Shown piece after piece: positions 1 through 64,000 of a DNA stretch of 64,000 nucleotides. Where the stretch lies: contig NZ_CP102509.1 in NCBI RefSeq assembly GCF_024611995.1, positions 5,828,001 through 5,892,000 of the forward strand, read 5' to 3'. The notes beneath the pieces are model-generated. The model ran no database searches. It saw nothing but the letters and a program-made list of their open reading frames with translations, and was not told the origin of the DNA. Origin of the DNA: Streptomyces sp. NBC_00162. Lineage in GTDB: Bacteria > Actinomycetota > Actinomycetes > Streptomycetales > Streptomycetaceae. Numbering within the stretch: position 1 is the first letter of the stretch; each line of letters starts with the position of its first letter. A program made the translations under genes and the position numbers.

Positions 1-123
1 CTCCGGCCGGGGGCTGCCGCATGGCCGATTCGCAGCTGCATGGGGGTGGATTTCTGTACCGACAGGCAGCAGCATGCGCGCACCGCACGCGCTACTCGCC
101 CGTAACAAGGTAAAGGGGAACCG

Positions 124-834
124 ATGCTGACGGCCCGCCAGGGATTGCTGGCACTCCTGACACTCTGCCTGGCGCTGCTGGCGCCCTTCCCCGCCCATGC
201 CGCCGACCGGGTTACGGGCCTCGCTCCTGACCAGGTGTCATCGCGCAATCCGGTGATCTTCGTGCACGGCTACAACGCCGATCCGGGGGTCTGGGGAAGC
301 CTGCGCGAGGACCTGCGGGCCGCCGGGTACGCCGACTCGGAGCTCTTCTCCTGGGGCTACGACACCCACCAGTCGGTCAACGAGGTCCTCGCGGGGCGGT
401 TCGGCGCGTACGTCGACGAGGTCCGCCGGCAGACCGGCGCCGCCAAGGTCGACGTCGTCGCGCACTCCTTCGGCTCGCTGGTGAGCCGCTGGTACGTGAA
501 GTTCGGTGGCGGCACGGCCACCGTGGACCACTGGGTCTCCCTGGCCGGACCCAACCGCGGCACCTCCACCGCCTGGGCCTGCGCCCTGTGGGACCAGGCG
601 TGCCGGGACATGACCCCCGGCTCGTACGTGGTGAAGAACCTGAACGGCGGGGACGAGACCCCGGGCGTGGTGAAGTACGCGACCTTCTGGTCGAACTGCG
701 ACGAGGTCGTCAACCCGGACGACAGCGTCCCGCTGACCGGAGCCGCCAACACGCCGGTCGGCTGCCTCAAGCACAACGACCTGCTCGGCGACGACGGAAC
801 CTCGGCGGGCGTACGGGCCTTCCTCGCCGCCTAG
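124..834 (+). CDS. secreted lipase/esterase (class 2 alpha/beta hydrolase)
   Basis: 236 residues. An N-terminal signal peptide (hydrophobic core about 8-20, AHA-A cleavage near 26) points to secretion. The HGYN oxyanion-hole motif lies near residue 48, and the nucleophile is Ser115 in AHSFGS. A late Asp (NPDDS) and a late His (CLKHND) can complete the triad, and four Cys in the mature part may form disulfides. Length and motif order fit the small Streptomyces class 2 lipases that hydrolyse acyl esters outside the cell. The ATG follows AAAGGGGAACCG, a good ribosome site. Its stop overlaps the stop of the convergent gene. Substrate is not determined by sequence. Confidence 0.85.
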   Translation: MLTARQGLLALLTLCLALLAPFPAHAADRVTGLAPDQVSSRNPVIFVHGYNADPGVWGSLREDLRAAGYADSELFSWGYDTHQSVNEVLAGRFGAYVDEVRRQTGAAKVDVVAHSFGSLVSRWYVKFGGGTATVDHWVSLAGPNRGTSTAWACALWDQACRDMTPGSYVVKNLNGGDETPGVVKYATFWSNCDEVVNPDDSVPLTGAANTPVGCLKHNDLLGDDGTSAGVRAFLAA

Positions 835-1421
835 CCCGTCTGGGCGTCCACGGCGACCCGCTGGAGCAGGCCGTACGTGAACTCCGCCACGCAGGGCTTG
901 CCCCGGGCGGTGAACGCGAGGCGCCAGCGGGTCGGCGCGGTGCCCTCCATCGGCCGCACCGGCGCGAAGGCCCGCGCCACCTCGTCCACCGTCGCCGACC
1001 AGGGCAGCAGATCGTCCGGCGACTCCAGTACGGGTCCCCGTGCGCCGGGGGCCCGTACCAGCCACTCGTTCCACACCGCACCGTCCGGCGCGGCCAGCAC
1101 CTCGAAGCGCAGGTCCGGCCAGAGCGGCACCGGCCACAGCAGTGCCTCGCACTCCAGGTCCCCGATCCTGCGGGGCCCGGCGGACTCCGGCGGGCCGAGC
1201 ACCGAGCGGTAGCGGGCCAGGGCCCCGCGGGCGCGGGGTGAGCGAACCATTGCCTGCCAGCGCTTGTTCGCCTCCCGCTGCTCCGCGAGCGAGGCGCCGA
1301 GCCGGCGCCGCGCCTCATCGGCGAGGTCCGGCTGGAAGTCCGCCATTCTGCGCAGCAGCACCAGTTGGAAGGCGGCCGGCCCGAAGGATCCCCGGACGCC
1401 CGGAGGAGGATTCGCTGTCAC
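831..1421 (-). CDS. hypothetical protein (196 aa)
   Basis: I do not recognise a family. The protein is soluble, without signal peptide or membrane segment: an Arg/Glu-rich helical N-terminal half (residues about 20-60), then a Trp/Pro-rich mixed region with the stretches LLWPVPLWPDLRFEV and VWNEWLVRAP. GTG at 1421 is the most upstream usable start and has no clear ribosome site; an internal ATG at 1346 is possible. The reading frame stays open far upstream through the antisense of the next gene, which is a GC-bias artefact. Its stop codon overlaps that of the lipase by four bases, so both genes end at the same point. Confidence 0.6.
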   Translation of the reverse strand: MTANPPPGVRGSFGPAAFQLVLLRRMADFQPDLADEARRRLGASLAEQREANKRWQAMVRSPRARGALARYRSVLGPPESAGPRRIGDLECEALLWPVPLWPDLRFEVLAAPDGAVWNEWLVRAPGARGPVLESPDDLLPWSATVDEVARAFAPVRPMEGTAPTRWRLAFTARGKPCVAEFTYGLLQRVAVDAQTG

Positions 1422-1499
1422 GGAGTCAACGATTCCACACAGGATCCTTACGTTCCCGGGATCCGGATGTTGCCGGGGACCACGTAGCCTGCGGGCCCT

Positions 1500-2219
1500 A
1501 TGAACTACTGCCCCGCTTGTCGGAGGCACCTCAACGGCGCACTGGCGTGCGCCGGGTGCGGAACCCCGGCCGAATACCTGATGCCCGCGCCGCCTGCCGC
1601 GCCCGCGGTACCGGCTGCCGCGGTGGCAGAGCCCGCGCCGCAGTCCACGTTGGCCGACGTGTACGCGGACTCCCTCGTCGTGCTGTCCGCGCCGAACGAG
1701 CGCCGGACCGGTGCCCGGCGCCGCGCCACCCACCGCAGGCGCCGCCGGACCGTGCTGACCATGGGGCTCGGGCTGCTGGTCGCCACCGCCGGCACGCTGG
1801 CGGTGGCCCGGATGGCCACCGACGGGCAGCGCAGCGACCGGGCCGCCACGGTGGTGCTGACCGACGACGGGCCCCAGCAGCCCGCGCCGCTGCCGCAGGC
1901 CTCGACCCCCCGTGCGCCCGCACCCGCCGGGTCCGGGAAGGCCTCCGCGGCCGCGAAGGCCACCGGGGCCGCTTCGAAGACGGGCGGGCCAGGGGTGGGC
2001 TCCGGAGGGGTCACGCAGCCGGGACCGACGTCCTCCGCCCCCGCGCCCGCGACATCGGGACCGGCCTCCGGTACCCCCGGTCCGGGGGGCTCCGTAAAGC
2101 CGAGCGGTTCGGGACAGCCGACGCCGAGCGGTTCCGCGACGACGCCACCGCCGCCGAGCCCTTCGCCCGCGCCGCCCAAGGACTGCGGCTTTCTGGGCAT
2201 CCTGTGCTGGGGCGACTAG
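1500..2219 (+). CDS. SCO2400-type zinc-ribbon membrane protein
   Basis: 239 residues. The N-terminus carries a zinc ribbon of two CxxC pairs (YCPAC and CAGC, residues 4-20). One transmembrane helix follows at about 83-103, just after an Arg-rich stretch (RRRATHRRRRR). The rest is a long Pro/Ala/Ser/Thr-rich tail ending in DCGFLGILCWGD. The charge pattern predicts a cytoplasmic ribbon and an exported tail. This layout is typical of the streptomycete SCO2400 family; its function is unknown. There is no Shine-Dalgarno, but TAGCCT lies 9 nt before the ATG, so the leader must be very short. The stop overlaps that of the convergent MarR gene. Confidence 0.75.
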   Translation: MNYCPACRRHLNGALACAGCGTPAEYLMPAPPAAPAVPAAAVAEPAPQSTLADVYADSLVVLSAPNERRTGARRRATHRRRRRTVLTMGLGLLVATAGTLAVARMATDGQRSDRAATVVLTDDGPQQPAPLPQASTPRAPAPAGSGKASAAAKATGAASKTGGPGVGSGGVTQPGPTSSAPAPATSGPASGTPGPGGSVKPSGSGQPTPSGSATTPPPPSPSPAPPKDCGFLGILCWGD

Positions 2220-2638
2220 CCGAGCATCCGCTTGAGCAGGTCCCGCAGGGCCGTCCGCTCCTCCGCCGACAGGCCCGCCAGCGGTTCGCGCGCGAAGTCT
2301 AGTGACTCGCGCAGCCGGTCCGCGGTCTGCATGCCCTCCTCGGTGGGGGCCGCCAGCTTGACCCGCCGGTCGGCGGGGTCCGGGCGTCGTTCCACCAGGC
2401 CGCGGGTCTCCAGCCGGTCGACGATGCCGGTCACGTTCGAGGGCTCGCACCTCAGCTTCTGTGCGATCCGGCGCATCGGCAGCGGCTCCAAGGCCAGCAG
2501 GTTCAGCACCCGGGCCTGGGCGCCTGTCAGCTGGTGGCTGGCGGCCGCGTGCTCGTACTCCATGTGGTAGCGGGCCACGACATCGCCGATGAGCTCGACG
2601 ACCTCGACGGTCACTGGGTCTGCGCGACGACTGGGCAT
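2216..2638 (-). CDS. MarR-family transcriptional regulator
   Basis: 140 residues with a winged helix-turn-helix: MRRIAQKLRCEPSNVTGIVDRLETRGLVERR (split here only for orientation: recognition helix around PSNVTGIVDRL), then the DPADRRVKL wing. It is divergent from an MDR oxidoreductase and an Ohr peroxidase, and probably represses them through a palindrome at 2689-2709. The neighbourhood suggests OhrR, but the conserved N-terminal redox Cys of OhrR is absent; the only Cys sits in the recognition region (KLRCEPS). It is therefore likely a ligand-responsive or different redox sensor. TACGCT lies 6 nt before the ATG and there is no ribosome site, so the transcript is probably leaderless. Confidence 0.85.
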   Translation of the reverse strand: MPSRRADPVTVEVVELIGDVVARYHMEYEHAAASHQLTGAQARVLNLLALEPLPMRRIAQKLRCEPSNVTGIVDRLETRGLVERRPDPADRRVKLAAPTEEGMQTADRLRESLDFAREPLAGLSAEERTALRDLLKRMLG

Positions 2639-2643
2639 GGAAC

Positions 2644-2734
2644 CAGCGTACCCATTTACTTGACAACATGAAATATCCAGGCGCATGGTTGTTTCACCTA
2701 GTGAAGCAATTTTCGTTCTTACCAGGAGCGCCGC
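2644..2734. promoter_or_regulatory. divergent promoter with MarR-type palindrome
   Basis: A near-perfect 21-bp inverted repeat occupies 2689-2709 (arms TTGTTTCAC and GTGAAGCAA around CTA, one mismatch). It lies about 50 bp from the MarR start and 26 bp before the oxidoreductase ATG. A TTGACA-like -35 at 2660-2665 with a weak CATGGT -10 at 2684-2689 would place the palindrome over the start of the rightward transcript. TACGCT (minus strand, 2645-2650) is the probable -10 of the leaderless marR gene. Size and symmetry suit a MarR dimer. Confidence 0.6.
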
Positions 2735-3757
2735 ATGTCTGAGATCCCCGCCGTCAGCCGCGAGTGGCACCTCGTCCGTCGCCCGCAGGGCTGGCCCGTC
2801 GCCGAGGACTTCGCCCTGCGCGAGGTCCCCGTATCCGCCGAGCCCGCCGCCGGCCGGATCCTCGTGCGCAACCTCCACATGTCCGTGGACCCGTACATGC
2901 GCGGCCGGATGAACGACGTGAAGTCGTACATCCCGCCCTTCCAGCTCGACGAGCCGATGCAGGGCGGTGCGGTCGGCGAGGTCGTCGCCTCCGCCGCCGA
3001 GGGCTTCGCCGTCGGCGACCACGTCCTGCACCACCTGGGCTGGCGCGAGTACGCGGACCTCGACGCGAAGTTCGCCACCAAGGTGGACGCCTCGCTCGCC
3101 CCGCTCTCCGCCTACCTCGGCGTGCTCGGCATGCCGGGCCTGACCGCCTACGCCGGCCTCTTCGAGGTCGCCTCCTTCAAGGAGGGCGACTCCGTCTTCG
3201 TCTCCGGCGCGGCCGGTGCCGTCGGCAGCCTCGTCGGCCAGTTCGCCAAGATCAAGGGCGCCTCCCGGGTGGTCGGCTCCGCCGGCTCGGACGAGAAGGT
3301 GACGCTCCTCACGGAGAAGTACGGCTTCGACGCCGCCTTCAACTACAAGAACGGCCCCGTCGCCGAGCAGCTCCCCGCAGCCGCCCCCGAGGGCATCGAC
3401 GTCTACTTCGACAACGTGGGCGGCGACCACCTGGAAGCCGCGATCTCCTCGATGAAGGTGGGCGGCAGGGCCACCCTGTGCGGCGCGATCGCCGGCTACA
3501 ACGACACCGAGGCCGCCCCCGGCCCGCGCAACCTGATGCAGGTCATCGGCAAGCGCCTGCGCCTCCAGGGCATCCTCGTCAACGACCACGCCGGCCTCCA
3601 GACGCAGTTCGTCCAGGACGTCGCCGGATGGCTGCGCTCCGGCGAACTCCGGTACGACGAGACGGTCGTCGAGGGTGTCGAGAACGCGACCTCCGCCTTC
3701 CTCGGCATGCTGCGCGGCGAGAACACCGGAAAGATGATCGTTTCTTTCACCGGTTAG
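2735..3757 (+). CDS. NADP-dependent oxidoreductase, MDR superfamily (curcumin/2-alkenal reductase type)
   Basis: 340 residues of the zinc-free medium-chain reductase family that reduces alpha,beta-unsaturated aldehydes and ketones with NADPH. Visible: the N-terminal VDPYMRGRM motif near residue 50; the Rossmann motif SGAAGAVGSLVGQFAKIKG near 155-172; YFDNVGG near 225; and the late RLRLQGILV. No zinc ligands. AGGAG precedes the ATG. Only 64 bp separate it from ohr on the same strand, so both are likely controlled by the divergent MarR protein as a carbonyl/peroxide detoxification unit. Confidence 0.9.
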   Translation: MSEIPAVSREWHLVRRPQGWPVAEDFALREVPVSAEPAAGRILVRNLHMSVDPYMRGRMNDVKSYIPPFQLDEPMQGGAVGEVVASAAEGFAVGDHVLHHLGWREYADLDAKFATKVDASLAPLSAYLGVLGMPGLTAYAGLFEVASFKEGDSVFVSGAAGAVGSLVGQFAKIKGASRVVGSAGSDEKVTLLTEKYGFDAAFNYKNGPVAEQLPAAAPEGIDVYFDNVGGDHLEAAISSMKVGGRATLCGAIAGYNDTEAAPGPRNLMQVIGKRLRLQGILVNDHAGLQTQFVQDVAGWLRSGELRYDETVVEGVENATSAFLGMLRGENTGKMIVSFTG

Positions 3758-3821
3758 GCTCACCCCACACCGCTGTGGTCGTGGGCGCGAGTCACGGCGA
3801 TTCACCTGGAGGATTTTCTTC

Positions 3822-4244
3822 ATGTCCATCACGCAGTCCGACGTCGCGTACACCGCTGTCGCCACCGCCGAGAACGGCCGTGACGGCCGCGTCGCCACCA
3901 ACGACGGCTCGCTCGACGTCGTCGTGAACCCGCCGAAGGAGCTCGGCGGCAGCGGCGCCGGCACCAACCCGGAGCAGCTGTTCGCCGCCGGCTACAGCGC
4001 CTGCTTCCAGGGCGCCCTGGGTGTCGTCGCCAAGAACGTGAACGCCGACATCTCCGGCTCCACGGTCACCGCCGAGGTCGGCATCGGCAAGAACGACGAG
4101 GGCTTCGGCCTGATCGTCAAGATCTCCGCCGTGATACCGAACGTGGACGCCGCCACCGCCAAGGACCTCATCGAGAAGGCCCACGAGGTCTGCCCGTACT
4201 CCAAGGCCACCCGCGGCAACATCACCGTCGAGCTCGCCGTCTGA
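3822..4244 (+). CDS. ohr: organic hydroperoxide resistance protein (Ohr/OsmC)
   Basis: 140 residues, the standard Ohr length. The peroxidatic Cys61 (GYSACFQGAL) and resolving Cys124 (HEVCPYSKATRGN) are present, together with Arg20 and Glu53, which position the peroxide. Ohr enzymes reduce lipid and organic hydroperoxides using lipoylated proteins as electron donors. The ribosome site is TGGAGG, 11 nt upstream. It is followed by a strong terminator and then a 168-bp cruciform repeat. Streptomycetes usually carry several ohr paralogues; the MarR gene here lacks the OhrR cysteine, so this copy may not be peroxide-induced through OhrR. Confidence 0.92.
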   Translation: MSITQSDVAYTAVATAENGRDGRVATNDGSLDVVVNPPKELGGSGAGTNPEQLFAAGYSACFQGALGVVAKNVNADISGSTVTAEVGIGKNDEGFGLIVKISAVIPNVDAATAKDLIEKAHEVCPYSKATRGNITVELAV

Positions 4245-4260
4245 TCCGGCACCGCTCAGC

Positions 4261-4293
4261 GAAGGCCGCACCCCGATCCGGGGTGCGGCCTTC
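4261..4293 (+). terminator. intrinsic-type terminator after ohr
   Basis: A perfect 15-bp stem (GAAGGCCGCACCCCG and its complement) with a 3-nt loop lies 17 bp after the ohr stop. It has no U-tract, as is common for Streptomyces hairpin terminators. Confidence 0.85.
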
Positions 4294-4297
4294 GTCG

Positions 4298-4465
4298 TTA
4301 GGGGGTGTTCCTCGGATCTCCGCGGCGTCGCGGGGTCTGGCACGCACGCTCGCCGCGTTGCCGGAGTGTCCGAGTAGCTCCGCTACCAGGACACTCCGGC
4401 GCCTTGCGATCGCACGCACCAGACCCCGCTCCTTCTCCCGCGGAGATCCGAGGAACACCCCCTAA
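4298..4465. repeat. 168-bp cruciform repeat, copy 1
   Basis: The whole segment is one imperfect palindrome. The outer arms TTAGGGGGTGTTCCTCGGAT (from 4298) and its complement (ending 4465) are perfect for about 27 bp, extending to CTCCGCGG. The apex carries TCGCCGCGTTGCCGGAGTGT, a GGTAGCGGAGCTACTCGG-like inner hairpin and CGCCTTGCGAT. The apex and overall length match a second copy at 21527-21692, so this is a dispersed repeat family. Its right arm ends 10 bp before the next start codon, and TAAACT just beyond it is that gene's probable -10. No coding potential. Confidence 0.85.
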
Positions 4466-4474
4466 ACTGGCGCC

Positions 4475-5275
4475 ATGCGTGATCTTGCGGGGGGTTTCCG
4501 GTATCTGCTGGCCGGACAGCGATGGGTGTTCGGGCACGGACGGTGGCTGGGCTTCGGGCTGCTGCCCGGGCTGGTGTCGCTCGTCCTCTACGCGGGCGCG
4601 CTGATCGGGCTCGGCTACGGCGCCGACGACTTCACGGCCTGGGCCACCCCCTTCGCCGACGGCTGGGACTCACCGTGGCTCGGGCTCTTCCGGGGCTTCC
4701 TGACCGGGCTGGTCTTCTCCCTCGGGCTCTTCCTCTCCGTCATCACCTTCACGGCCGTGACCCTGCTGATCGGCCAGCCGTTCTACGAGTCCCTCGCGGA
4801 GCACGTCGACCGCAGCGAGGGCGGCGACGTCCCCGAATCCGGGCTTCCGCTCTGGCGGGAGCTGTGGGTCTCGGCCCGGGACAGCGTGAAGGTGCTCGGC
4901 CGGGTGCTCCTGTACGGGATCCTGCTCTTCGCCCTCGGTTTCATCCCGCTGATCGGGCAGACCGTGGTCCCGGTACTCGGGTTCTGCGTCTCCGGGTACT
5001 TCCTGACCCAGGAGCTCACCGCCGTCGCCCTCCAGCGGCGCAAGGTGGACCTGCCCGAGCGGCTGGTGCTGCTGCGGTCGCGGCGGATGCTGGTGCTGGG
5101 CTTCGGGGTGCCGCTGGTGCTGGCGTTCCTGGTCCCGCTGGTCGCGGTGTTCCTGATGCCGGGCGCGGTGGCCGGGGCCACCCTGATGGCGCGGGACCTC
5201 CTGCGGACCGACGAGGCCCCGGCTGCCGAAACCACCCCCGCGGGTTTCGGACCGCCGCCGCCCGCCTACTCGTGA
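4475..5275 (+). CDS. EI24/CysZ-like membrane protein
   Basis: 266 residues with about five or six hydrophobic segments (near 28-48, 70-105, 150-170, 172-192, 215-245). The QPFYESLAEHVD motif between segments is typical of the EI24 family (CysZ in enterobacteria, a sulfate permease). Sulfate transport is not shown for actinobacterial members. There is no Shine-Dalgarno: TAAACT sits 6 nt before the ATG, immediately outside the cruciform repeat, so the message is probably leaderless and the repeat covers its promoter. The C-terminal 25 residues are Pro-rich. Confidence 0.8.
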   Translation: MRDLAGGFRYLLAGQRWVFGHGRWLGFGLLPGLVSLVLYAGALIGLGYGADDFTAWATPFADGWDSPWLGLFRGFLTGLVFSLGLFLSVITFTAVTLLIGQPFYESLAEHVDRSEGGDVPESGLPLWRELWVSARDSVKVLGRVLLYGILLFALGFIPLIGQTVVPVLGFCVSGYFLTQELTAVALQRRKVDLPERLVLLRSRRMLVLGFGVPLVLAFLVPLVAVFLMPGAVAGATLMARDLLRTDEAPAAETTPAGFGPPPPAYS

Positions 5276-6166
5276 TCAGGGGCGCTTGAGCAGAGTGATC
5301 GCCCCGGCCGTGTCCTCGGCGCCGTGCGCGGCCGGGTCCGCGGCCAGCCGGCGCCGCAGCAGGTCCACGTACGGGGAGATCAGCTCGGTGCTGACGCCCT
5401 GCTCCTCCGCCGTGCGCAGCATGGTGCCGGTGCCCGTGACCTGCATGGCCAGGTTGGACACCACGCCCGAGGTGAAGTCCCGCGAGGTCAGCCGCTCGGC
5501 GGCGTTGCCGACGAAGAAGCCCATCGCGCCGAGCCACTCGGACAGCAGCGGAGCCAGGTCCTTCGGGGCGATGTCCTCGCCCTCGGTCAGCGCATAGGCC
5601 TGCGAGATACCGGCGAACATCCCCCACATCGCGCTGAGCAGCGCCACGTCGTGCAGGGCTGCGTGCCCGGGGTTCTCGCCGACGAAGCGGGCGCCGGCCG
5701 GGACCTCCAGTACCGCCCGGTGGGTGTCGAAGAGGCCGCGCGAGCCGCTGTAGAAGACGTAGCCGCCGGACTCCGGGACCCCGATCATCGTCGGGGTGGC
5801 CATGATGCCGCCGTCCGTGAACCGGGCCCCGCGCTCCTCGGCCCAGGCGGCCCGTGCGCGGCCCTCGGCCGGGGTGCCGGTGGTGAGGTTGACCAGGTCC
5901 TTGCCGGTCAGGTCGATGCCGTCGAGGGCGGAGCCGACGGATGAGTCGTCCAGCAGGCAGACGACGACGAGCCGGCTCGCGGCCACCGCCTCGGCGGGGG
6001 TCGCGGCGACGACGGCGCCCTGGGCGGCCAGCGGCTCGGCCCTGGCGGCGGTGCGGTTCCAGACGGTGAGGTGGTGCCCGGCGGCGAGCCAGGTGCGGGC
6101 CAGGGCGGTGCCCATGTCGCCGAGGCCGAGCAGGGTGAGCGAGTTCTGAGACGTGTTGTCGGTCAT
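5276..6166 (-). CDS. NAD(P)-dependent oxidoreductase, imine-reductase-like
   Basis: 296 residues. The N-terminal Rossmann domain matches the imine reductase signature: LGLGDMGTALARTWLAAGH followed by VWNRT. The C-terminal helical dimerisation domain has HDVALLSAMWG, where imine reductases place the catalytic Asp (or Tyr). The related beta-hydroxyacid dehydrogenases have a catalytic Lys at the GxxxxNxxKxxxN motif, which I do not see. The enzyme is therefore more likely to reduce C=N bonds with NADPH; physiological substrate unknown. CAGGCT lies 7 nt before the ATG, suggesting a leaderless start. An HxlR regulator is divergent. Confidence 0.8.
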   Translation of the reverse strand: MTDNTSQNSLTLLGLGDMGTALARTWLAAGHHLTVWNRTAARAEPLAAQGAVVAATPAEAVAASRLVVVCLLDDSSVGSALDGIDLTGKDLVNLTTGTPAEGRARAAWAEERGARFTDGGIMATPTMIGVPESGGYVFYSGSRGLFDTHRAVLEVPAGARFVGENPGHAALHDVALLSAMWGMFAGISQAYALTEGEDIAPKDLAPLLSEWLGAMGFFVGNAAERLTSRDFTSGVVSNLAMQVTGTGTMLRTAEEQGVSTELISPYVDLLRRRLAADPAAHGAEDTAGAITLLKRP

Positions 6167-6262
6167 GGCGTTTAGCCTGGTGGCAGGCCGTGAGGCGCTC
6201 AAGTACGCACCTTGGAGTGGGTGGTTACCCCGAGGTGAGCGAGCAGGTGGGAGGGGTGCGCG

Positions 6263-6601
6263 ATGGCGGTGACACGGAGGCCCGGCGCGGATCACTGCGG
6301 GATCGCCGCGGCGATGTCGGTGATCGACGGCAAGTGGAAGGTCTCGCTCCTGTGGGAGCTGGAGCAGCGCCCGCAGCGCCGCTTCGGCGAACTGCGCCGG
6401 CTCGTACCGGGCGTCTCGGAGAAAGTGCTCGCCGCGCAGCTGCGTGAGCTGGAGTCGGACGGCATCGTGCACCGCGAGGTCTTCGACGAGGTCCCGCCGC
6501 GGGTCGAGTACTCCCTGACCCCGCTGGGCCAAGAGCTGAACACGGCTCTGGAAGCCCTGGGGCAATGGGGTGCGAAGCACCTTCTTCCGGATTCGGCGTA
6601 G
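6263..6601 (+). CDS. HxlR-family transcriptional regulator
   Basis: 112 residues, the family length. The N-terminal Cys12 (GADHCGIAAAMSVIDGKW) is placed like the thiol sensor of redox- or electrophile-responsive HxlR proteins. The winged helix follows: RFGELRRLVPGVSEKVLAAQLRELE as recognition region, then HREVFDEVPPRVEYSLTPLG wing. It lies divergent from the imine-reductase-like gene with about 96 bp between starts, the usual arrangement of an HxlR repressor and its target. Confidence 0.88.
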   Translation: MAVTRRPGADHCGIAAAMSVIDGKWKVSLLWELEQRPQRRFGELRRLVPGVSEKVLAAQLRELESDGIVHREVFDEVPPRVEYSLTPLGQELNTALEALGQWGAKHLLPDSA

Positions 6602-6800
6602 CCTCCGGTCCTCGGTTCCGGGCCCCCCTTTACCCCCGGTGGGCCCGTAGTATGCATGGCAGCAAGTGCCAAGGCTGTCTCTCACTGCCCTTGAGTTCGC
6701 CCTGGCCCGGAGCTTCGGCGGGGGCCGGAGTCGGGCAACGGCTTGCCGAGCAACGACCGGCCGTCGGGCCGAGGACCGACCAGCAGTTAGGGACACAGCA

Positions 6801-8483
6801 GTGACAGTCAGTACCGAGGGCACGGTCGCCGTGCTGCCCCCGGGCGGACCGGCCGCGCCCGCTCGCCCGATACCTGCCGTCCGGCGCGGGACGGCCTCCC
6901 GAGGCACGCTCCTGCTGCTCGAAGCCATCGTCGCCTTCGCCGCGGCGCTCGTGCTCCCGCTGCTGGCCCGTGGCTTCAAGCTCGACCCGCTGGACCGGAT
7001 CGCGCAGGTCAGCGGCCTCGCCGCGATCCAGCTGCGGTTCGCGCTCGTCGGCCTGCTGTTCATCGCCGCGGTGGCGCTGGCCATGCGGCTGCGCAAGGGC
7101 CGGCACTTCAACCTGACCGTCCGGATCGCCGCCGCCGCCATCGCGGGTCTGGCCAGCGGCTTCGTTGCCGCCGGCGCGGTCGTCGCCCTCCACGGCACGC
7201 CCTGGCCGATGTTCGGCCTCAACGGCGACAGCGGCCGCATCGTCGAATGGGCCCACGCGGTGGCCAACGGCCGCCCCTCGGGCTCTCCGGTCTACCCGCC
7301 GGCCCCCCTCTACACCCTCGGCTACTACGCCGAGTGGTTCCGCGGCGGCAACACCGCGTACGCCTTCAAGGACCTCCAGATCCTCGGCGCCGCCGCCTTC
7401 GGCCCGCTGGTCTACCTCTGCTGGCGCATGCTGCTCAGCCCGGTCCGGGCCCTGGCCTTCGGAGTGGCCCCGGCCTTCGCGCTGATCGACGCGTACAAGC
7501 CGTACAGCCAGACCGTCCTCGTCCTGCTGGTGCCGGTCCTGGTGGCGCTGGTGGTCTCGCTGAGCCGCAGTGCCGCGCAGGGCTGGCGGCCGCTCCTGAT
7601 CAAGGGCGCCGGATTCGGTGCGCTGCTCGGCGTGCTGTTCCTCACCTACTCGGGCTGGTTCCTGTGGAGCGCGGCGGGTGTGTTCTTCGCCGCGCTGCTG
7701 TACTTCCCGTGGCGGACCGGCCGGCTCGGCCGGCTCAAGGGCGCGGCCTTCCTCGGCACCACCCTGGCCGCCTTCCTCGTGGTCGCCGGGCGCTACCTGA
7801 TGGTCATGCTGACCGAGGGCCAGACCACCAAGGACTACAACTTCCGGTTCGACAACTTCACCGACCCGGCGTACTACCTGATGTGGCGCACGGACATGCC
7901 CGGCAAGGTGGGGGACTGGCCGCCGCCCGGCGAGTACGGCGGGGTCGGGCTGTTCGCCCTGGTCACCTTCGTCTGCCTCGGTGCCGCGATCTGGCTGGGC
8001 ATCCGCAAGCCGATGGTGGTCACCATCGCGGCCATGTTCATCAGCGCGTGGGTGATGCGCATGTACATCGCCTCGCACATGTACGAGACGCAGACCGTCC
8101 AGCTGTACACCCGCACCAACAACCAGCTGCTCTACTGCGGGCTGCTGCTGTGCGCGCTCGTCGCGCACCTGGTCTCGCAGCGGATGGCCGCACGCCGGGC
8201 CGAGTCGGCGACCGGGTCCGAGGCCGCGGGTGGTACGGCGGGCACCGGCCTCCCCGGTCGTGAAGGGGCGGTGATCGGAGCCCTGTGCGCCCTGCTGCTG
8301 CTCCTCGGCACCGTCTCCTCCTCGATGGCCGACCGCTACATGCCGGCCAAGGAGAACACCTACCGGATCCTGCCGTGGGTGTCGCACACCATCACCGAGA
8401 AGGACGGGAGCTGCCCGAAGTACGCACCCGGCGGCACCTGCTCCAAGGACGGCGACCAGACCTGGCTGAGTTTCATCCGATGA
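6801..8483 (+). CDS. multi-pass GT-C type membrane glycosyltransferase, AftA-like
   Basis: 560 residues with roughly a dozen transmembrane segments. After the first helices comes an acidic external loop with GLNGDSGRIVEWAHAV and YPPAPLYTLGYYAEWF. This resembles the Asp-containing loop and YPP motif of mycobacterial AftA arabinofuranosyltransferases (GT-C fold, polyprenyl-phosphate sugar donors). The C-terminus has a short extracytoplasmic Cys-containing tail (CPKYAPGGTC). Streptomyces walls lack arabinogalactan, so the acceptor must differ. GTG at 6801 follows AGGGA; the longer frame upstream is rejected. The next gene starts 13 bp later, so they form an operon. Confidence 0.65.
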   Translation: MTVSTEGTVAVLPPGGPAAPARPIPAVRRGTASRGTLLLLEAIVAFAAALVLPLLARGFKLDPLDRIAQVSGLAAIQLRFALVGLLFIAAVALAMRLRKGRHFNLTVRIAAAAIAGLASGFVAAGAVVALHGTPWPMFGLNGDSGRIVEWAHAVANGRPSGSPVYPPAPLYTLGYYAEWFRGGNTAYAFKDLQILGAAAFGPLVYLCWRMLLSPVRALAFGVAPAFALIDAYKPYSQTVLVLLVPVLVALVVSLSRSAAQGWRPLLIKGAGFGALLGVLFLTYSGWFLWSAAGVFFAALLYFPWRTGRLGRLKGAAFLGTTLAAFLVVAGRYLMVMLTEGQTTKDYNFRFDNFTDPAYYLMWRTDMPGKVGDWPPPGEYGGVGLFALVTFVCLGAAIWLGIRKPMVVTIAAMFISAWVMRMYIASHMYETQTVQLYTRTNNQLLYCGLLLCALVAHLVSQRMAARRAESATGSEAAGGTAGTGLPGREGAVIGALCALLLLLGTVSSSMADRYMPAKENTYRILPWVSHTITEKDGSCPKYAPGGTCSKDGDQTWLSFIR

Positions 8484-8496
8484 CTCGAGGGAACCG

Positions 8497-10083
8497 ATGA
8501 TCTCCGCACTGACGCGGCTGGCCGACTGGTCGGCCAGAACACCCAAGCGGCTCTGGCTGATCGCGTTCGCGCTGTTCTTCGCGCTCGCGGGCTCCTGGTC
8601 CGCCGCCAGCCCCCTCGGGAGCTCCCCCGACGAGCACGCGCACTTCATCCGTGCCGCTGCCGTCGCCAGGGGTCAGATCGGCGGAACCCAGGTGATGGTT
8701 CCGCACACGGTGGCGGGCATCGAGGGGCAGTTCGCCGAGACCGGCGTGCAGCTCCCGGAGTGGTACCGGAACCTGCCCGCGGTGCACGAGTGCTACTCGT
8801 GGCACCAGTCGAGGCCCGCGTCCTGCGCGCCCTCGCTCGGGAACTCCGAGAAGATCGTGCAGGCCACCACGGCGGCCGGCCGCTACCACCCGGCCTACTA
8901 CCTGGCGACCGGCTGGCCGAGCCTGCTGGTCGACGGCCCCAAGGGGCTGTACCTGATGCGCTTCGTGTCGGCGCTGCTCTGCTCGGCCCTGCTGGCCAGC
9001 GCGGTGGTCACGGCCGCCGAGTGGCGGCGGCGCTCGCTGGCGATGATCGGCGTGCTCACAGCGGCCACGCCGATGACGCTGTACATGGCCGGCATGGTCA
9101 ACCCCAGCGGTGGTGAGATCGCCGCCGGGATCCTGGTGTGGACGGCCCTGCTGTCGATCGTGCTGTCCCCCGACCCACAGCTGCTGAACCGCCGGCTCGC
9201 CCGGCTGGGCATCGGCGGACTGGTGCTGATCAACATCCGGCCGCTGGGACTGATCTGGTTCGGCGGGGCCGTGGTCTTCTGCCTGCTGCTGACGCAGCGG
9301 CGCGGGGTACTGGGATCGGTGCTGCGCCGCAAGGCCCTGTGGATGTGGACGGCCCTGCTGGGCGCCGCGACGGCCGGTGCGCTGCTCTGGGCGGCGTCGC
9401 ACCCGGACAACTCGAAGATCGACATCCCCGACTCGCTCACCTCGGGCGTGGCCGCGAAGCGCACCCTCGGCAACACCGAGGTCTACATCAAGCAGATGCT
9501 CGGGTACTTCGGCTGGCTGGACACCCCGGCCCCGGCCTTCATGTACGTGGTGTGGATGGCCGTGCTCGGGACGCTCGTCGCGCTGGCGCTGGTCTACGGC
9601 CGCAGGCGCGACGTGGTGGCGGTACTCGGCATGCTGGCGGCCGTCGTGCTGGTCCCGGTGGCCGCCCAGGCTTCGGAAGCGGAGCGGATCGGCATGGTGT
9701 GGCAGGGCCGCTACCTGCTGCCCTTCGCCGTCGGCCTGCCGCTGATGGCCGTGCTGATCTGCGCCACGCGCGCCCCCGAGCGGGGCTTCCCCTGGCGACG
9801 GCTGGTCGGTTTCTCCGTCGCCGGCCTCGCGCTGGCCAACGGGGCGGCGTTCTACTGGACGCTGCGCCGCTTCACGGTCGGCACCAAGGGTTCGTGGCTG
9901 GCGACCCACGCGCACTGGGCCCCGCCCGGCGGCTGGGTCCTGTGGACCGGCGTGTACACGGCGGCGGCTCTCGCCATCGTGGTGGCGGCCCTGGTGTCGG
10001 ACCGCAAGCCCGCCGCGCCGCAGCCCCCGGACTTGGACACCCCGCGTCCGGGCCGCCACTCGCGGGTGCACGAGCCCGTCTGA
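8497..10083 (+). CDS. DUF2142 polytopic membrane protein
   Basis: 528 residues with about eleven membrane segments. SPDEHAHF near residue 45 is the hallmark acidic motif of DUF2142, a GT-C-like family found in cell-surface polysaccharide loci. Several Cys (HECYSW, PASCAPS) lie in the first large outer loop. The ribosome site is GAGGGAA. It starts 13 bp after the AftA-like gene, so the two membrane proteins probably assemble or modify the same exported glycan. Confidence 0.8.
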   Translation: MISALTRLADWSARTPKRLWLIAFALFFALAGSWSAASPLGSSPDEHAHFIRAAAVARGQIGGTQVMVPHTVAGIEGQFAETGVQLPEWYRNLPAVHECYSWHQSRPASCAPSLGNSEKIVQATTAAGRYHPAYYLATGWPSLLVDGPKGLYLMRFVSALLCSALLASAVVTAAEWRRRSLAMIGVLTAATPMTLYMAGMVNPSGGEIAAGILVWTALLSIVLSPDPQLLNRRLARLGIGGLVLINIRPLGLIWFGGAVVFCLLLTQRRGVLGSVLRRKALWMWTALLGAATAGALLWAASHPDNSKIDIPDSLTSGVAAKRTLGNTEVYIKQMLGYFGWLDTPAPAFMYVVWMAVLGTLVALALVYGRRRDVVAVLGMLAAVVLVPVAAQASEAERIGMVWQGRYLLPFAVGLPLMAVLICATRAPERGFPWRRLVGFSVAGLALANGAAFYWTLRRFTVGTKGSWLATHAHWAPPGGWVLWTGVYTAAALAIVVAALVSDRKPAAPQPPDLDTPRPGRHSRVHEPV

Positions 10084-10092
10084 CGCACCCCG

Positions 10093-10809
10093 TCAGGTGG
10101 TGACCCCGATCTCGGTGGTCACCACCGACGGCGTACGGTCGTCCGCCTCGGCCAGCAGCATGCCCCCCGGGGCCCACACGGCCGCGCCGCCACAGCCGGT
10201 CCACGGGCCCGCCGGGCCGACGTGGTTGGCGAGGACGACGTACAGGCCGTGCTCCTTCGCGATCCCCGGATGGACGGTCGCGCGCTCGTGGACGCCGTCG
10301 CCCGTCCCGTACAGGGACGAGGCGAGGTGCACCCGGCAGCCGTCGGCCGCGCCCCGGCCCGACAGGTCGGGGAAGTGGTTGTCGTAGCAGATGCCCAACG
10401 AGAAGCGGATCCCGCCGAGTTCGAACCGCCCGTCGCGCTCCCCGGGCCGGAAGACGTCCTGCTCGTGCCGGAAGAGGTGCTGCTTCAGGTACGTGGTCAC
10501 GTGCGCGCCGTCCGCGTCGTGGACCAGCGTCGCGATGGCGGGCCGCCCGTCGTCGGTCGGCAGCGCGACGTTGACCGCGGTGGCGATGCCGGCGGAGCGC
10601 ACCGGGTCCAGCCGGGGGTCGTCGGCGGCCGTCCACAGCCCGGGGTCGGCGGCCAGCGCGTCCAGCTCGTAGCCGGTGAGCGTGAACTCGGGGAACACCA
10701 CGAGCCCGGCGCCCTCCTCCCGGGCCCGGACGGCGAGCCCGGCGGCCCGGTCGGCATTGGCCCGCACATCGGCGGGAACACAGGTCATCTGAGCTGCGGC
10801 GATCTTCAC
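10093..10809 (-). CDS. carbon-nitrogen hydrolase (nitrilase superfamily)
   Basis: 238 residues with the complete catalytic set: Glu41 (VVFPEFTLTGY), Lys109 (TYLKQHLF) and Cys141 (LGICYDNHFPDL). Members hydrolyse amides or nitriles through a Cys thioester. Family length is usually 260-280; this is slightly short but complete, ending in a VVTTEIGV strand. The GTG has no ribosome site, but TAGGCT lies exactly 7 nt upstream, a typical leaderless promoter. Substrate is unknown. Confidence 0.88.
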   Translation of the reverse strand: MKIAAAQMTCVPADVRANADRAAGLAVRAREEGAGLVVFPEFTLTGYELDALAADPGLWTAADDPRLDPVRSAGIATAVNVALPTDDGRPAIATLVHDADGAHVTTYLKQHLFRHEQDVFRPGERDGRFELGGIRFSLGICYDNHFPDLSGRGAADGCRVHLASSLYGTGDGVHERATVHPGIAKEHGLYVVLANHVGPAGPWTGCGGAAVWAPGGMLLAEADDRTPSVVTTEIGVTT

Positions 10810-10843
10810 GCGGCCCAGCCTAGGGGGTGTTCTGGCGCTGCCG

Positions 10844-11422
10844 TCAGAGCTCCGCGGGCCCCCGCAGCAGGGTCAGGAAGGAGCGGAACGCCGCGGGCAT
10901 GTCCACCGATTCGGGGGCGAGGAGCCACTGGTACTGGAGGCCGTCCATGACCGCCGTCAGGAGCGGAGCCGCCTGTTCCGGGGTGAGGCCCGAGGGGAGG
11001 CGGTCGCCGAACTCGGCGCGCAGGACCGCCGCCATCTCGCCGCGGACCTGGGCGTAGCGCTCGGTGAAGAACTCCCGGGCCGGGTGGCCGTCGGTGACGC
11101 TCTCGCCCAGCAGCGCCGAGAAGGTCTGCACGATGCCCGGGCGCATGGCGTTGTACTCCACCAGCGAGGCCAGCAGGTCCAGGCGCCAGGTGTCCGCCGA
11201 GGCGCGCGAGCCGCCGCCCGTGTCCCAGCGGTCGCGTTCCTGCAGCACCGCGACCAGCAGGGCCTCCTTGGTCGGGAAGTAGTGCAGCAGCCCCTGCTGG
11301 GTCAGACCGACGCGCTCGGCGACCGCACCCAGTGACGCGCCCCGGTAGCCGCGCTCCGCGATCACCTCGACGGCCGCGCGGACGATCTCCTCGCGCCGCT
11401 CCTCGCTCCTCGCCCTGGCCAT
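10844..11422 (-). CDS. TetR-family regulator
   Basis: 192 residues. The N-terminal HTH runs IVRAAVEVIAERGYRGASLGAVAERVGLTQQGLLHYFPTKEALL, with the GLLHYFPTKE motif characteristic of the family. The ligand domain is helical with VMDGLQYQWLL near 160. It is divergent from the GH3 beta-glucosidase across 173 bp and plausibly represses it. Two ATTACGA direct repeats sit in that gap, near 11478-11495. Target and ligand are inferred only. Confidence 0.85.
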   Translation of the reverse strand: MARARSEERREEIVRAAVEVIAERGYRGASLGAVAERVGLTQQGLLHYFPTKEALLVAVLQERDRWDTGGGSRASADTWRLDLLASLVEYNAMRPGIVQTFSALLGESVTDGHPAREFFTERYAQVRGEMAAVLRAEFGDRLPSGLTPEQAAPLLTAVMDGLQYQWLLAPESVDMPAAFRSFLTLLRGPAEL

Positions 11423-11534
11423 CGCCCCGGCACCCCTTTTCGTTCGCGCCTGTCCGCAGCACCGTACGACATCCGGATATTACGAACAGATTACGAGACC
11501 TACCGCTCTACAGGCAACAGGTCCACGATGGGGG

Positions 11535-11566
11535 CACCGCACCGCACCGCACCGCACCGCACCGCA
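11535..11566. repeat. CACCG pentanucleotide tandem repeat
   Basis: Six uninterrupted copies of CACCG plus CA, ending about 30 bp before the GTG of the beta-glucosidase gene. It lies between the probable promoter and the ribosome site, where copy-number change could alter leader length. Confidence 0.9.
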
Positions 11567-11595
11567 CGCATCGCACTCAACGAGGAGGCACGGCC

Positions 11596-14058
11596 GTGAC
11601 CGATGCCGATCAGGTCCGCAACAGCGTCGTAGAAGAGGCGCTCGGCAAGCTGGATCTCGACACCAAGGCCCGCCTGCTGGCCGGCCAGGACATGTGGTCC
11701 CTGCCCGCCGTCCCCGAGATCGGGCTGCAGTCCCTGGTCATGTCCGACGGCCCCATCGGGGTGCGCGGTGTGCGCTGGACCGCCGACGACCCGTCCATCG
11801 CGCTGCCCTCCCCGACCGCGCTCGCCGCCGCCTGGGACCCCGCCCTCGCCCGCCGTGCCGGCCGGCTCCTCGCCCAGGAGGCCCGCCGCAAGGGCGTCCA
11901 CGTGCTCCTCGCGCCCACCGTCAACCTGCACCGCTCCCCGCTCGGCGGCCGCCACTTCGAGTGCTACTCCGAGGACCCGTACCTCACCGGCGTGGTCGGC
12001 GCCGGGTACGTGAACGGCGTCCAGGACGGCGGGGTCGGCACCACCGTCAAGCACTTCGTCGGCAACGACGCCGAGACCGAGCGGTTCACCGCGGACAGCG
12101 TCATCGCCCCGCGCCCGCTGCGCGAGCTGTACCTGGCACCCTTCGAGGCCATCGTCGCCAATGCCCACCCCTGGGGCATCATGACCGCGTACAACCAGGT
12201 CAACGGCACGACGATGACCGAGCACCGCTACCTGGTCAACGAAGTCCTGCGCGGCGAGTGGGGCTTCGACGGCTACAACGTCTCCGACTGGATGGCCGCC
12301 CGCTCCACCACCGGGGACATCGAGGGCGGCCTCGACGTGGCCATGCCCGGCCCGCAGACCGTCTACGGACCCGCCCTCGCCGAGGCCGTCCGGGGCGGCG
12401 AGGTCCCCGAGTCCGCCGTGGACGAGGCCGTGCGCAACGTGCTGCGCCTCGCCGCCCGCGTCGGCATCCTGGAGGGCGCCCCCGCCGTGGTCGCCGAGGC
12501 CCCCGCCCCGGTCGACGGCCAGGCGCTGGCCCGCGAGCTCGCGGCCCGCGGCTTCGTCCTCGTACGGAACGAGGGCGGCGCCCTGCCGCTCGCCGCCGCC
12601 GGCCGCACCGTCGCCCTGATCGGCGCCGCAGCCCGCGACGCCCGCGTCCTCGGCGGCGGCTCCGCCACCGTCTTTCCCGAGCGGATCGTCTCCCCGCTCG
12701 ACGGCCTCACCGCCGCGCTCCCGGACGGCGCGCTGACCTACTCCGTCGGCGCCGACCCCTCGGACGAACTCGCCCCCGCCGACAAGGGCTTCGAGCTCCG
12801 CGCCGTCTGCCGCGACGCCTCCGGCGCCGTCCTCGGCGAGGGCAGCCTGCCCACCGGCCAGGTCCAGTGGATCGGCAACGACCTGCCCGCGGGCGCCACG
12901 TACGAGACCATGGCGAGCATCGAGGTCACCGGTGCCTTCCTGCCGCGCGAGAGCGGCGAGCACGCCTTCGGCACCCGGGGACTGGGCGCCTTCACCCTCG
13001 CCGTCGGGGGACGGACCCTCTGGGAGGGCGTCCAGGAGATGGGCAACGAGGCCGACCCCTTCGAGGCCTTCTTCGGCGCCCCCAGCGAACGCGCCCGGAT
13101 CGACCTCACCGAGGGCGAGCCCGTCGAGGTCTCGCTGACCTTCCACGTCCCCGACATGACCGCGCTGCCGCTCAAGGCGATCATGTTCTCGCTGCTGCAC
13201 CTCGGTCCGCGGCGCGACGCCGAGGAGCTCATCGCCGAGGCGGTGGCGGCCGCCCGCGCCGCCGACACCGCCGTCGTGGTCGTCGCCACCACCGACCGCG
13301 TGGAGTCCGAGGGCTTCGACCGCAAGGACCTCGACCTGCCGGGCCGTCAGGACGACCTGGTCCGCGCCGTCGCCGCCGCCAACCCGAACACCGTGGTCGT
13401 CGTCAACGCCGGCTCCCCGGTCGAGCTCCCGTGGCGCGAGGACGTCGCCGCCGTGCTGCTGACCTGGTTCCCCGGGCAGGAGGGCGGGGCCGCGCTGGCC
13501 GACGTACTCCTCGGGCACGCGGAGCCGGGCGGGCGGCTGCCCACCACCTGGCCCGCGCGGTTCGCGGACGCGCCCGTCACCGAGGTCGTGCCCACCGAGG
13601 GGCGCCTGGAGTACCGCGAGGGGCTGTTCATCGGCTACCGGGCGTACGAGGCCCGGTCCATCGCCCCCGCCTTCCCCTTCGGGCACGGCCTCGGGTACAC
13701 CGACTGGGCGTACGAGTCCCTCGAGGTCACCGCCACCACGGCCCGGGTCCGCGTCACCAACACCGGCACCCGGCCCGGCCGCGAGGTCGTCCAGGTCTAC
13801 CTGGCCCCCGTGGCCACTGCGTCCGACAGCGCGCAGAGCGCGACAGTGGAGCGCCCGGCCAGCTGGCTGGCCGGCTTCGCGGGCGTCGAGGCGGGCCCCG
13901 GCGAGAGCGTCGAGGCCGAGATCGCCCTGCCCGCCCGGGCCTTCGAGATCTGGGACGAGGAGGCCCGCGGCTGGCAGCGGATCGGCGGCACCTACGAGGT
14001 CCGCGCGAGCCACTCGCACGGCGACACACGGCTGACGGCCACGCTCGACCTCGGGTGA
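11596..14058 (+). CDS. GH3 beta-glucosidase with PA14 domain
   Basis: 820 residues. The N-terminal GH3 barrel includes KHFVGNDAE and the nucleophile Asp231 in GYNVSDWMA. A second alpha/beta sandwich follows, interrupted by a PA14 insert at about 390-540 (TGAFLPRESGEHAFGTRG). The acid/base Glu is probably in VESEGFDRKDLDLPGRQ near 575. The C-terminus is fibronectin-III-like. This order (GH3-N, split GH3-C, PA14, FnIII) matches fungal and actinobacterial BglI-type enzymes that release glucose from beta-glucosides. There is no signal peptide, so it is cytoplasmic. Start: GTG preceded by GAGGAGG. A terminator follows. The TetR gene upstream is the likely regulator. Confidence 0.92.
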   Translation: MTDADQVRNSVVEEALGKLDLDTKARLLAGQDMWSLPAVPEIGLQSLVMSDGPIGVRGVRWTADDPSIALPSPTALAAAWDPALARRAGRLLAQEARRKGVHVLLAPTVNLHRSPLGGRHFECYSEDPYLTGVVGAGYVNGVQDGGVGTTVKHFVGNDAETERFTADSVIAPRPLRELYLAPFEAIVANAHPWGIMTAYNQVNGTTMTEHRYLVNEVLRGEWGFDGYNVSDWMAARSTTGDIEGGLDVAMPGPQTVYGPALAEAVRGGEVPESAVDEAVRNVLRLAARVGILEGAPAVVAEAPAPVDGQALARELAARGFVLVRNEGGALPLAAAGRTVALIGAAARDARVLGGGSATVFPERIVSPLDGLTAALPDGALTYSVGADPSDELAPADKGFELRAVCRDASGAVLGEGSLPTGQVQWIGNDLPAGATYETMASIEVTGAFLPRESGEHAFGTRGLGAFTLAVGGRTLWEGVQEMGNEADPFEAFFGAPSERARIDLTEGEPVEVSLTFHVPDMTALPLKAIMFSLLHLGPRRDAEELIAEAVAAARAADTAVVVVATTDRVESEGFDRKDLDLPGRQDDLVRAVAAANPNTVVVVNAGSPVELPWREDVAAVLLTWFPGQEGGAALADVLLGHAEPGGRLPTTWPARFADAPVTEVVPTEGRLEYREGLFIGYRAYEARSIAPAFPFGHGLGYTDWAYESLEVTATTARVRVTNTGTRPGREVVQVYLAPVATASDSAQSATVERPASWLAGFAGVEAGPGESVEAEIALPARAFEIWDEEARGWQRIGGTYEVRASHSHGDTRLTATLDLG

Positions 14059-14125
14059 CGCAGCGTCACGACACGCCGTAAGGACGAAATGGCCGGAAAT
14101 AACCCCTGTCGCGTCCTCTGAAGCT

Positions 14126-14161
14126 GGACCGGAGGCGGGCCCTGACTCCCGCCTCCGGTCC
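14126..14161. terminator. bidirectional hairpin between convergent genes
   Basis: A perfect 14-bp stem (GGACCGGAGGCGGG) with an 8-nt loop, midway between the GH3 stop and the SGNH lipoprotein stop; it can serve both. Confidence 0.8.
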
Positions 14162-14167
14162 GTCGCG

Positions 14168-15064
14168 TCAACGTGGCGGCTGCGCCGCCGTCACCTGTCG
14201 GTGCGCCAGTTCCGCCAGCCGCGCCTGCCCGTCCTTGCCCGGATGGAACCAGTCCCAACGGCTCAACTGGTCCGCCGAGAACGGGTACTGGAAGACCGCG
14301 CCGCCGTCGTAACGGCACAGCGCGTCCTTCGCGCACACCTCGCGGAGCACCTCGTTGTACTCGACCACCCGCGCCCGCACCTGCTCGCGCCGGGTCTTCG
14401 CACCCGAGCCCGCCGCCAGCGGATCGGCGAGCATCGACTGGCAGATGCCCAGGCTCCAGATCCTCCGCACCATCGGGTCGTCCTTGCCCTGCTCCCACAG
14501 CCGCTGGAGATCCGGGACGCTGGAGACGTACACCTGGGTGGAGGCGGACGAGGCCCGCAGCCCCGCGAGGGCCTCCTCGAAACCGGACCGGAACTCCGCC
14601 ACCGGCGTCATCGACGAAGCCGTGGGCCGGCAGGCGTCGTTCGAGCCCACCATGACCGTGACCAGGTCAGGCTTGTGTGCGACCGCCTGGGACAGCTGCC
14701 CCGGCAGGTCCGCCATCCGCGAGCCGGTCACCGCGAGGTTCCAGCTGCGGGCGGGCGCCTCGGCCTCCCCCAGCAGTCGCGCGGCCAGCGAGCGGACCGT
14801 CGGATCGTTCCCGGTGGCCCAGGAGACCTCCGGGCAGTCGGCGAGGACCGAACAGGCGTCGAAACCACGGGTGATGGAGTCGCCGACGGCGGCGATCGAG
14901 GCGGGCGCCGTGTTCCAGCGCGGCCCGGCCTGCGCCCCGCGCTCGCCCTCGTCACCCGAGTCGCCCGGCCCGCACCCCGTCAGCGCCCCGGCCAGCAGGG
15001 CGACCGCCGCTCCCGCGCCCGCGAGCGTCCGGCGCGCGCGGCGGCGCGGAGCGGTGGTGCGCAT
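14168..15064 (-). CDS. SGNH/GDSL-hydrolase lipoprotein
   Basis: 298 residues. A lipoprotein signal (Arg-rich start, hydrophobic stretch, LTGC lipobox with Cys31) anchors it outside the membrane. The block I Ser63 is in AAVGDSITRG, Asn in VGSNDACRP, and the Asp/His pair in WDWFHPG near the end. Together these give the SGNH esterase fold. Three Cys pairs (FDACSVLADC, LGICQS, REVCAKDALC) suggest disulfides, as in secreted streptomycete lipases of this clan. The acyl substrate is unknown. Confidence 0.87.
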   Translation of the reverse strand: MRTTAPRRRARRTLAGAGAAVALLAGALTGCGPGDSGDEGERGAQAGPRWNTAPASIAAVGDSITRGFDACSVLADCPEVSWATGNDPTVRSLAARLLGEAEAPARSWNLAVTGSRMADLPGQLSQAVAHKPDLVTVMVGSNDACRPTASSMTPVAEFRSGFEEALAGLRASSASTQVYVSSVPDLQRLWEQGKDDPMVRRIWSLGICQSMLADPLAAGSGAKTRREQVRARVVEYNEVLREVCAKDALCRYDGGAVFQYPFSADQLSRWDWFHPGKDGQARLAELAHRQVTAAQPPR

Positions 15065-15313
15065 CGGATGGTCCCCTCCTCGACACCCCCGCGTCGTTCG
15101 GGGGGTCCTGCTGAGTGAAAGCTCTGTGTTTACCGGCCTTGGAGCGACCGTACGTCACACCATGACCCCTGACGCACGGTAGCTTTTTCCCGTGGCGTTT
15201 CGGCCGCAGGTCCCGTAGCGCAATGTCAAATAATTTCCGTTACATTACATCACGTCACATACTGTCCGTTTTCTGGAGTTTATTCCCGACCTCGTCCCAC
15301 ACTGGAGGTCCCG

Positions 15314-15808
15314 GTGACGACACGTGGAGTTCTGTACGTGCATTCCGCACCGCGCGCGCTCTGCCCGCACGTGGAATGGGCTGTTGCGGGCGTGCTCGGG
15401 GTGCGGGTGAACCTCGACTGGATCAGGCAGCCCGCCTCCCCGGGCACCTGGAGAGCCGAGTTCTCCTGGCAGGCCGAGGCGGGCACCGCCTCGAAACTCG
15501 CCTCCGCGCTGCGCGGCTGGCACCTGCTGCGCTTCGAGGTGACCGCGGAACCCTGTCCGACCGCCGAGGGCGAGCGCTACAGCTCCACCCCGGAGCTCGG
15601 CATCTTCCACGCCGTCACCGGCATGCACGGCGACATCCTGATCCCCGAGGACCGGCTGCGCGCCGCCCTCGCCCGGTCCGGCCGAGGCGAGACCGACCTG
15701 GAGGCGGAGATCGCCAAGCTGCTCGGCAAACCCTGGGACGACGAACTGGAGCCCTTCCGCTACGCGGGCGAGGGCGCCCCGGTCCGCTGGCTCCACCAGG
15801 TGGTCTGA
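15314..15808 (+). CDS. DUF3145 protein
   Basis: 164 residues; a conserved actinobacterial protein found beside the fatty-acid synthase genes. It begins with RGVLYVHSAP and ends with GEGAPVRWLHQVV, both family signatures. It is soluble with no known enzymatic motif. The GTG follows GGAGGTCCC. It reads towards fabF and is separated from it by a 40-bp perfect palindrome. Function unknown. Confidence 0.85.
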   Translation: MTTRGVLYVHSAPRALCPHVEWAVAGVLGVRVNLDWIRQPASPGTWRAEFSWQAEAGTASKLASALRGWHLLRFEVTAEPCPTAEGERYSSTPELGIFHAVTGMHGDILIPEDRLRAALARSGRGETDLEAEIAKLLGKPWDDELEPFRYAGEGAPVRWLHQVV

Positions 15809-15814
15809 CACACG

Positions 15815-15854
15815 CGAAGGGCCCCGCCCGGCAATTGCCGGGCGGGGCCCTTCG
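15815..15854. terminator. 40-bp perfect palindrome, bidirectional terminator
   Basis: CGAAGGGCCCCGCCCGGCAA and its exact complement meet with no spacer between the DUF3145 stop and the fabF stop, 8 bp from each. It is the strongest hairpin in this part of the window. Confidence 0.9.
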
Positions 15855-15862
15855 TACGTGCG

Positions 15863-17128
15863 TCAGACGGTACGGAACGCGAGCGTCACGTTGTGGCCGC
15901 CGAAGCCGAAGGAGTTGTTGATCGCGGAGATCGGGCCGTCGGCAGGCAGCTTGCGCGGCTCGCCGCGCACGATGTCCGCGTCGATGTCGTCGTCGAGGTC
16001 GTCGACGTTGATCGTCGGCGGGGCCAGCCGGTGGTAGAGCGCCAGCACGGTCGCGACGGTCTCGATGCCGCCCGCACCGCCCAGCAGGTGACCGGTCATC
16101 GACTTGGTCGCGGAGATCGCGATGTGGTCGAGGTCCTCGCCCAGCACCTTGCGCAGGGCCTTCAGCTCGGCCGTGTCACCCTGCGGGGTGGACGTGGCGT
16201 GCGCGTTCAGGTGGACCAGTTCGGCCTTGTCGAGCCCGGTGTTGTCGAGCAGGTTCTGCACCGCGGCCGCGACACCGCGGCCGGTCGGCTCCGGCTGCGC
16301 GATGTGGTGGCTGTCCGCGGACAGACCCTGGCCCAGCACCTCGCAGTAGACCCGGGCGCCGCGCGCGGCGGCGTGCTCGGCGGACTCCAGGACGACGACG
16401 CCCGCGCCCTCGCCCAGGACGAAGCCGTCACGGGCCTTGTCGTACGGGCGGGAAGCCTGCTCGGGGTTCTCGTTGTTCTTGGACATCGCCATCATGTTGG
16501 CGAACGCGGCGATCGGCAGCGGGTGGATCGCCGCCTCGGTGCCGCCCGCGACGACCACGTCGGCACGGCCGCTGCGGATCATCTCCATGGCGTAGCCGAT
16601 GGCCTCGGCGCCGGACGCGCAGGCGCTGACCGGAGTGTGCACGCCCGCCTGGGCGTTGACCTCCAGGCCGACGTTGGCGGACGGGCCGTTCGGCATGAGC
16701 ATCGGGACGGTGTGCGGGGAGACCCGGCGCACACCCTTCTCCTTCAGCACGTCGTACTGGTCGAGCAGGGTCGTCACGCCGCCGATGCCGGAGGCGATCA
16801 CGGTGCCCAGGCGCTCGGGCGCGATGGGGCCGTCCTCACCGGCAGGGGCGGTGTAGCCGGCGTCGGCCCACGCCTCCCGGGCCGCGATGACGGCGAACTG
16901 CGCCGAGCGGTCGAGCTTGCGGGCCAGCGGCCGGGGCAGGACCTCGCTCGGGTCCACGGCGGCCGGTGCGGCGATGCGGACCGGGAGTTCGGCGAAGCGC
17001 TCGCCCTCCAGGGGCTTTACGCCGGAACGGCCGGCGAGCAGACCTTCCCAGGTCGAAGCGCTGTCGCCACCCAGCGGAGTGGTTGCGCCGATACCGGTGA
17101 CGACCACGGTGCGATTGGTCGGGCTCAC
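15863..17128 (-). CDS. fabF: beta-ketoacyl-ACP synthase II
   Basis: 421 residues. The catalytic triad of elongating ketosynthases is complete: Cys170 (TPVSACASGAE), His310 (HLNAHATSTPQGD) and His347 (KSMTGHLLGGAGG). It condenses malonyl-ACP with acyl-ACP in each elongation round. It is last in the leftward operon fasR-fabD-fabH-acpP-fabF. The GTG at 17128 has GGAG 15 nt upstream and gives the usual N-terminus (TNRTVVVTGIGATTPLG); the 22-codon upstream extension is not family-like. The 40-bp palindrome terminates the operon. Confidence 0.96.
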   Translation of the reverse strand: MSPTNRTVVVTGIGATTPLGGDSASTWEGLLAGRSGVKPLEGERFAELPVRIAAPAAVDPSEVLPRPLARKLDRSAQFAVIAAREAWADAGYTAPAGEDGPIAPERLGTVIASGIGGVTTLLDQYDVLKEKGVRRVSPHTVPMLMPNGPSANVGLEVNAQAGVHTPVSACASGAEAIGYAMEMIRSGRADVVVAGGTEAAIHPLPIAAFANMMAMSKNNENPEQASRPYDKARDGFVLGEGAGVVVLESAEHAAARGARVYCEVLGQGLSADSHHIAQPEPTGRGVAAAVQNLLDNTGLDKAELVHLNAHATSTPQGDTAELKALRKVLGEDLDHIAISATKSMTGHLLGGAGGIETVATVLALYHRLAPPTINVDDLDDDIDADIVRGEPRKLPADGPISAINNSFGFGGHNVTLAFRTV

Positions 17129-17207
17129 AGGAATTCTTTCTCCACGTCTCAGGGGGTGCTGAATTGTCACGGCGCCACCGCCAGGTGGCGACAAACGCTC
17201 GTCAGGC

Positions 17208-17456
17208 TCAGGCCTGGTGCTTCAGGATGTAGCTCGCGGCGTCGCCGACCGACTTGAGGTTCTTGACGTCCTCGTCCGGGATCTTGACGTCGAAGCGCTC
17301 TTCGGCGGCGACGACGACCTCGACCATGGAGAGGGAGTCGACGTCGAGGTCGTCGGTGAACGACTTCTCGATCTGGACGTCCTCGACGGGGATGCCGGCG
17401 ATCTCGTTGACGATCTCCGCGAGACCGGCGACGATCTCTTCCTGGGTGGCGGCCAT
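17208..17456 (-). CDS. acpP: acyl carrier protein
   Basis: 82 residues, strongly acidic. Ser41 in DVDSLSMVEV receives the 4'-phosphopantetheine arm that carries the growing acyl chain. The ribosome site AAGGAG lies 7 nt upstream. It sits between fabH and fabF with short gaps (57 and 79 bp), as in other streptomycetes. A housekeeping fatty-acid ACP rather than a polyketide ACP, judging from its partners. Confidence 0.97.
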   Translation of the reverse strand: MAATQEEIVAGLAEIVNEIAGIPVEDVQIEKSFTDDLDVDSLSMVEVVVAAEERFDVKIPDEDVKNLKSVGDAASYILKHQA

Positions 17457-17513
17457 GTGGCGCTCCTTCTCTGGGTAACTGGGTAAAGCAGGATCGGAAT
17501 GTGGTTCCCGGTC

Positions 17514-18518
17514 CTAGGGGAGGGTAACGACCGTCGCGGCGTAGACGAGTCCCGCCCCGAAGCCGATGACGAGCGCGGTGTCGCCGCTCTTCGCCGCTCC
17601 GGTCGCCAGGAGCCGCTCCATAGCGAGCGGGATCGAGGCGGCCGAGGTGTTGCCGGTGGTCTCCACGTCACGGGCGACCGTGACGTGCTCCGGCAGCTTC
17701 AGAGTCTTCACCATCGAGTCGATGATCCGCATGTTTGCCTGGTGCGGAATGAAGACGTCCAGGTCGTCCGCGGTGATCCCGGCGGCGTCGAGCGCCTGCT
17801 GGGCCACCTTGGCCATCTCGAAGACGGCCCAGCGGAAGACCGCCTGACCCTCCTGCGTGATGGCCGGAAACTTCTCGGCGCTGTCCTTGCTGCGGAACTC
17901 GTCCCACGGCACGGTCTGCTTGATGGTCTCGGACTTGTCGCCCTCCGAACCCCACACCGTGGGGCCGATGGCCGGCTCGTCCGAGGGGCCGACGACCACG
18001 GCACCGGCGCCGTCGCCGAACAGGAAGGCCGTCGCGCGGTCCTCCAGGTCGGTCAGGTCCGAGAGCCGCTCCACGCCGATGACGAGCACGTACTGGGCGG
18101 AACCTTCCACCACCAGGCCCTTGGCCAGGGTCAGGCCGTAGCCGAAACCGGCACAGCCCGCGGAGATGTCGAAGGCGGCGGGCTTGACCGCGCCGATCCG
18201 GTGCGCGATCTCCGTCGCGATGGCCGGGGTCTGCTTGAAGTGCGAGACCGTGGAGACGATCACCGCCCCGATCTGCTCGGGGGAGACACCGGCGTCGGCC
18301 AGCGCCTTTCCGGAAGCCTCCACCGACATCGCGGCGACGGTCTCCTGGGGCGAGGCCCAGTGCCGGGTCGCGATGCCGGAACGGGAGCGGATCCACTCGT
18401 CGGACGAGTCGATCGTCTCGAGGATGACCTCGTTGGGCACCACACGGGTCGGGCGGTAGCCGCCGACACCGAGAATGCGGGCGTAAGGGGAGCCCTTGGC
18501 CGGCTTGATCTTGGACAT
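17514..18518 (-). CDS. fabH: beta-ketoacyl-ACP synthase III
   Basis: 334 residues with the initiating ketosynthase triad: Cys122 (DISAGCAGFGYGL), His259 (FIPHQANMRI) and Asn290 (TTGNTSAASIP). It condenses an acyl-CoA starter with malonyl-ACP; streptomycete enzymes accept branched starters and so set the iso/anteiso fatty-acid profile. AAGGAG precedes the ATG. The gene is 19 bp downstream of fabD in the same operon. Confidence 0.96.
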   Translation of the reverse strand: MSKIKPAKGSPYARILGVGGYRPTRVVPNEVILETIDSSDEWIRSRSGIATRHWASPQETVAAMSVEASGKALADAGVSPEQIGAVIVSTVSHFKQTPAIATEIAHRIGAVKPAAFDISAGCAGFGYGLTLAKGLVVEGSAQYVLVIGVERLSDLTDLEDRATAFLFGDGAGAVVVGPSDEPAIGPTVWGSEGDKSETIKQTVPWDEFRSKDSAEKFPAITQEGQAVFRWAVFEMAKVAQQALDAAGITADDLDVFIPHQANMRIIDSMVKTLKLPEHVTVARDVETTGNTSAASIPLAMERLLATGAAKSGDTALVIGFGAGLVYAATVVTLP

Positions 18519-18537
18519 GCTGTGTGGGCTCCTTCTC

Positions 18538-19476
18538 TCAGACCGTCTGCTCGGCGACGAGCGCCGCGGCCTTGTCGAGATCGTCCGGGGTCTTCAGGGC
18601 CACGTTCGGTACGCCCTTCAGCGCACGCTTGGCCAGACCCGTCAGGGTGCCACCGGGGCAGAGCTCGATGATCCCCGTGACGCCCAGCTCGGCGAACGTC
18701 TCCATGCACAGGTCCCAGCGGACCGGGTTCGCGACCTGGCCGACCAGGCGGGCGACGACGTCGGCGCCCTTGGTGACGACAAGACCGTCCTTGTTCGAGA
18801 CGTACTTCAGCGCCGGGTCCGCCGGAGAGAGGGCCTCGGCGGCCTTCTCCAGCGTGGCGACCGCGGGGGCCATGTGGTGCGTGTGGAAGGCGCCCGCGAC
18901 CTTGAGGGCGACGACCTTCGTGGAGCCTTCGGGCTTCTCGGCCACCAGGGCGGCGATCTGCTCGGCGGTGCCGGCGGCCACGATCTGGCCCGCGCCGTTG
19001 ATGTTGGCCGGGGTCAGCCCCATCTTCTCCAGGTGTGCGACGACCACGTCACGGTCACCGCCGAGGACCGCGGCCATGCCGGTCTCCGTGACGGTGGCGG
19101 CCTCGGCCATGCCCAGACCGCGCGTACGGACGAACGACAGCGCGTCGGCGTCGGACAGGACGCCGGCGTACGCGGCGGCGGTGATCTCACCGACGCTGTG
19201 GCCGGCGACGGCACCGAAGGCCGAACGGCCGGTGCCGTTGACGGTGAGCAGGGCATCTGCGGCCAGCAGACCCGCCGCGACCAGCAGCGGCTGCGCCACG
19301 GCCGTGTCGCGGATCTCGTCCGCGTCGGCCTTGGTGCCGTAGTGGGCAAGGTCGAGCCCGATGGCGTCCGACCAGGCGGCGACGCGGTCAGCGGCACCGG
19401 GAAGGTCGAGCCAGGGAGTCAGGAAGCCGGGCGTCTGAGCGCCTTGGCCGGGAGCGACGAGTACGAGCACCCTCAC
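18538..19476 (-). CDS. fabD: malonyl-CoA:ACP malonyltransferase
   Basis: 312 residues. GQGAQTPGF near the N-terminus, nucleophile Ser94 in GHSVGE and catalytic His in AGAFHTHHM define the malonyl transferase that loads ACP. It is the first fab gene after fasR. Start choice is between GTG 19476 (weak GAGAG upstream) and GTG 19470, which gives the common N-terminus LVLVAPGQGAQ; they differ by two residues. The enzyme may also supply malonyl units to polyketide synthases elsewhere in the genome. Confidence 0.95.
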   Translation of the reverse strand: MRVLVLVAPGQGAQTPGFLTPWLDLPGAADRVAAWSDAIGLDLAHYGTKADADEIRDTAVAQPLLVAAGLLAADALLTVNGTGRSAFGAVAGHSVGEITAAAYAGVLSDADALSFVRTRGLGMAEAATVTETGMAAVLGGDRDVVVAHLEKMGLTPANINGAGQIVAAGTAEQIAALVAEKPEGSTKVVALKVAGAFHTHHMAPAVATLEKAAEALSPADPALKYVSNKDGLVVTKGADVVARLVGQVANPVRWDLCMETFAELGVTGIIELCPGGTLTGLAKRALKGVPNVALKTPDDLDKAAALVAEQTV

Positions 19477-19559
19477 ACTCTCTCTTGTGGATGGTCCCTG
19501 CCGCCCGTGGGGACAGGGACGAAGAACCGTCGGGGTAATTGTTGATGTCCGACAAAAGT
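19477..19559 (-). promoter_or_regulatory. fasR-fabD intergenic region with inverted repeat
   Basis: An 83-bp gap holds a perfect 7-bp inverted repeat (GTCCCTG 19494-19500, CAGGGAC 19514-19520). In Streptomyces coelicolor FasR activates the fabD promoter in this gap, so the repeat is a candidate activator site or a leader hairpin. I cannot tell which from sequence. Confidence 0.45.
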
Positions 19560-20777
19560 CTAGGACTGGCTGTCGCCGTCGGCCAGACGCCCCAAAATCA
19601 GGGCGATCCGCAGCGTGAACGCCGAGCGGACATCAGAGGGTGACCAGCCGGTGACGTCGGTCACACGTCGCAGCCGGTAGCGCACCGTGTTCGGGTGCAC
19701 GAACAGCATGCGGGCCGCCCCTTCGAGGCTGCTCGCCTGCTCCAGATAGACACTCAGCGTCTCCAGCAGCGCCGAGCCCGCCTCTTCCAGCGGTCTGTAG
19801 ATCTCCTCCACCAACTGGTCCCGGGCGGCGGGATCCGAGGCGATCGCCCGCTCCGGCAGCAGATCGTCCGCCAGGACCGGGCGCGGGGCGTCCTGCCACG
19901 CCGTGCAGGCCTTCAGCCCGGCCGCCGCGGCCTGCGCCGACTTCGTCGCGTTCAGCAGGTCGGACACCACCGGGCCGGCCACCACCGGACCGGCCGCGAA
20001 CGGTCCGATCAGGGACTTCGCCACCTGCATCGGGTTGTCGCTGCCGCCCGCGATGACGACCAGGCGGTCGCCGAGCACCCCGGTCAGGACCTGGAGCTTG
20101 TGGTGCCGGGCCGCCCGCCGGATCGCCTCGACCGTCAGTTCGCTGTCCCCCTCCGGCGCGGTGCCCAGCACCACGCACACGTGCTCCGGAGAGTTCCAGC
20201 CCAGCGCCGCCGCCCGCGAGAGCGCACCCTCGTCGGCCTCACCGGACAGCACCGCGTTGACGACCAGCGACTCCAGCCGCGCGTCCCACGCCCCGCGCGC
20301 CTCGGCGGCCTGCGCGTACACCTGGGCCGTCGCGAAGGCGATCTCCCGGGCGTACACGAGCAGCGCCTCGCGCAGGATCTGCTCGTCGCCCGGGGCCGCC
20401 ACCTCCTCGATCGCCGTCTCCATGACCTCGATCGTGGTGCGGACCATCTCGACGGTCTGGCGCAGGGTGATCGCCCGGGTCAGCTCGCGCGGAGCCGTCC
20501 CGAACACGTCGGTGGAGATCGCCTGCGGGGTTTCCGGGTGCCGGAACCACTCCGTGAACGCGGCGATGCCGGCCTGGGCGACCAGGCCGATCCAGGACCG
20601 GTTCTCCGGGGGCATCGCCCGGTACCACGGCAGGGTCTCGTCCATGCGCGCGATCGCGTTGGCGGCGAGCCGGCCGGAGGACTTCTCCAGCCGGCGCAGC
20701 GTCGCGGTGTGCGGATGGGCGGGAGCGGGATGCGCGGCGTGTGTCGCGGGGGAATGCTCACGTTCGGGTTGGGGCAC
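19560..20777 (-). CDS. fasR: fatty-acid synthesis regulator FasR (PucR/CdaR-type)
   Basis: 405 residues. A helical N-terminal region and a central GGDEF-like degenerate domain (about 165-285) precede the C-terminal PucR helix-turn-helix: LSVYLEQASSLEGAARMLFV then HPNTVRYRLRRV. Position immediately upstream of fabD, co-oriented, matches the known streptomycete activator of the fab operon. GTG at 20777 is the only start in the frame consistent with length; the frame is open further upstream only through antisense of pirin. Its 45-residue N-terminal tail is rich in His, Pro and Ala. Confidence 0.92.
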   Translation of the reverse strand: MPQPEREHSPATHAAHPAPAHPHTATLRRLEKSSGRLAANAIARMDETLPWYRAMPPENRSWIGLVAQAGIAAFTEWFRHPETPQAISTDVFGTAPRELTRAITLRQTVEMVRTTIEVMETAIEEVAAPGDEQILREALLVYAREIAFATAQVYAQAAEARGAWDARLESLVVNAVLSGEADEGALSRAAALGWNSPEHVCVVLGTAPEGDSELTVEAIRRAARHHKLQVLTGVLGDRLVVIAGGSDNPMQVAKSLIGPFAAGPVVAGPVVSDLLNATKSAQAAAAGLKACTAWQDAPRPVLADDLLPERAIASDPAARDQLVEEIYRPLEEAGSALLETLSVYLEQASSLEGAARMLFVHPNTVRYRLRRVTDVTGWSPSDVRSAFTLRIALILGRLADGDSQS

Positions 20778-20858
20778 GTGACAAGACTGCCTTATCGGGA
20801 CGGCTGCGCGGAGTCCGGTCCCATGCCCGCCGCGCACGCGGGGGCTACGGTGGCCTCC

Positions 20859-21530
20859 ATGATTGATGTACGGCGCGGCTCCGACCGGTACGAGGGCGGG
20901 GAACCGGCCGCCGGGATCACCACCCGGCACGCCTTCTCCTTCGGGTCCTTCTACGACCCGGACAACCTGCGCTTCGGCCCGGTCCTGGCCTGCAACGAGG
21001 AGACCCTCGCCGCGGGCGCCGGATTCGACGAGCACCCGCACAGCCACACCGAGATCGTCACCTGGGTGGTCGAGGGCGAGCTCACCCACCGGGACGACAC
21101 CGGCGAGGAGGGCCTGGTTCGGCCCGGCGACGTACAGCGGCTCAGCGCCGGATCCGGGGCGCGGCACGTGGAGCGCAACGACGGTGGCGGGCGGCTGCGC
21201 TTCGTGCAGACCTGGCTCGCGCCGCTCACCCCCGGCGGCGACCCCTCGTACGAGGTGATCCGGGGCATCGCCGACAGCACGCCCTACGCGGTCCCCGCGG
21301 CCGGAGCCGTGCTGCACGTCCGGCGGCCGGGCGCGGGCGAGCGGGTCCCCGTACCGGCGGCGGAGCGGGTGTACCTGCACGTGGTGCGCGGGGACCTGCG
21401 GCTGGACGGGCAGGAACTCGGCCCGGGGGACGCGGTCCGGATCACCGATGAGAAGGATCTGGAGATCGTCGCCGGGTCCCCGGGCGAGCTGCTGATCTGG
21501 GAACTGCCGGGTGAGTCCGCCCAGGGCTAA
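20859..21530 (+). CDS. pirin family protein
   Basis: 223 residues, bicupin. Metal ligands are in the N-terminal cupin: HPHSHTEIVTWV near residue 58 and ARHVERN near 105. Pirins bind iron; bacterial ones include quercetin dioxygenases and enzyme regulators. Start 20859 (MIDVRRG) is favoured over ATG 20823 because TACGGT lies exactly 7 nt upstream (leaderless pattern) and pirins begin this way. Its stop codon lies inside the left arm of the second cruciform repeat. Confidence 0.88.
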   Translation: MIDVRRGSDRYEGGEPAAGITTRHAFSFGSFYDPDNLRFGPVLACNEETLAAGAGFDEHPHSHTEIVTWVVEGELTHRDDTGEEGLVRPGDVQRLSAGSGARHVERNDGGGRLRFVQTWLAPLTPGGDPSYEVIRGIADSTPYAVPAAGAVLHVRRPGAGERVPVPAAERVYLHVVRGDLRLDGQELGPGDAVRITDEKDLEIVAGSPGELLIWELPGESAQG

Positions 21531-21692
21531 GCGGCCTCGGGGAAGTGGGGCACGTCTCCGCGCCGCCCGGCACGGCGCCTCGCCGCGTTGTCGCAGTACC
21601 CGAGTACGTCCAGTACTAGGGCACTGCTCCGCCTTGCGATGCACCGCACCGGACGACGCGGAAACGCACCCCACTTCCCCGAGGCCGCTTAG
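21527..21692. repeat. 166-bp cruciform repeat, copy 2
   Basis: Outer arms of 24 bp are perfectly complementary (left begins CTAAGCGGCCTCGGGGAAGT; right ends at 21692). Inner arms continue with about 75% pairing to an apex carrying TCGCCGCGTTGTCGCAGTAC, an inner hairpin around GTACGTCCAGTAC and CGCCTTGCGAT. Apex motifs and length match copy 1 at 4298-4465, while the outer arms differ in sequence. The arm tips contain the stop codons of both flanking convergent genes (TAA of pirin, TAA of the serine hydrolase), so it also works as a bidirectional terminator. Confidence 0.88.
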
Positions 21693-22501
21693 CGGAGCTC
21701 GGCGAGGACCGCGTCGGTGAACGGGGTCCAGGCCTCCACCGCCCACGGGCCGAACGCGCGGTCCGTCAGGGCCACGCACGCGGCGCGGGCGTCCGGGTCC
21801 ACCCACAGGAAGGTGCCGGACTGGCCGAAGTGGCCGAAGGTGCGCGGGGAGGACGAAGCGCCCGTCCAGTGCGGGGACTTGCCGTCACGGATCTCCATGC
21901 CCAGCCCCCAGTCGTTGGGCGACTGGTGCCCGTAGCCCGGCAGGACGCCCTTGAGGCCGGGGTGCACGACGGAGGTGGCCGCCGCGACCGTGCGGACGTC
22001 GAGCAGCCGGGGCGCCTGGAGCTCGGCGGCGAACCGTACGAGGTCGGAGACGGTCGACACGCCGTCCTTGGCGGGCGAACCCTCCAGGGTGGTGGACGTC
22101 ATGCCCAGCGGCTCGCACACCGCCTGGTGCAGGTACTCCGCGAAGGGGATCCCGGTGGCCTTGGCGATGTGGTCGCCGAGCACCTCGAAGCCGGCGTTCG
22201 AGTACAGCCGGCGCTGCCCGGGCGGGGCGCTCACCCGGTGCTCGTCGAAGGCCAGCCCGCTGGTGTGCGCGAGCAGGTGACGGACCGTCGACCCCTCGGG
22301 CCCGGCCGGCTCGTCCAGCTCGATCGCCCCCTCCTCGTACGCGACGAGGGCCGCGTACGCGGCGAGCGGCTTGGTGACCGAGGCCAGCGCGAAGCGGTGG
22401 CCGACGGGCCCGTGGGAGCCGGCCAGGCTGCCGTCGGCGCGCACGACGGCCGCCGCGGCCGTCTGCACCGGCCAGTTCTCGATGATCTGCAAGCTCTGCA
22501 T
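21689..22501 (-). CDS. serine hydrolase (beta-lactamase/class C family)
   Basis: 270 residues. The active-site SxxK is Ser41-Lys44 in LASVTKPLAAY, the second motif is LYSNAGFE (YxN), and the third is near FGHFGQSG. This is the penicillin-binding-protein-like esterase fold (EstB, AmpC and D-amino-peptidase relatives). No signal peptide, so probably a cytoplasmic esterase or amidase. TAGGCT lies exactly 7 nt before the ATG, making it leaderless. Its promoter overlaps that of the divergent merR gene. The stop codon is in the cruciform arm. Confidence 0.85.
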   Translation of the reverse strand: MQSLQIIENWPVQTAAAAVVRADGSLAGSHGPVGHRFALASVTKPLAAYAALVAYEEGAIELDEPAGPEGSTVRHLLAHTSGLAFDEHRVSAPPGQRRLYSNAGFEVLGDHIAKATGIPFAEYLHQAVCEPLGMTSTTLEGSPAKDGVSTVSDLVRFAAELQAPRLLDVRTVAAATSVVHPGLKGVLPGYGHQSPNDWGLGMEIRDGKSPHWTGASSSPRTFGHFGQSGTFLWVDPDARAACVALTDRAFGPWAVEAWTPFTDAVLAELR

Positions 22502-22508
22502 GGCGTCG

Positions 22509-22546
22509 AGCCTACTTGCTTGGAGTGCACTCAAGGGTTTTAGCGT
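22509..22546. promoter_or_regulatory. MerR-type promoter with 19-bp spacer
   Basis: TTGCTT (22516-22521) and TAGCGT (22541-22546) are 19 bp apart, the overlong spacing that MerR activators correct by twisting DNA. The spacer contains the perfect palindrome GAGTGCACTC (22523-22532). TAGCGT is 7 nt from the merR ATG, so this transcript is leaderless. The -10 of the opposite serine-hydrolase gene (22509-22514) abuts the site, so MerR binding could affect both directions. Confidence 0.75.
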
Positions 22547-22553
22547 GTGGGCC

Positions 22554-22942
22554 ATGAGTCTGACGCAGACGCGGTACACGATCAGCGAGGTCGAGGCCCG
22601 GACCGGTCTGACCCAGCACACGCTGCGCTGGTACGAGCGGATCGGCCTGATGCCTCACGTGGACCGCTCCCACTCGGGCCAGCGGCGGTTCAGCGACAAG
22701 GACCTCGACTGGCTGGCCTTCGTGGGCAAGCTGCGCGCCACCGGGATGTCGGTGGCGGACATGGTCCGGTACGCCGAACTGGTCCGCGAGGGCGACCACA
22801 CCCTCGGCGAACGCCGCGAGCTGCTGGAGCGGACGCGCCGCGACGTACGGGCGCGGATCTCGGAGCTGACGGACGCGCTCGCCGTACTGGACTACAAGAT
22901 CGATTTCTATGCGACGAACGCGGTCGCGGGGAAGGCGCAGTC

Positions 22943-22946
<4 letters not shown>
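22554..22946 (+). CDS. MerR-family regulator
   Basis: 130 residues. The N-terminal MerR HTH is TISEVEARTGLTQHTLRWYERIGL. It is followed by the second wing (HSGQRRFSDKDLDWLAFV) and a coiled-coil dimerisation helix ending at about 118. No Cys cluster, so it is not a metal sensor. It likely senses a small molecule or electrophile. It controls itself and the downstream aldo/keto reductase through the 19-bp-spacer promoter. The ATGA overlap with the next gene shows translational coupling. Confidence 0.9.
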
Positions 22947-23977
<1,031 letters not shown>

Positions 23978-24000
23978 GGGGACCTGAGCGGGGTCGGGGC

Positions 24001-24855
24001 TCAGGGCCGCTCCGCGGTGAACCGGTCCCGCAGGGTCACGTACTCCGCGTCCGTCAGCAGGCCCGCGCAGTGGAGCTCGCTCAGGTGCTCGAGCCGGTCG
24101 TCGGACGGCCGGGGCCGGGGGACGGCGGCGACCGGGGTGCGGCCGCGCAGGGCGGCCAGGACGGCCGCGGCGAACGGCAGCGACTCGTGCACCGCCCCGT
24201 ACCCCATGCCGAAGACGGCCGCCGCGAGGTCGTGGCTCGGACGGGGGTCGGCCGCGGTGAGCCGGGGCTCCCGCAGCAGCAGCCGCAGGTGGCCGCCGGG
24301 GCCGTCCGGTGAGCTCCACTCCACGCCGGTGAGGGCGGCCAGCGGGTAACGCTGGTCGCCCGCCTTCCATTTGGTGCTGGTGGCGCCCGTACGGGACCAG
24401 TGGAAGGTGACCGCCGAGCCGTCGAAGGCCACGCGCGCGTCGTACGCCTTCAACTGGAGCGGCGGCTGCGGGACGTCGACCAGGAAGTGCGCGGCGGGCT
24501 CGGCGGCCTCCGGGCCGAGCCGGGAGCGCAGCGCGTCGGCGAAGGCGGCCGCGTACGGGGCCCGTTCGCCCGGCAGCACCAGCCGGTAGGGGTCGCAGGC
24601 CTCCTTCAACTGCCCGGCGGCGGCCTCCATCAGCGGATCCGCGCCCGGCCGCGGGACGGCACGCAGCACCACCGTGTCCCGCTTCCCGGCGCTCACGGTC
24701 ACCCCGGACACCGCTTCCAGGGGGATCCGGCGCTCGCCGAGGGCATGGAAAAGTCTCGGCGCCCTCGGCGTTCTTATCCCCCGTGCGAAGCGGATGAGCA
24801 CCGAGTCCGAGTCGAACTCCCAGACGGCATGGTTTCCGGCCAGTACGTCACCCAT
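24001..24855 (-). CDS. DUF4429 protein
   Basis: 284 residues. The first 130 residues contain the two beta-rich DUF4429 blocks (GDVLAGNHAVWEFDSD; VAFDGSAVTFHW). The last 35 form a SHOCT-like helical hairpin (DRLEHLSELHCAGLLTDAEYVTLRDRF), a short oligomerisation module. Start 24855 is chosen over ATG 24864 because TACCAT lies exactly 7 nt before it, giving a leaderless mRNA. Actinobacterial family of unknown function; the fold recalls PH-like sensor domains. Confidence 0.82.
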   Translation of the reverse strand: MGDVLAGNHAVWEFDSDSVLIRFARGIRTPRAPRLFHALGERRIPLEAVSGVTVSAGKRDTVVLRAVPRPGADPLMEAAAGQLKEACDPYRLVLPGERAPYAAAFADALRSRLGPEAAEPAAHFLVDVPQPPLQLKAYDARVAFDGSAVTFHWSRTGATSTKWKAGDQRYPLAALTGVEWSSPDGPGGHLRLLLREPRLTAADPRPSHDLAAAVFGMGYGAVHESLPFAAAVLAALRGRTPVAAVPRPRPSDDRLEHLSELHCAGLLTDAEYVTLRDRFTAERP

Positions 24856-24930
24856 GTGCCACATGGTAAAGGGAGGCGCCCTCGCGCGTCCCCCTCGATG
24901 CGAGGCCCACTTTCCGGGCCTCTACGCGCG

Positions 24931-26166
24931 TCAGTCCCGCTCGGCGCCGGAAATACCGTCTCGGCAGGCGTCGTCCCCGGTCGCGCACACAACGGAACCG
25001 AATGCACCGGTTCCGATTTTGGCGAAGTTGTCCACCGAGTCGGTCCCTGGCGCGAAATAGCCGGTGTGGCTCTTGGCCGTGGCCGAGGACAGCAGCCGCG
25101 CGCCGAACTCCGGGGAGACCGGGTCGGCTCCGTGGCCCAGCCCGCCGACCTCCAGGTGCGGTACGTCCGCGATCCAGTCGCCCTCGTCCCGCGTGGCCCA
25201 GACCCGGGCCGAGGTGTGCAGTCCGGCGACGCTCGAAGCGCGCATCCCGGGGCTGCCCGCCACCACCACGTCCGTCACCCGGTCCGGCAGCTCGTGCGCG
25301 GCGACCCCGCACACCACCGATCCGTAGCTGTGGCAGAACAGCGCCACGCGGGAGTCCCCGGGCAGGGCGGTGGTCAGGGACTTCAGCCGGACGGCGCCGT
25401 CGAAGGCCATACGGCCGGTGGCGGCGTCCATGCCGACCCCGGTGGGCGCGTTGTACCCGGCCCAGGCGATGACCGCCGTCCGGCCGTCCGGGTCGGCCGC
25501 GCGCTGGGCGTCGTACAGGGACCGGGCCATGCCGACCGGGGCGGTGAAGCGGCGCTGCGTGCGCTCGAAGGTGACCACGTCGGTGTCGACGCCGGGGACG
25601 ACCACCGAGACCCGGCGGGCCAGGTCGAGGTCGCCGAACACCTCGGCGACGAGGCCGCCGCCGGTGGGGTCGAAGGCGAGGATCTGCCGGCCGGGCTCGG
25701 TGAGCGAGGCGAAGCGGTGGGCACGACGGATGGCCGCGGCCCGGTCGGCCGGGGTCAGGGCGACGTCGCGGCTGCGGGCGTTCTCGACCTGGCCGGCCTG
25801 CTCCAGGCCGCGCTGGTTGGCCCGGTAGCGGGTGGCGGCGGGGGCCCCGTCGAGGTTGCCCACGACGAGGGGGTAGCCGTCGGCGAGCCGGGCCCGCTGG
25901 GCCCCGTCGAGCCCGTCGAAGAATCGGGCCACCGTCCGTGCGGGGGCGTCCGCGGGTGGCACCGGGCGGCCGCCGATGCGGGCCTGCGCCCAGGCGGCGA
26001 GGGCCGCGGCGCGCAGCGGGGTGCCGCCCTCGGGGCGGTGCACGGCCGTCCAGCCGGTGGTCGCCAGCATGACGAAGACCACCGCCAGCGCGAGCAGGGT
26101 GCGCAGGACGGCGGGGCGCGGGTCGGCGCCGTGGGCGGTGGGGAGGGCATGGCCGGACAGGTTCAC
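24931..26166 (-). CDS. alpha/beta hydrolase, DUF1023 family
   Basis: 411 residues. An N-terminal membrane anchor or uncleaved signal (about 22-40) is followed by the actinobacterial DUF1023 hydrolase domain. The nucleophile Ser is in ALFCHSYGSVVCG near 280, with VVVAGSPGM and the late HTGYFAPGTDS supplying Asp/His. These are probably extracytoplasmic esterases of unknown substrate. GTG 26166 has TACGCT exactly 7 nt upstream (leaderless). The tail has Cys that may pair (VVCATGDDACRDG). Confidence 0.82.
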   Translation of the reverse strand: MNLSGHALPTAHGADPRPAVLRTLLALAVVFVMLATTGWTAVHRPEGGTPLRAAALAAWAQARIGGRPVPPADAPARTVARFFDGLDGAQRARLADGYPLVVGNLDGAPAATRYRANQRGLEQAGQVENARSRDVALTPADRAAAIRRAHRFASLTEPGRQILAFDPTGGGLVAEVFGDLDLARRVSVVVPGVDTDVVTFERTQRRFTAPVGMARSLYDAQRAADPDGRTAVIAWAGYNAPTGVGMDAATGRMAFDGAVRLKSLTTALPGDSRVALFCHSYGSVVCGVAAHELPDRVTDVVVAGSPGMRASSVAGLHTSARVWATRDEGDWIADVPHLEVGGLGHGADPVSPEFGARLLSSATAKSHTGYFAPGTDSVDNFAKIGTGAFGSVVCATGDDACRDGISGAERD

Positions 26167-26264
26167 TGGGACCAGCGTAGGAGACCTCTTCCGGCCGGGG
26201 CGCGCCGGGTGACGGGTCTCACGGCCGACCGGGTGCCGCCGCGCCGACGGCCGTTGATCAGCAG

Positions 26265-26957
26265 TCAGCCGTTCGCGACCCCGGCTCCGGCGGACGTACG
26301 GCGCCAGTTCCCGGCCAGGGCAGGGCCGATCTGGTCCAGACAGGCCTCGGTCATCCGCCGGATCGCGGCCACGCTGGTGTCCTCGCCCTGCCCCCAGAGC
26401 CGCCCGGTGACCCGCATCACACCCGAGAACGCGGCGACGGCCACGCGCGGGCGCGGGTCGCCGTCCACGTCCAGGCCCTCGCGGGCGGCGATCAGCCGGG
26501 AGATCCGCTCCTCCAGGCCGGTGCAGCGGCGCAGGTGCACGGCGAGCAGGGCCGGGGTGGACTCGATCAGCCGGTAGCTGCGCATGTAGAGGTCGACGGG
26601 GACCACATCGGAGAGGGCCTGCTCGAGGTGGTCCCAGGTGGCGAGCACCGCGCCGCGCATCGCCTCGAGCGGGCCCTCGGTGGCCGGCCGGGCCTGCAGT
26701 TCGGCGAAGAAGTGCGACTCGACCAGGTCCTGGACGGCGAACGCCACCTCCTCCTTGTTCGCGAAGTAGCGGAAGAAGGTCCGCTGCGACACGTGCACGG
26801 TGTCGGTGATCTCGTCGACGGTGGTGCGCTCGTACCCCTGGGAGACGAAGAGCAGCAGGGCGGCGCGCAGCAGCGCGTCCCGGGTGCGCCGCTTCTTGCG
26901 CTCGCGCAGTCCCGCCACCACCGGTGCGGCCGGTGCCGGCCGCTCGTCGGTCATCAC
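26265..26957 (-). CDS. TetR-family regulator
   Basis: 230 residues. HTH: TRDALLRAALLLFVSQGYERTTVDEIT, then VSQRTFFRYFANKEEVAF. The C-terminal domain resembles the actinobacterial TetR_C group with YRLIESTPALLAVHLRR. Nothing encoded beside it is an obvious target; 353 bp of non-coding DNA precede it. Ligand unknown. Confidence 0.85.
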   Translation of the reverse strand: MMTDERPAPAAPVVAGLRERKKRRTRDALLRAALLLFVSQGYERTTVDEITDTVHVSQRTFFRYFANKEEVAFAVQDLVESHFFAELQARPATEGPLEAMRGAVLATWDHLEQALSDVVPVDLYMRSYRLIESTPALLAVHLRRCTGLEERISRLIAAREGLDVDGDPRPRVAVAAFSGVMRVTGRLWGQGEDTSVAAIRRMTEACLDQIGPALAGNWRRTSAGAGVANG

Positions 26958-27310
26958 GGGGGGCTCCTTTCTGACGCCGAGTGGGCGGTCAGGCTATCTG
27001 TGACCCACATGACAGCGGCCGTCCCGTTAAGCCGTTGGTGGGCCTCGGCGGCTGCCGGGCCGCGGTCATGGCCCCGCGGTCGGCAACTCGTTCGGGGACA
27101 ACCGGCGGGCGGCGCCGCTGCCTCTGCCCCGCGGAGGCGTCAACTCCGCACCTACGACGGCCCCGCCGGACGGTTCCCGCCGGGCCGTCGCCTATCAGGG
27201 TGGAGCCGGCCGAGCCCCCTTCCCCCCGCCCGTATTCGCAGGTCAGCGTGGTGTCGACGGCGCTTCGGAACCCACTGCGGCGCCCTTCGTCCACAAGGAG
27301 TTGACCCGTC
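26958..27310. other. 353-bp intergenic region
   Basis: Non-coding gap between a TetR gene and the divergent I36 inhibitor gene. It contains an imperfect GC-rich hairpin (GACGGCCC / GGGCCGTC, about 27158-27191) and the AAGGAG ribosome site of the inhibitor gene. No ORF with Streptomyces-like codon bias and no further repeats seen. Confidence 0.5.
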
Positions 27311-27703
27311 ATGCGTACGTGTAACACCGCTCGCGTCACCGCCCTGGCCGCCGCCGTCCTGGCCGCCACCGCCCTCATCCCGAGCGCGGCCGGTTCCGCG
27401 CACGCCGCGGGCCCGGCGACCCTCGGGGCATGCGCCACCGGGCAGCTGTGCCTGTGGGCGAAACCGGAGTTCAAGGGCACCCGGTACACCCACGAACTGA
27501 GCACCCTGGACATCAACAGCTGCACCGCGCTGCCCGCCGGAACCAGCGCGCAGTCGCTCACCAACCGCACCGGGCGCCCGGTGACCACCTACCAGTCGGC
27601 CGTGTGCGCGGAGACCGGCGAGTTCCAGACCTATCCCGGGGACGGGGTCTGGCTACCCCAGTCCCCCTACCAGGTGAGGGCGTTCAAGGTGTGGGAGAAC
27701 TAG
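27311..27703 (+). CDS. secreted peptidase-inhibitor I36-like protein
   Basis: 130 residues. Signal peptide 1-33 (AHAA cleavage). The mature part has four Cys (LGACATGQLCLW, INSCTALP, SAVCAET) and the beta/gamma-crystallin-like pattern CLWAKPEFKGTRYTH typical of family I36, whose prototype SMI inhibits metalloproteases. AAGGAG is 8 nt from the ATG. The last 20 bp overlap the end of the convergent channel gene. Confidence 0.82.
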   Translation: MRTCNTARVTALAAAVLAATALIPSAAGSAHAAGPATLGACATGQLCLWAKPEFKGTRYTHELSTLDINSCTALPAGTSAQSLTNRTGRPVTTYQSAVCAETGEFQTYPGDGVWLPQSPYQVRAFKVWEN

Positions 27704-28475
27704 GCCCCGCCACGGCCTCGCGCGGCGCCGGGGCGCCCGGCTGCCCGGCCTGCGGGTCACCCAGCCGGGCGACCTCGGCACGCAGCGCCCGTACCTCCGC
27801 GTGGAGTTCCTCGATGGCCGCCAGCTGGAGGCGCTCCGCCCGGTCGTCCCGCTCGAAGCGGGAGATGAACCAGGCGGCGATGTTCGCGGTCACCACACCG
27901 AGCAGGGCGATCCCCGACAGCATCAGGCCGACGGCCAGGACCCGGCCGAGGCCGGTGGTGGGGGAGTGGTCGCCGTACCCGACCGTCGTCATGGTGGTGA
28001 AGGACCACCACACCGCGTCGCCCAGGTTCTTGATGTTCCCGTCCGGGGCGTCCCGCTCCACGCTCAGCACCGCGAGGGAGCCGAACATCAGCAGCCCCAC
28101 GACCGCTCCGGCCACATAGGTCGTCAGCCGGATCTGCGGAGCCATCCGGGCCCGCCGGCCCACCAGCAGCAGCGTCGACACAAGCCGCAGCAGCCGCAGG
28201 GGCTGCGCCAGCGGCAGCACCACGGCGCACAGGTCCAGCCAGTGCGTCCGTACGAAGTGCCGGCGGTCCGCCGCGAGACCCAGCCGGACCACGTAGTCGA
28301 CGGCGAAGGCCCCCCACACCACCCACTCCGCGTACGTGCACGCCCGGTGCACCTGCGCGCTCGCGTCGGGGACGACGATCGGCACGGCGTACGCCACGGC
28401 GAAGCCCACGGCGAGGACGAGCAGCGGGGTCTGGCTCCGCCGCTCCCAGAGCAGCTGGCGGGAGGGTTGCTTCAT
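27684..28475 (-). CDS. voltage-gated-type potassium channel
   Basis: 263 residues. Six membrane segments with an S4-like charged helix (QPLRLLRLVSTLLLVGRRAR), then the pore loop with selectivity filter TTMTTVGYGDHSP. The C-terminus is a short coiled coil (AERLQLAAIEELHAEVRALRAEVARLG) likely to assist tetramer assembly. The start is 28475, not ATG 28484, because TACGAT lies exactly 7 nt upstream and that promoter would overlap the earlier ATG. Confidence 0.88.
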   Translation of the reverse strand: MKQPSRQLLWERRSQTPLLVLAVGFAVAYAVPIVVPDASAQVHRACTYAEWVVWGAFAVDYVVRLGLAADRRHFVRTHWLDLCAVVLPLAQPLRLLRLVSTLLLVGRRARMAPQIRLTTYVAGAVVGLLMFGSLAVLSVERDAPDGNIKNLGDAVWWSFTTMTTVGYGDHSPTTGLGRVLAVGLMLSGIALLGVVTANIAAWFISRFERDDRAERLQLAAIEELHAEVRALRAEVARLGDPQAGQPGAPAPREAVAGPSSPTP

Positions 28476-28500
28476 GCCCAGCATCGTAAAGAACGCGTAA

Positions 28501-28530
28501 GGGGCGCTGGGACAGGTGTCCCGGCGCCCC
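28501..28530 (-). terminator. terminator after aceE
   Basis: A 14-bp stem with one G-T wobble (GGGGCGCTGGGACA / TGTCCCGGCGCCCC) and a 2-nt loop, 18 bp after the aceE stop. Confidence 0.75.
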
Positions 28531-28547
28531 TCACGGAAGGGTGACGG

Positions 28548-31280
28548 CTACGCGTCGCCGCCCGCCGCGCCCGGGTCCGCCGCCGCGACGTCCAGCAGCT
28601 GGTACCGGTCCACGGCCTGCTTCAGCACCGAACGGTCGATCCGGCCGGCCTTGGCGAGCTCGGTGAGCGTCGCCAGGACCACCGACTGGGCGTCGATGTG
28701 GAAGAAGCGCCGGGCCGCACCACGGGTGTCCGCGAAGCCGAAGCCGTCCGCGCCCAGCGAGGTGTACGGGCCGGGCACCCAGCGCGAGATCTGGTCCGGC
28801 ACCGCCCGCATCCAGTCGGAGACCGCCACGAACGGACCCTCCGCACCCGACAGCTTCCGCGTCACGTACGGGACGCGCTGCTCCTCCTCCGGGTGGAGCA
28901 GGTTGTGCTCCTCCACCTCGACGGCCTCGCGGCGCAGCTCGTTCCAGGAGGTCGCCGACCAGACGTCCGCCTTGACGTTCCAGTCGGCCGCGAGGATCCG
29001 CTGCGCCTCCAGCGCCCACGGCACCGCCACGCCCGAGGCCATGATCTGCGCCCCGATGGTGCCGGACGTGCCCGCCGACACCCGGTGGATGCCCTTGAGG
29101 ATCCCGTCCACGTCCACGTCCGCCGGCTCGGCCGGGTGCTGGATCGGCTCGTTGTAGACGGTCAGGTAGTAGAAGACGTCCTCCGCCTGCGGCCCGTACA
29201 TGCGCCGCAGACCGTCCTTGACGATGTGCGCGATCTCGTAGCCGTAGGCCGGGTCGTACGCGACGCAGCCCGGGTTCGTCGACGCCAGCAGCTGGGAGTG
29301 ACCGTCGGCGTGCTGGAGCCCCTCACCCGTCAGGGTGGTCCGGCCCGCGGTCGCGCCCAGCACGAAACCGCGCGCCAGCTGGTCGGCCATCTGCCAGAAC
29401 TGGTCACCGGTGCGCTGGAAACCGAACATCGAGTAGAAGACGTAGACCGGGATCAGCGGCTCGCCGTGCGTGGCGTACGCCGAACCCGCGGCGATCAGCG
29501 AGGCCGTGCAGCCCGCCTCCGAGATGCCGTCGTGCAGCATCTGGCCGGTCGGCGACTCCTTGTACGCGAGCAGCAGGTCGCGGTCGACCGCCTCGTACTG
29601 CTGCCCCAGCGGGTTGTAGATCTTGGCGCTCGGGAAGAACGCGTCCATGCCGAAGGTGCGGTACTCGTCGGGCGCGATCAGCACGAAGCGCCGGCCGATC
29701 TCCTTGTCCCGCATCAGGTCCTTCAGGATGCGGACGAAGGCCATCGTGGTGGCGATCGACTGCTGGCCCGAGCCCTTCTTGGCCGCCGCGTATGTCGCGT
29801 CGCCCGGCAGCTGCAGCGGCTTGGCGCGCACCACACGGGTCGGCACGTAGCCGCCGAGCGCGCTGCGCTGGTCGTGCATGTACTGGATCTCGGGCGACTT
29901 CGGGCCCGGGTGGTAGTACGGCGGGGCGCCGCTCTCCAGCTGCGCGTCCGTGATCGGGATGTGCAGGCGGTCACGGAAGCGCTTGAGGTCGTCGACCGTC
30001 AGCTTCTTCATCTGGTGCGTCGCGTTGCGGCCCTCGAAGTTCGGGCCCAGCGTCCAGCCCTTGACCGTCTGGGCCAGGATCACCGTCGGCTGGCCCTTGT
30101 GGGCCTTGGCCGCCGCGTAGGCCGCGTAGACCTTCTTGTGGTCGTGCCCGCCGCGGCCCAGGTGCTGGATCTGATAGTCGGTCATGTTCTCGACCATCGC
30201 GCGCAGCCGCTGGTCGCCGCCGAAGAAGTGATCACGGATGTACGCGCCCGACTCGGTGGCGTACGTCTGGAACTGCCCGTCCGGGGTGGAGTTCATCTTG
30301 TTGACCAGGATGCCGTCGCGGTCCTGGGCCAGCAGCGGGTCCCAGGAGCGGTCCCAGATCAGCTTGATGACGTTCCAGCCGGCGCCGCGGAACTGCGACT
30401 CCAGCTCCTGGATGATCTTGCCGTTGCCGCGCACCGGGCCGTCGAGGCGCTGGAGGTTGCAGTTGACCACGAAGGTCAGGTTGTCCAGACCCTCGCGGGC
30501 GGCGATCGACAGCTGGCCGAGCGACTCCGGCTCGTCCATCTCGCCGTCGCCGAGATACGCCCAAACGTGGGACTTGGAGGTGTCCGCGATCCCGCGCGCC
30601 TCCATGTACCGGTTCATCCGGGCCTGGTAGATCGCACCGAGCGGGCCCAGGCCCATCGAAACGGTCGGGAACTCCCAGAAGTCCGGCATCAGCCGCGGGT
30701 GCGGGTAGCTCGAAAGGCCGTACGGGGCCTTCGACTTCTCCTGCCGGAACGCGTCGAGCTGCTGCTCGGAGAGCCGGTCCAGGAGATAGGCGCGCGCGTA
30801 GATACCGGGGGACGCGTGGCCCTGGAAGAAGATCTGGTCGCCGCCGTCGCCCTCGTCCTTGCCCCGGAAGAAGTGGTTGAAGCCCACGTCGTAGAGGGAG
30901 GCGGAGGAGGCGAAGGTCGCGATGTGGCCGCCGACCCCGATGCCCGGGCGCTGGGCGCGCGAGACCATGACGGCCGCGTTCCACCGGGTGGCGTTGAGGA
31001 CCTTGCGCTCGATCTCCTCGTTTCCGGGGAAGAACGGCTCGTCCTTGGTGGCGATGGTGTTGACGTAGTCGGTGCTGCGCATCTCGGGCACGGCCACGCG
31101 CTTCTCGCGGGCCCGCTCGATCAGCCGCAGCATCAGATAGCGGGCGCGCTCACGGCCCCGCTCGTCGACCGCTGCGTCCAGGGAGTCGAGCCACTCCTGC
31201 GTCTCCTCCGGATCGAAGTCCGGGACCTGACTGGGCAGGCCGCCAATGATGATCGGATTGCGATCGGATGCGGAAACCAC
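28548..31280 (-). CDS. aceE: pyruvate dehydrogenase E1, homodimeric type
   Basis: 910 residues, full length for AceE. The thiamine-diphosphate motif is [13 protein letters not shown] with [14 protein letters not shown] downstream. The active-site His belongs to [24 protein letters not shown]. It decarboxylates pyruvate and acetylates the lipoyl domain of E2, feeding acetyl-CoA to the citrate cycle and to fatty-acid synthesis. The E2 and E3 genes are not in this window, which is normal in streptomycetes. The GTG follows GAAGGAA. A terminator lies just after it. Confidence 0.96.
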
Positions 31281-31750
31281 GCTGTTCCTTCGCTGTCGGG
31301 GGAGTCGTGCTGAAGCCGTATCTGGGGGGCGCCGCCTCCCATGGTCTTACGCTCGGCCGAGATCGTCATCTCTACCGCTGGGTAATCCCTGGAGTCGGCA
31401 GGAAGTCTGGGGTGGGCGATCCGAAGGCGGTCCGGCCAAATCGCAACCTTACGCCCAAGTCGGTCACACACCGCCAACAAAGTCGTAAGGACGTTCGTCC
31501 CTCAAGCGGGTAGGAAAGTCATCAAGCGTTGCCGATGATGCCGAATGGACCGCAATGGTGTGGGATGAGTCACCAGAGCCCCACACGGGGAGGCTGAAAG
31601 TTGCGGCGAGACGGCCGCAATCGTCACCGTTTCGACGGTCTCGGCGGCCGGGTACTTGCGCGATCCGCCGCGCCCGTGTGGACTACGTCCAATGCTGCGC
31701 GTACGCGCGCCGCCAGAAGACATTCACCGAACATGAGCAGGAGGCACCCC
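31281..31750. other. 470-bp divergent promoter region aceE / DUF3052
   Basis: Non-coding. It is less GC-biased than the genes and contains GTGTGGG and CCCACAC (31558-31564, 31580-31586), an inverted repeat spaced by 15 bp that could bind a regulator. The AGGAGG site of the DUF3052 gene ends it. Both flanking genes must be transcribed outward from here. No RNA gene recognised. Confidence 0.5.
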
Positions 31751-32176
31751 GTGAGCGCGACCGCGGACCACGCGGAGAACCTGGCCGCCCGGCTGGGTTT
31801 CCAGTCCGAACAGGTGGTCCAGGAGATCGGCTACGACGACGACGTCGATCAGGATTTCCGTGATGTCGTTGATGAGCTCGTCGGCGATCTCGTCGACGAG
31901 GACTACGACGACGTCGCGGACGCCGTTTTGCTGTGGTTCCGCGAGGACGACGGCGATCTGGCGGACGCACTGGTCGATGCCACCGAGCTGATCGAGGACG
32001 GCGCACTGATCCTGCTGCTGACCCCCAAGACGGGCCGCCCCGGCTACGTCGAGGCCAGCGACATCAAGGAAGCCGCGGAGACCGCCGGCCTCTCGCTGGC
32101 CAAGGGTCTTCCCGTAGGCAAGGAGTGGGCCGCCACCAAGCTGGTGACGCCCAAGACGGCCGTCAAGAAGCGCTAA
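31751..32176 (+). CDS. DUF3052 protein
   Basis: 141 residues, very acidic in the first half (EIGYDDDVDQDFRDVVDELVGDLVDEDYDDV shortened here to its pattern of paired Asp/Glu). An actinobacterial family of unknown function; the fold is predicted alpha/beta with LILLLTPKTGRPGYVEASDI. AGGAGG lies 6 nt before GTG 31751, so the ATG at 31733 is not the start. Divergent from aceE. Confidence 0.82.
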   Translation: MSATADHAENLAARLGFQSEQVVQEIGYDDDVDQDFRDVVDELVGDLVDEDYDDVADAVLLWFREDDGDLADALVDATELIEDGALILLLTPKTGRPGYVEASDIKEAAETAGLSLAKGLPVGKEWAATKLVTPKTAVKKR

Positions 32177-32333
32177 GCCGCGCCTTCCGCTGCCGAGCGG
32201 ACACATCGTGCACCCCGTCGACCCCCGGTCGGCGGGGTGTGTGCGTTCCGGGCCCCGCCCCGCCTAGGCTGTGCCTCACCCGAACGGCCCACTGCGGGCA
32301 TCCAGGAAATGCGGGAACGAAGGGATGCGAGAG

Positions 32334-32792
32334 ATGGCGATCGAGGTCGGCGACAAGGCCCCGGACTTCGAGCTCAAGGACAACCACGGCGCCACCGTGC
32401 GGCTCTCCGACTTCCGGGGGGAGAAGGCCGTGGTGCTGCTCTTCTACCCGTTCGCCTTCACCGGCGTCTGCACCGGCGAGCTGTGCGAGCTGCGCGACCA
32501 GCTGCCGCGGTTCCAGAACGACGAGGTCCAGCTCCTCGCCGTCTCCAACGACTCCGTGCCGACCCTCCGGGTCTTCGGGGAGCAGGAGAACCTGGACTAC
32601 CCGCTCCTGTCGGACTTCTGGCCGCACGGGGAGACCTCCCGCGCGTACGGGGTCTTCGACGAGGAGAAGGGGTGCGCGGTCCGCGGCACCTTCATCATCG
32701 ACAAGGACGGCGTCGTGCGCTGGACTGTCGTCAACGGACTGCCCGACGCGCGTGACCTGAACGAGTACATCAAGGCACTCGACAGCCTCTGA
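32334..32792 (+). CDS. ahpE: peroxiredoxin, AhpE type
   Basis: 152 residues, matching mycobacterial AhpE in length and in the [18 protein letters not shown] block. Peroxidatic Cys46 lies in [11 protein letters not shown]. AhpE is a one-Cys enzyme that reduces peroxynitrite and fatty-acid hydroperoxides. Here a second Cys51, five residues on, is placed like the resolving Cys of PrxQ/BCP, so an intramolecular disulfide is possible. ATG 32334 ([12 protein letters not shown]) is preferred to ATG 32325 on spacing from AAGGG. Confidence 0.88.
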
Positions 32793-32945
32793 GGCTCGTC
32801 GTCGCAGTTCCGCGCGAAAACCGTTTACAGGCGGGAACCCGTCACTAGGATCGAAACGTTGATCCGGTAGCTCCCCCGGCCACGGCCGGGAGAGCCCCCT
32901 GCACGACGGGGCACCGCCCCACACACAGAACCCAATGGAGGACCC

Positions 32946-33521
32946 GTGGGAGTCAGCCTCAGCAAGGGCGGCAACGTCTCGCTGACCAAGGCCGCGCCTA
33001 ACCTGACGGCGGTCATCGTCGGTCTGGGCTGGGATGCTCGCACCACCACCGGTGTCGACTTCGACCTCGACGCCAGCGCGATCCTGACCAACGACCAGGG
33101 CAAGGTCGCCAGCGACGCGAACTTCGTCTTCTTCAACAACCTGAAGAGCCCCGACGGCTCGGTCGAGCACACCGGTGACAACACCACCGGTGAGGGCGAG
33201 GGCGACGACGAGGCGATCAAGGTGAACCTCGCCGGTGTACCGGCCGATGTCGCCAAGATCGTCTTCCCGGTCTCGATCTACGAGGCCGAGAGCCGCCAGC
33301 AGAGCTTCGGCCAGGTCCGCAACGCGTACATCCGCGTCGTGAACCAGGCGGACAACACCGAGCTCGCCCGCTACGACCTCTCCGAGGACGCCTCGACCGA
33401 GACCGCCATGGTCTTCGGCGAGCTGTACCGCAACGGCGCGGAGTGGAAGTTCCGCGCCATCGGCCAGGGCTACGCCTCGGGCCTGCGCGGCATCGCGCAG
33501 GACTTCGGCGTCAACGTCTGA
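32946..33521 (+). CDS. terD: TerD-family tellurium/stress protein, copy 1
   Basis: 191 residues. [19 protein letters not shown] begins the domain. The calcium-binding acidic motifs are DFDLDASA (near 38) and the loop [18 protein letters not shown] (near 80). The C-terminal [16 protein letters not shown] block is typical. TerD proteins are cytosolic Ca2+-binding stress proteins linked to tellurite resistance and, in Streptomyces, to development. GTG preceded by GGAGG. About 75% identical to the next gene, so a tandem duplicate. Confidence 0.95.
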
Positions 33522-33539
33522 GCCCAGAGCAGTTCACCC

Positions 33540-33574
33540 GTCCGGCGCCGTGCACTGTGTGTACGGCGCCGGAC
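33540..33574 (+). terminator. hairpin between the two terD genes
   Basis: A perfect 12-bp stem (GTCCGGCGCCGT) with an 11-nt loop, 18 bp after the first terD stop. It may terminate or attenuate, separating expression of the two copies. Confidence 0.65.
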
Positions 33575-33630
33575 CGGCTTTGCGGCCTGTACGGACCGGT
33601 TCCACGGCCGGTACGGGGCCGCGTCGCACG

Positions 33631-33671
33631 GCACACCGTCACTCAGCACACCGTCACACAGGCACACCGTC
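33631..33671. repeat. GCACACCGTC direct repeats
   Basis: Three copies of GCACACCGTC at 33631, 33646 and 33662 (spacing 15 and 16 bp) end 19 bp before the second terD start. A regular spacing of about one and a half helical turns could suit a regulator, or may be slippage. Confidence 0.7.
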
Positions 33672-33690
33672 GTCCGGGGAGGACCACAAC

Positions 33691-34266
33691 ATGGGCGTCA
33701 CACTCGCCAAGGGGGGCAATGTCTCCCTGTCCAAGGCCGCACCGAACCTGACCCGGGTTCTCATCGGGCTCGGCTGGGACGCGCGCTCGACCACGGGCGC
33801 GGACTTCGACCTCGACGCCAGCGCGCTGCTGTGCAACAGCGGCCGGGTGCTCGGGGACGAGTACTTCGTCTTCTACAACAACCTGAAGAGCCCCGACGGC
33901 TCCGTCGAACACACGGGGGACAACCTCACCGGCGAGGGCGACGGCGACGACGAGTCGATCATCATCGACCTCACCAAGGTGCCGGACCGCGTCGACAAGA
34001 TCGTCTTCCCGGTCTCGATCCACGAGGCGGACAGCCGCCGGCAGAGCTTCGGCCAGGTCAGTAACGCCTTCATTCGCGTGGTGAACCAGGCGGACGGCCA
34101 GGAACTGGCCCGCTACGACCTTTCCGAGGACGCCTCCAGCGAGACCGCGATGATCTTCGGCGAGGTCTACCGGTACGGGGGTGAATGGAAGTTCCGTGCG
34201 GTGGGGCAGGGGTACGCGTCGGGCCTGAGGGGCATCGCTCTAGACTTCGGGGTCAACGTTTCGTAA
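33691..34266 (+). CDS. terD: TerD-family tellurium/stress protein, copy 2
   Basis: 191 residues with the same architecture as the upstream copy: [26 protein letters not shown] and [15 protein letters not shown]. All acidic Ca2+ ligands are retained. ATG 33691 with GGGGAGGA. It ends 19-25 bp before the TerC-like gene, so both are probably co-transcribed; in other bacteria TerC-like membrane proteins dock TerD proteins to the membrane. Confidence 0.95.
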
Positions 34267-34285
34267 AGCCGTACAAGACGATGGG

Positions 34286-35407
34286 GTGCCAGTGGTTCTC
34301 AAAACCTTCGGCTGGTCGTTCGCAATCACTGCGCTCGGTCTGGTCGCAGCGGTGTTCTACGGGGGGTGGCAGGCCTTCGGTATCGTGGCGATCCTGTCGG
34401 TCCTCGAGATCTCGCTGTCTTTCGACAACGCGGTGGTCAACGCCGGAATCCTGAAGAAGATGAATGCCTTCTGGCAGAAGATCTTCCTCACCATCGGCGT
34501 ACTCATCGCGGTCTTCGGTATGCGACTGGTCTTCCCCGTTGTGATCGTCGCGATCAGCGCCAAGATCGGGCCCCTCGAGGCCGTGGAACTGGCCATCAAC
34601 GACAAGGAGATGTACGAGCAGCTGGTCACGGACGCCCACCCGTCCATCGCTGCCTTCGGCGGCATGTTCCTGCTGATGATCTTCCTCGACTTCATCTTCG
34701 AGGACCGTGACATCAAGTGGCTCGCCTGGCTGGAGCGCCCGCTCGCCAAGCTCGGCAAGGTCGACATGCTGTCCGCCTGCATCGCCCTGATCGTCCTGGT
34801 CGTCACCTCGATGACCTTCGCCGCCAACGCCCACCAGCACGGCGGCGTCCACGTGGACAAGGGCCAGACCGTCCTGATCTCCGGCATCCTCGGCCTGATC
34901 ACCTACATGGTCGTCGGCGGCCTCTCCGGCTACTTCGAGAACAAGCTGGAGGAAGAGGAGGAGGCCGAGCACGAGGCCGAGGAAGAGGCCAAGAAGAGCG
35001 GCAAGCCCGTTTCGGCCGTCGCGATGGCCGGCAAGGCCGCCTTCTTCATGTTCCTCTACCTCGAAGTCCTCGACGCCTCGTTCTCCTTCGACGGGGTCAT
35101 CGGCGCCTTCGCCATCACCAACGACATCGTGCTCATGGCCCTCGGCCTCGGCATCGGTGCCATGTACGTCCGGTCGCTGACGGTCTACCTCGTCCGCCAG
35201 GGCACCCTCGACGACTACGTCTACCTGGAGCACGGCGCGCACTACGCCATCGGCGCGCTCGCCGTGATCCTGCTCGTCACCATCCAGTACGAGATCAACG
35301 AGATCATCACCGGCCTCGTCGGCGTGCTCCTGATCGGATGGTCCTTCTGGTCCTCGGTGCGCCGCAACAAGCGCCTGGAACTGGAGGGTTCCGCCGCCGA
35401 GGCATGA
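34286..35407 (+). CDS. TerC-like DUF475 integral membrane protein
   Basis: 373 residues with about nine membrane segments. The TerC signature appears twice: EISLSFDNAVVNAGILKKM near 45 and DASFSFDGVIGAFAIT near 265, each with acidic residues inside a helix that may carry metal ions. A highly charged cytosolic loop (LEEEEEAEHEAEEEAKK, about 215-232) separates the halves. GTG 34286 or GTG 34292 can start; the ribosome site is a weak GGGG. Directly follows terD, supporting a membrane complex with TerD. Confidence 0.9.
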   Translation: MPVVLKTFGWSFAITALGLVAAVFYGGWQAFGIVAILSVLEISLSFDNAVVNAGILKKMNAFWQKIFLTIGVLIAVFGMRLVFPVVIVAISAKIGPLEAVELAINDKEMYEQLVTDAHPSIAAFGGMFLLMIFLDFIFEDRDIKWLAWLERPLAKLGKVDMLSACIALIVLVVTSMTFAANAHQHGGVHVDKGQTVLISGILGLITYMVVGGLSGYFENKLEEEEEAEHEAEEEAKKSGKPVSAVAMAGKAAFFMFLYLEVLDASFSFDGVIGAFAITNDIVLMALGLGIGAMYVRSLTVYLVRQGTLDDYVYLEHGAHYAIGALAVILLVTIQYEINEIITGLVGVLLIGWSFWSSVRRNKRLELEGSAAEA

Positions 35408-35435
35408 CGGCGGCGGTAATGCGGAACGCTCCATG

Positions 35436-35479
35436 GCGGGGCGGCCTGCGGGGTCCACGGACCCGGCGGGCCGCCCCGC
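35436..35479 (+). terminator. terminator after the TerC-like gene
   Basis: An 11-bp perfect outer stem (GCGGGGCGGCC / GGCCGCCCCGC) with further internal pairing (GGGTCC / GGACCC), 28 bp after the stop. Confidence 0.75.
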
Positions 35480-35533
35480 TTCCGTAGGCGTCCACGGACA
35501 CACAGGGGACCAGGGGAACAGGGGGGTAGGGGA

Positions 35534-36277
35534 ATGGGCTTCTTCGACGGCATCATGGGCAGCCGCGCCGTGCAGTTCCAGTCGGGCAGCGCCTCGTCCA
35601 ACGCGATCGAGCTGACCAAGCGGCACCCGACGGTGTCGCTCACCAAACAGGGGGCGGTCCACGGCAATCTGCGCGTCAACCTGTCCTGGCGCATGCGCAC
35701 CTCGGACATCGGCGGCAGCAGCTACGGGCAGAGCGGCCGGCTCCTGCGGCATCCGTTCAAGCTGTTCAAGCCCGACATGGTGCAGGCGCACACCCAGGGC
35801 ATGGTCAACGTCGACCTCGACATGGGCTGTCTGTACGAGCTGACCGACGGCACCCGGGGCGTCGTCCAGCCGCTGGGCAACCTGCTGGGCGACATCAACG
35901 ACCCGCCGTACGTGAAGCTCAGCGGGGACGACCGGTTCGGGTCGGCGTCGGGGGAGACCCTCTACGTCAACCTCGACCACGCCGACGAGATCAAGCGGAT
36001 GCTGGTCTTCGTCTACATCTACGACCAGACCCCGGCCTTCGACCGCACCCACGCCATGGTCACGCTCTTCCCGGTCACCGGGCCGCGGGTCGAGATCCCC
36101 CTGGAGGAGCGGCACCCGCAGGCCCGCTCCTGCGCGGTGGTCTCCCTCGAGCACGTCAAGGGCGAGTTCGTCGTACGGCGCGAGGTGAAGTTCGTGTACG
36201 GGTTCCAGGCCGAGCTGGACCGGCTGTACGGCTGGGGGCTCCAGTGGGGGCGGGGCTACAAGAGCACCAAGGCCTGA
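35534..36277 (+). CDS. TerA-like tellurium-resistance protein
   Basis: 247 residues. The TerD-related beta-sandwich shows VSLTKQG near 35, VNVDLDMGCLYEL near 90 with acidic residues in place of the TerD Ca2+ loop, and LVFVYIYDQTPAFDRT near 157. The C-terminus has the basic tail WGRGYKSTKA. TerA-like proteins co-occur with TerD and bind metals or membranes. A short gap after the TerC-like gene contains a terminator, so it may have its own promoter near 35490-35530 (GGGGA ribosome site). Confidence 0.8.
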   Translation: MGFFDGIMGSRAVQFQSGSASSNAIELTKRHPTVSLTKQGAVHGNLRVNLSWRMRTSDIGGSSYGQSGRLLRHPFKLFKPDMVQAHTQGMVNVDLDMGCLYELTDGTRGVVQPLGNLLGDINDPPYVKLSGDDRFGSASGETLYVNLDHADEIKRMLVFVYIYDQTPAFDRTHAMVTLFPVTGPRVEIPLEERHPQARSCAVVSLEHVKGEFVVRREVKFVYGFQAELDRLYGWGLQWGRGYKSTKA

Positions 36278-36323
36278 CCGGAGCCCCGAGCGGGTGCCGG
36301 ATGCGTCTGCGGCGTCTGCGGCG

Positions 36324-37094
36324 TCAGCGGCGGATGAACTGCGGGCCCTGCACCGGCAGCCGGAAGGACGGGTCGGCGCCCGGACCCGGCACCGGGGCCG
36401 GGGACACCGGCTGCGGGTACCCGTAGGCGGGCTGGACGGGCGGCAGGGCCTGGGTGGGCGGGGCCATCGCGGCCGTCTGCTCGGCGGTGGGCCCGGCCGC
36501 CGGGCTCCCGGCCGCCGGGCTCGCGGCGGGCTCGGGGGCGTTCTCGTCGACCGAGATCCCGTGATCGGTGGCCAGCCCCACCAGCCCGTCGGAGTAGCCC
36601 TCGCCGAGCGCGCGGAATTTCCACCCCTCGCCCCGGCGGTACAGCTCCCCGCAGATCAGAGCCGTCTCGGCGCCGGTCTCGGGCCGCACGTCGAAGTAGG
36701 CCAGCGGTTCGGAGCCACCGGTCGCGGTGGCGTCGTAGAGGAGGATCCGCAGGTCGCGGACCCGCTGGAAGGGGACGTCCTCGGCGGAGGCGACCACCAG
36801 GATCCGGTCCACGGCCGGGGTCACCGTCCGCAGGTCCGCCTGGACGGCGTCGGTCACCGCCTCGCCGAGCTGCTTCTTGCCCAGCCGCCAGACGGCCCCC
36901 GAGGGGTGCCGGGGCTGGTTGTAGAAGACGAAGTCCTCGTCCGAACGCACCCGGCCGTCGGGGCCCACGAGCAGTGCGGAGGCGTCCACGTCGGGTACCT
37001 CGGGGCCGGTTGTCCAGCGCAGCACCGCCCGGACCGCCGTGGCGGCCACCGGGATGTTCGAGCCCTTCTGCATCGCGTGCGTCATGCCCGTCAT
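36324..37094 (-). CDS. degenerate TerD-domain protein with Pro-rich tail
   Basis: 256 residues, on the opposite strand to the rest of the cluster. The TerD core ([45 protein letters not shown]) is recognisable, but the usual acidic loop is replaced by [16 protein letters not shown], so one Ca2+ site is probably lost. The last 75 residues form a Pro/Ala-rich, partly repetitive tail ([27 protein letters not shown]). GGAGGG precedes ATG 37094; ATG 37085 is an alternative. It may be an adaptor or decoy TerD. Confidence 0.85.
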
Positions 37095-37279
37095 CCTGCC
37101 CTCCCCGGGTGGACCGGGACAATGCGGCCCCCCGTAGGGCCTTGTCTCGAACGCGAGAGCTGGGCATGGTGCAAGAGGGTTACCTGAACTTCATGTGCTT
37201 GAGGAACTCTTGACTCATGTTCGTACGTACTATTACCGGCCATGCCAGTTGGGCCGCCGAGGCAGTACGGGGGAAGCAC

Positions 37280-38446
37280 ATGCGTCACTTTGGGCACGTA
37301 TCGCCCACCGTCCGTAAGGACCTCTTCCACCAGGAACCGGCGGAATTCACCGGAGCCTCGCCCGCCCGCACCCTCGCCGCGGCCCTCGGGGCCACGCTCT
37401 ACAGCCCCGCCACCCGCCCCCAGCTCGCCCGGGACATCCGCAAGCAGGCCGGCCGCGGAGTCGTCTCCATGGTCCTCTGCCTGGAGGATTCCATCAGCGA
37501 CGGCGACGTCATCGACGCCGAGGAGAACCTCGTCCGGCAGTTCGGCGAGCTCGACGCGGACAGCGACGAGCTCCCGCTGCTGTTCATCCGCGTCCGCACC
37601 CCCGAGCAGATACCCGACCTGGTGCGCCGCCTGGGCGGCTCCGCGCGCCGACTGGCCGGATTCGTACTTCCCAAATTCAATGAGAGCAGTGGTACCGCCT
37701 TCCTCGAGGCCGTGGCCCAGGCGGAGGCCGTCGGCGGCCACTCCCGCCTGTACGCCATGCCCGTCCTGGAGACCCCGGACCTGCTCCACCTCGAAACCCG
37801 CGCCGAAACGCTGGCCGGCATCTCCCGCACCGTCAACAGCCACCGCGAGCGGGTCCTGGCCCTGCGGCTCGGCGTCACCGACTTCTGCTCCGCCTACGGC
37901 CTGCGCCGCACCCCCGACATGACCGCCTACGACGTCCAGATCGTGGCCGGGGTGATCGCCGACGTGGTCAACGTCCTCAGCCGCGCCGACGGCACCGGCT
38001 TCACCGTCACCGGACCCGTATGGGAGTACTTCCGCAGCCAGCAGCGCCTCTTCAAGCCCCAGCTGCGCCGCAGCCCCTTCCTCGCGGAGGGCGTGGAGGA
38101 ACTGCGCACCGCCCTGATCGAACACGACCTGGACGGCCTGCTGCGCGAGATCGAACTCGACCGGGCCAACGGGCTGCTCGGCAAGACCTGCATCCACCCC
38201 GCCCACGTCACACCCGTCCACGCACTGTCCGTGGTCTCCCACGAGGAGTACTGCGACGCCGAGGACATCCTGCGCCCCGAGCGCGGCGGCGGCGGCGTGA
38301 TGCGTTCCGCCTACACGAACAAGATGAACGAGGTGAAGCCCCACCGGGCCTGGGCCGAGCGCACCATGCAGCGCGCCGAGGTCTTCGGTGTGGCGAAGGA
38401 GGAGGTCGGCTTCGTCGACCTGCTCACGGCCGGGCTCCAGGTGTGA
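37280..38446 (+). CDS. HpcH/HpaI aldolase/citrate-lyase-like enzyme, Ter-associated
   Basis: 388 residues. The TIM-barrel shows MVLCLEDSISDGDV (acidic Mg2+ site, near 70), LPLLFIRVRTPEQ, LYAMPVLETPDLL (catalytic Glu) and GVTDFCSAYGLRR. The family cleaves or forms C-C bonds with pyruvate or acetyl-CoA-like substrates. This Ter-linked subgroup is longer than standard members. ATG 37280 (MRHFGHVSP) follows GGGGAAG; the upstream ATG at 37217 lacks a ribosome site. GTGA overlap with the next gene couples their translation. First gene of the four-gene Ter biosynthetic operon. Confidence 0.88.
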   Translation: MRHFGHVSPTVRKDLFHQEPAEFTGASPARTLAAALGATLYSPATRPQLARDIRKQAGRGVVSMVLCLEDSISDGDVIDAEENLVRQFGELDADSDELPLLFIRVRTPEQIPDLVRRLGGSARRLAGFVLPKFNESSGTAFLEAVAQAEAVGGHSRLYAMPVLETPDLLHLETRAETLAGISRTVNSHRERVLALRLGVTDFCSAYGLRRTPDMTAYDVQIVAGVIADVVNVLSRADGTGFTVTGPVWEYFRSQQRLFKPQLRRSPFLAEGVEELRTALIEHDLDGLLREIELDRANGLLGKTCIHPAHVTPVHALSVVSHEEYCDAEDILRPERGGGGVMRSAYTNKMNEVKPHRAWAERTMQRAEVFGVAKEEVGFVDLLTAGLQV

Positions 38447-40941
38447 ACCCCCTGGTGACGGCGTCGACGACGAGGAAAGGCAAGAAGATCGAAGCGGTGT
38501 GGTCGGGAACCTGGGTCGCGGACCGGCTGGGCGTCAGCCTGGAGGAGGCCGGTACGCCGGGCTCGCCGCGGCTCGCGGAGCTGCTCGGACTCGCGCTGCG
38601 GCGCAACCCCAAGCGGGCGCACCTGCTCGTCTCGCAGGTGCTGGGCAAGCACGTCCCGCAGTCCCCGGCGACCGTCTACGCCGCCGGGTACGGGCTCGGC
38701 GAGCGGGTCCGGGCGCTGCTCGGCGAGGACGGCGCCGCCGCGGCGGTGGTCCTCGGCTACGCCGAGACGGCCACCGGGCTCGGCCACTGCGTGGCCGACG
38801 GCCTGGGCCCCGCTCCCTACCTGCATTCCACCCGCCGGCCCGTGCCGGGAGTACGGCCCGCCGGCGGCTTCGAAGAGGCCCACTCGCACGCCACCTCGCA
38901 CCTGCTGCTGCCCGAGGACCCCCGGCTGCTCGCGGGCAGCGGGCCGCTGGTCCTCGTCGACGACGAGTTCTCCACCGGCAACACGGTCCTGAACACCATC
39001 CGCGACCTGCACGCCCGCCACCCCCGCGCGCACTACGTGGTCGTCGCCCTCGTCGACATGCGCTCCCCGGCCGACCGCGACCGGCTCACCGCCTTCGCTG
39101 CCGAGATCGGCGCCCGCGTCGACCTCATCGCCCTGGCCTCCGGCACGGTCTCCCTCCCGGACGGAGTCCTGGCCAAGGGCCAGGCCCTGGTGGAGGAGTA
39201 CGAGTCGCACGCCGGGGCCCAGGCGGGGCACACCGGGCAGCCGGTCACGCGCGTCGACCTGAACTGGCCCGCCGGGCTCCCCGACGGCGGCCGCCACGGT
39301 TTCACGGCGGCCCACCGCGCAGCCCTCGAAGCGGCCCTGCCGGACCTGGCCGGCCGGCTCACGGCCGCGCTCGGCGACGGGCCCGGCCGGGTCCTCGTAC
39401 TCGGCAACGAAGAGCTGATGTACGCGCCGCTGCGCCTCGCGAAGGCCCTGGAGGAGGCGGGCACGGCCCGCGAGGTCCGCTTCTCCACCACCACCCGCTC
39501 GCCCGTGCTCGCCGTCGACGACCCCGGCTACGCCATCCGCACCCGGCTCGTCTTCCCCGCCCATGACGACCCGGCCGACGGCCCCGGCGACCGGTACGCC
39601 TACAACGTCGCGGGCGCCGGTTTCGACGCCGTCGTCGCCGTCGTCGACTCGGCCGGCGACACCCCCGAGCTGCGCGCCGGACTGCTCGCGAGCCTCGCCC
39701 CGCACACCGGCCGCGTCCTGCTGGCCGCCGTACCTTCCTACGTACCCGACCGGCAGGAGCACAAGCCGATCATGCCCGAGCCGATCACGCACGAGTCGAT
39801 CACGCACGAGCCCTTGCGCGGGCCCGCCTTCTCCTCGTACGCCGCAGAGGACGTCGGCTGGCTGCTCCAGGACTTCTCCGACGTCGAGCTGGAGGCCCCG
39901 ACCGAGGAGCGCGAGGAGGCGATCCAGGCGGGCGGTGCGCACTACGCCGAATCCCTGCCCGTCGAGTACCAGCCGTCCCCGCAGTACCAGGAGCTGTACC
40001 AGAACGCCCTGACCGCGTCGGCGGCCCGCATCGCCCGCGCCGTCGGCACCGTCACCGAGACGGTCCTCGCCGAACGCTCCCCGTCCCCGGTGCTCGTCTC
40101 CCTGGCCCGCGCCGGCACCCCCGTCGGCGTACTGATGCGCCGCTGGGCACAGGCCCGGCACGGCCTGGACCTCCCGCACTACGCCGTCTCCATCGTGCGC
40201 GGCCGCGGCATCGACGCCAACGCCGTGCGCTGGCTGGCCGCCCGGCACGACCCGGCCGACGTCGTCTTCGTCGACGGCTGGACGGGCAAGGGCGCCATCA
40301 CGCGGGAGCTGACGGCCGCGCTCGCCGAGTACCCCGGCTTCAACCCGGAGATCGTGGTCCTCGCCGACCCCGGCTCGTGCGTGGAGACCTACGGCACCCG
40401 CGAGGACTTCCTGATCCCCTCCGCCTGCCTCAACTCCACCGTGTCCGGGCTCATATCGCGTACGGTCCTGAGGTCCGACCTGGTCGGGCCCGCCGACTTC
40501 CACGGCGCGAAGTTCTACCGCGAGCTCGCCGGCGCGGACGTCTCCACGGCCTTCGTCGACACGGTCGCCGCCCACTTCGACGAGGTGGCCGACGCCGTCG
40601 ACGAGGAGGTCAAGGAACTCCTCGCCGCGGACCGCACCCCGACCTGGGAGGGCTGGGCGGCCGTCGAGCGGATCAGCGAGGAGTACGGCATCCACGACGT
40701 GAACCTGGTCAAGCCCGGCGTCGGCGAGACCACCCGGGTGCTGCTGCGCCGGGTGCCGTGGAAGATCCTCGCCCAGCGCGGCGCGGGCGCCGATCTGGAC
40801 CACGTACGGCTGCTCGCCGAGCAGCGGGGGGTCCCGGTGGAGGAGGTCGACGGACTGCCCTACACCTGCGTCGGACTCATCCACCCACGATTCACGCGCG
40901 GCGCCACCGGCGCCGACGGAAAGGCTGTGGCCTCGAAGTGA
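38443..40941 (+). CDS. PRTase-TRSP / StiP-PELOTA fusion protein, Ter-associated
   Basis: 832 residues joining two proteins that are often separate. Half 1 is a phosphoribosyltransferase with the PRPP loop LVLVDDEFSTGNT (169-181) and a TRSP domain with its namesake motif in STTTRSPVL (348-356). A linker with tandem ITHES/ITHEP follows (about 437-446). Half 2 is the StiP domain (SLARAGTPVGVLMRRW; VVFVDGWTGKGAI; FHGAKFYREL), ending in a PELOTA-like RNA-binding domain (TTRVLLRRVPWKILA; YTCVGLIHPRF). Such proteins are predicted to build a nucleoside-like metabolite in Ter systems. Start GTGA overlaps the lyase stop; GTG 38455 is possible. Confidence 0.85.
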   Translation: MNPLVTASTTRKGKKIEAVWSGTWVADRLGVSLEEAGTPGSPRLAELLGLALRRNPKRAHLLVSQVLGKHVPQSPATVYAAGYGLGERVRALLGEDGAAAAVVLGYAETATGLGHCVADGLGPAPYLHSTRRPVPGVRPAGGFEEAHSHATSHLLLPEDPRLLAGSGPLVLVDDEFSTGNTVLNTIRDLHARHPRAHYVVVALVDMRSPADRDRLTAFAAEIGARVDLIALASGTVSLPDGVLAKGQALVEEYESHAGAQAGHTGQPVTRVDLNWPAGLPDGGRHGFTAAHRAALEAALPDLAGRLTAALGDGPGRVLVLGNEELMYAPLRLAKALEEAGTAREVRFSTTTRSPVLAVDDPGYAIRTRLVFPAHDDPADGPGDRYAYNVAGAGFDAVVAVVDSAGDTPELRAGLLASLAPHTGRVLLAAVPSYVPDRQEHKPIMPEPITHESITHEPLRGPAFSSYAAEDVGWLLQDFSDVELEAPTEEREEAIQAGGAHYAESLPVEYQPSPQYQELYQNALTASAARIARAVGTVTETVLAERSPSPVLVSLARAGTPVGVLMRRWAQARHGLDLPHYAVSIVRGRGIDANAVRWLAARHDPADVVFVDGWTGKGAITRELTAALAEYPGFNPEIVVLADPGSCVETYGTREDFLIPSACLNSTVSGLISRTVLRSDLVGPADFHGAKFYRELAGADVSTAFVDTVAAHFDEVADAVDEEVKELLAADRTPTWEGWAAVERISEEYGIHDVNLVKPGVGETTRVLLRRVPWKILAQRGAGADLDHVRLLAEQRGVPVEEVDGLPYTCVGLIHPRFTRGATGADGKAVASK

Positions 40942-41759
40942 CTGTCCTGGTAGCCAGTGATCTCGACCGTACGCTCATCTACTCGGCGGCGGCCCTCGGC
41001 CTGACCATGCCCGACCCGGTGGCCCCCCGGCTGCTGTGCGTCGAGGTCCACGAGAGCAAGCCGCTGTCCTACATGACGGAGACGGCGGCGGGACTGCTGG
41101 CGAAGCTGACGGCCGACCCGTCGGCCGTCTTCGTCCCGACGACCACGCGGACCCGCAAGCAGTACCAGCGCATCCGTTTCCCCGGCCGCCCGGCCAAGTA
41201 CGCGATCTGCGCGAACGGCGGCCAGCTGCTGGTCGACGGGGTGCCGGACCGGGACTGGCGGCGGCAGGTCGCGGCGCGCCTCGCCGAGGAGTGCGCCCCG
41301 CTGGAGGAGGTGCACGCCCACCTGCTGGCGACGGCGGACCCGGCGTGGCTGCGCAAGGCGCGGGTGGCGGAGGAGCTCTTCACGTACCTCGTCGTGGAAC
41401 GCGCGCTCGTCCCCGACGCATGGCTGAAGACCCTGGTGGAGTGGGCGGAGGCGCGCGGCTGGACGGTCTCCCTCCAGGGCCGCAAGATCTACGCCGTACC
41501 GCGCCCGCTGACCAAGAGCGCTGCGATGCGCGAGGTGGCCCGCCGTACGGGCGCCACCGCCACCCTGGCCGCCGGCGACTCGCTCCTGGACGCCGACCTG
41601 CTGCTCGCGGCGGACGCGGCATGGCGCCCGGGCCACGGCGAACTGGCCGACGCGCAGTGGCACGCGCCGACCGTGACGGCCCTGTCCACGGCGGGCGTGC
41701 TGGCGGGTGAGGAAATCGTCCGCGAATTCGGCCGCGCGGTTGCAAGACTGGCCGTATGA
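40938..41759 (+). CDS. HAD-family hydrolase, Ter-associated
   Basis: 273 residues. HAD motif I is ASDLDRTLIY (nucleophile Asp8), motif II is VPTTTRTR, motif III is the Lys of PLTKSAAM, and motif IV is AAGDSLLDADLL. The Cof-type cap lies between 90 and 180. It probably dephosphorylates the product of the PRTase. It overlaps both neighbours: its GTGA overlaps the PRTase stop, and its TGA overlaps the ATG of the methyltransferase. Confidence 0.87.
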   Translation: MTVLVASDLDRTLIYSAAALGLTMPDPVAPRLLCVEVHESKPLSYMTETAAGLLAKLTADPSAVFVPTTTRTRKQYQRIRFPGRPAKYAICANGGQLLVDGVPDRDWRRQVAARLAEECAPLEEVHAHLLATADPAWLRKARVAEELFTYLVVERALVPDAWLKTLVEWAEARGWTVSLQGRKIYAVPRPLTKSAAMREVARRTGATATLAAGDSLLDADLLLAADAAWRPGHGELADAQWHAPTVTALSTAGVLAGEEIVREFGRAVARLAV

Positions 41760-42415
41760 CCAAGGGCAACAGCACCAAGATCACTGACGAGCTCTACCGG
41801 TACATGCTCGACCACAACCCTCCGCTGGACGAGGTCCAGCGGAGGCTGGTGGCGACGACCTACGCCACGTTCCCGGACGTCGCCGGAATGCAGTCGGCGG
41901 AGGAGCAGGGGCCGCTGCTGGCCTTCCTGGTCCGGCTGACGGGCGCCCGCCACATCGTGGAGGTGGGCACCTTCACCGGCTTCTCGGCCCTGTCGATGGC
42001 CCAGGCGCTGCCCGCCGACGGCCGCCTCATCGCCTGCGACGTCTCCGAGGAGTGGACGGCGTACGGCAAGGAGGCCTGGGAGGCGGCGGGCGTCGCGGAC
42101 CGCATCGAGCTGCGGATCGCCCCGGCGCTGGACACGCTCCGCGCCATGCCCGCGGAGCCGCACATCGACCTGGCCTACGTGGACGCCGACAAGGAGAGCC
42201 AGATCGCGTACTGGGAGGAGCTCGTGCCGAGGCTGCGTCCGGGCGGCCTGATCGTCACGGACAACACGCTCTTCCACGGCACGGTCCTCGACGAGTCGGC
42301 CACCGGCTCGGCGGCCGGTGTCCGCGCGTTCAACGACCACGTTTCGGCGGATCCCCGCATGGAATCCGTCCTGCTGGCGATCTCGGACGGCCTCACGCTC
42401 TCCCGGAAGCGGTAG
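41756..42415 (+). CDS. SAM-dependent O-methyltransferase (caffeoyl-CoA OMT type)
   Basis: 219 residues. SAM site: HIVEVGTFTGFSALSMAQAL (near 60-80). Metal and substrate site: IDLAYVDADKES and GGLIVTDNTLFHG (Asp, Asp, Asn ligands). The family methylates catechol-like hydroxyls with a divalent metal. Its ATG overlaps the HAD stop (ATGA), so it is translationally coupled to the Ter biosynthetic genes and probably finishes the same metabolite; methyltransferases of this type also occur alone, so a moonlighting link cannot be excluded. Confidence 0.9.
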   Translation: MTKGNSTKITDELYRYMLDHNPPLDEVQRRLVATTYATFPDVAGMQSAEEQGPLLAFLVRLTGARHIVEVGTFTGFSALSMAQALPADGRLIACDVSEEWTAYGKEAWEAAGVADRIELRIAPALDTLRAMPAEPHIDLAYVDADKESQIAYWEELVPRLRPGGLIVTDNTLFHGTVLDESATGSAAGVRAFNDHVSADPRMESVLLAISDGLTLSRKR

Positions 42416-42453
42416 CGCCTGGCTGCTGCGGCGGCCGCCACTGCTGCCGTCGC

Positions 42454-42669
42454 CTAGCCGCAACCGCCTCCACCGCAGCAGCCCCCGCCGCCCATGGCAC
42501 GAGCGGGCGCGGGGGCACTGCTGGTGCCGCCGACGGCGACGGCGGACAGCAGCTTGACGGTGTCGGCGTGCCCTGCGGGGCAGTCGGCGGGCGCGGACGA
42601 CTCGGCCATCGGCCGGCTCAGCTCGAAGGTGTCGTCGCAGGTCCGGCAGCGGTACTCGTATCGAGGCAT
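42454..42669 (-). CDS. FmdB-type zinc-ribbon protein
   Basis: 71 residues. Zinc ribbon: YEYRCRTCDDTFE then a lone CPAGH pair. The C-terminus is a Gly/Cys tail (MGGGGCCGGGGCG) with three Cys that could bind a further metal. TAGCCT lies exactly 7 nt before the ATG, so it is leaderless. FmdB proteins are small putative regulators linked to formamidase or to stress; role here unknown. Confidence 0.85.
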   Translation of the reverse strand: MPRYEYRCRTCDDTFELSRPMAESSAPADCPAGHADTVKLLSAVAVGGTSSAPAPARAMGGGGCCGGGGCG

Positions 42670-42702
42670 GCGGCCAAGGCTATGCGGCCGGGGCCGGGAC
42701 TT

Positions 42703-42778
42703 CTACGGGCGACCCGGTCTGCTGCGGGTGACCCGTGTTGCTACGGGCGACCCGCACAGCTACGGGCGGCCCCGCCCG
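42703..42778. repeat. four 19-bp tandem repeats
   Basis: Units start at 42703, 42722, 42741 and 42760 with consensus CTACGGGCGACCCG plus five variable bases. Each has a CGGG...CCCG dyad. The fourth unit supplies the TAG stop of the leftward DUF4383 gene. They lie upstream of the leaderless fmdB promoter. Confidence 0.9.
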
Positions 42779-43482
42779 GGCTCCGCGTACGCCCGGTCCT
42801 CCCGGGCCGCCTGCTCGGGGTGGCGGGCCCGCCAGTACGGATTGTCGTGCGGCAGCGCGCTGCCCACCCGCCCGTACATGCCGAACCACATCAGCATCAC
42901 GCCGACGACGAAGCTGAACAGCACGTTCTGGATCTTGAAGGCCAGGAAGTTCAGCTCCGTGTCCAGCAGCGCGAGGTTCACGAACCCGCTCGCGATGAAC
43001 AGCAGGCCCAGCACGATGTTCAGGGTGGAGGCGAAGGTCCCGCCGATCACCATGCCGATGAACAGCAGCGCCCCGATACAGATCGACAGGACGCTCAGCG
43101 CGCCGTTGGTGTTCAGGGCGAGCACCGTGTCGCCGCCGGTGTCGAAGAACCCGATCCGGTCGATGAGCCCCAGGATGCCGAAGGCGATCAGCAGCAGCCC
43201 GGTCAGGCCGGCGCCGACCCGGTAGACCTTGTTGAGCTTGTGATCGGAGGGCAGATGCTCGTCGAGCCGGGTATTGACGGGATGCAGGACGCGTTGCAGC
43301 ACCCGGTGCGAGACCGGTGGTGGTTCGTGGGACGCATAAGGCTCATGGGGCACGTACGGCGCGTAGTTCTCATGGGGCTCGGTGCACCCGTAGAGCGCAT
43401 GAGGCTCGTAGGGCTCATGCGGCACCGGAGGTGCCTGGCGTACGCGCGGTGCACGAGGCTTGTGGAATACGTGGGCAGCCAT
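42760..43482 (-). CDS. DUF4383 membrane protein with PHEPY-repeat N-terminus
   Basis: 240 residues. The first 80 are soluble, His/Pro/Tyr/Glu-rich, with repeats (PHEPYEPHALYG, PHENYAPYVPHEPY). Four membrane segments follow (about 95-115, 125-145, 155-175, 182-205), matching the DUF4383 family. Many His and Glu in the N-terminus could bind divalent metals. The ribosome site is GAGGAGGG. Function unknown. Confidence 0.8.
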   Translation of the reverse strand: MAAHVFHKPRAPRVRQAPPVPHEPYEPHALYGCTEPHENYAPYVPHEPYASHEPPPVSHRVLQRVLHPVNTRLDEHLPSDHKLNKVYRVGAGLTGLLLIAFGILGLIDRIGFFDTGGDTVLALNTNGALSVLSICIGALLFIGMVIGGTFASTLNIVLGLLFIASGFVNLALLDTELNFLAFKIQNVLFSFVVGVMLMWFGMYGRVGSALPHDNPYWRARHPEQAAREDRAYAEPGRGRP

Positions 43483-43552
43483 ACCGCCCTCCTCTGCTCC
43501 GTTCCGGGCACCTCCAGCATCCGCCCATGCCCACCCGCGGACAACTCCCGGC

Positions 43553-44797
43553 TCACCCGACGGCGCGCCGGCCCCGGATATCCGCCACCACCCGGCCTAC
43601 CGCCACCCGGACCTCCTCCATCTCCTGCAGGAAATGCCAGTAGTCCGGATGCCGCCCCTCCAGCTCGGCCAGCGCCCGGCCCACCCGGGCCACCGACTCG
43701 TCCAGCGGCCCCGCGTGCCGCGGATCGGGCACACTGCGGCCCGCCATCGCCAGCCGCTGCGCGTCCCGGATCGCGAACCGGGTCCGGTCCACCTCGGCCT
43801 GCGGATCGCGCGCCACCGCCTCCAGCCGCGTCAGCCGGTCCTGCGCCGCCGACACCGCCTCGTCGGTGGCCTCCAGCGAAGCCCGCACCGCGTCGATCAG
43901 CTCCCCTACGTCGGTCCAGCGCTGCTCGTCCCGGGCACGGGACGCCTCCCCCAGCCGGTCCTCCGCCTGCGCGACGTCCCGTATCGCCTGGTCCGGAACG
44001 TGCTGGAGGTCCTGCCAGCACGCCGCACTGAACCGCCGACGCAGCTCGCTGAGGACCGGATCCACCCGGTCCGCCCGATTGCGCAAGGCCTGTGCACGCG
44101 TCCGCAGGCTCACCAGCCGCCGGTCGATCTCCGCAGCCCGCTCCGGCAGCCGCGCCGCCTCCGCCCGTACGCCCTCCGCGTCCCGCAGGATCCGGTCGGC
44201 GCGCTGCACGGTCTCCTGCACCCCGTGCCGGCCCGCGCCCTCGTTCAGCTTGGTCAGCTCCGGACCCAGCGCCGCCAGCCGCGCGGCCAGGTCATCGGCC
44301 CGCATCCCCTTGGCCCGTACGGCATCCAGTGCATCGCTCGCCGCGAGCAGCGCGGCCTTCGCCCGCTCCCGGGCCGGCGCGACCCGGGCGAGCTGCGTCT
44401 CGGCCTTGTCCAGCAGCGGCTGCAACCCCTGCGCGAACCGGTCCAGCTCCCCCTTGACCCGCATCAGCTCGTCGCGCGCCCGGGTCAGCTCCTCCCGGGC
44501 CCGTGCGGCGGCGGACGCCTCCAGATCGACCCGGTCCAGGTCGTGCGCGTCCACGGCCTCGATGTACACGTGGCTGACCTGATCGATCCGCTGCCCCAGC
44601 GCGGCGAACCCCTCGCTCGCCTGCCGCCCGGCGGGAGACCCGTCCGCGGCGGCAATGGTCTCGATCGAGATCCGCAGATCCCGCTGCGCCGAGTCCAGCT
44701 CGTAGAACGCCGCGGCGGCGGCATCCTTCGCCGCCTGAGCATCCGCCCGCCGACTCTCGTCCCGCCCACCAAACCAACGCCGGGATGCCGTTGTCAC
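43553..44797 (-). CDS. coiled-coil hypothetical protein
   Basis: 414 residues, almost wholly helical with heptad-like Ala/Leu/Arg/Glu repeats: continuous coiled coil from about 20 to 380. No catalytic motif or signal peptide. N-terminus TTASRRWFGGRDESRRAD is conserved in streptomycete homologues as I recall, with unknown function. GTG 44797 is preceded by GGGAGAGGG. Possibly a structural or scaffold protein. Confidence 0.75.
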   Translation of the reverse strand: MTTASRRWFGGRDESRRADAQAAKDAAAAAFYELDSAQRDLRISIETIAAADGSPAGRQASEGFAALGQRIDQVSHVYIEAVDAHDLDRVDLEASAAARAREELTRARDELMRVKGELDRFAQGLQPLLDKAETQLARVAPARERAKAALLAASDALDAVRAKGMRADDLAARLAALGPELTKLNEGAGRHGVQETVQRADRILRDAEGVRAEAARLPERAAEIDRRLVSLRTRAQALRNRADRVDPVLSELRRRFSAACWQDLQHVPDQAIRDVAQAEDRLGEASRARDEQRWTDVGELIDAVRASLEATDEAVSAAQDRLTRLEAVARDPQAEVDRTRFAIRDAQRLAMAGRSVPDPRHAGPLDESVARVGRALAELEGRHPDYWHFLQEMEEVRVAVGRVVADIRGRRAVG

Positions 44798-44902
44798 AAT
44801 CCCTCTCCCGTACCGCGTCCGCCTTGCCCCGGACCATTCTCCCCCACGGGAACGCGTTTGCGTCGGGGGTGTGCCCGCCATGTAGGCTGTCCACTCATCC
44901 AC

Positions 44903-44977
44903 GGGTGTGTAGCTCAGGGGTAGAGCGCTGCTCTTACAAAGCAGATGTCGGCGGTTCGAAACCGTCCACGCCCACCA
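44903..44977 (+). tRNA. tRNA-Val (anticodon TAC)
   Basis: A 75-nt cloverleaf: acceptor GGGTGTG paired with CACGCCC, D-arm GTAGCTCAGGGGTAGAGC, anticodon arm CTGCT-CTTACAA-AGCAG giving TAC, and T-arm GGCGGTTCGAAACCGTC. The CCA end is encoded (44975-44977). It decodes GUA, a rare codon in such GC-rich genomes. Confidence 0.95.
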
Positions 44978-44981
44978 GTAC

Positions 44982-45015
44982 GAAGGCCCCCCGCCGATCA
45001 CGGCGGGGGGCCTTC
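44982..45015 (+). terminator. terminator after tRNA-Val
   Basis: A perfect 15-bp stem (GAAGGCCCCCCGCCG) with the loop ATCA, 4 bp after the tRNA. Confidence 0.9.
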
Positions 45016-45169
45016 TGCGTGTTCGTCCGAGGCCAACGAGCAGTCGGGCAGGCCGGGCGAAGCGGTTGTGGGGGGTGGGGATGGGCGGATTCCGGTGAAA
45101 CCCGGCGGAGTTGGAGGGGCGTTCATATGATGTGCCTCCTCTTTGAACCGCTTCTGGGTGGGGGTACCG

Positions 45170-45679
45170 ATGAGCAGTGGCATGGGTGAGGGCCGGAGAG
45201 GCCACAGACGGGCTGGGGGCGCCGTTCGGCGGGCGTTGGTCGCGCTGGTGGTGGCCGGGATGGCCGTCGCGTGTGGGCCGGCCGAGGGTGGGGGGCCCGC
45301 CGTGTCCGCGCCGCCGCCCCTTACCTCGGCGGCGCCGACCACCGCCTCACCGACACCGACACCGACGCCGTCCCCGACGCCGCCACCGTCCCCGACGCCA
45401 TCGGCCGAACCGACTCCCGCTGCCGACCAGAAGGCACCCAGCGTCGCCCCGGTGACTCCGGCCGCCACCAAGCCCGCGCCGAAGCCCACGACCAAGGCCC
45501 CGACGAGGGAGCCGACCGAGCCCGCGGCCGCCGCGTGCGAGATCGTCTCCAACGCCGGGAACTGCTACAACGCGGGCCAGTTCTGCCGCAAAGCCGACGT
45601 CGGCCGGTCCACGCACGCCGCCAACGGACGCATGATCTACTGCCGTCCGGACGGCGGTCAGCCGCGCTGGGGTTACTAG
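45170..45679 (+). CDS. Cys-rich lipoprotein of unknown function
   Basis: 169 residues. Lipoprotein signal: Arg-rich start, hydrophobic 22-33 and lipobox VACG with Cys35. A long Pro/Thr/Ala linker follows (about 40-120). The last 45 residues are a compact domain with four Cys (ACEIVSNAGNCYNAGQFCRKADVG; MIYCRPDG), probably two disulfides, ending RWGY. This terminal module recurs in streptomycete secreted proteins as far as I can recall. ATG 45170 follows GGGGG; the TTG at 45143 is not the start. Confidence 0.72.
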   Translation: MSSGMGEGRRGHRRAGGAVRRALVALVVAGMAVACGPAEGGGPAVSAPPPLTSAAPTTASPTPTPTPSPTPPPSPTPSAEPTPAADQKAPSVAPVTPAATKPAPKPTTKAPTREPTEPAAAACEIVSNAGNCYNAGQFCRKADVGRSTHAANGRMIYCRPDGGQPRWGY

Positions 45680-45707
45680 GACGGCCGGGCCGTGGGAACC
45701 TCGGGGG

Positions 45708-46346
45708 ATGGGCGAGTGGCTCGCGTGGGGTGGGGTGGTCGTGGCGGTCGCCGCGGCCCTGTTGGTGCTCGTGATCCTGGATCGGGCGGCCGGTGCGGCC
45801 TTCGAGCGCAAGCGGGCCGAGGAGAGGGTCCGACTGCTCGCACACGTCGCCGAGCCCACTGCCGCGCCGGGGAATCCGAAGTTCGACGACGTCGGCGGCA
45901 TCCCGCACCCCTCGGCGGCGCAACTCGGGGACCGGCGCGACGACTTCACACCGATCCTCGTGGAGTACTACGCCTACGGACTGACGCAGGCCCGCAGCAG
46001 CTTCGCGACCAGCCAGCGGTTCGCCGGGGTCGGCGCGGCGATCCTCCTCGTCGGAGTGGCCCTGGCCGTCTGGAAGGCCGAAAGCGGCGGAGAGCTGTAC
46101 CTCGGGATGGTGACCAGCTCGGTCGGACTGGTCACGACCCTGGTCGGCCAGCTGTTCCACCGGCGGGCCGACATCGCCCTCAAGCACATGGCCGACCAGA
46201 CCACCTCGCTGCGCGACGACCGGCGCGCCGCCGAGACCACGCAGCAGGCCATAGGGCTGCTGGACGAGGTCGCGGACCCGGAGCTCCGGGGCCGGCTCCA
46301 GGCAGGACTGATCATGAAATTGTCCGGGGCCGAGCTGCCCCGCTAG
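45708..46346 (+). CDS. two-TM membrane protein, possible TRADD-N-associated family
   Basis: 212 residues. One N-terminal transmembrane helix (about 7-27), then a soluble segment, then a hairpin of two helices (about 105-125 and 130-155) flanked by YYAYGLTQARSSFATSQRF and LFHRRADIALKHMADQTTSLR. This central pattern resembles the two-helix membrane domain described beside bacterial TRADD-N conflict proteins. No effector is fused or adjacent, so an immunity role is speculative. GGGGG precedes the ATG. Confidence 0.5.
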   Translation: MGEWLAWGGVVVAVAAALLVLVILDRAAGAAFERKRAEERVRLLAHVAEPTAAPGNPKFDDVGGIPHPSAAQLGDRRDDFTPILVEYYAYGLTQARSSFATSQRFAGVGAAILLVGVALAVWKAESGGELYLGMVTSSVGLVTTLVGQLFHRRADIALKHMADQTTSLRDDRRAAETTQQAIGLLDEVADPELRGRLQAGLIMKLSGAELPR

Positions 46347-46361
46347 CGGGATAGTAGGAGT

Positions 46362-46586
46362 ATGTGCCGCTCCATTAAGACCCTGCGCCCGCCCGCCATC
46401 CCCGAGAAGGCCACCGAGGAGGAGATCCGCGCCGCCGCGCTGCAGTACGTACGCAAGGTGTCCGGCTTCCGGGTGCCCGCCGCGCACAACCGCGCGGTGT
46501 TCGAGGCGGCGGTGGACGCCATCGCCGAGGCCACCGCCGAGCTCCTCGACGGGGTGCACGTACGCGGCCAGGCCGCCCCCGCATGA
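46362..46586 (+). CDS. DUF2277 protein
   Basis: 74 residues, full family length. MCRSIKTLRPP begins the family, and AALQYVRKVSGFRVPAAHNRAVF is its conserved core. Small helical protein of unknown function. Ribosome site TAGGAG is 2-3 nt before the ATG, which is close; GATAGT 6 nt upstream may allow leaderless initiation. Confidence 0.85.
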   Translation: MCRSIKTLRPPAIPEKATEEEIRAAALQYVRKVSGFRVPAAHNRAVFEAAVDAIAEATAELLDGVHVRGQAAPA

Positions 46587-46619
46587 CCCGGGCGGGGGCC
46601 GCCCCGATCGGGTGCGCGG

Positions 46620-47183
46620 TCAGGCGGCCGCGCGGCGCCGCAGTACCCACACCCCGGCGCCCAGCGCACCCGCGACGAGGGCGCCGCCCATGGCGATCTG
46701 ACCCGGGCTCATCGAGTCGATGCTGCCGCCCATCCCGCCGCGCGCGGCGCCCGAGCTGACCTGCAGGGAGACGGTGACGCGCTCACCGCCCGGGCTGCAC
46801 TCGAAGGTGACGCGGTGGGTGCCCAGGGAGGCGTTGCGGTAGACGGTGGCGCCGCCGAAGAGGTTGGTGGCCTCCAGGTTGCCCGGAGTCAGGCGTACCT
46901 CTCCGAAGGCGCTGGAGGTGGCCCGGCCGACCTTGGTGCCGCAGCCCGCGAGGTTGAGGGCCACCCGGCCGCCCGGGGCGACGGTGTTGGGGGAGACGGT
47001 GGCGGTGGGGGCGGCGTACGCGATGGCGGCGGGCGTGGCGGCGGCGATGGCGAGGGTCGCGGCCGCGACGGCCAGCAGGCGGCGCGACGCGGCACACGGC
47101 CGGACGGTCTCCTGGCCGGACTGCCGTACGGACTGGCGGACGGACTGCTGGACACGGGGCGTGGCGGGCTGTTTGGCGGGCAT
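46620..47183 (-). CDS. secreted cell-surface protein with C-terminal membrane anchor
   Basis: 187 residues. The N-terminus has tandem SVRQSVRQS repeats and Arg before a signal peptide (about 35-58, AYAA cleavage). The mature beta-rich domain starts PTATVSPNTVAPGGRVALNLAGC and contains two Cys that may pair. A C-terminal helix (GQIAMGGALVAGALGAGVWVL) followed by RRRAAA anchors it; there is no LPXTG-type sortase signal. Similar small surface proteins are common in streptomycetes; function unknown. Confidence 0.72.
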   Translation of the reverse strand: MPAKQPATPRVQQSVRQSVRQSGQETVRPCAASRRLLAVAAATLAIAAATPAAIAYAAPTATVSPNTVAPGGRVALNLAGCGTKVGRATSSAFGEVRLTPGNLEATNLFGGATVYRNASLGTHRVTFECSPGGERVTVSLQVSSGAARGGMGGSIDSMSPGQIAMGGALVAGALGAGVWVLRRRAAA

Positions 47184-47351
47184 GGAGAGAACTCCTCGGC
47201 TCCTCGAAACGGCGCGGCCAGGGCACGGGTGTGACGCGGATTCGGTTGCGCACCGTGCTGTGGACGCTAGGAGCCCAGCCCGGGGGCGGCGATCGGGGCC
47301 GGGTGAACGGGTGAGCCACTGCTCCGCCCGGGGGAGGAGCGGGGTGGCTCC

Positions 47352-47984
47352 CTACGCCACCGGCGCCGCCGTCGGCGCGGCCGGGCGGCGGACGAGGAAG
47401 GCCGCCAGGGCGCCCGCGGCGAAGAGCGCGACGATGGAGACAGCGGTCCCCAGCCACTGCGTGCCGAGCCACTGGGTGCCGAAGTAGCCCAGGGCCACGC
47501 TGTAACCCGCCCAGGCCATGCCCGCCAGCATCGACCAGGGCAGGAATTCCTTCACCTTGCGCTGCGTCTTGCCCGCGCCCAGTGACACCACCGAGCGCCC
47601 GGCCGGGGCGAAGCGGGCGATCACCACCAGGGCGCCGCCACCACGAGCCAGAGCCGCGCCGAGGCGCTCGTGGGCCCGCGTCAGCCGGCGGGAGCGGGCG
47701 ATGGCCCGGTCCAGCCGGGCACCGCCGCGCCGGCCCAGCCGGTACGCGGCCATGTCACCCAGCACCGAGGCGGTCGTGGCGATCACGAGCAGGGCCAGGA
47801 TGTCCGGCACCTGTTCGGGCACGGCCACCGGACCCGCCGCCCCGGCTGCCGCCGCGGCCGCCGCGGCGGTGATCACCAGGACCCCGCTCGGCAGTACCGG
47901 AAGGAAGACGTCGAGCACGACGGACACCGCCACCACGGCGTAGATCCATGGGCTCGCGGTCAGCGACCCCAGAGTCTCAAACAA
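47352..47984 (-). CDS. DedA-family membrane protein
   Basis: 210 residues. The DedA/SNARE-associated core spans about 55-165: SVLGDMAAYRLGRRGG, ERLGAALARGGGALVVIARFAPAGRSVVSLGAG and the FLPWSMLAGMAWAGYSVALGYFG block. These flippase-like proteins move polyprenyl phosphate or phosphatidylethanolamine across the membrane. The start is TTG 47984, supported by GGGGAG 6 nt before it. A 15-bp tandem duplication encodes GTQWLGTQWLGT. Confidence 0.85.
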   Translation of the reverse strand: MFETLGSLTASPWIYAVVAVSVVLDVFLPVLPSGVLVITAAAAAAAAGAAGPVAVPEQVPDILALLVIATTASVLGDMAAYRLGRRGGARLDRAIARSRRLTRAHERLGAALARGGGALVVIARFAPAGRSVVSLGAGKTQRKVKEFLPWSMLAGMAWAGYSVALGYFGTQWLGTQWLGTAVSIVALFAAGALAAFLVRRPAAPTAAPVA

Positions 47985-48139
47985 AGCGGGACTCCCCAGT
48001 CCGGTTGACGTGCAGCGGCATGAAGCGCCGCGACGTCGCGGGGGAGCGGCAGGAGCGGCTTGACAGCCATACAGCGTACGCCCGGCGTTCGCACACCGGT
48101 TGCCCGGGGCGCCCCCGCACCCCCCGGCGCGTCAGGCCC

Positions 48140-48192
48140 CCGACGCCACACCCGATGACACACCGAACGTCACACCCGACGTCACACCCGAG
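48140..48192. repeat. degenerate 12-bp tandem repeats
   Basis: About four units of CCGACGTCACAC (variants CCGACGCCACAC, CCGATGACACA, CCGAACGTCACAC) lie in the 222-bp gap between the dedA start and the phoD stop. No further structure seen in that gap. Confidence 0.6.
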
Positions 48193-48206
48193 GCCAGGCC
48201 CGCACC

Positions 48207-49862
<1,656 letters not shown>

Positions 49863-49908
49863 CTAACTCCCCCTCCTCCGTAGCCCCTTTGATCACGGTA
49901 CGACGGGG

Positions 49909-49930
49909 AGGGGGAGCCTCGCCTCCCCCT
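49909..49930 (-). terminator. hairpin after the HNH nuclease gene
   Basis: An 8-bp G/C stem (AGGGGGAG / CTCCCCCT) with a 6-nt loop, 28 bp past the nuclease stop and before the PhoD start codon. Confidence 0.5.
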
Positions 49931-49957
49931 GGCGGGGGAAATGATCGGCCGGCCGGG

Positions 49958-50611
49958 TCAGCAGCCGTTGAGGACGTTCACCAGGGCGGTCTTCTCCGCG
50001 GAGTCGATGCTCAGGCCCCAGTACTGCTTCACGTGGACCCACATCCGCGCGTACGTGCAGCGGTACGAGGTGCGCGACGGCATCCACTCGGCGGGGTCGA
50101 GGTCGCCCTTGGCCTGGTTGACGTTGTCGGTGACCGCGATGAGCTGCGGGCGGGTGAGGTCGTTGGCGAACTGCTGGCGCTTGGCGGTGGTCCAGGAGCT
50201 GGCGCCGGACCGCCAGGCCTCGGAGAGCGCCACGACGTGGTCGATGTCGAGGTCGGCGGCGGCGGTCCAGGTGGCGCCGTCGTACTCGGAGTACCAGGTT
50301 CCGCTCACGGCCGCACAGGCGGAGTCCTGGACGACGTTCACGCCGTCGCGCTTGAGGACGGTCTCGCGGGTGTTGCAGCTGCCGGAGACGGTGCTCCAGT
50401 GCGGGAAGAGGTCGCGGCTGTAGCCGCTGCTGGATCCTTCCGCCTTCGGCGTGACGGTCGCCAGGTACGAGCGCGCGGCCGAGGCGCTGATGGGGGTGGG
50501 CGGAGCGGCCTGGGCGGCGGGGGCGTTGACGAGGGAGGTGAGGGAAGCGAGGGCGACTGCCGACGCGAACACGCCAATTCGACGCGCGTAGACGGTGGGT
50601 ATGAGTGCCAT
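49958..50611 (-). CDS. secreted HNH-family nuclease (DUF1524)
   Basis: 217 residues. Signal peptide 1-36 (AQA-AP). The HNH core is DLDIDHVVALSEAW near 125, followed by LIAVTDNVNQAKGDLDPAEW and the late YARMWVHVKQYW. Four Cys (GSCNTRET, DSACAAV, YRCTY, LNGC) suggest disulfide-stabilised secretion. Streptomycetes secrete such DNases to scavenge nucleic acids or during development. ATG 50611 with GGAG upstream; the longer frame lacks a signal at its start. Confidence 0.85.
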   Translation of the reverse strand: MALIPTVYARRIGVFASAVALASLTSLVNAPAAQAAPPTPISASAARSYLATVTPKAEGSSSGYSRDLFPHWSTVSGSCNTRETVLKRDGVNVVQDSACAAVSGTWYSEYDGATWTAAADLDIDHVVALSEAWRSGASSWTTAKRQQFANDLTRPQLIAVTDNVNQAKGDLDPAEWMPSRTSYRCTYARMWVHVKQYWGLSIDSAEKTALVNVLNGC

Positions 50612-50966
50612 GAGGGGCTCCCTGAGTGCGGGGGGTGTGGCCGTGCGGGCCCCGGCGGGGCGCGGCCATGCTTCCGGCGCCAGGTTTCGAGGGGATGGGC
50701 GCCAGGTGACAGCGTGGCGACATGAGCACGTCATATCAAGCCCGCGCAACACCGTTCCTTCAAGCGGAAGTTGAGATTCCGACAGGGTGGGGCCTCAGGA
50801 GCGGGATGGAGCGGGGCCAAAGACCTATTCCGGACGGCCGGGGGCGTCGCATGCCCCGGGCGGAGCAGAAGGGGAGTGGCTCTTCGCCGGAAGCGACCCC
50901 GGACACGCGCACTTCAGGTCTCTCGGTACGGCGGCGTCCTGCCCGACCGATTGAGGTTCCACCCCT
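50612..50966 (+). promoter_or_regulatory. leader region; possible yybP-ykoY manganese riboswitch
   Basis: A 355-bp gap upstream of a truncated GDT1/TMEM165 gene. At 50869-50880 AAGGGGAGTGGC resembles the conserved GGGGAGUA loop of yybP-ykoY riboswitches, which commonly control this gene family. Downstream it is followed by GC-rich paired segments up to about 50945. A separate hairpin (CCGGGGGC / GCCCCGG, 50838-50860) precedes it. I could not fit the whole consensus, so this is a candidate only. Confidence 0.35.
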
Positions 50967-51065
50967 GTGTTCAGCTTCGGCGTCACGGCGATCGCCTTCG
51001 GCGACGTCTTCCTCGCCGAACTCCCCGACAAGACGGCCCTCGCCGGCCTGATGCTCGCTGTACGA
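50967..51065 (+). pseudogene. truncated GDT1/TMEM165 (UPF0016) transporter gene
   Basis: GTG opens a frame reading FSFGVTAIAFGDVFLAEL then PDKTALAGLMLAV, the family's first helix with the metal-binding ExGD/T-like ELPDKT motif. A real gene continues for about 190 residues and six helices. Here homology stops after about 32 codons and the frame runs into G-rich sequence bordering the palindromic element. The remainder is not found beyond the element, so the gene is a 5' remnant. These transporters export Mn2+ or Ca2+. Confidence 0.75.
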
Positions 51066-51110
51066 GGCGGTTGGGGGGTGGGGGGGGGTGTGGCGGGGCT
51101 TCGGGGGGCA

Positions 51111-52142
51111 GGTGGGGGCTTCGGGGGTCGGGGTCTCGGCGGGGCGGGATCAGGGAGGGTTTGGGGTTTCCCGTCAGTCCCACTGTCTCCCCGGGTCGGG
51201 CCGGTCTGTAAAGGGCGCTCCTCCTTCGTCGTCGCGTCGCTTCGCGATGGCCTTCGGCCACCCTTGACAGACCGTCCCGCCCCGGAAAGACAGGACTGTC
51301 GGGAAGCCCCCAAAAGAACGGTCCACCGGTTCCATGGACGGGCGGGGGCCATCAGCGACCGGCTCCCGGGTTCCGTGCGGCAGGGTTCGCGCCCGGGCCC
51401 GTAGAGAGCGGATGGCGGGGTCGGCGGGCGCGTCAGATCGCTACACACTTCTCACCCATGGCGTCCGGCGCCCGTCTGGGGCTGGGCATAAGCCGCCCAC
51501 GGCCGGCACACGCGTCTCGATCACGCGACTGCGGGTCGTTTGTCCGTATTTGGCGGCGAGTTGAGAGCCAATCGATCTTTTCCCGGAGTGAGGGACCCAA
51601 AAGTCCGGCACCACACTCCGTCAGAGCACTTTCCGTGCCCGCGACCGCCCGCAGACGCCCTCCAGGAGCGTCAACTGGCGGTCTGGGGCGGCTTATGTCC
51701 AGCCCATGCCGGTCTGATCGCCGCCAGACCACCTCAGGCGGCAGCGGCCAGTGGGCGGCCTATTCCCAGCCCCAGACGGCCCGCAGCCGCCAGACAATGA
51801 GCAAGTGTGTAGCGATCTGATGCGCCCACCGGCCCCGGATTCCCTCCCGATCGGCCCGGGCGCATGCCCGCCCACGGCAGCCAAGCAGCCGGTCCCTGAT
51901 GTCCCCCGGTCTGAATCGTGAACCGGTGGACCGTTCTTTTGGGGGCTTCCCGACAGTCCTGTCTTTCCGGGGCGGGACGGTCTGTCAAGGGTGGCCGAAG
52001 GCCATCGCGAAGCGACGCGACGACGAAGGAGGAGCGCCCTTTACAGACCGGCCCGACCCGGGGAGACAGTGGGACTGACGGGAAACCCCCAAACCCTCCC
52101 TGATCCCGCCCCGCTGAGACCCCGACCCCCGAAGCCCCCACC
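51111..52142. repeat. 1.03-kb hierarchical palindrome
   Basis: Outer arms 51111-51332 and 51920-52142 are complementary with only a few differences. Pairing continues inward, weaker (about 65-75%), to about 51500/51753: for instance CAGATCGCTACACACTT at 51434 and its complement at 51804. About 250 unpaired bases form the centre. Each outer arm is itself an inverted repeat: 51161-51215 pairs with 51263-51316, and their counterparts lie at 51936-51989 and 52037-52093. No frame has Streptomyces codon bias. It abuts the truncated GDT1 gene and ends 18 bp from the HAD gene stop. Origin and function unknown. Confidence 0.9.
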
Positions 52143-52159
52143 CGCCCTTACGCCCCCGC

Positions 52160-52843
52160 CTACGCCCCCGCTTCGACCGTGACCCGGATCGAGCCGTCAG
52201 GGGTCGTGGTCACCCGGAGGGTCGTGAGGTCCGGGGCGTGGGTCGTCGGGTTGTGGGCGGCCGCGCGGGGGCCGATGCCGATCACGCGCATGCCCGCGGC
52301 CTGGCCGGCGGCGATGCCTGCGGCCGAGTCCTCGAAGACGATGCAGTCGGCCGGGTCCATGCCCAGCGCGGCGGCGCCCTTGAGGAAGCCCTCCGGGTCG
52401 GGCTTGCTGGCCTGGACGGACTCGGCGGTGACACGTACCGCCGGCATCGGCAGGGCCGCCGCGGTCATCCTGGCCGTGGCCAGGGGCGCGTCGGCGGAAG
52501 TGACCAGGGCGTGCGGCAGTTCGGCGATCGACGCCATGAACTCCGGGGCACCCGCGACCGGGACCACGCCGTCGGTGTCGGCCGTCTCGCGGGCCAGCAT
52601 CACGGCGTTCTCCGCGAGATTGACCTCCATCGGGCGGTCCGGCAGCAGGACGGCCATGGTCGCGTAGCCCTGGCGGCCGTGGACCACCTTGAGGGCCTCC
52701 TGCGGGTCCAGCCCGTGTGACACCGCCCAGTCGCGCCAGCACCGCTCGACCGCCGCGTCGGAGTTGACGAGGGTGCCGTCCATGTCCAGGAGCAGGGCCT
52801 TGGCGGTGAGGACGACAGGTGCGGTGGTGGTGCTGGCCGACAT
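52160..52843 (-). CDS. HAD-family phosphatase (beta-phosphoglucomutase-like)
   Basis: 227 residues. Motif I LLLDMDGTLVNSD (nucleophile Asp, acid/base Asp), motif II LVTSADAP, motif III Lys in SKPDPEGFLKGAA and motif IV IVFEDSAAG. The helical cap between 30 and 95 places it among sugar-phosphate phosphatases (DOG1/GPP-like). ATG 52843 has GGAG 9 nt upstream; the frame extends upstream through the promoter repeats and is not coding there. The stop is next to the giant palindrome. Confidence 0.9.
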   Translation of the reverse strand: MSASTTTAPVVLTAKALLLDMDGTLVNSDAAVERCWRDWAVSHGLDPQEALKVVHGRQGYATMAVLLPDRPMEVNLAENAVMLARETADTDGVVPVAGAPEFMASIAELPHALVTSADAPLATARMTAAALPMPAVRVTAESVQASKPDPEGFLKGAAALGMDPADCIVFEDSAAGIAAGQAAGMRVIGIGPRAAAHNPTTHAPDLTTLRVTTTPDGSIRVTVEAGA

Positions 52844-52878
52844 ATGCGGGGCTCCAGACAAGGCGGGAAAAGAGAACA

Positions 52879-52948
52879 AGTGGTTCCGTCCACCGGTCAG
52901 GGAGTGAGGACGGAACCACTTTGTTCCTCCACGATACAAAATGGTTCC
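52879..52948. promoter_or_regulatory. three alternating TGGTTCCG boxes
   Basis: AGTGGTTCCGTCC (52879-52891) is perfectly complementary to GGACGGAACCACT (52908-52920). GGAACCACTTTGT (52912-52924) is in turn complementary, with one mismatch, to ACAAAATGGTTCC (52936-52948). The middle copy can therefore pair with either side. They lie 36-105 bp upstream of the HAD start codon: either a multi-site operator or an mRNA leader with mutually exclusive hairpins. Confidence 0.75.
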
Positions 52949-52988
52949 GCTCCGCGCCACCGCAGGTGGTGTGACCCCCGTCCCGTCC

Positions 52989-53873
52989 CTACCCCTCCAG
53001 CGCCTTGCGGGTGAGCGGGCCGTAGACGCCCCACTCCTCGTCGATGCCGTTGTCGTACTGGAAGGTCGACACGGCGTTCTCCACCCGCCAGTCGAACTTG
53101 CCGTTGATCTTGTACGTGAACAGGCCCCTTGCCGCCAGCAGCCGCTGAAGCTTCTCCACCTCCGCGCCCGAGTCCCCGTAGCGCAGGGTCGGTGCCGCTG
53201 CGGGCGGCGTAGGGCTGGGGGCGCGGCTCGTGCTCGGTGACGCGCTCGGGGAAGGGGGTGCCGACGAGCGGGACGCGCTCGGGGAGGGAGACGGCGACTT
53301 GGACGCGCTCGGCGACGCGGACGGCGAGGCTGAGGGAGAGGGGCTGGACGTCGCGGTGGTGGCCGGGGTCTGGGACGGGCCGGCCGGGGCCAGGCTCGTC
53401 ACGGGCGCCGATGCCTTCGCGTCCATCAGGGCGGTGTCGTTCCCGGCGGAATCCGGGAGCACCCACAGCGCCGCCGCCGTCCCTCCGAGGGCCACCACCG
53501 CGGCGCCGGCGATCAGGAGCGGGAGCAGCCGGCGGAAAGCCGGGCCGGTCCGCTTCTCGGAGCCCTCGTCCGGGATCGCCCGGAGTTGCGCCGTCTCGGC
53601 CGGGTGCGCCGCATGCCCGCCCTGCCAGTCCTGGCCGCCCTCGGGCCAGGGCTGGTGGGCCGGGGTCACGGGTATCCCGTACGCCGGGGTGTCGTGCTCC
53701 GGTGGCGGCGTCACCACGCGCGGTATCGGCGGAGGCGGAGCGTCGTCGTCCGGCTCGCCGGGGTCGGGCAGCGATACGTACGGGCGGACGCGCAAGGGGT
53801 CGAAACCCGCACCCGGCACACACCGGCAGCGGGCACCGACGGCGCCGCAATCTGGACAGTGCTCACCGTTCAC
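52989..53873 (-). CDS. peptidoglycan-binding-domain membrane protein
   Basis: 294 residues. N-terminal zinc-ribbon-like Cys/His cluster (HCPDCGAVGARCRCVPG), an acidic Pro-rich cytosolic part, one transmembrane helix (about 130-150), a Ser/Pro/Ala-rich wall-spanning linker (about 165-230), and a C-terminal peptidoglycan-binding-1 fold (RYGDSGAEVEKLQRLLAARG; YGPLTRKALEG). Type II topology puts the binding domain outside. GTG 53873 with GGAGGG. It may sense or anchor to the wall. Confidence 0.85.
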   Translation of the reverse strand: MNGEHCPDCGAVGARCRCVPGAGFDPLRVRPYVSLPDPGEPDDDAPPPPIPRVVTPPPEHDTPAYGIPVTPAHQPWPEGGQDWQGGHAAHPAETAQLRAIPDEGSEKRTGPAFRRLLPLLIAGAAVVALGGTAAALWVLPDSAGNDTALMDAKASAPVTSLAPAGPSQTPATTATSSPSPSASPSASPSASKSPSPSPSASRSSAPPSPSASPSTSRAPSPTPPAAAPTLRYGDSGAEVEKLQRLLAARGLFTYKINGKFDWRVENAVSTFQYDNGIDEEWGVYGPLTRKALEG

Positions 53874-54011
53874 TGGAATCCCTCCCTGGACACTGCCAGG
53901 CATTATGCAGACCCGCCGGGCAGCTCCCAACCCTCGGCCATTCCCGCCGAGAGGCCATAACCGGACACACCACGCAGGATGGAGATGATGATCCGGCCTG
54001 AGGAGGAAGCG

Positions 54012-56084
54012 ATGGCTCAGGATGCGACGAAGGATGCCGTGGACCCCGTTCCCGGCCCGCAGAACTCCGGACCCGCCGCCGAACGCGCTTCCCGCGAGGT
54101 TCTCGTCCCCATCGGCGCCCTGCTCCTGGGCCTGCTGATCGCCGCTCTCGACCAGACCATCGTCTCCACCGCCCTGCCGACCATCGTCAGCGATCTCGGC
54201 GGCATGGCGCACCTGTCCTGGGTCGTCACCGCCTACATGCTCGCCTCCACCGCCGCCACGCCCCTGTGGGGCAAACTCGGCGACCAGTACGGACGCAAGA
54301 AGCTCTTCCAGTACGCCATCGTCCTCTTCCTCATCGGCTCCGCCCTGTGCGGCCTCGCCCAGGACATGCCGCAGCTCATCGGCTTCCGCGCCCTCCAGGG
54401 CCTCGGTGGCGGCGGGCTGATCGTGCTGTCGATGGCGATCGTCGGCGACATCGTCCCGCCGCGCGAACGCGGCAAGTACCAGGGCCTCTTCGGCGGTGTC
54501 TTCGGTGCGACCAGCGTGCTGGGCCCGCTGCTGGGCGGCCTGTTCGTCGACCACCTGTCCTGGCGCTGGGTCTTCTACATCAACATCCCCATCGGTCTCG
54601 TCGCACTCGCCGTCATCGCCGCCGCGCTGCACATCCCGGTGCGCTCCTCGAAGCACACGATCGACTACCTCGGCACCCTCCTCATCGCCTCCGTCGCCAC
54701 CTGCCTCGTCCTGGTCGCCTCCCTCGGTGGCACCACCTGGGACTGGGGGTCGGCCCAGATCATCGGGCTCGCCGTCCTCGGCGCGGTGCTGCTCGTCGCC
54801 TTCCTCCTCGTGGAGCGCAAGGCCGCGGAACCCGTCCTGCCGCTGAAGCTGTTTCGCATCCGCACCTTCACCCTCTGCTCGGTGATCAGCTTCGTCGTCG
54901 GCTTCGCGATGTTCGGCGCGATGGTCTACCTGCCGACCTTCCTCCAGGTCGTCCAGGGCGTCTCGCCGACGATGTCCGGAGTCCACATGCTGCCGATGGT
55001 GCTCGGCATGCTGATCTCCTCCACCGCCTCCGGCCAGATCGTCAGCCGCACCGGCCGGTGGAAGGTCTTCCCCATCGCCGGAACCGGCGTCACCGCAGTC
55101 GGCCTGCTCCTCCTGCACCAGATGCACCGCACCAGCTCCACCTGGGAGATGAGCGTCTACTTCTTCGTCTTCGGCGTGGGACTCGGCCTGGTCATGCAGG
55201 TACTCGTACTGGTGGTGCAGAACTCCGTCAGCTACGCGGATCTCGGAGTGGCCACCTCCGGCGCGACCTTCTTCCGTTCCATCGGCGCCTCCTTCGGCGT
55301 CGCGATCTTCGGCACGATCTTCACCAACGGTCTCGACGAGAAGCTGGGCACCGCCCTCACCGGCGTCCCGCTGCCGCCCGGCGCGAGCGCCGCGCAGCTG
55401 GAGGCCGACCCGCGGGCCATCGGCGCACTCCCCGCCGAGCTGCGACCCCGCGTGCTCGACGCCTACGCCACCTCCATCACCGACGTCTTCCTCTACGCCG
55501 TGCCCGTCGTCCTCATCGCGTTCGTGGTCGCCTGGTTCCTCAAGGAGGACAAGCTCCGCGGCTCGGTCACCGCGCCCGACGTGACCGAGACCCTCGCCTC
55601 CAACCCAGTCGAGCGGTCCTCCCGCGACGAGGTCGCCCGCGCACTGTCGGTGCTCGGCACCAGGGAGGGCCGCCGGCACGTCTACGAGAAGATCACCGAG
55701 AAGGCCGGCTACGACCTGCTGCCCGCCGCGAGCTGGCTGCTGCTGCGGATCAACAAGTACGGGTCGGCGGAGCCGTCCGTGCTGGCCGAGCGCACCATCG
55801 TGCCCCTGAAGGCCATCACGGACGCCGCCCGCCAGGTCGAGGAGCGCCACCTCGCCGTACGGGACGGGCTGGCGCTGATCCTGACCGACAAGGGGCGCGA
55901 GGCGGCGGCCAAGCTCTCCGCCGCGCGCGAGGAGTCCCTCGCCGAGCTCCTCGGCGACTGGTGGGGCCCGGACCGCCCGACCGACCTGATCAAGCTGGTC
56001 CAGGAGATCAACGCGGAGCTCTGCGGTTCCGACGCCGAGGAGCCCTACGACGCCGCGCCGCGGCGGGACCACGCCGCGCCCTGA
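54012..56084 (+). CDS. MFS drug exporter (DHA2, 14 TM) fused to a MarR-like domain
   Basis: 690 residues. Residues 20-530 form a 14-helix DHA2 multidrug transporter: [14 protein letters not shown] (motif D1), [13 protein letters not shown] (motif A) and [11 protein letters not shown] (motif B). The C-terminal 150 residues are a cytosolic MarR-like winged helix ([39 protein letters not shown]). Such fusions could let a ligand or DNA-bound state modulate transport. GAGGAGG is 6 nt before ATG 54012; the ATG at 53979 is not used. Confidence 0.88.
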
Positions 56085-56108
56085 ACCTCGCGCAGCCCGG
56101 ATCAGCCC

Positions 56109-56615
56109 TCAGACCAGGCGCTTCTCGAACCAGTGCTCCGCATACTGCCCGTCGTTGTATGCCGGTATCTCCGCATACCCGTGCCGCGCGTACAACGCGC
56201 GGGCCTCCACAAGATCCGACCTCGTGTCCAGCCGGACCCGCTCGGCGCCCAGCGCTCGGGCCTCCGCCTCGAGGACTTCGAGCAGCGCCGCCCCGCCACC
56301 GGTACCGCGGGCGCGCTGGTCCACGTACACCCTCGTGAGCTCGGCGGTGACGGGGTCGATCAGGCGTATCCCGCCGCACGCCAGGGGCTCGCCGTCGCGC
56401 CGGCCGACGACGAACTGGCCCGTCGGTGGGACGAGGCCGTCGTCGGGGAAGTCCAGGAGCCCCTGATCGATCTCGGCCTCCGTGACGGTCCGTTCCCAGT
56501 AACGCCCCGCGACCTCGGCGTAGTACGCGCGGCGCAGGACCGTGGCGTCAGGCGTGGTGAACGGTTCGGGGGCCACGGTCCAGGAGTCCGTGCGGTGTTC
56601 GCTGTGAGTGGTCAT
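56109..56615 (-). CDS. GNAT-family N-acetyltransferase
   Basis: 168 residues. Acetyl-CoA-binding motif A is LTRVYVDQRARGTGGGAALLEVLEAEARALG (RGTGGGAALL pyrophosphate loop), followed by VRLDTRSDLVEARALYARHGY. Target unknown; the family acetylates amines of antibiotics, polyamines or proteins. ATG 56615 chosen; an upstream frame extension lacks a start with a ribosome site. Confidence 0.85.
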   Translation of the reverse strand: MTTHSEHRTDSWTVAPEPFTTPDATVLRRAYYAEVAGRYWERTVTEAEIDQGLLDFPDDGLVPPTGQFVVGRRDGEPLACGGIRLIDPVTAELTRVYVDQRARGTGGGAALLEVLEAEARALGAERVRLDTRSDLVEARALYARHGYAEIPAYNDGQYAEHWFEKRLV

Positions 56616-56722
56616 GGCGTCATTGTGGAGTCCGCCGCGGATCTCTGGCGTGGAATATCCACAGGTACGGGCTGATGATAGGAAAAACGACAAACCGCTC
56701 GTCCCTGGAGGGTGTGAACACC

Positions 56723-57118
56723 ATGTCCGAGCATCCCGACTGTGCCCTGATCCGCCGCGGCTACGAGGCATTCGGCAAGGGCGACATGGAGACGCTGAGC
56801 ACGCTGATGACGGCCGACGTCATCCACCACGTGCCCGGCAGCAACCCGCTGTCCGGGCACCACAAGGGGCGGGAGAACGTCATGGACTTCTACCGCCGGC
56901 TCGGCGAGGAGACCAAGGGCACCTTCCAGGTCCACCTGGAATCGGTCCTCGCCGACGGCCGCGGCCACGTCATGAGCTTCCACACGGCACGCGGTGACCG
57001 CGGTGACCGGGGCATCGAGATCCGCCAAGGCCTCTTCTTCACCATCATCGGCAACAAGATCACCGACATCGACCAGTGCACGGCCGACATCGACGAGGAA
57101 GACACCTTCTGGAGCTGA
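56723..57118 (+). CDS. SnoaL-like / NTF2-fold protein
   Basis: 131 residues. Cone-shaped alpha+beta fold signature: LIRRGYEAFGKGDMETLSTLMTADVIHHVPGSNPLSG, then FYRRLGEET and the strand-rich C-terminus. His-Asp pairs line the expected pocket. The family includes polyketide cyclases, hydroxylases and ligand-binding proteins, so activity cannot be assigned. GGAGGG lies 10 nt before ATG 56723. Confidence 0.82.
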   Translation: MSEHPDCALIRRGYEAFGKGDMETLSTLMTADVIHHVPGSNPLSGHHKGRENVMDFYRRLGEETKGTFQVHLESVLADGRGHVMSFHTARGDRGDRGIEIRQGLFFTIIGNKITDIDQCTADIDEEDTFWS

Positions 57119-57186
57119 GCGCATGCGCGAGCGGCGGCCCGGGGCCCGTGCCCCGGACCGCCGCCCCTCACCGCCTCACACCTGCC

Positions 57187-57534
57187 TCACGCCTTCTTCG
57201 GCGCTGCCTGCTGCACGACCTCGAACGACCACACCGACGAGCCCGACGCCGCCGGCTTCGGGCGCTCGCCACCCGCGCCGCCGGCCCCGCCACCAGCCCC
57301 GCCGCCCTGGTGAGCGGCCTTCATCGGCCCCTCCATCCACGCCTGGAAGTCCTCCTCGGACCGCCACCGCGTGTACACGAGGTACTGGTCGGTGCCCTCC
57401 ACCGGCCGCAACAGCTCGAACCACTCGAACCCGTCCGAGCCCTCCACCGCCCCCGCCCGCGAGGCGAAACGCTGCTCCAGCACCTCCCGCTGCTCAGCCG
57501 GCACGGTCAGCGCGTTGATCTTCACGATGCTCAT
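57187..57534 (-). CDS. antibiotic-biosynthesis-monooxygenase (ABM) domain protein
   Basis: 115 residues. The ferredoxin-like ABM domain covers 1-75 (VKINALTVPAEQREVLEQRF; GFEWFELLRP; YLVYTRWRSEEDFQAWM). It resembles actinobacterial haem-degrading MhuD/IsdG relatives. A Gly-rich insertion (GGGAGGGAGGAGG) precedes the final strand VWSFEVVQQ. The start is ATG 57534, not 57543, because TAGGAT lies exactly 7 nt upstream (leaderless). Confidence 0.82.
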   Translation of the reverse strand: MSIVKINALTVPAEQREVLEQRFASRAGAVEGSDGFEWFELLRPVEGTDQYLVYTRWRSEEDFQAWMEGPMKAAHQGGGAGGGAGGAGGERPKPAASGSSVWSFEVVQQAAPKKA

Positions 57535-57653
57535 GCGGGCCATCCTAGGTATCCAGCGCGGGATATCGTCGTCCAGGTAATGGAACGGGGCACGAAACGC
57601 GGCAGCCAGGCAAAGTCAGGGTTGCGGTCAACAGGGCGGGAGGCCGGCGAGGC

Positions 57654-59687
57654 GTGGCTAACGCGGCAGAGCACAGCGGTGCGAACGGACATGCCGGAGT
57701 CATAGGCGGTAGCGGCAGGCTCGGGGCGGCACGCCTCCTCCTGTGGGCGCTGGCGGGCGCACTCGCCGTCAGACAGGCAGCCGTCGTGCTGAGCGTCCCA
57801 CCGGGCCAGTGGCTGAGCGGCTTCCACCTCCCCGGCAGCCTTCCCGGCTCGCTCTACGACGCCGGCCAGTTCACCGGCACGCCGTTCGCCGGGCTGGTCC
57901 TCAAACCCCTCGTGGGCCTCGCCGCGCCGTCGCTGGAGGTCGCCTGGATCTCCCTGACGCTGCTGTTCGTCGCCGCCATCGGACTCGTCGCCGCGCGCGG
58001 CCTGCCCGACCCCGTGCCGCGCCGCACCGCGCTGCTGGCCGCGCCCGTGCTGACCGCCCTGATGATGGTCTCGCTGCCCGTCCGCGAGGCCTCTTCACCC
58101 GGCCAGACCGCCGTCCTGCCGGTGCTGCTGGTGCTCCTCGCCGTCTTCCGCGTCCCCGGCGGGCGCCAGGCCGGCTTCCTCATCGGCCTCGCCGCGGCCC
58201 TCCAGCCCGCCTTGCTGCTCTTCGTCCCGCTCCTGTGGCTCACCGGCCGCCGTCCCACCGCCTGGGCCGCCGCCGCCTCCTTCGCCGGAGCCACCGCGCT
58301 GTCCTGGGCGGCCATGCCCCGCGACTCCTGGACGTACTGGATCCACCACCTGGCCGGCACCGGCCTCGGCGGGGCCCCCGACAGCCTCGCCAACCAGTCC
58401 GTACACGGCGCCCTGCTGCGCCTCGGCCTGACCGGACCCGTCGAGATCCTGCTCTACGTGGCCCTCGCGGCCGGCATCGCCTTCATCGGCCTGCGCCGCG
58501 CCGTCCGCTACGCCCGCGACGGGCAGCTGCTGCTCGCCGTCGCCATCACCGGCTGCGTGGCCGTCGCCGTGTCCCCGACCGGCTGGCGCCACCAGCTGCT
58601 GTGGGTACTGCTCGCCGTCGCGGGCAAGGTCGGCAGGCGCGCCGCCGACCGGCCCGTGTGGCCCGTCGCCGTCGTCCTCGCCATGACCCTGCCCAGCGCC
58701 GTGCTGCTGCCGAACCTGGCCGCGCTGGCCCCCGTACGCGACAACGTGCTGCTCCTCGCCGCACTGGCCGCCGCCTGCGCCGTACCGTTCCTGCCGCGCT
58801 CGTCGCCGTACTGGCGCGAACCCGTTCCGACGGCCTACGGGGAGCCCGCGGCCGCCCGGTGGCAGCGGGTGCCGCTGCTGCCGTTCTGGCGGCGCGTGCT
58901 GTCCCGCCCCAACCTGCTGCTGGAACTCCTGCTGATACGGGTCGGGTACTCGCTCTACTCGCACATCAGGGCCGCGGCCCCCACCAGCCGCGACCTCGCC
59001 GAGGGCAACGGGAACCAGATCCTCGGGATCGAGCGGGCGCTGGGCATCGACATCGAGCACGCCGTGAACCACGCCGTCGTCGACACGCCTTGGCTGGAGG
59101 CGTTCTTCAACTTCTACTACACCTCCTTCCACTTCGTGGTCCCGCTGACGATCCTGGCCGTCCTGTACTGGCGCCGCCCGGGCGACTACCGCTGGGCTCG
59201 CGCCTCCCTGGGGCTGGCGACCGTACTGGCGCTCATAGGCTTCTGGCTGTACCCGCTCGCGCCGCCGCGCCTGATGCCCGGCCTCGGCTACATCGACACC
59301 GTCCACGGCCCGCAGGACCTGGCCAACCCGTCGTACGGGGCCATGACCGCGATCTCCAACCAGTACGCGGCGATGCCCTCGCTGCACTTCGGCTGGTCAC
59401 TGTGGTGCGGGATCGTGATCGTCGTGCTCGCGCCGAAGGGCTGGCAGAAGCTGCTCGGCGCGCTGCACCCGCTGATCACGGTGTGCGCGATCGTCGCCAC
59501 CGCCAACCACTGGGTACTCGACGCGGTGGGTGGCGCGGTCGTCGTGAGCGCCGGATTCGGGCTCGTGTATGTGCTCTCCGGGCCGCGGCGGCTGCGGGCG
59601 CACCTGCCCGCGCAGCGCACGACGAACGGCGAGGAGCAGGGACAGGAGCAGGAGCTCAGGACTCCGGCCGGGGCTCGGACTTCTTAG
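57654..59687 (+). CDS. GT87 glycosyltransferase fused to PAP2 phosphatase
   Basis: 677 residues with about 16 membrane segments. The first half (to about 390) is a GT-C/GT87-like polyprenyl-sugar mannosyltransferase. The second is a PAP2 domain of the inositol-phosphotransferase (AUR1-like) type with SLHFGWSLWCG and ANHWVLDAVGG (catalytic His/His/Asp). The fusion could couple glycan transfer with lipid dephosphorylation during glycolipid assembly. GTG follows GGAGG. Its last 32 bp overlap the convergent flavoenzyme gene. Confidence 0.85.
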   Translation: MANAAEHSGANGHAGVIGGSGRLGAARLLLWALAGALAVRQAAVVLSVPPGQWLSGFHLPGSLPGSLYDAGQFTGTPFAGLVLKPLVGLAAPSLEVAWISLTLLFVAAIGLVAARGLPDPVPRRTALLAAPVLTALMMVSLPVREASSPGQTAVLPVLLVLLAVFRVPGGRQAGFLIGLAAALQPALLLFVPLLWLTGRRPTAWAAAASFAGATALSWAAMPRDSWTYWIHHLAGTGLGGAPDSLANQSVHGALLRLGLTGPVEILLYVALAAGIAFIGLRRAVRYARDGQLLLAVAITGCVAVAVSPTGWRHQLLWVLLAVAGKVGRRAADRPVWPVAVVLAMTLPSAVLLPNLAALAPVRDNVLLLAALAAACAVPFLPRSSPYWREPVPTAYGEPAAARWQRVPLLPFWRRVLSRPNLLLELLLIRVGYSLYSHIRAAAPTSRDLAEGNGNQILGIERALGIDIEHAVNHAVVDTPWLEAFFNFYYTSFHFVVPLTILAVLYWRRPGDYRWARASLGLATVLALIGFWLYPLAPPRLMPGLGYIDTVHGPQDLANPSYGAMTAISNQYAAMPSLHFGWSLWCGIVIVVLAPKGWQKLLGALHPLITVCAIVATANHWVLDAVGGAVVVSAGFGLVYVLSGPRRLRAHLPAQRTTNGEEQGQEQELRTPAGARTS

Positions 59688-61089
59688 CCGGCGTCGCTGA
59701 CGGCGTAGCGGACGGCGTCGCGGGCGGGATGTTCTGGTTGAGATGGAAGAGGTTCCCGGGGTCGTAGCGGCGCTTCAGCTCCCGCAGGCGCCGGTACTTC
59801 TCCGTCCCGTAGGCCTGCTCGACCCGCTCCTCGCCCTCCTCCATCAGGAAGTTCGAGTAGACCCCGGTCTGGTGGGGCGCGAGCGCCGACCACAGGCCTC
59901 GCGCCCACGTCCGCTCCGCGTCGAAGCCCTCGAAGCCCTCCGTCGTCCCGTTGATGTTGAAGGTGTGCCCGGCGCCGCGCCCGCCGAAGGCCGTCTCGTC
60001 CTCCCCGACGCGCGCGATCGCCCCGCCGAGCTGGAAGATCGGGAACGCCGTGAACGGCGAGACGATCCGGGCCGCGTGCTCGGCCGTACGGTCGATGACC
60101 TCGTCCGTGAGCCGGTCGACGTCGCAGGACTTGAAGTAGTACCAGCGGCCGTGCGGGAAGGACGGGTCGAACATCGCCTGGTGCTCGGTGAACGGCTTGG
60201 GCGCACACAGGTCGAGCACCGGCGCCGACCCCGAGCCCTCGCGCAGCGGCCGCAACACCTCCTGCCCCTCCTCTACCGGCCCCGCGTAGCAGCAGACCAC
60301 CATCACGACCGGCTTCCCCTGCAGCTCGGGCGGTATGTACGGGGCCGTCGGCGCCTTGCGGTGGACGACCGCCGTGGTCAGCTCGTCCGGTACGTCGGTG
60401 ATCCACTCGCGGTAGAAGCGCAGCAGCCGCGCCGATTCGGCCATCGGCCAGATCACCGGACCGGCAAGTACGATCGGCCCGAGCGGGTTGAGCCGGAACG
60501 TGAACTCCGTGACGATCCCGAAGTTCCCGCCCCCGCCGCGCACACCCCAGAAGAGGTCCGGGTTCTCGTCCTCGCTCGCCTTCACGAAGGACCCGTCCGC
60601 GGTGACCAGGTCCACCGCGAGCAGCTGGTCGATGGTGAGCCCGTACTTCCGCATCAGCCAGCCGATCCCGCCGCCGAGCGTGAGCCCCGCCAGCCCGGTG
60701 TGCGTGACGATCCCGGCCGGTACGGCCAGCCCGAACGCCTGCGTCTCGTGGTCCAGCTCGCCCAGCAGCACCCCGGCCTGAGCCCTGACCGTCCGGGCCT
60801 CCGGGTCCACCCGGATGCCGCGCAGGGGCGAGAGGTCGACGACGATCCCGCCGTCGCACACGGACTGCCCGGGGAAGCTGTGCCCGCCGCCCCGTACGGC
60901 GACCGGCAGCCCGGCCGCCGGCCCGGCCGCGAACCGCACGGCGTCGATGACGTCCGCGACGCCCGTGCAGTGGGCGATGAGGGCGGGTGACCGGTCGATG
61001 GAGCCGTTCCAGACCCGCCGGTCCTCGTCGTACGTCGGGTCCCCGGGCTGCACCAGCCGCCCCCGGAAGGACTGACTGAGCGTAGCCAT
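59656..61089 (-). CDS. FAD-binding oxidoreductase, BBE-like
   Basis: 477 residues. The PCMH FAD domain has VAVRGGGHSFPGQSVCDGG; the His is the expected covalent FAD ligand. The second (Cys) attachment of bicovalent enzymes is replaced by THTGLAG, so FAD is probably mono-covalent. The C-terminal BBE segment is YDPGNLFHLNQNIPP, and an extra tail ATPSATPSATPA repeats three times. Family members oxidise sugars, alcohols or alkaloids. GAAGG precedes ATG 61089. Confidence 0.87.
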   Translation of the reverse strand: MATLSQSFRGRLVQPGDPTYDEDRRVWNGSIDRSPALIAHCTGVADVIDAVRFAAGPAAGLPVAVRGGGHSFPGQSVCDGGIVVDLSPLRGIRVDPEARTVRAQAGVLLGELDHETQAFGLAVPAGIVTHTGLAGLTLGGGIGWLMRKYGLTIDQLLAVDLVTADGSFVKASEDENPDLFWGVRGGGGNFGIVTEFTFRLNPLGPIVLAGPVIWPMAESARLLRFYREWITDVPDELTTAVVHRKAPTAPYIPPELQGKPVVMVVCCYAGPVEEGQEVLRPLREGSGSAPVLDLCAPKPFTEHQAMFDPSFPHGRWYYFKSCDVDRLTDEVIDRTAEHAARIVSPFTAFPIFQLGGAIARVGEDETAFGGRGAGHTFNINGTTEGFEGFDAERTWARGLWSALAPHQTGVYSNFLMEEGEERVEQAYGTEKYRRLRELKRRYDPGNLFHLNQNIPPATPSATPSATPAKKSEPRPES

Positions 61090-61213
61090 GCCTTCAGTCT
61101 GGCACCGGGCCATGAGGGATGCACTCGAACCGGATCCCGGTGGGCTCGTGCCGCCTTTCGCCGTGTTCGCCGAGTACGTCGCCTACGGACCGCTTGGCTC
61201 CAGAATGTGCGGC

Positions 61214-61963
61214 ATGAGCGACAACGACGCGGTGGAACTGCTGCATCGCCGGTTGGGCCGGATCGAGGCCCTGCTCGAACCCCCCGCCGAACGGGGCGAG
61301 GAGAGACCGGCCTGGCGGCAGCCCACCGACGGCGAGGAGCGCTGGGCGGTCACCGTGGCGATCCTGGTCGCCGTGTGCCTCCAGCTCGCCCTGCCGGACC
61401 GGCTGACCCTCGATCCGCACTGGCTGCTGCCGGCGCTGGAGCTCAGCCTGCTGCTGGCGCTGGCCGCCCTCAACCCGCACCGCCGTTTCGACCGCACCTC
61501 GTACCTGCTGCGCGGCCTCAGCCTGGCTCTGGCGGCCTCGGTCAGCCTGGCCAACGCGTGGTCGGCCGTGAAGCTCGTACGCGAACTGCTCCTCGGCATC
61601 GGGCCGGAAGGCGCGCTCGGGCTGCTCAGTACGGCCGGTGCCGTCTGGGTGACCAATGTGATCGCCTTCGCGCTCTGGTACTGGGAGTGGGACCGGGGCG
61701 GCCCGGTGGCCAGGGCTCAGGGCACCAAGGACTACCCCGACTTCCTCTTCCCGCAGATGGGGCAGGCGGGGATCTCCGCGCCCGAATGGAAGCCCTATTT
61801 CGGGGACTACCTGTACGTGGCGTTCACCAACGCCACCGCCTTCAGCCCGACCGACACCATGCCGCTGACGACGTGGGCCAAGCTGCTGATGATGATCCAG
61901 ACTTCGGTGTCGCTGATCACCGTGCTGCTCGTGGTCGCGCGGGCGGTGGGGATCCTGCAGTGA
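61214..61963 (+). CDS. multi-pass membrane protein, DUF1345-like
   Basis: 249 residues. A short soluble N-terminus with LHRRLGRIEALLEP is followed by five or six hydrophobic segments (about 45-65, 72-90, 105-125, 148-168, 222-246). The motif YLYVAFTNATAFSPTDTMPL before the last helix recalls the re-entrant loop of DUF1345 and ion-channel-like proteins. The ATG 61214 is preferred (CAGAAT 7 nt upstream). Function unknown. Confidence 0.7.
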   Translation: MSDNDAVELLHRRLGRIEALLEPPAERGEERPAWRQPTDGEERWAVTVAILVAVCLQLALPDRLTLDPHWLLPALELSLLLALAALNPHRRFDRTSYLLRGLSLALAASVSLANAWSAVKLVRELLLGIGPEGALGLLSTAGAVWVTNVIAFALWYWEWDRGGPVARAQGTKDYPDFLFPQMGQAGISAPEWKPYFGDYLYVAFTNATAFSPTDTMPLTTWAKLLMMIQTSVSLITVLLVVARAVGILQ

Positions 61964-61999
61964 CGATGTCGTGCGGCGGGCGGGGCATGCCCGAGCAGG

Positions 62000-62041
62000 C
62001 CGAAGGGGCGCCGGGGCAGCTGTGCCCCGGCGCCCCTTCGG
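62000..62041. terminator. very strong terminator hairpin
   Basis: A perfect 19-bp stem (CCGAAGGGGCGCCGGGGCA) with loop GCTG, 36 bp after the membrane-protein stop. It faces the convergent P450 gene (stop 62175) and can serve both. Confidence 0.92.
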
Positions 62042-62174
62042 CTGGATCGCCGCTGTCAGTCAGGATCACCCCGTTCGGGCGGGGCCGCCACTCGAACGGG
62101 TGCGGGTGTGCTGCCAGCGGACGGCAGGGGCCGGGGCGTGGGAGGAAGGGGCCCCTGCCGTCCTGGGTCGCGGG

Positions 62175-63419
62175 TCAGCCGTGGCTGACCCGGAGCTCCT
62201 TGATGCCGTTGAGCCAGGCCGCGCGCAGGCGGCGCGGGTTCTCGCCCGTCAGGCGGAGGTCGGGCAGGGTGTCGGCCAGGGCGTTGAAGATCAGGTCGAT
62301 CTCCATGACGGCCAGGGACTTGCCGAGGCAGAAGTGCGGGCCGCCGCCGCCGAAGCCCAGGTGGGGGTTGGGGTCGCGGGTGATGTCGAAGGCGTCCGGG
62401 TTCTCGAAGACCTCGGGGTCGTGGTTGGCGGAGGAGTAGAACATCCCCACCCGGTCGCCCGCCTTGATCTTCTGGCCGCCCAGTTCGGTGTCCTGGGTGG
62501 CGGTGCGCTGGAAGGACACCACCGGGGTGGCCCAGCGCACGATCTCCTCCGCCGCGGTGGACGGCCGGGTCGCCTTGTACAGCTCCCACTGGTCGGGGTG
62601 GGTGAGGAAGGCGTGCATGCCGTGGCTGATGGCGTTGCGCGTGGTCTCGTTGCCCGCGACCGCCAGGAGGAGGACGAACATGCCGAACTCGTCCGAGCCG
62701 AGGTTGCCCTGGCCCTCCGCCGCGACGAGTTGGGTGACGATGTCCTTGGCCGGGCACTCCTTGCGTTCGGCGGACAGGTTCATGGCGTAGCCGATGAGCT
62801 CCATCGCCGCCTCGGCGCCGACCTCCTCGGTGATCGCGTACTCCGGGTCGTCGTAGGCGATCATCTTGTTCGACCAGTCGAAGATCTTGGCGCGGTCCTT
62901 CTGCGGTACGCCGATCAGCTCCGCGATGGCCTGGAGCGGGAGCTCACAGGCCACCTGCGTGACGAAGTCGAAGCTGCCGTCGCCCGCCCCGGCCACCGCC
63001 TCCTCGACGATCTGCCGGGCCCGGTCGCGCAGGGCCTCCTCCAGTCCGCGGATCGCCCGCGGGGTGAATCCGCGCTGCACGATCTGGCGTACGCGCGTGT
63101 GCTCCGGCGGATCCATGTTCAGCATGATCAGGCGCTGGGCATCTATCTGGTCGCGCTGGATGTGCTCGTTGAACCGGATGATCGCCGTATTGGTGGTGGA
63201 GGAGAAGAGTTCCGGGTGCGTGGAGACGTACTTGACGTCCGCGTGCCGCGTCACCGCCCAGTAGCCCTCGTCGTCGAAACCGGTGATCCCCCGCTGCTGC
63301 GGGCACCACCACACGGGTGCGGTCTGCCGCAGCTGGGCGAACTCGGGGTGCGGGACCCGGCTTTGGAGCAGGTCGGGGTCGGTGGCGTCGAAGCCTTCGG
63401 GCAGCGCGGGGCATGACAT
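62175..63419 (-). CDS. cytochrome P450 (CYP125/CYP124-like)
   Basis: 414 residues. I-helix oxygen motif AVAGNETTRNAI, ExxR in EEIVRWATPV, and haem loop FGGGGPHFCLGKSLAVMEI with the Cys thiolate. MLNMDPPEHTRVRQIVQRGFTPRAI matches the CYP125/142/124 clan, which oxidises the side chains of sterols and branched lipids. It is divergent from a thiolase, and KstR-like palindromes lie between them, supporting a sterol or terpenoid catabolic role. Needs a ferredoxin partner, not encoded here. Confidence 0.9.
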   Translation of the reverse strand: MSCPALPEGFDATDPDLLQSRVPHPEFAQLRQTAPVWWCPQQRGITGFDDEGYWAVTRHADVKYVSTHPELFSSTTNTAIIRFNEHIQRDQIDAQRLIMLNMDPPEHTRVRQIVQRGFTPRAIRGLEEALRDRARQIVEEAVAGAGDGSFDFVTQVACELPLQAIAELIGVPQKDRAKIFDWSNKMIAYDDPEYAITEEVGAEAAMELIGYAMNLSAERKECPAKDIVTQLVAAEGQGNLGSDEFGMFVLLLAVAGNETTRNAISHGMHAFLTHPDQWELYKATRPSTAAEEIVRWATPVVSFQRTATQDTELGGQKIKAGDRVGMFYSSANHDPEVFENPDAFDITRDPNPHLGFGGGGPHFCLGKSLAVMEIDLIFNALADTLPDLRLTGENPRRLRAAWLNGIKELRVSHG

Positions 63420-63466
63420 CGGGCGACTCCAAAGTCTGACGGCCCATCAGAAGTTGGCTTGAAGGT

Positions 63467-63604
63467 AGTAACGAGTTCTAGAAGTGACAAGGGTCCCGGC
63501 GCCAACTGTTGCGTGTGGAATCCGTGCAGGGCGCGTGCAAGACCCTTGCGTGCCGGGGCTTGAGGTCATAAGACTGCGGGGAGAACTAGAACGCGTACTA
63601 GTTC
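63467..63604. promoter_or_regulatory. divergent promoter with two KstR-like sites
   Basis: Site 1 at 63467-63485 (AGTAACGAGTTCTAGAA) matches AACnnGTTnTA. Site 2 at 63583-63604 is a 22-bp palindrome, GAACTAGAACG and CGTACTAGTTC, with one mismatched pair. Both contain CTAGAACnCGT on one strand, the core of KstR/TetR operators that control sterol catabolism in mycobacteria. One site lies near each of the two divergent genes (P450 and thiolase). Confidence 0.6.
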
Positions 63605-63661
63605 GGGGCGGGGCGCCGGGACGGCCCGCCGCGCTGTCGCAGTGCAGGAGAGGACGAGCTC

Positions 63662-64000
63662 ATGGCCGCGGAACCCGTCATCGTCGAAGCCGTACGCACC
63701 CCCATCGGCAAGCGCGGGGGCGCGCTCGCCAACCTCCATCCCGCCTACCTGCTCGGCGAGACCTACCGGGAACTCCTCGCCCGTACCGGAATCCAGCCCG
63801 ACTGCGTCGAGCAGATCGTCGGCGGCACCGTCACCCACGCCGGCGAGCAGTCGATGAACCCCGCCCGCAACGCCTGGCTCGCCATGGGGCTCCCGTACGA
63901 GACCGCCGCGACCACGGTGGACTGTCAGTGCGGCAGCTCCCAGCAGGCCAACCACATGGTCGCCAACATGATCTCCGGCGGGGTCATGGACATCGGCATC
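63662..64000 (+). CDS. thiolase (acetyl-CoA acetyltransferase family), partial
   Basis: 113 residues visible; the gene runs off the end of the window. EPVIVEAVRTPIGKRGGALA starts the thiolase fold. The nucleophile Cys is in TVDCQCGSSQQANHMVANM near 93. The N-terminus resembles steroid/3-ketoacyl-CoA thiolases (FadA5-like), which fits the divergent sterol-type P450. Ribosome site GGAGAGGA upstream of ATG 63662. Confidence 0.9.
   Translation, partial: MAAEPVIVEAVRTPIGKRGGALANLHPAYLLGETYRELLARTGIQPDCVEQIVGGTVTHAGEQSMNPARNAWLAMGLPYETAATTVDCQCGSSQQANHMVANMISGGVMDIGI

Follow-up and report, generated by a model that had tools for sequence, protein, structure and literature searches.

Paired palindromic arms at shared chromosomal places in Streptomyces: a family of possible gene docking loci

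Introduction

Inverted repeats of bacterial genomes have been assigned to several classes. Mobile insertion cassettes (MIC) and MITEs have inverted ends and passenger genes but no transposase, and the REP, BIME and REPIN sequences are intergenic palindromes, which often stand in inverted pairs. The minimal mobile elements (MME) of Neisseria are described as places, bounded by conserved genes, where different gene cassettes are found according to the strain, the cassettes entering by homologous recombination (PMC3082526). In Streptomyces ambofaciens, the DNA reported to have been gained at five repaired breaks was endogenous and ranged from 30 bp to 18.8 kb; for the central region of this chromosome, repair was reported to depend on end-joining (PMC5869714).

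In this article we analysed a palindrome of about 1 kb in a 64,000-nucleotide stretch of Streptomyces sp. NBC_00162 (contig NZ_CP102509.1, positions 5,828,001 to 5,892,000), referred to below as the window. It belongs to a family of paired palindromic arms which is apparently undescribed so far, as no earlier description of such a family was found in the open-access literature. The family works most like the MME of Neisseria, with different borders: different contents occupy the same position (between species, not strains) and the flanks are conserved, but non-coding arms stand between the flanks and the contents and, unlike in MME, these arms are palindromic, common to many loci and evolve in concert. 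Inverted arms, passenger genes and the lack of a transposase are features in common with MIC and MITEs. The arms, however, are long and contain a hairpin and boxes, no fixed terminal inverted-repeat ends were seen by eye, no related autonomous IS was found among the 37 open reading frames (ORFs) scanned, and the positions are common across species. Compared with REP, BIME and REPIN sequences the elements are far longer, enclose genes and are not consistently accompanied by a Y1 (RAYT-type) transposase. The break-repair insertions described in PMC5869714 likewise consist of endogenous DNA caught at a double-strand break, although the break was there induced at a chosen site, whereas the present family consists of natural, recurrent palindromic loci.

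Results

Anatomy of the palindrome in the window

A nested palindrome at 51111-52142 had been recognized in the preliminary description of this DNA, and its structure was borne out. The outer arms 51157-51332 and 51920-52095 are 99% complementary, and the complementarity of the outermost segments (51106-51172 and 52081-52147) is 94%. The degenerate pairing described further inward was found as well, at 51389-51413/51839-51863 (76%), 51416-51450/51803-51837 (91%) and 51459-51507/51744-51792 (80%). On the window copy each arm proved to be an inverted repeat in itself, as claimed, and the left arm folded into a single long hairpin (z = -3.04 as single-stranded DNA; 1 of 200 dinucleotide shuffles was as good). 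As to the supposed lack of coding capacity, none of the ORFs of at least 80 amino acids in the window element passed the codon-position filter, which in other elements, however, overlooked some genuine genes. The element and its neighbours are composed as follows.

50967..51057, plus strand: remnant of a GDT1-like gene, about 30 codons (91-bp match, 95.6%, to the gene of genome G039; the remainder is missing)
51111..51332, plus strand: outer part of the left arm, with the hairpin at about 51160-51314 and a G-rich outer fringe at 51111-51159
51333..51428, plus strand: left variable spacer, poorly conserved across genomes (27 short elements aligned)
51429..51499, plus strand: left inner box of about 71 nt (E 1e-17 with a profile built iteratively from these same elements; element offsets 319-389)
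51500..51751, no strand: centre, alike in the four short copies of this genome
51686-51715: partial extra box within the centre (same profile, E 3e-4)
51752..51824, minus strand: right inner box (same profile, E 5e-17; element offsets 642-714)
51825..51919, minus strand: right variable spacer
51920..52142, minus strand: outer part of the right arm with its hairpin
52160..52960, minus strand: conserved right neighbour, which we take from its motif to be a HAD-like phosphatase gene (start codon uncertain)

Over the window Rfam gave no family at its cut-off except a tRNA gene (44903-44974), which was the sole such match. Over the element the matches to MIR839, mir-3718 and HOTTIP_3 (twice) lay far below the cut-off and were taken as chance hairpin matches.

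Copies, arms and distribution of the family

Absence of the unit from the rest of the genome, which would have suggested an artefact, was excluded by a search of the same genome: 13 long arm matches were obtained (40 of 60 candidates scored), forming six convergent pairs and one single unpaired arm (L014:2620-2832). Four pairs measure 1026-1032 bp and are 91-95% identical to the window copy across their length; L009 (1666 bp) holds a SnoaL-like gene, and L010 (2469 bp) aldo-keto reductase and TetR genes. Within the genus 68 of 295 genomes (own included) match at E <= 0.001, many of the matches being short, with two candidates scored per genome. Sixteen genomes selected from the strongest have 3 to 50 matches each, numbers which are not arm counts because the arms are palindromic. 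From 67 fetched stretches, 52 with clear arm pairs, from 13 genomes, were analysed, the elements being 0.87-3.9 kb long. All 52 pairs are convergent, having been selected from listings of plus and minus matches. The suggestion of two MITE-like elements inserted head-to-head is not supported in that form, since the convergent pair is the recurrent unit (6/6 pairs in the own genome) and often encloses genes.

The alignment of 27 short elements divided the arm into a fringe rich in G, a conserved hairpin (about 155 bp), a spacer differing in both sequence and length, and a likewise conserved inner box (about 71 bp). On either side of every one of the 52 pairs the inner-box profile, which was built iteratively from these elements, gives between one and eleven hits; the boxes point inward and often stand in tandem, with a repeat spacing of about 63-66 bp. 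The G226 element at the locus orthologous to that of the window (L105:1529-3333) is a tandem array with 14 box matches (3 plus, 11 minus). In a search of 12 genomes, with hits placed in part, boxes away from arms formed no obvious class.

In 14 arms from 13 genomes 95.6% of the hairpin cells are paired. Nine pairs have two-sided changes (mean of 4.2 in shuffles, 1 of 500 as high), and further pair types are not unusual (133 of 500 shuffles). Together with the tandem boxes, the two-sided changes hint that a dedicated protein binds here or that the structure has a function; relatedness, or gene conversion between the hairpin halves, could also account for the changes.

The outer borders differ between copies: judged by eye, similarity beyond the hairpin fades at varying points, and the borders are fuzzy and G-rich where a target-site duplication was sought. 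The earlier view of a repeat element unlike known IS ends agrees with the copies in the genome, the absence of a fixed outer end (by eye) and of a shared transposase in the ORFs examined. Furthermore, no full transposon with the same ends, which would have made the palindrome an ordinary IS remnant, was found.

A 26-mer motif of the element occurs in at least 119 stretches of genome contigs. Among the matches listed, the records with both motif and hairpin are nearly all from Streptomyces, and seven of the eight non-Streptomyces stretches show neither hairpin nor box, so that the motif alone does not indicate the element. Phage records gave no match to the element, and one viral contig carries the 26-mer without a hairpin at E <= 1e-6. 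Five plasmid records match, none spanning 80% of the query. The fetched stretch of the best of them, a Streptomyces plasmid of 277 kb, carries one hairpin with two boxes (L270:6001-6507), flanked by an aminotransferase gene and a GNAT gene.

Loci shared between genomes

Comparison of the flanks all against all placed 34 of the 52 pairs in 13 locus groups together with a pair of another genome. Both flanks match in ten of these groups, and one flank only in L095/L119, L073/L091 and L094/L102. All six pairs of the own genome fall into shared-locus groups, and five of its six loci match hairpin-bearing records of S. lavendulae, S. cirratus, S. xanthophaeus, S. goshikiensis, S. flavotricini, S. 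avidinii, S. virginiae and further strains. Beside the HAD gene of the window the element is also present in G198, G226, G039 and G133. In all three groups with filtered ORFs in two members (L009/L088, L010/L089, L076/L086) the same place holds different ORFs, in each case between species.

Twenty genomes, of which 17 came from the arm list and three were added for aldo-keto reductase matches, were surveyed for arms at three loci, with 1.5 kb per side and synteny checked for part of the stretches. At the window locus arms were found in 5 of the 19 stretches with the HAD gene, G070 giving no ortholog; at the L012 locus in 3 of 20, G198 keeping a half-hairpin scar; and at the L010 locus in 6 of 20, with a lone box in G226. 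Shorter fragments seen only by BLAST in G268 and G042 lack profile support. The elements are thus absent from most genomes at these loci, and independent gain at preferred places may have occurred. In the gap at the L012 locus (L357-L373) several arm-less relatives show a short G+C-rich hairpin, terminator-like by eye.

It had been proposed that the palindrome replaced the 3' part of the GDT1 gene. The gene is indeed cut after about 30 codons, but it was not simply replaced by the element: G133, G198 and G039 have an element beside this HAD gene at the orthologous locus and, beyond the element, a GDT1 frame of full length, and in G226 only the GDT1 start is matched. Because element and full-length gene coexist in three genomes, the loss in the window genome appears to stem from an independent deletion next to the left arm.

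Contents of the arm pairs

Coding ORFs are enclosed by at least 18 of the 52 pairs. The codon-position G+C filter passed 27 ORFs in 17 pairs, and 20 of the 27 match Pfam at E <= 0.001 (two of these under the family cut-off). The families include aldo-keto reductase, TetR, SnoaL, PadR, alpha/beta hydrolase, HAD and NUDIX, and furthermore GDSL, CYTH, GntR/UTRA, NmrA, GNAT, AraC/GyrI, MarR and others. A glycosyltransferase-like gene with an EryCIII-like C-terminal domain, lying between the arms of L103 in G082 (L103:1672-3321), was missed by the filter, and L104 contains a frame with a weak GH88 match below the cut-off; eight other ORFs in the eight longer pairs without filtered ORFs (L103 and L104 included) gave no match. 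The counts of gene-bearing pairs are lower bounds because the ORF filter was too strict.

Among the 37 ORFs scanned from the 52 pairs there was neither an integrase nor a transposase common to the family, and two were transposase-like: an IS3-type fragment (L067) and an NF041680 transposase (L082). The latter (L082:3094-4685) stands inside the element with its own 20-bp inverted ends, and its neighbour ORF has both GDSL and GGACT (gamma-glutamyl cyclotransferase) domains. Similar proteins of 84-91 amino acids (..YVPH.LLR.RVRDI..), which have no Pfam match, occur in three elements of G172 (L080:4711-4986, L084:1878-2132, L085:3583-3837). Between the arms of L099 an AraC/GyrI-type regulator (L099:1895-2758) also matches Pfam Cass2, described there as an integron-associated effector binding protein.

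The comparison of L009 with the default element located the gene precisely: a 716-bp segment replaces 12 bp just inside the left inner box, positions 1-381 and 394-1026 of the default corresponding to 1-382 and 1099-1663 of L009. Identity to the default is 79% in the part of L009 right of the insert, which is about 68 bp shorter than its counterpart; the insertion is therefore not a recent one.

Relatives of the L010 aldo-keto reductase and TetR genes, 83-89% identical, were found at other places in G113, G198, G042, G039, G226, G268, G133, G070, G166, G208 and G077. Of the 24 stretches from other genomes, four of them shortened by contig ends, 22 are free of arms in the flanks fetched; the relatives found in G042 and G249 adjoin an arm but lie outside it, which fits a simple route of capture less well. 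These relatives lie less than 0.3 Mb from an end in the G198 and G268 chromosomes, and their left neighbourhood is common to G198, G226, G268 and G042. For the NmrA gene of L088, relatives (78-81%) were found in G000, G198, G268 and G226, their fetched flanks being free of arms. In the first three of these genomes they stand less than 0.9 Mb from a chromosome end, at places that differ among the three. For the PadR and hydrolase genes of L076 only 66-74% relatives (at least 100 bp) were detected outside G038, with regulator and hydrolase parts mostly at separate places. As far as gene positions can tell, the distributions of the first two sets would fit movement from accessory regions into the arm pairs.

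Concerted evolution of the arms

Hairpin identity was 0.942 between different loci within one genome (n=572 arm pairs), 0.858 at the same locus in different genomes (n=136) and 0.851 at unrelated loci of different genomes (n=4596), comparisons which are not mutually independent; the two arms of one element are 93.5% identical. The excess of within-genome identity over same-locus identity across genomes indicates concerted evolution. G249 is an exception, its arms being 83.1% alike within the genome (n=12). The position of the arms is common across genomes, while their sequence follows the genome.

Discussion

The best explanation, to which as a whole we give about an even chance, is that the window element represents, without contents, the default state of a family of palindromic docking loci at many places, each of them a pair of inverted arms (hairpin and inner box) at an intergenic position common to several species. 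These would be ancestral palindromic loci which are kept alike by gene conversion and are filled by capture of other chromosomal DNA. The element positions would be ancestral, and the palindrome would extrude hairpins in replication and be broken. Repair from another copy would be gene conversion, by which arms and default centres stay alike and contents can be swapped; repair by end-joining could instead catch another chromosomal piece, so that genes would probably be gained during break repair, and might sometimes delete neighbours, as with GDT1 here, or leave a partial-arm scar. In E. coli SbcCD is described as cutting a perfect palindrome, and breaks at an interrupted palindrome as repairable by recombination (PMC4245961, PMC3315005). 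Palindrome breakage and repair would explain the conversion of the arms, the gain of genes with a small deletion, the loss of GDT1 and the partial-arm scar. Passive break repair, however, needs neither a dedicated binding protein nor a functional structure, and the hints of these count against it.

Given that the boxes are repeated and the hairpin is conserved, a dedicated protein may exist, and the elements could then be a non-autonomous transposon family of the MITE or mobile insertion cassette kind. Its inverted ends would be very long, an enzyme binding the boxes or the hairpin would move it in trans, and insertion hot spots would be reused, the enclosed genes being carried along. Inverted arms around variable genes without a transposase and the numerous copies speak for such a family, and the likeness of copies within a genome is also consistent with recent bursts. 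We consider it somewhat unlikely in view of the outer ends, which look unfixed by eye, the many loci shared across genomes and the half-hairpin scar in G198; moreover, the sole full transposase ORF, that of L082, has inverted ends of its own, and Y1 transposases (PF01797) are present in only 5 of 17 arm-bearing genomes. Overall, Y1_Tnp is found in 99 of 295 genomes; a link to the Y1 (RAYT-type) enzymes was rejected.

It is unlikely that selection maintains the arms for an intergenic function, as terminators, insulators or structured RNA, with the enclosed genes being incidental insertions. Of five measures taken on the hairpin in 14 arms, three do exceed all 500 column shuffles and one more exceeds 499 of them, a result that kinship alone can produce, and the short G+C-rich hairpin seen by eye at the L012 locus would suit a structure in this gap. 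Against it, arms are missing from most relatives at the three surveyed loci, the element carries no terminator-like excess (1 versus 0.6 in shuffles), the same scan of one arm-less L012 relative flagged no terminator in the gap, and no Rfam family reached the cut-off. The orientation of adjacent genes also resembles that of controls: among 42 element loci, from which 10 of unclear orientation had been excluded, 27 are tandem, 11 convergent and 4 divergent, versus 45, 21 and 16 of 82 controls, as judged from heuristic ORFs. An assembly artefact or a decayed IS is extremely improbable, because six pairs lie within one two-contig assembly, the arms are non-identical and the family recurs in many other assemblies.

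Taken further, the docking-locus explanation leads to a tentative proposal for the genus, possible but doubtful at present: dispersed palindromic fragile loci may serve Streptomyces as a platform of gene capture and exchange, where hairpin breakage draws accessory genes into the core, contents swap between loci and species by way of the shared arms, and the arms evolve in concert. If true, accessory genes would have a transposase-free entry into the conserved core of a bacterial chromosome. The arms would also show clearly, in a natural setting, that dispersed non-coding DNA of bacteria can evolve in concert, and the family would provide a test bed for palindrome breakage as a driver of gene gain in Streptomyces.
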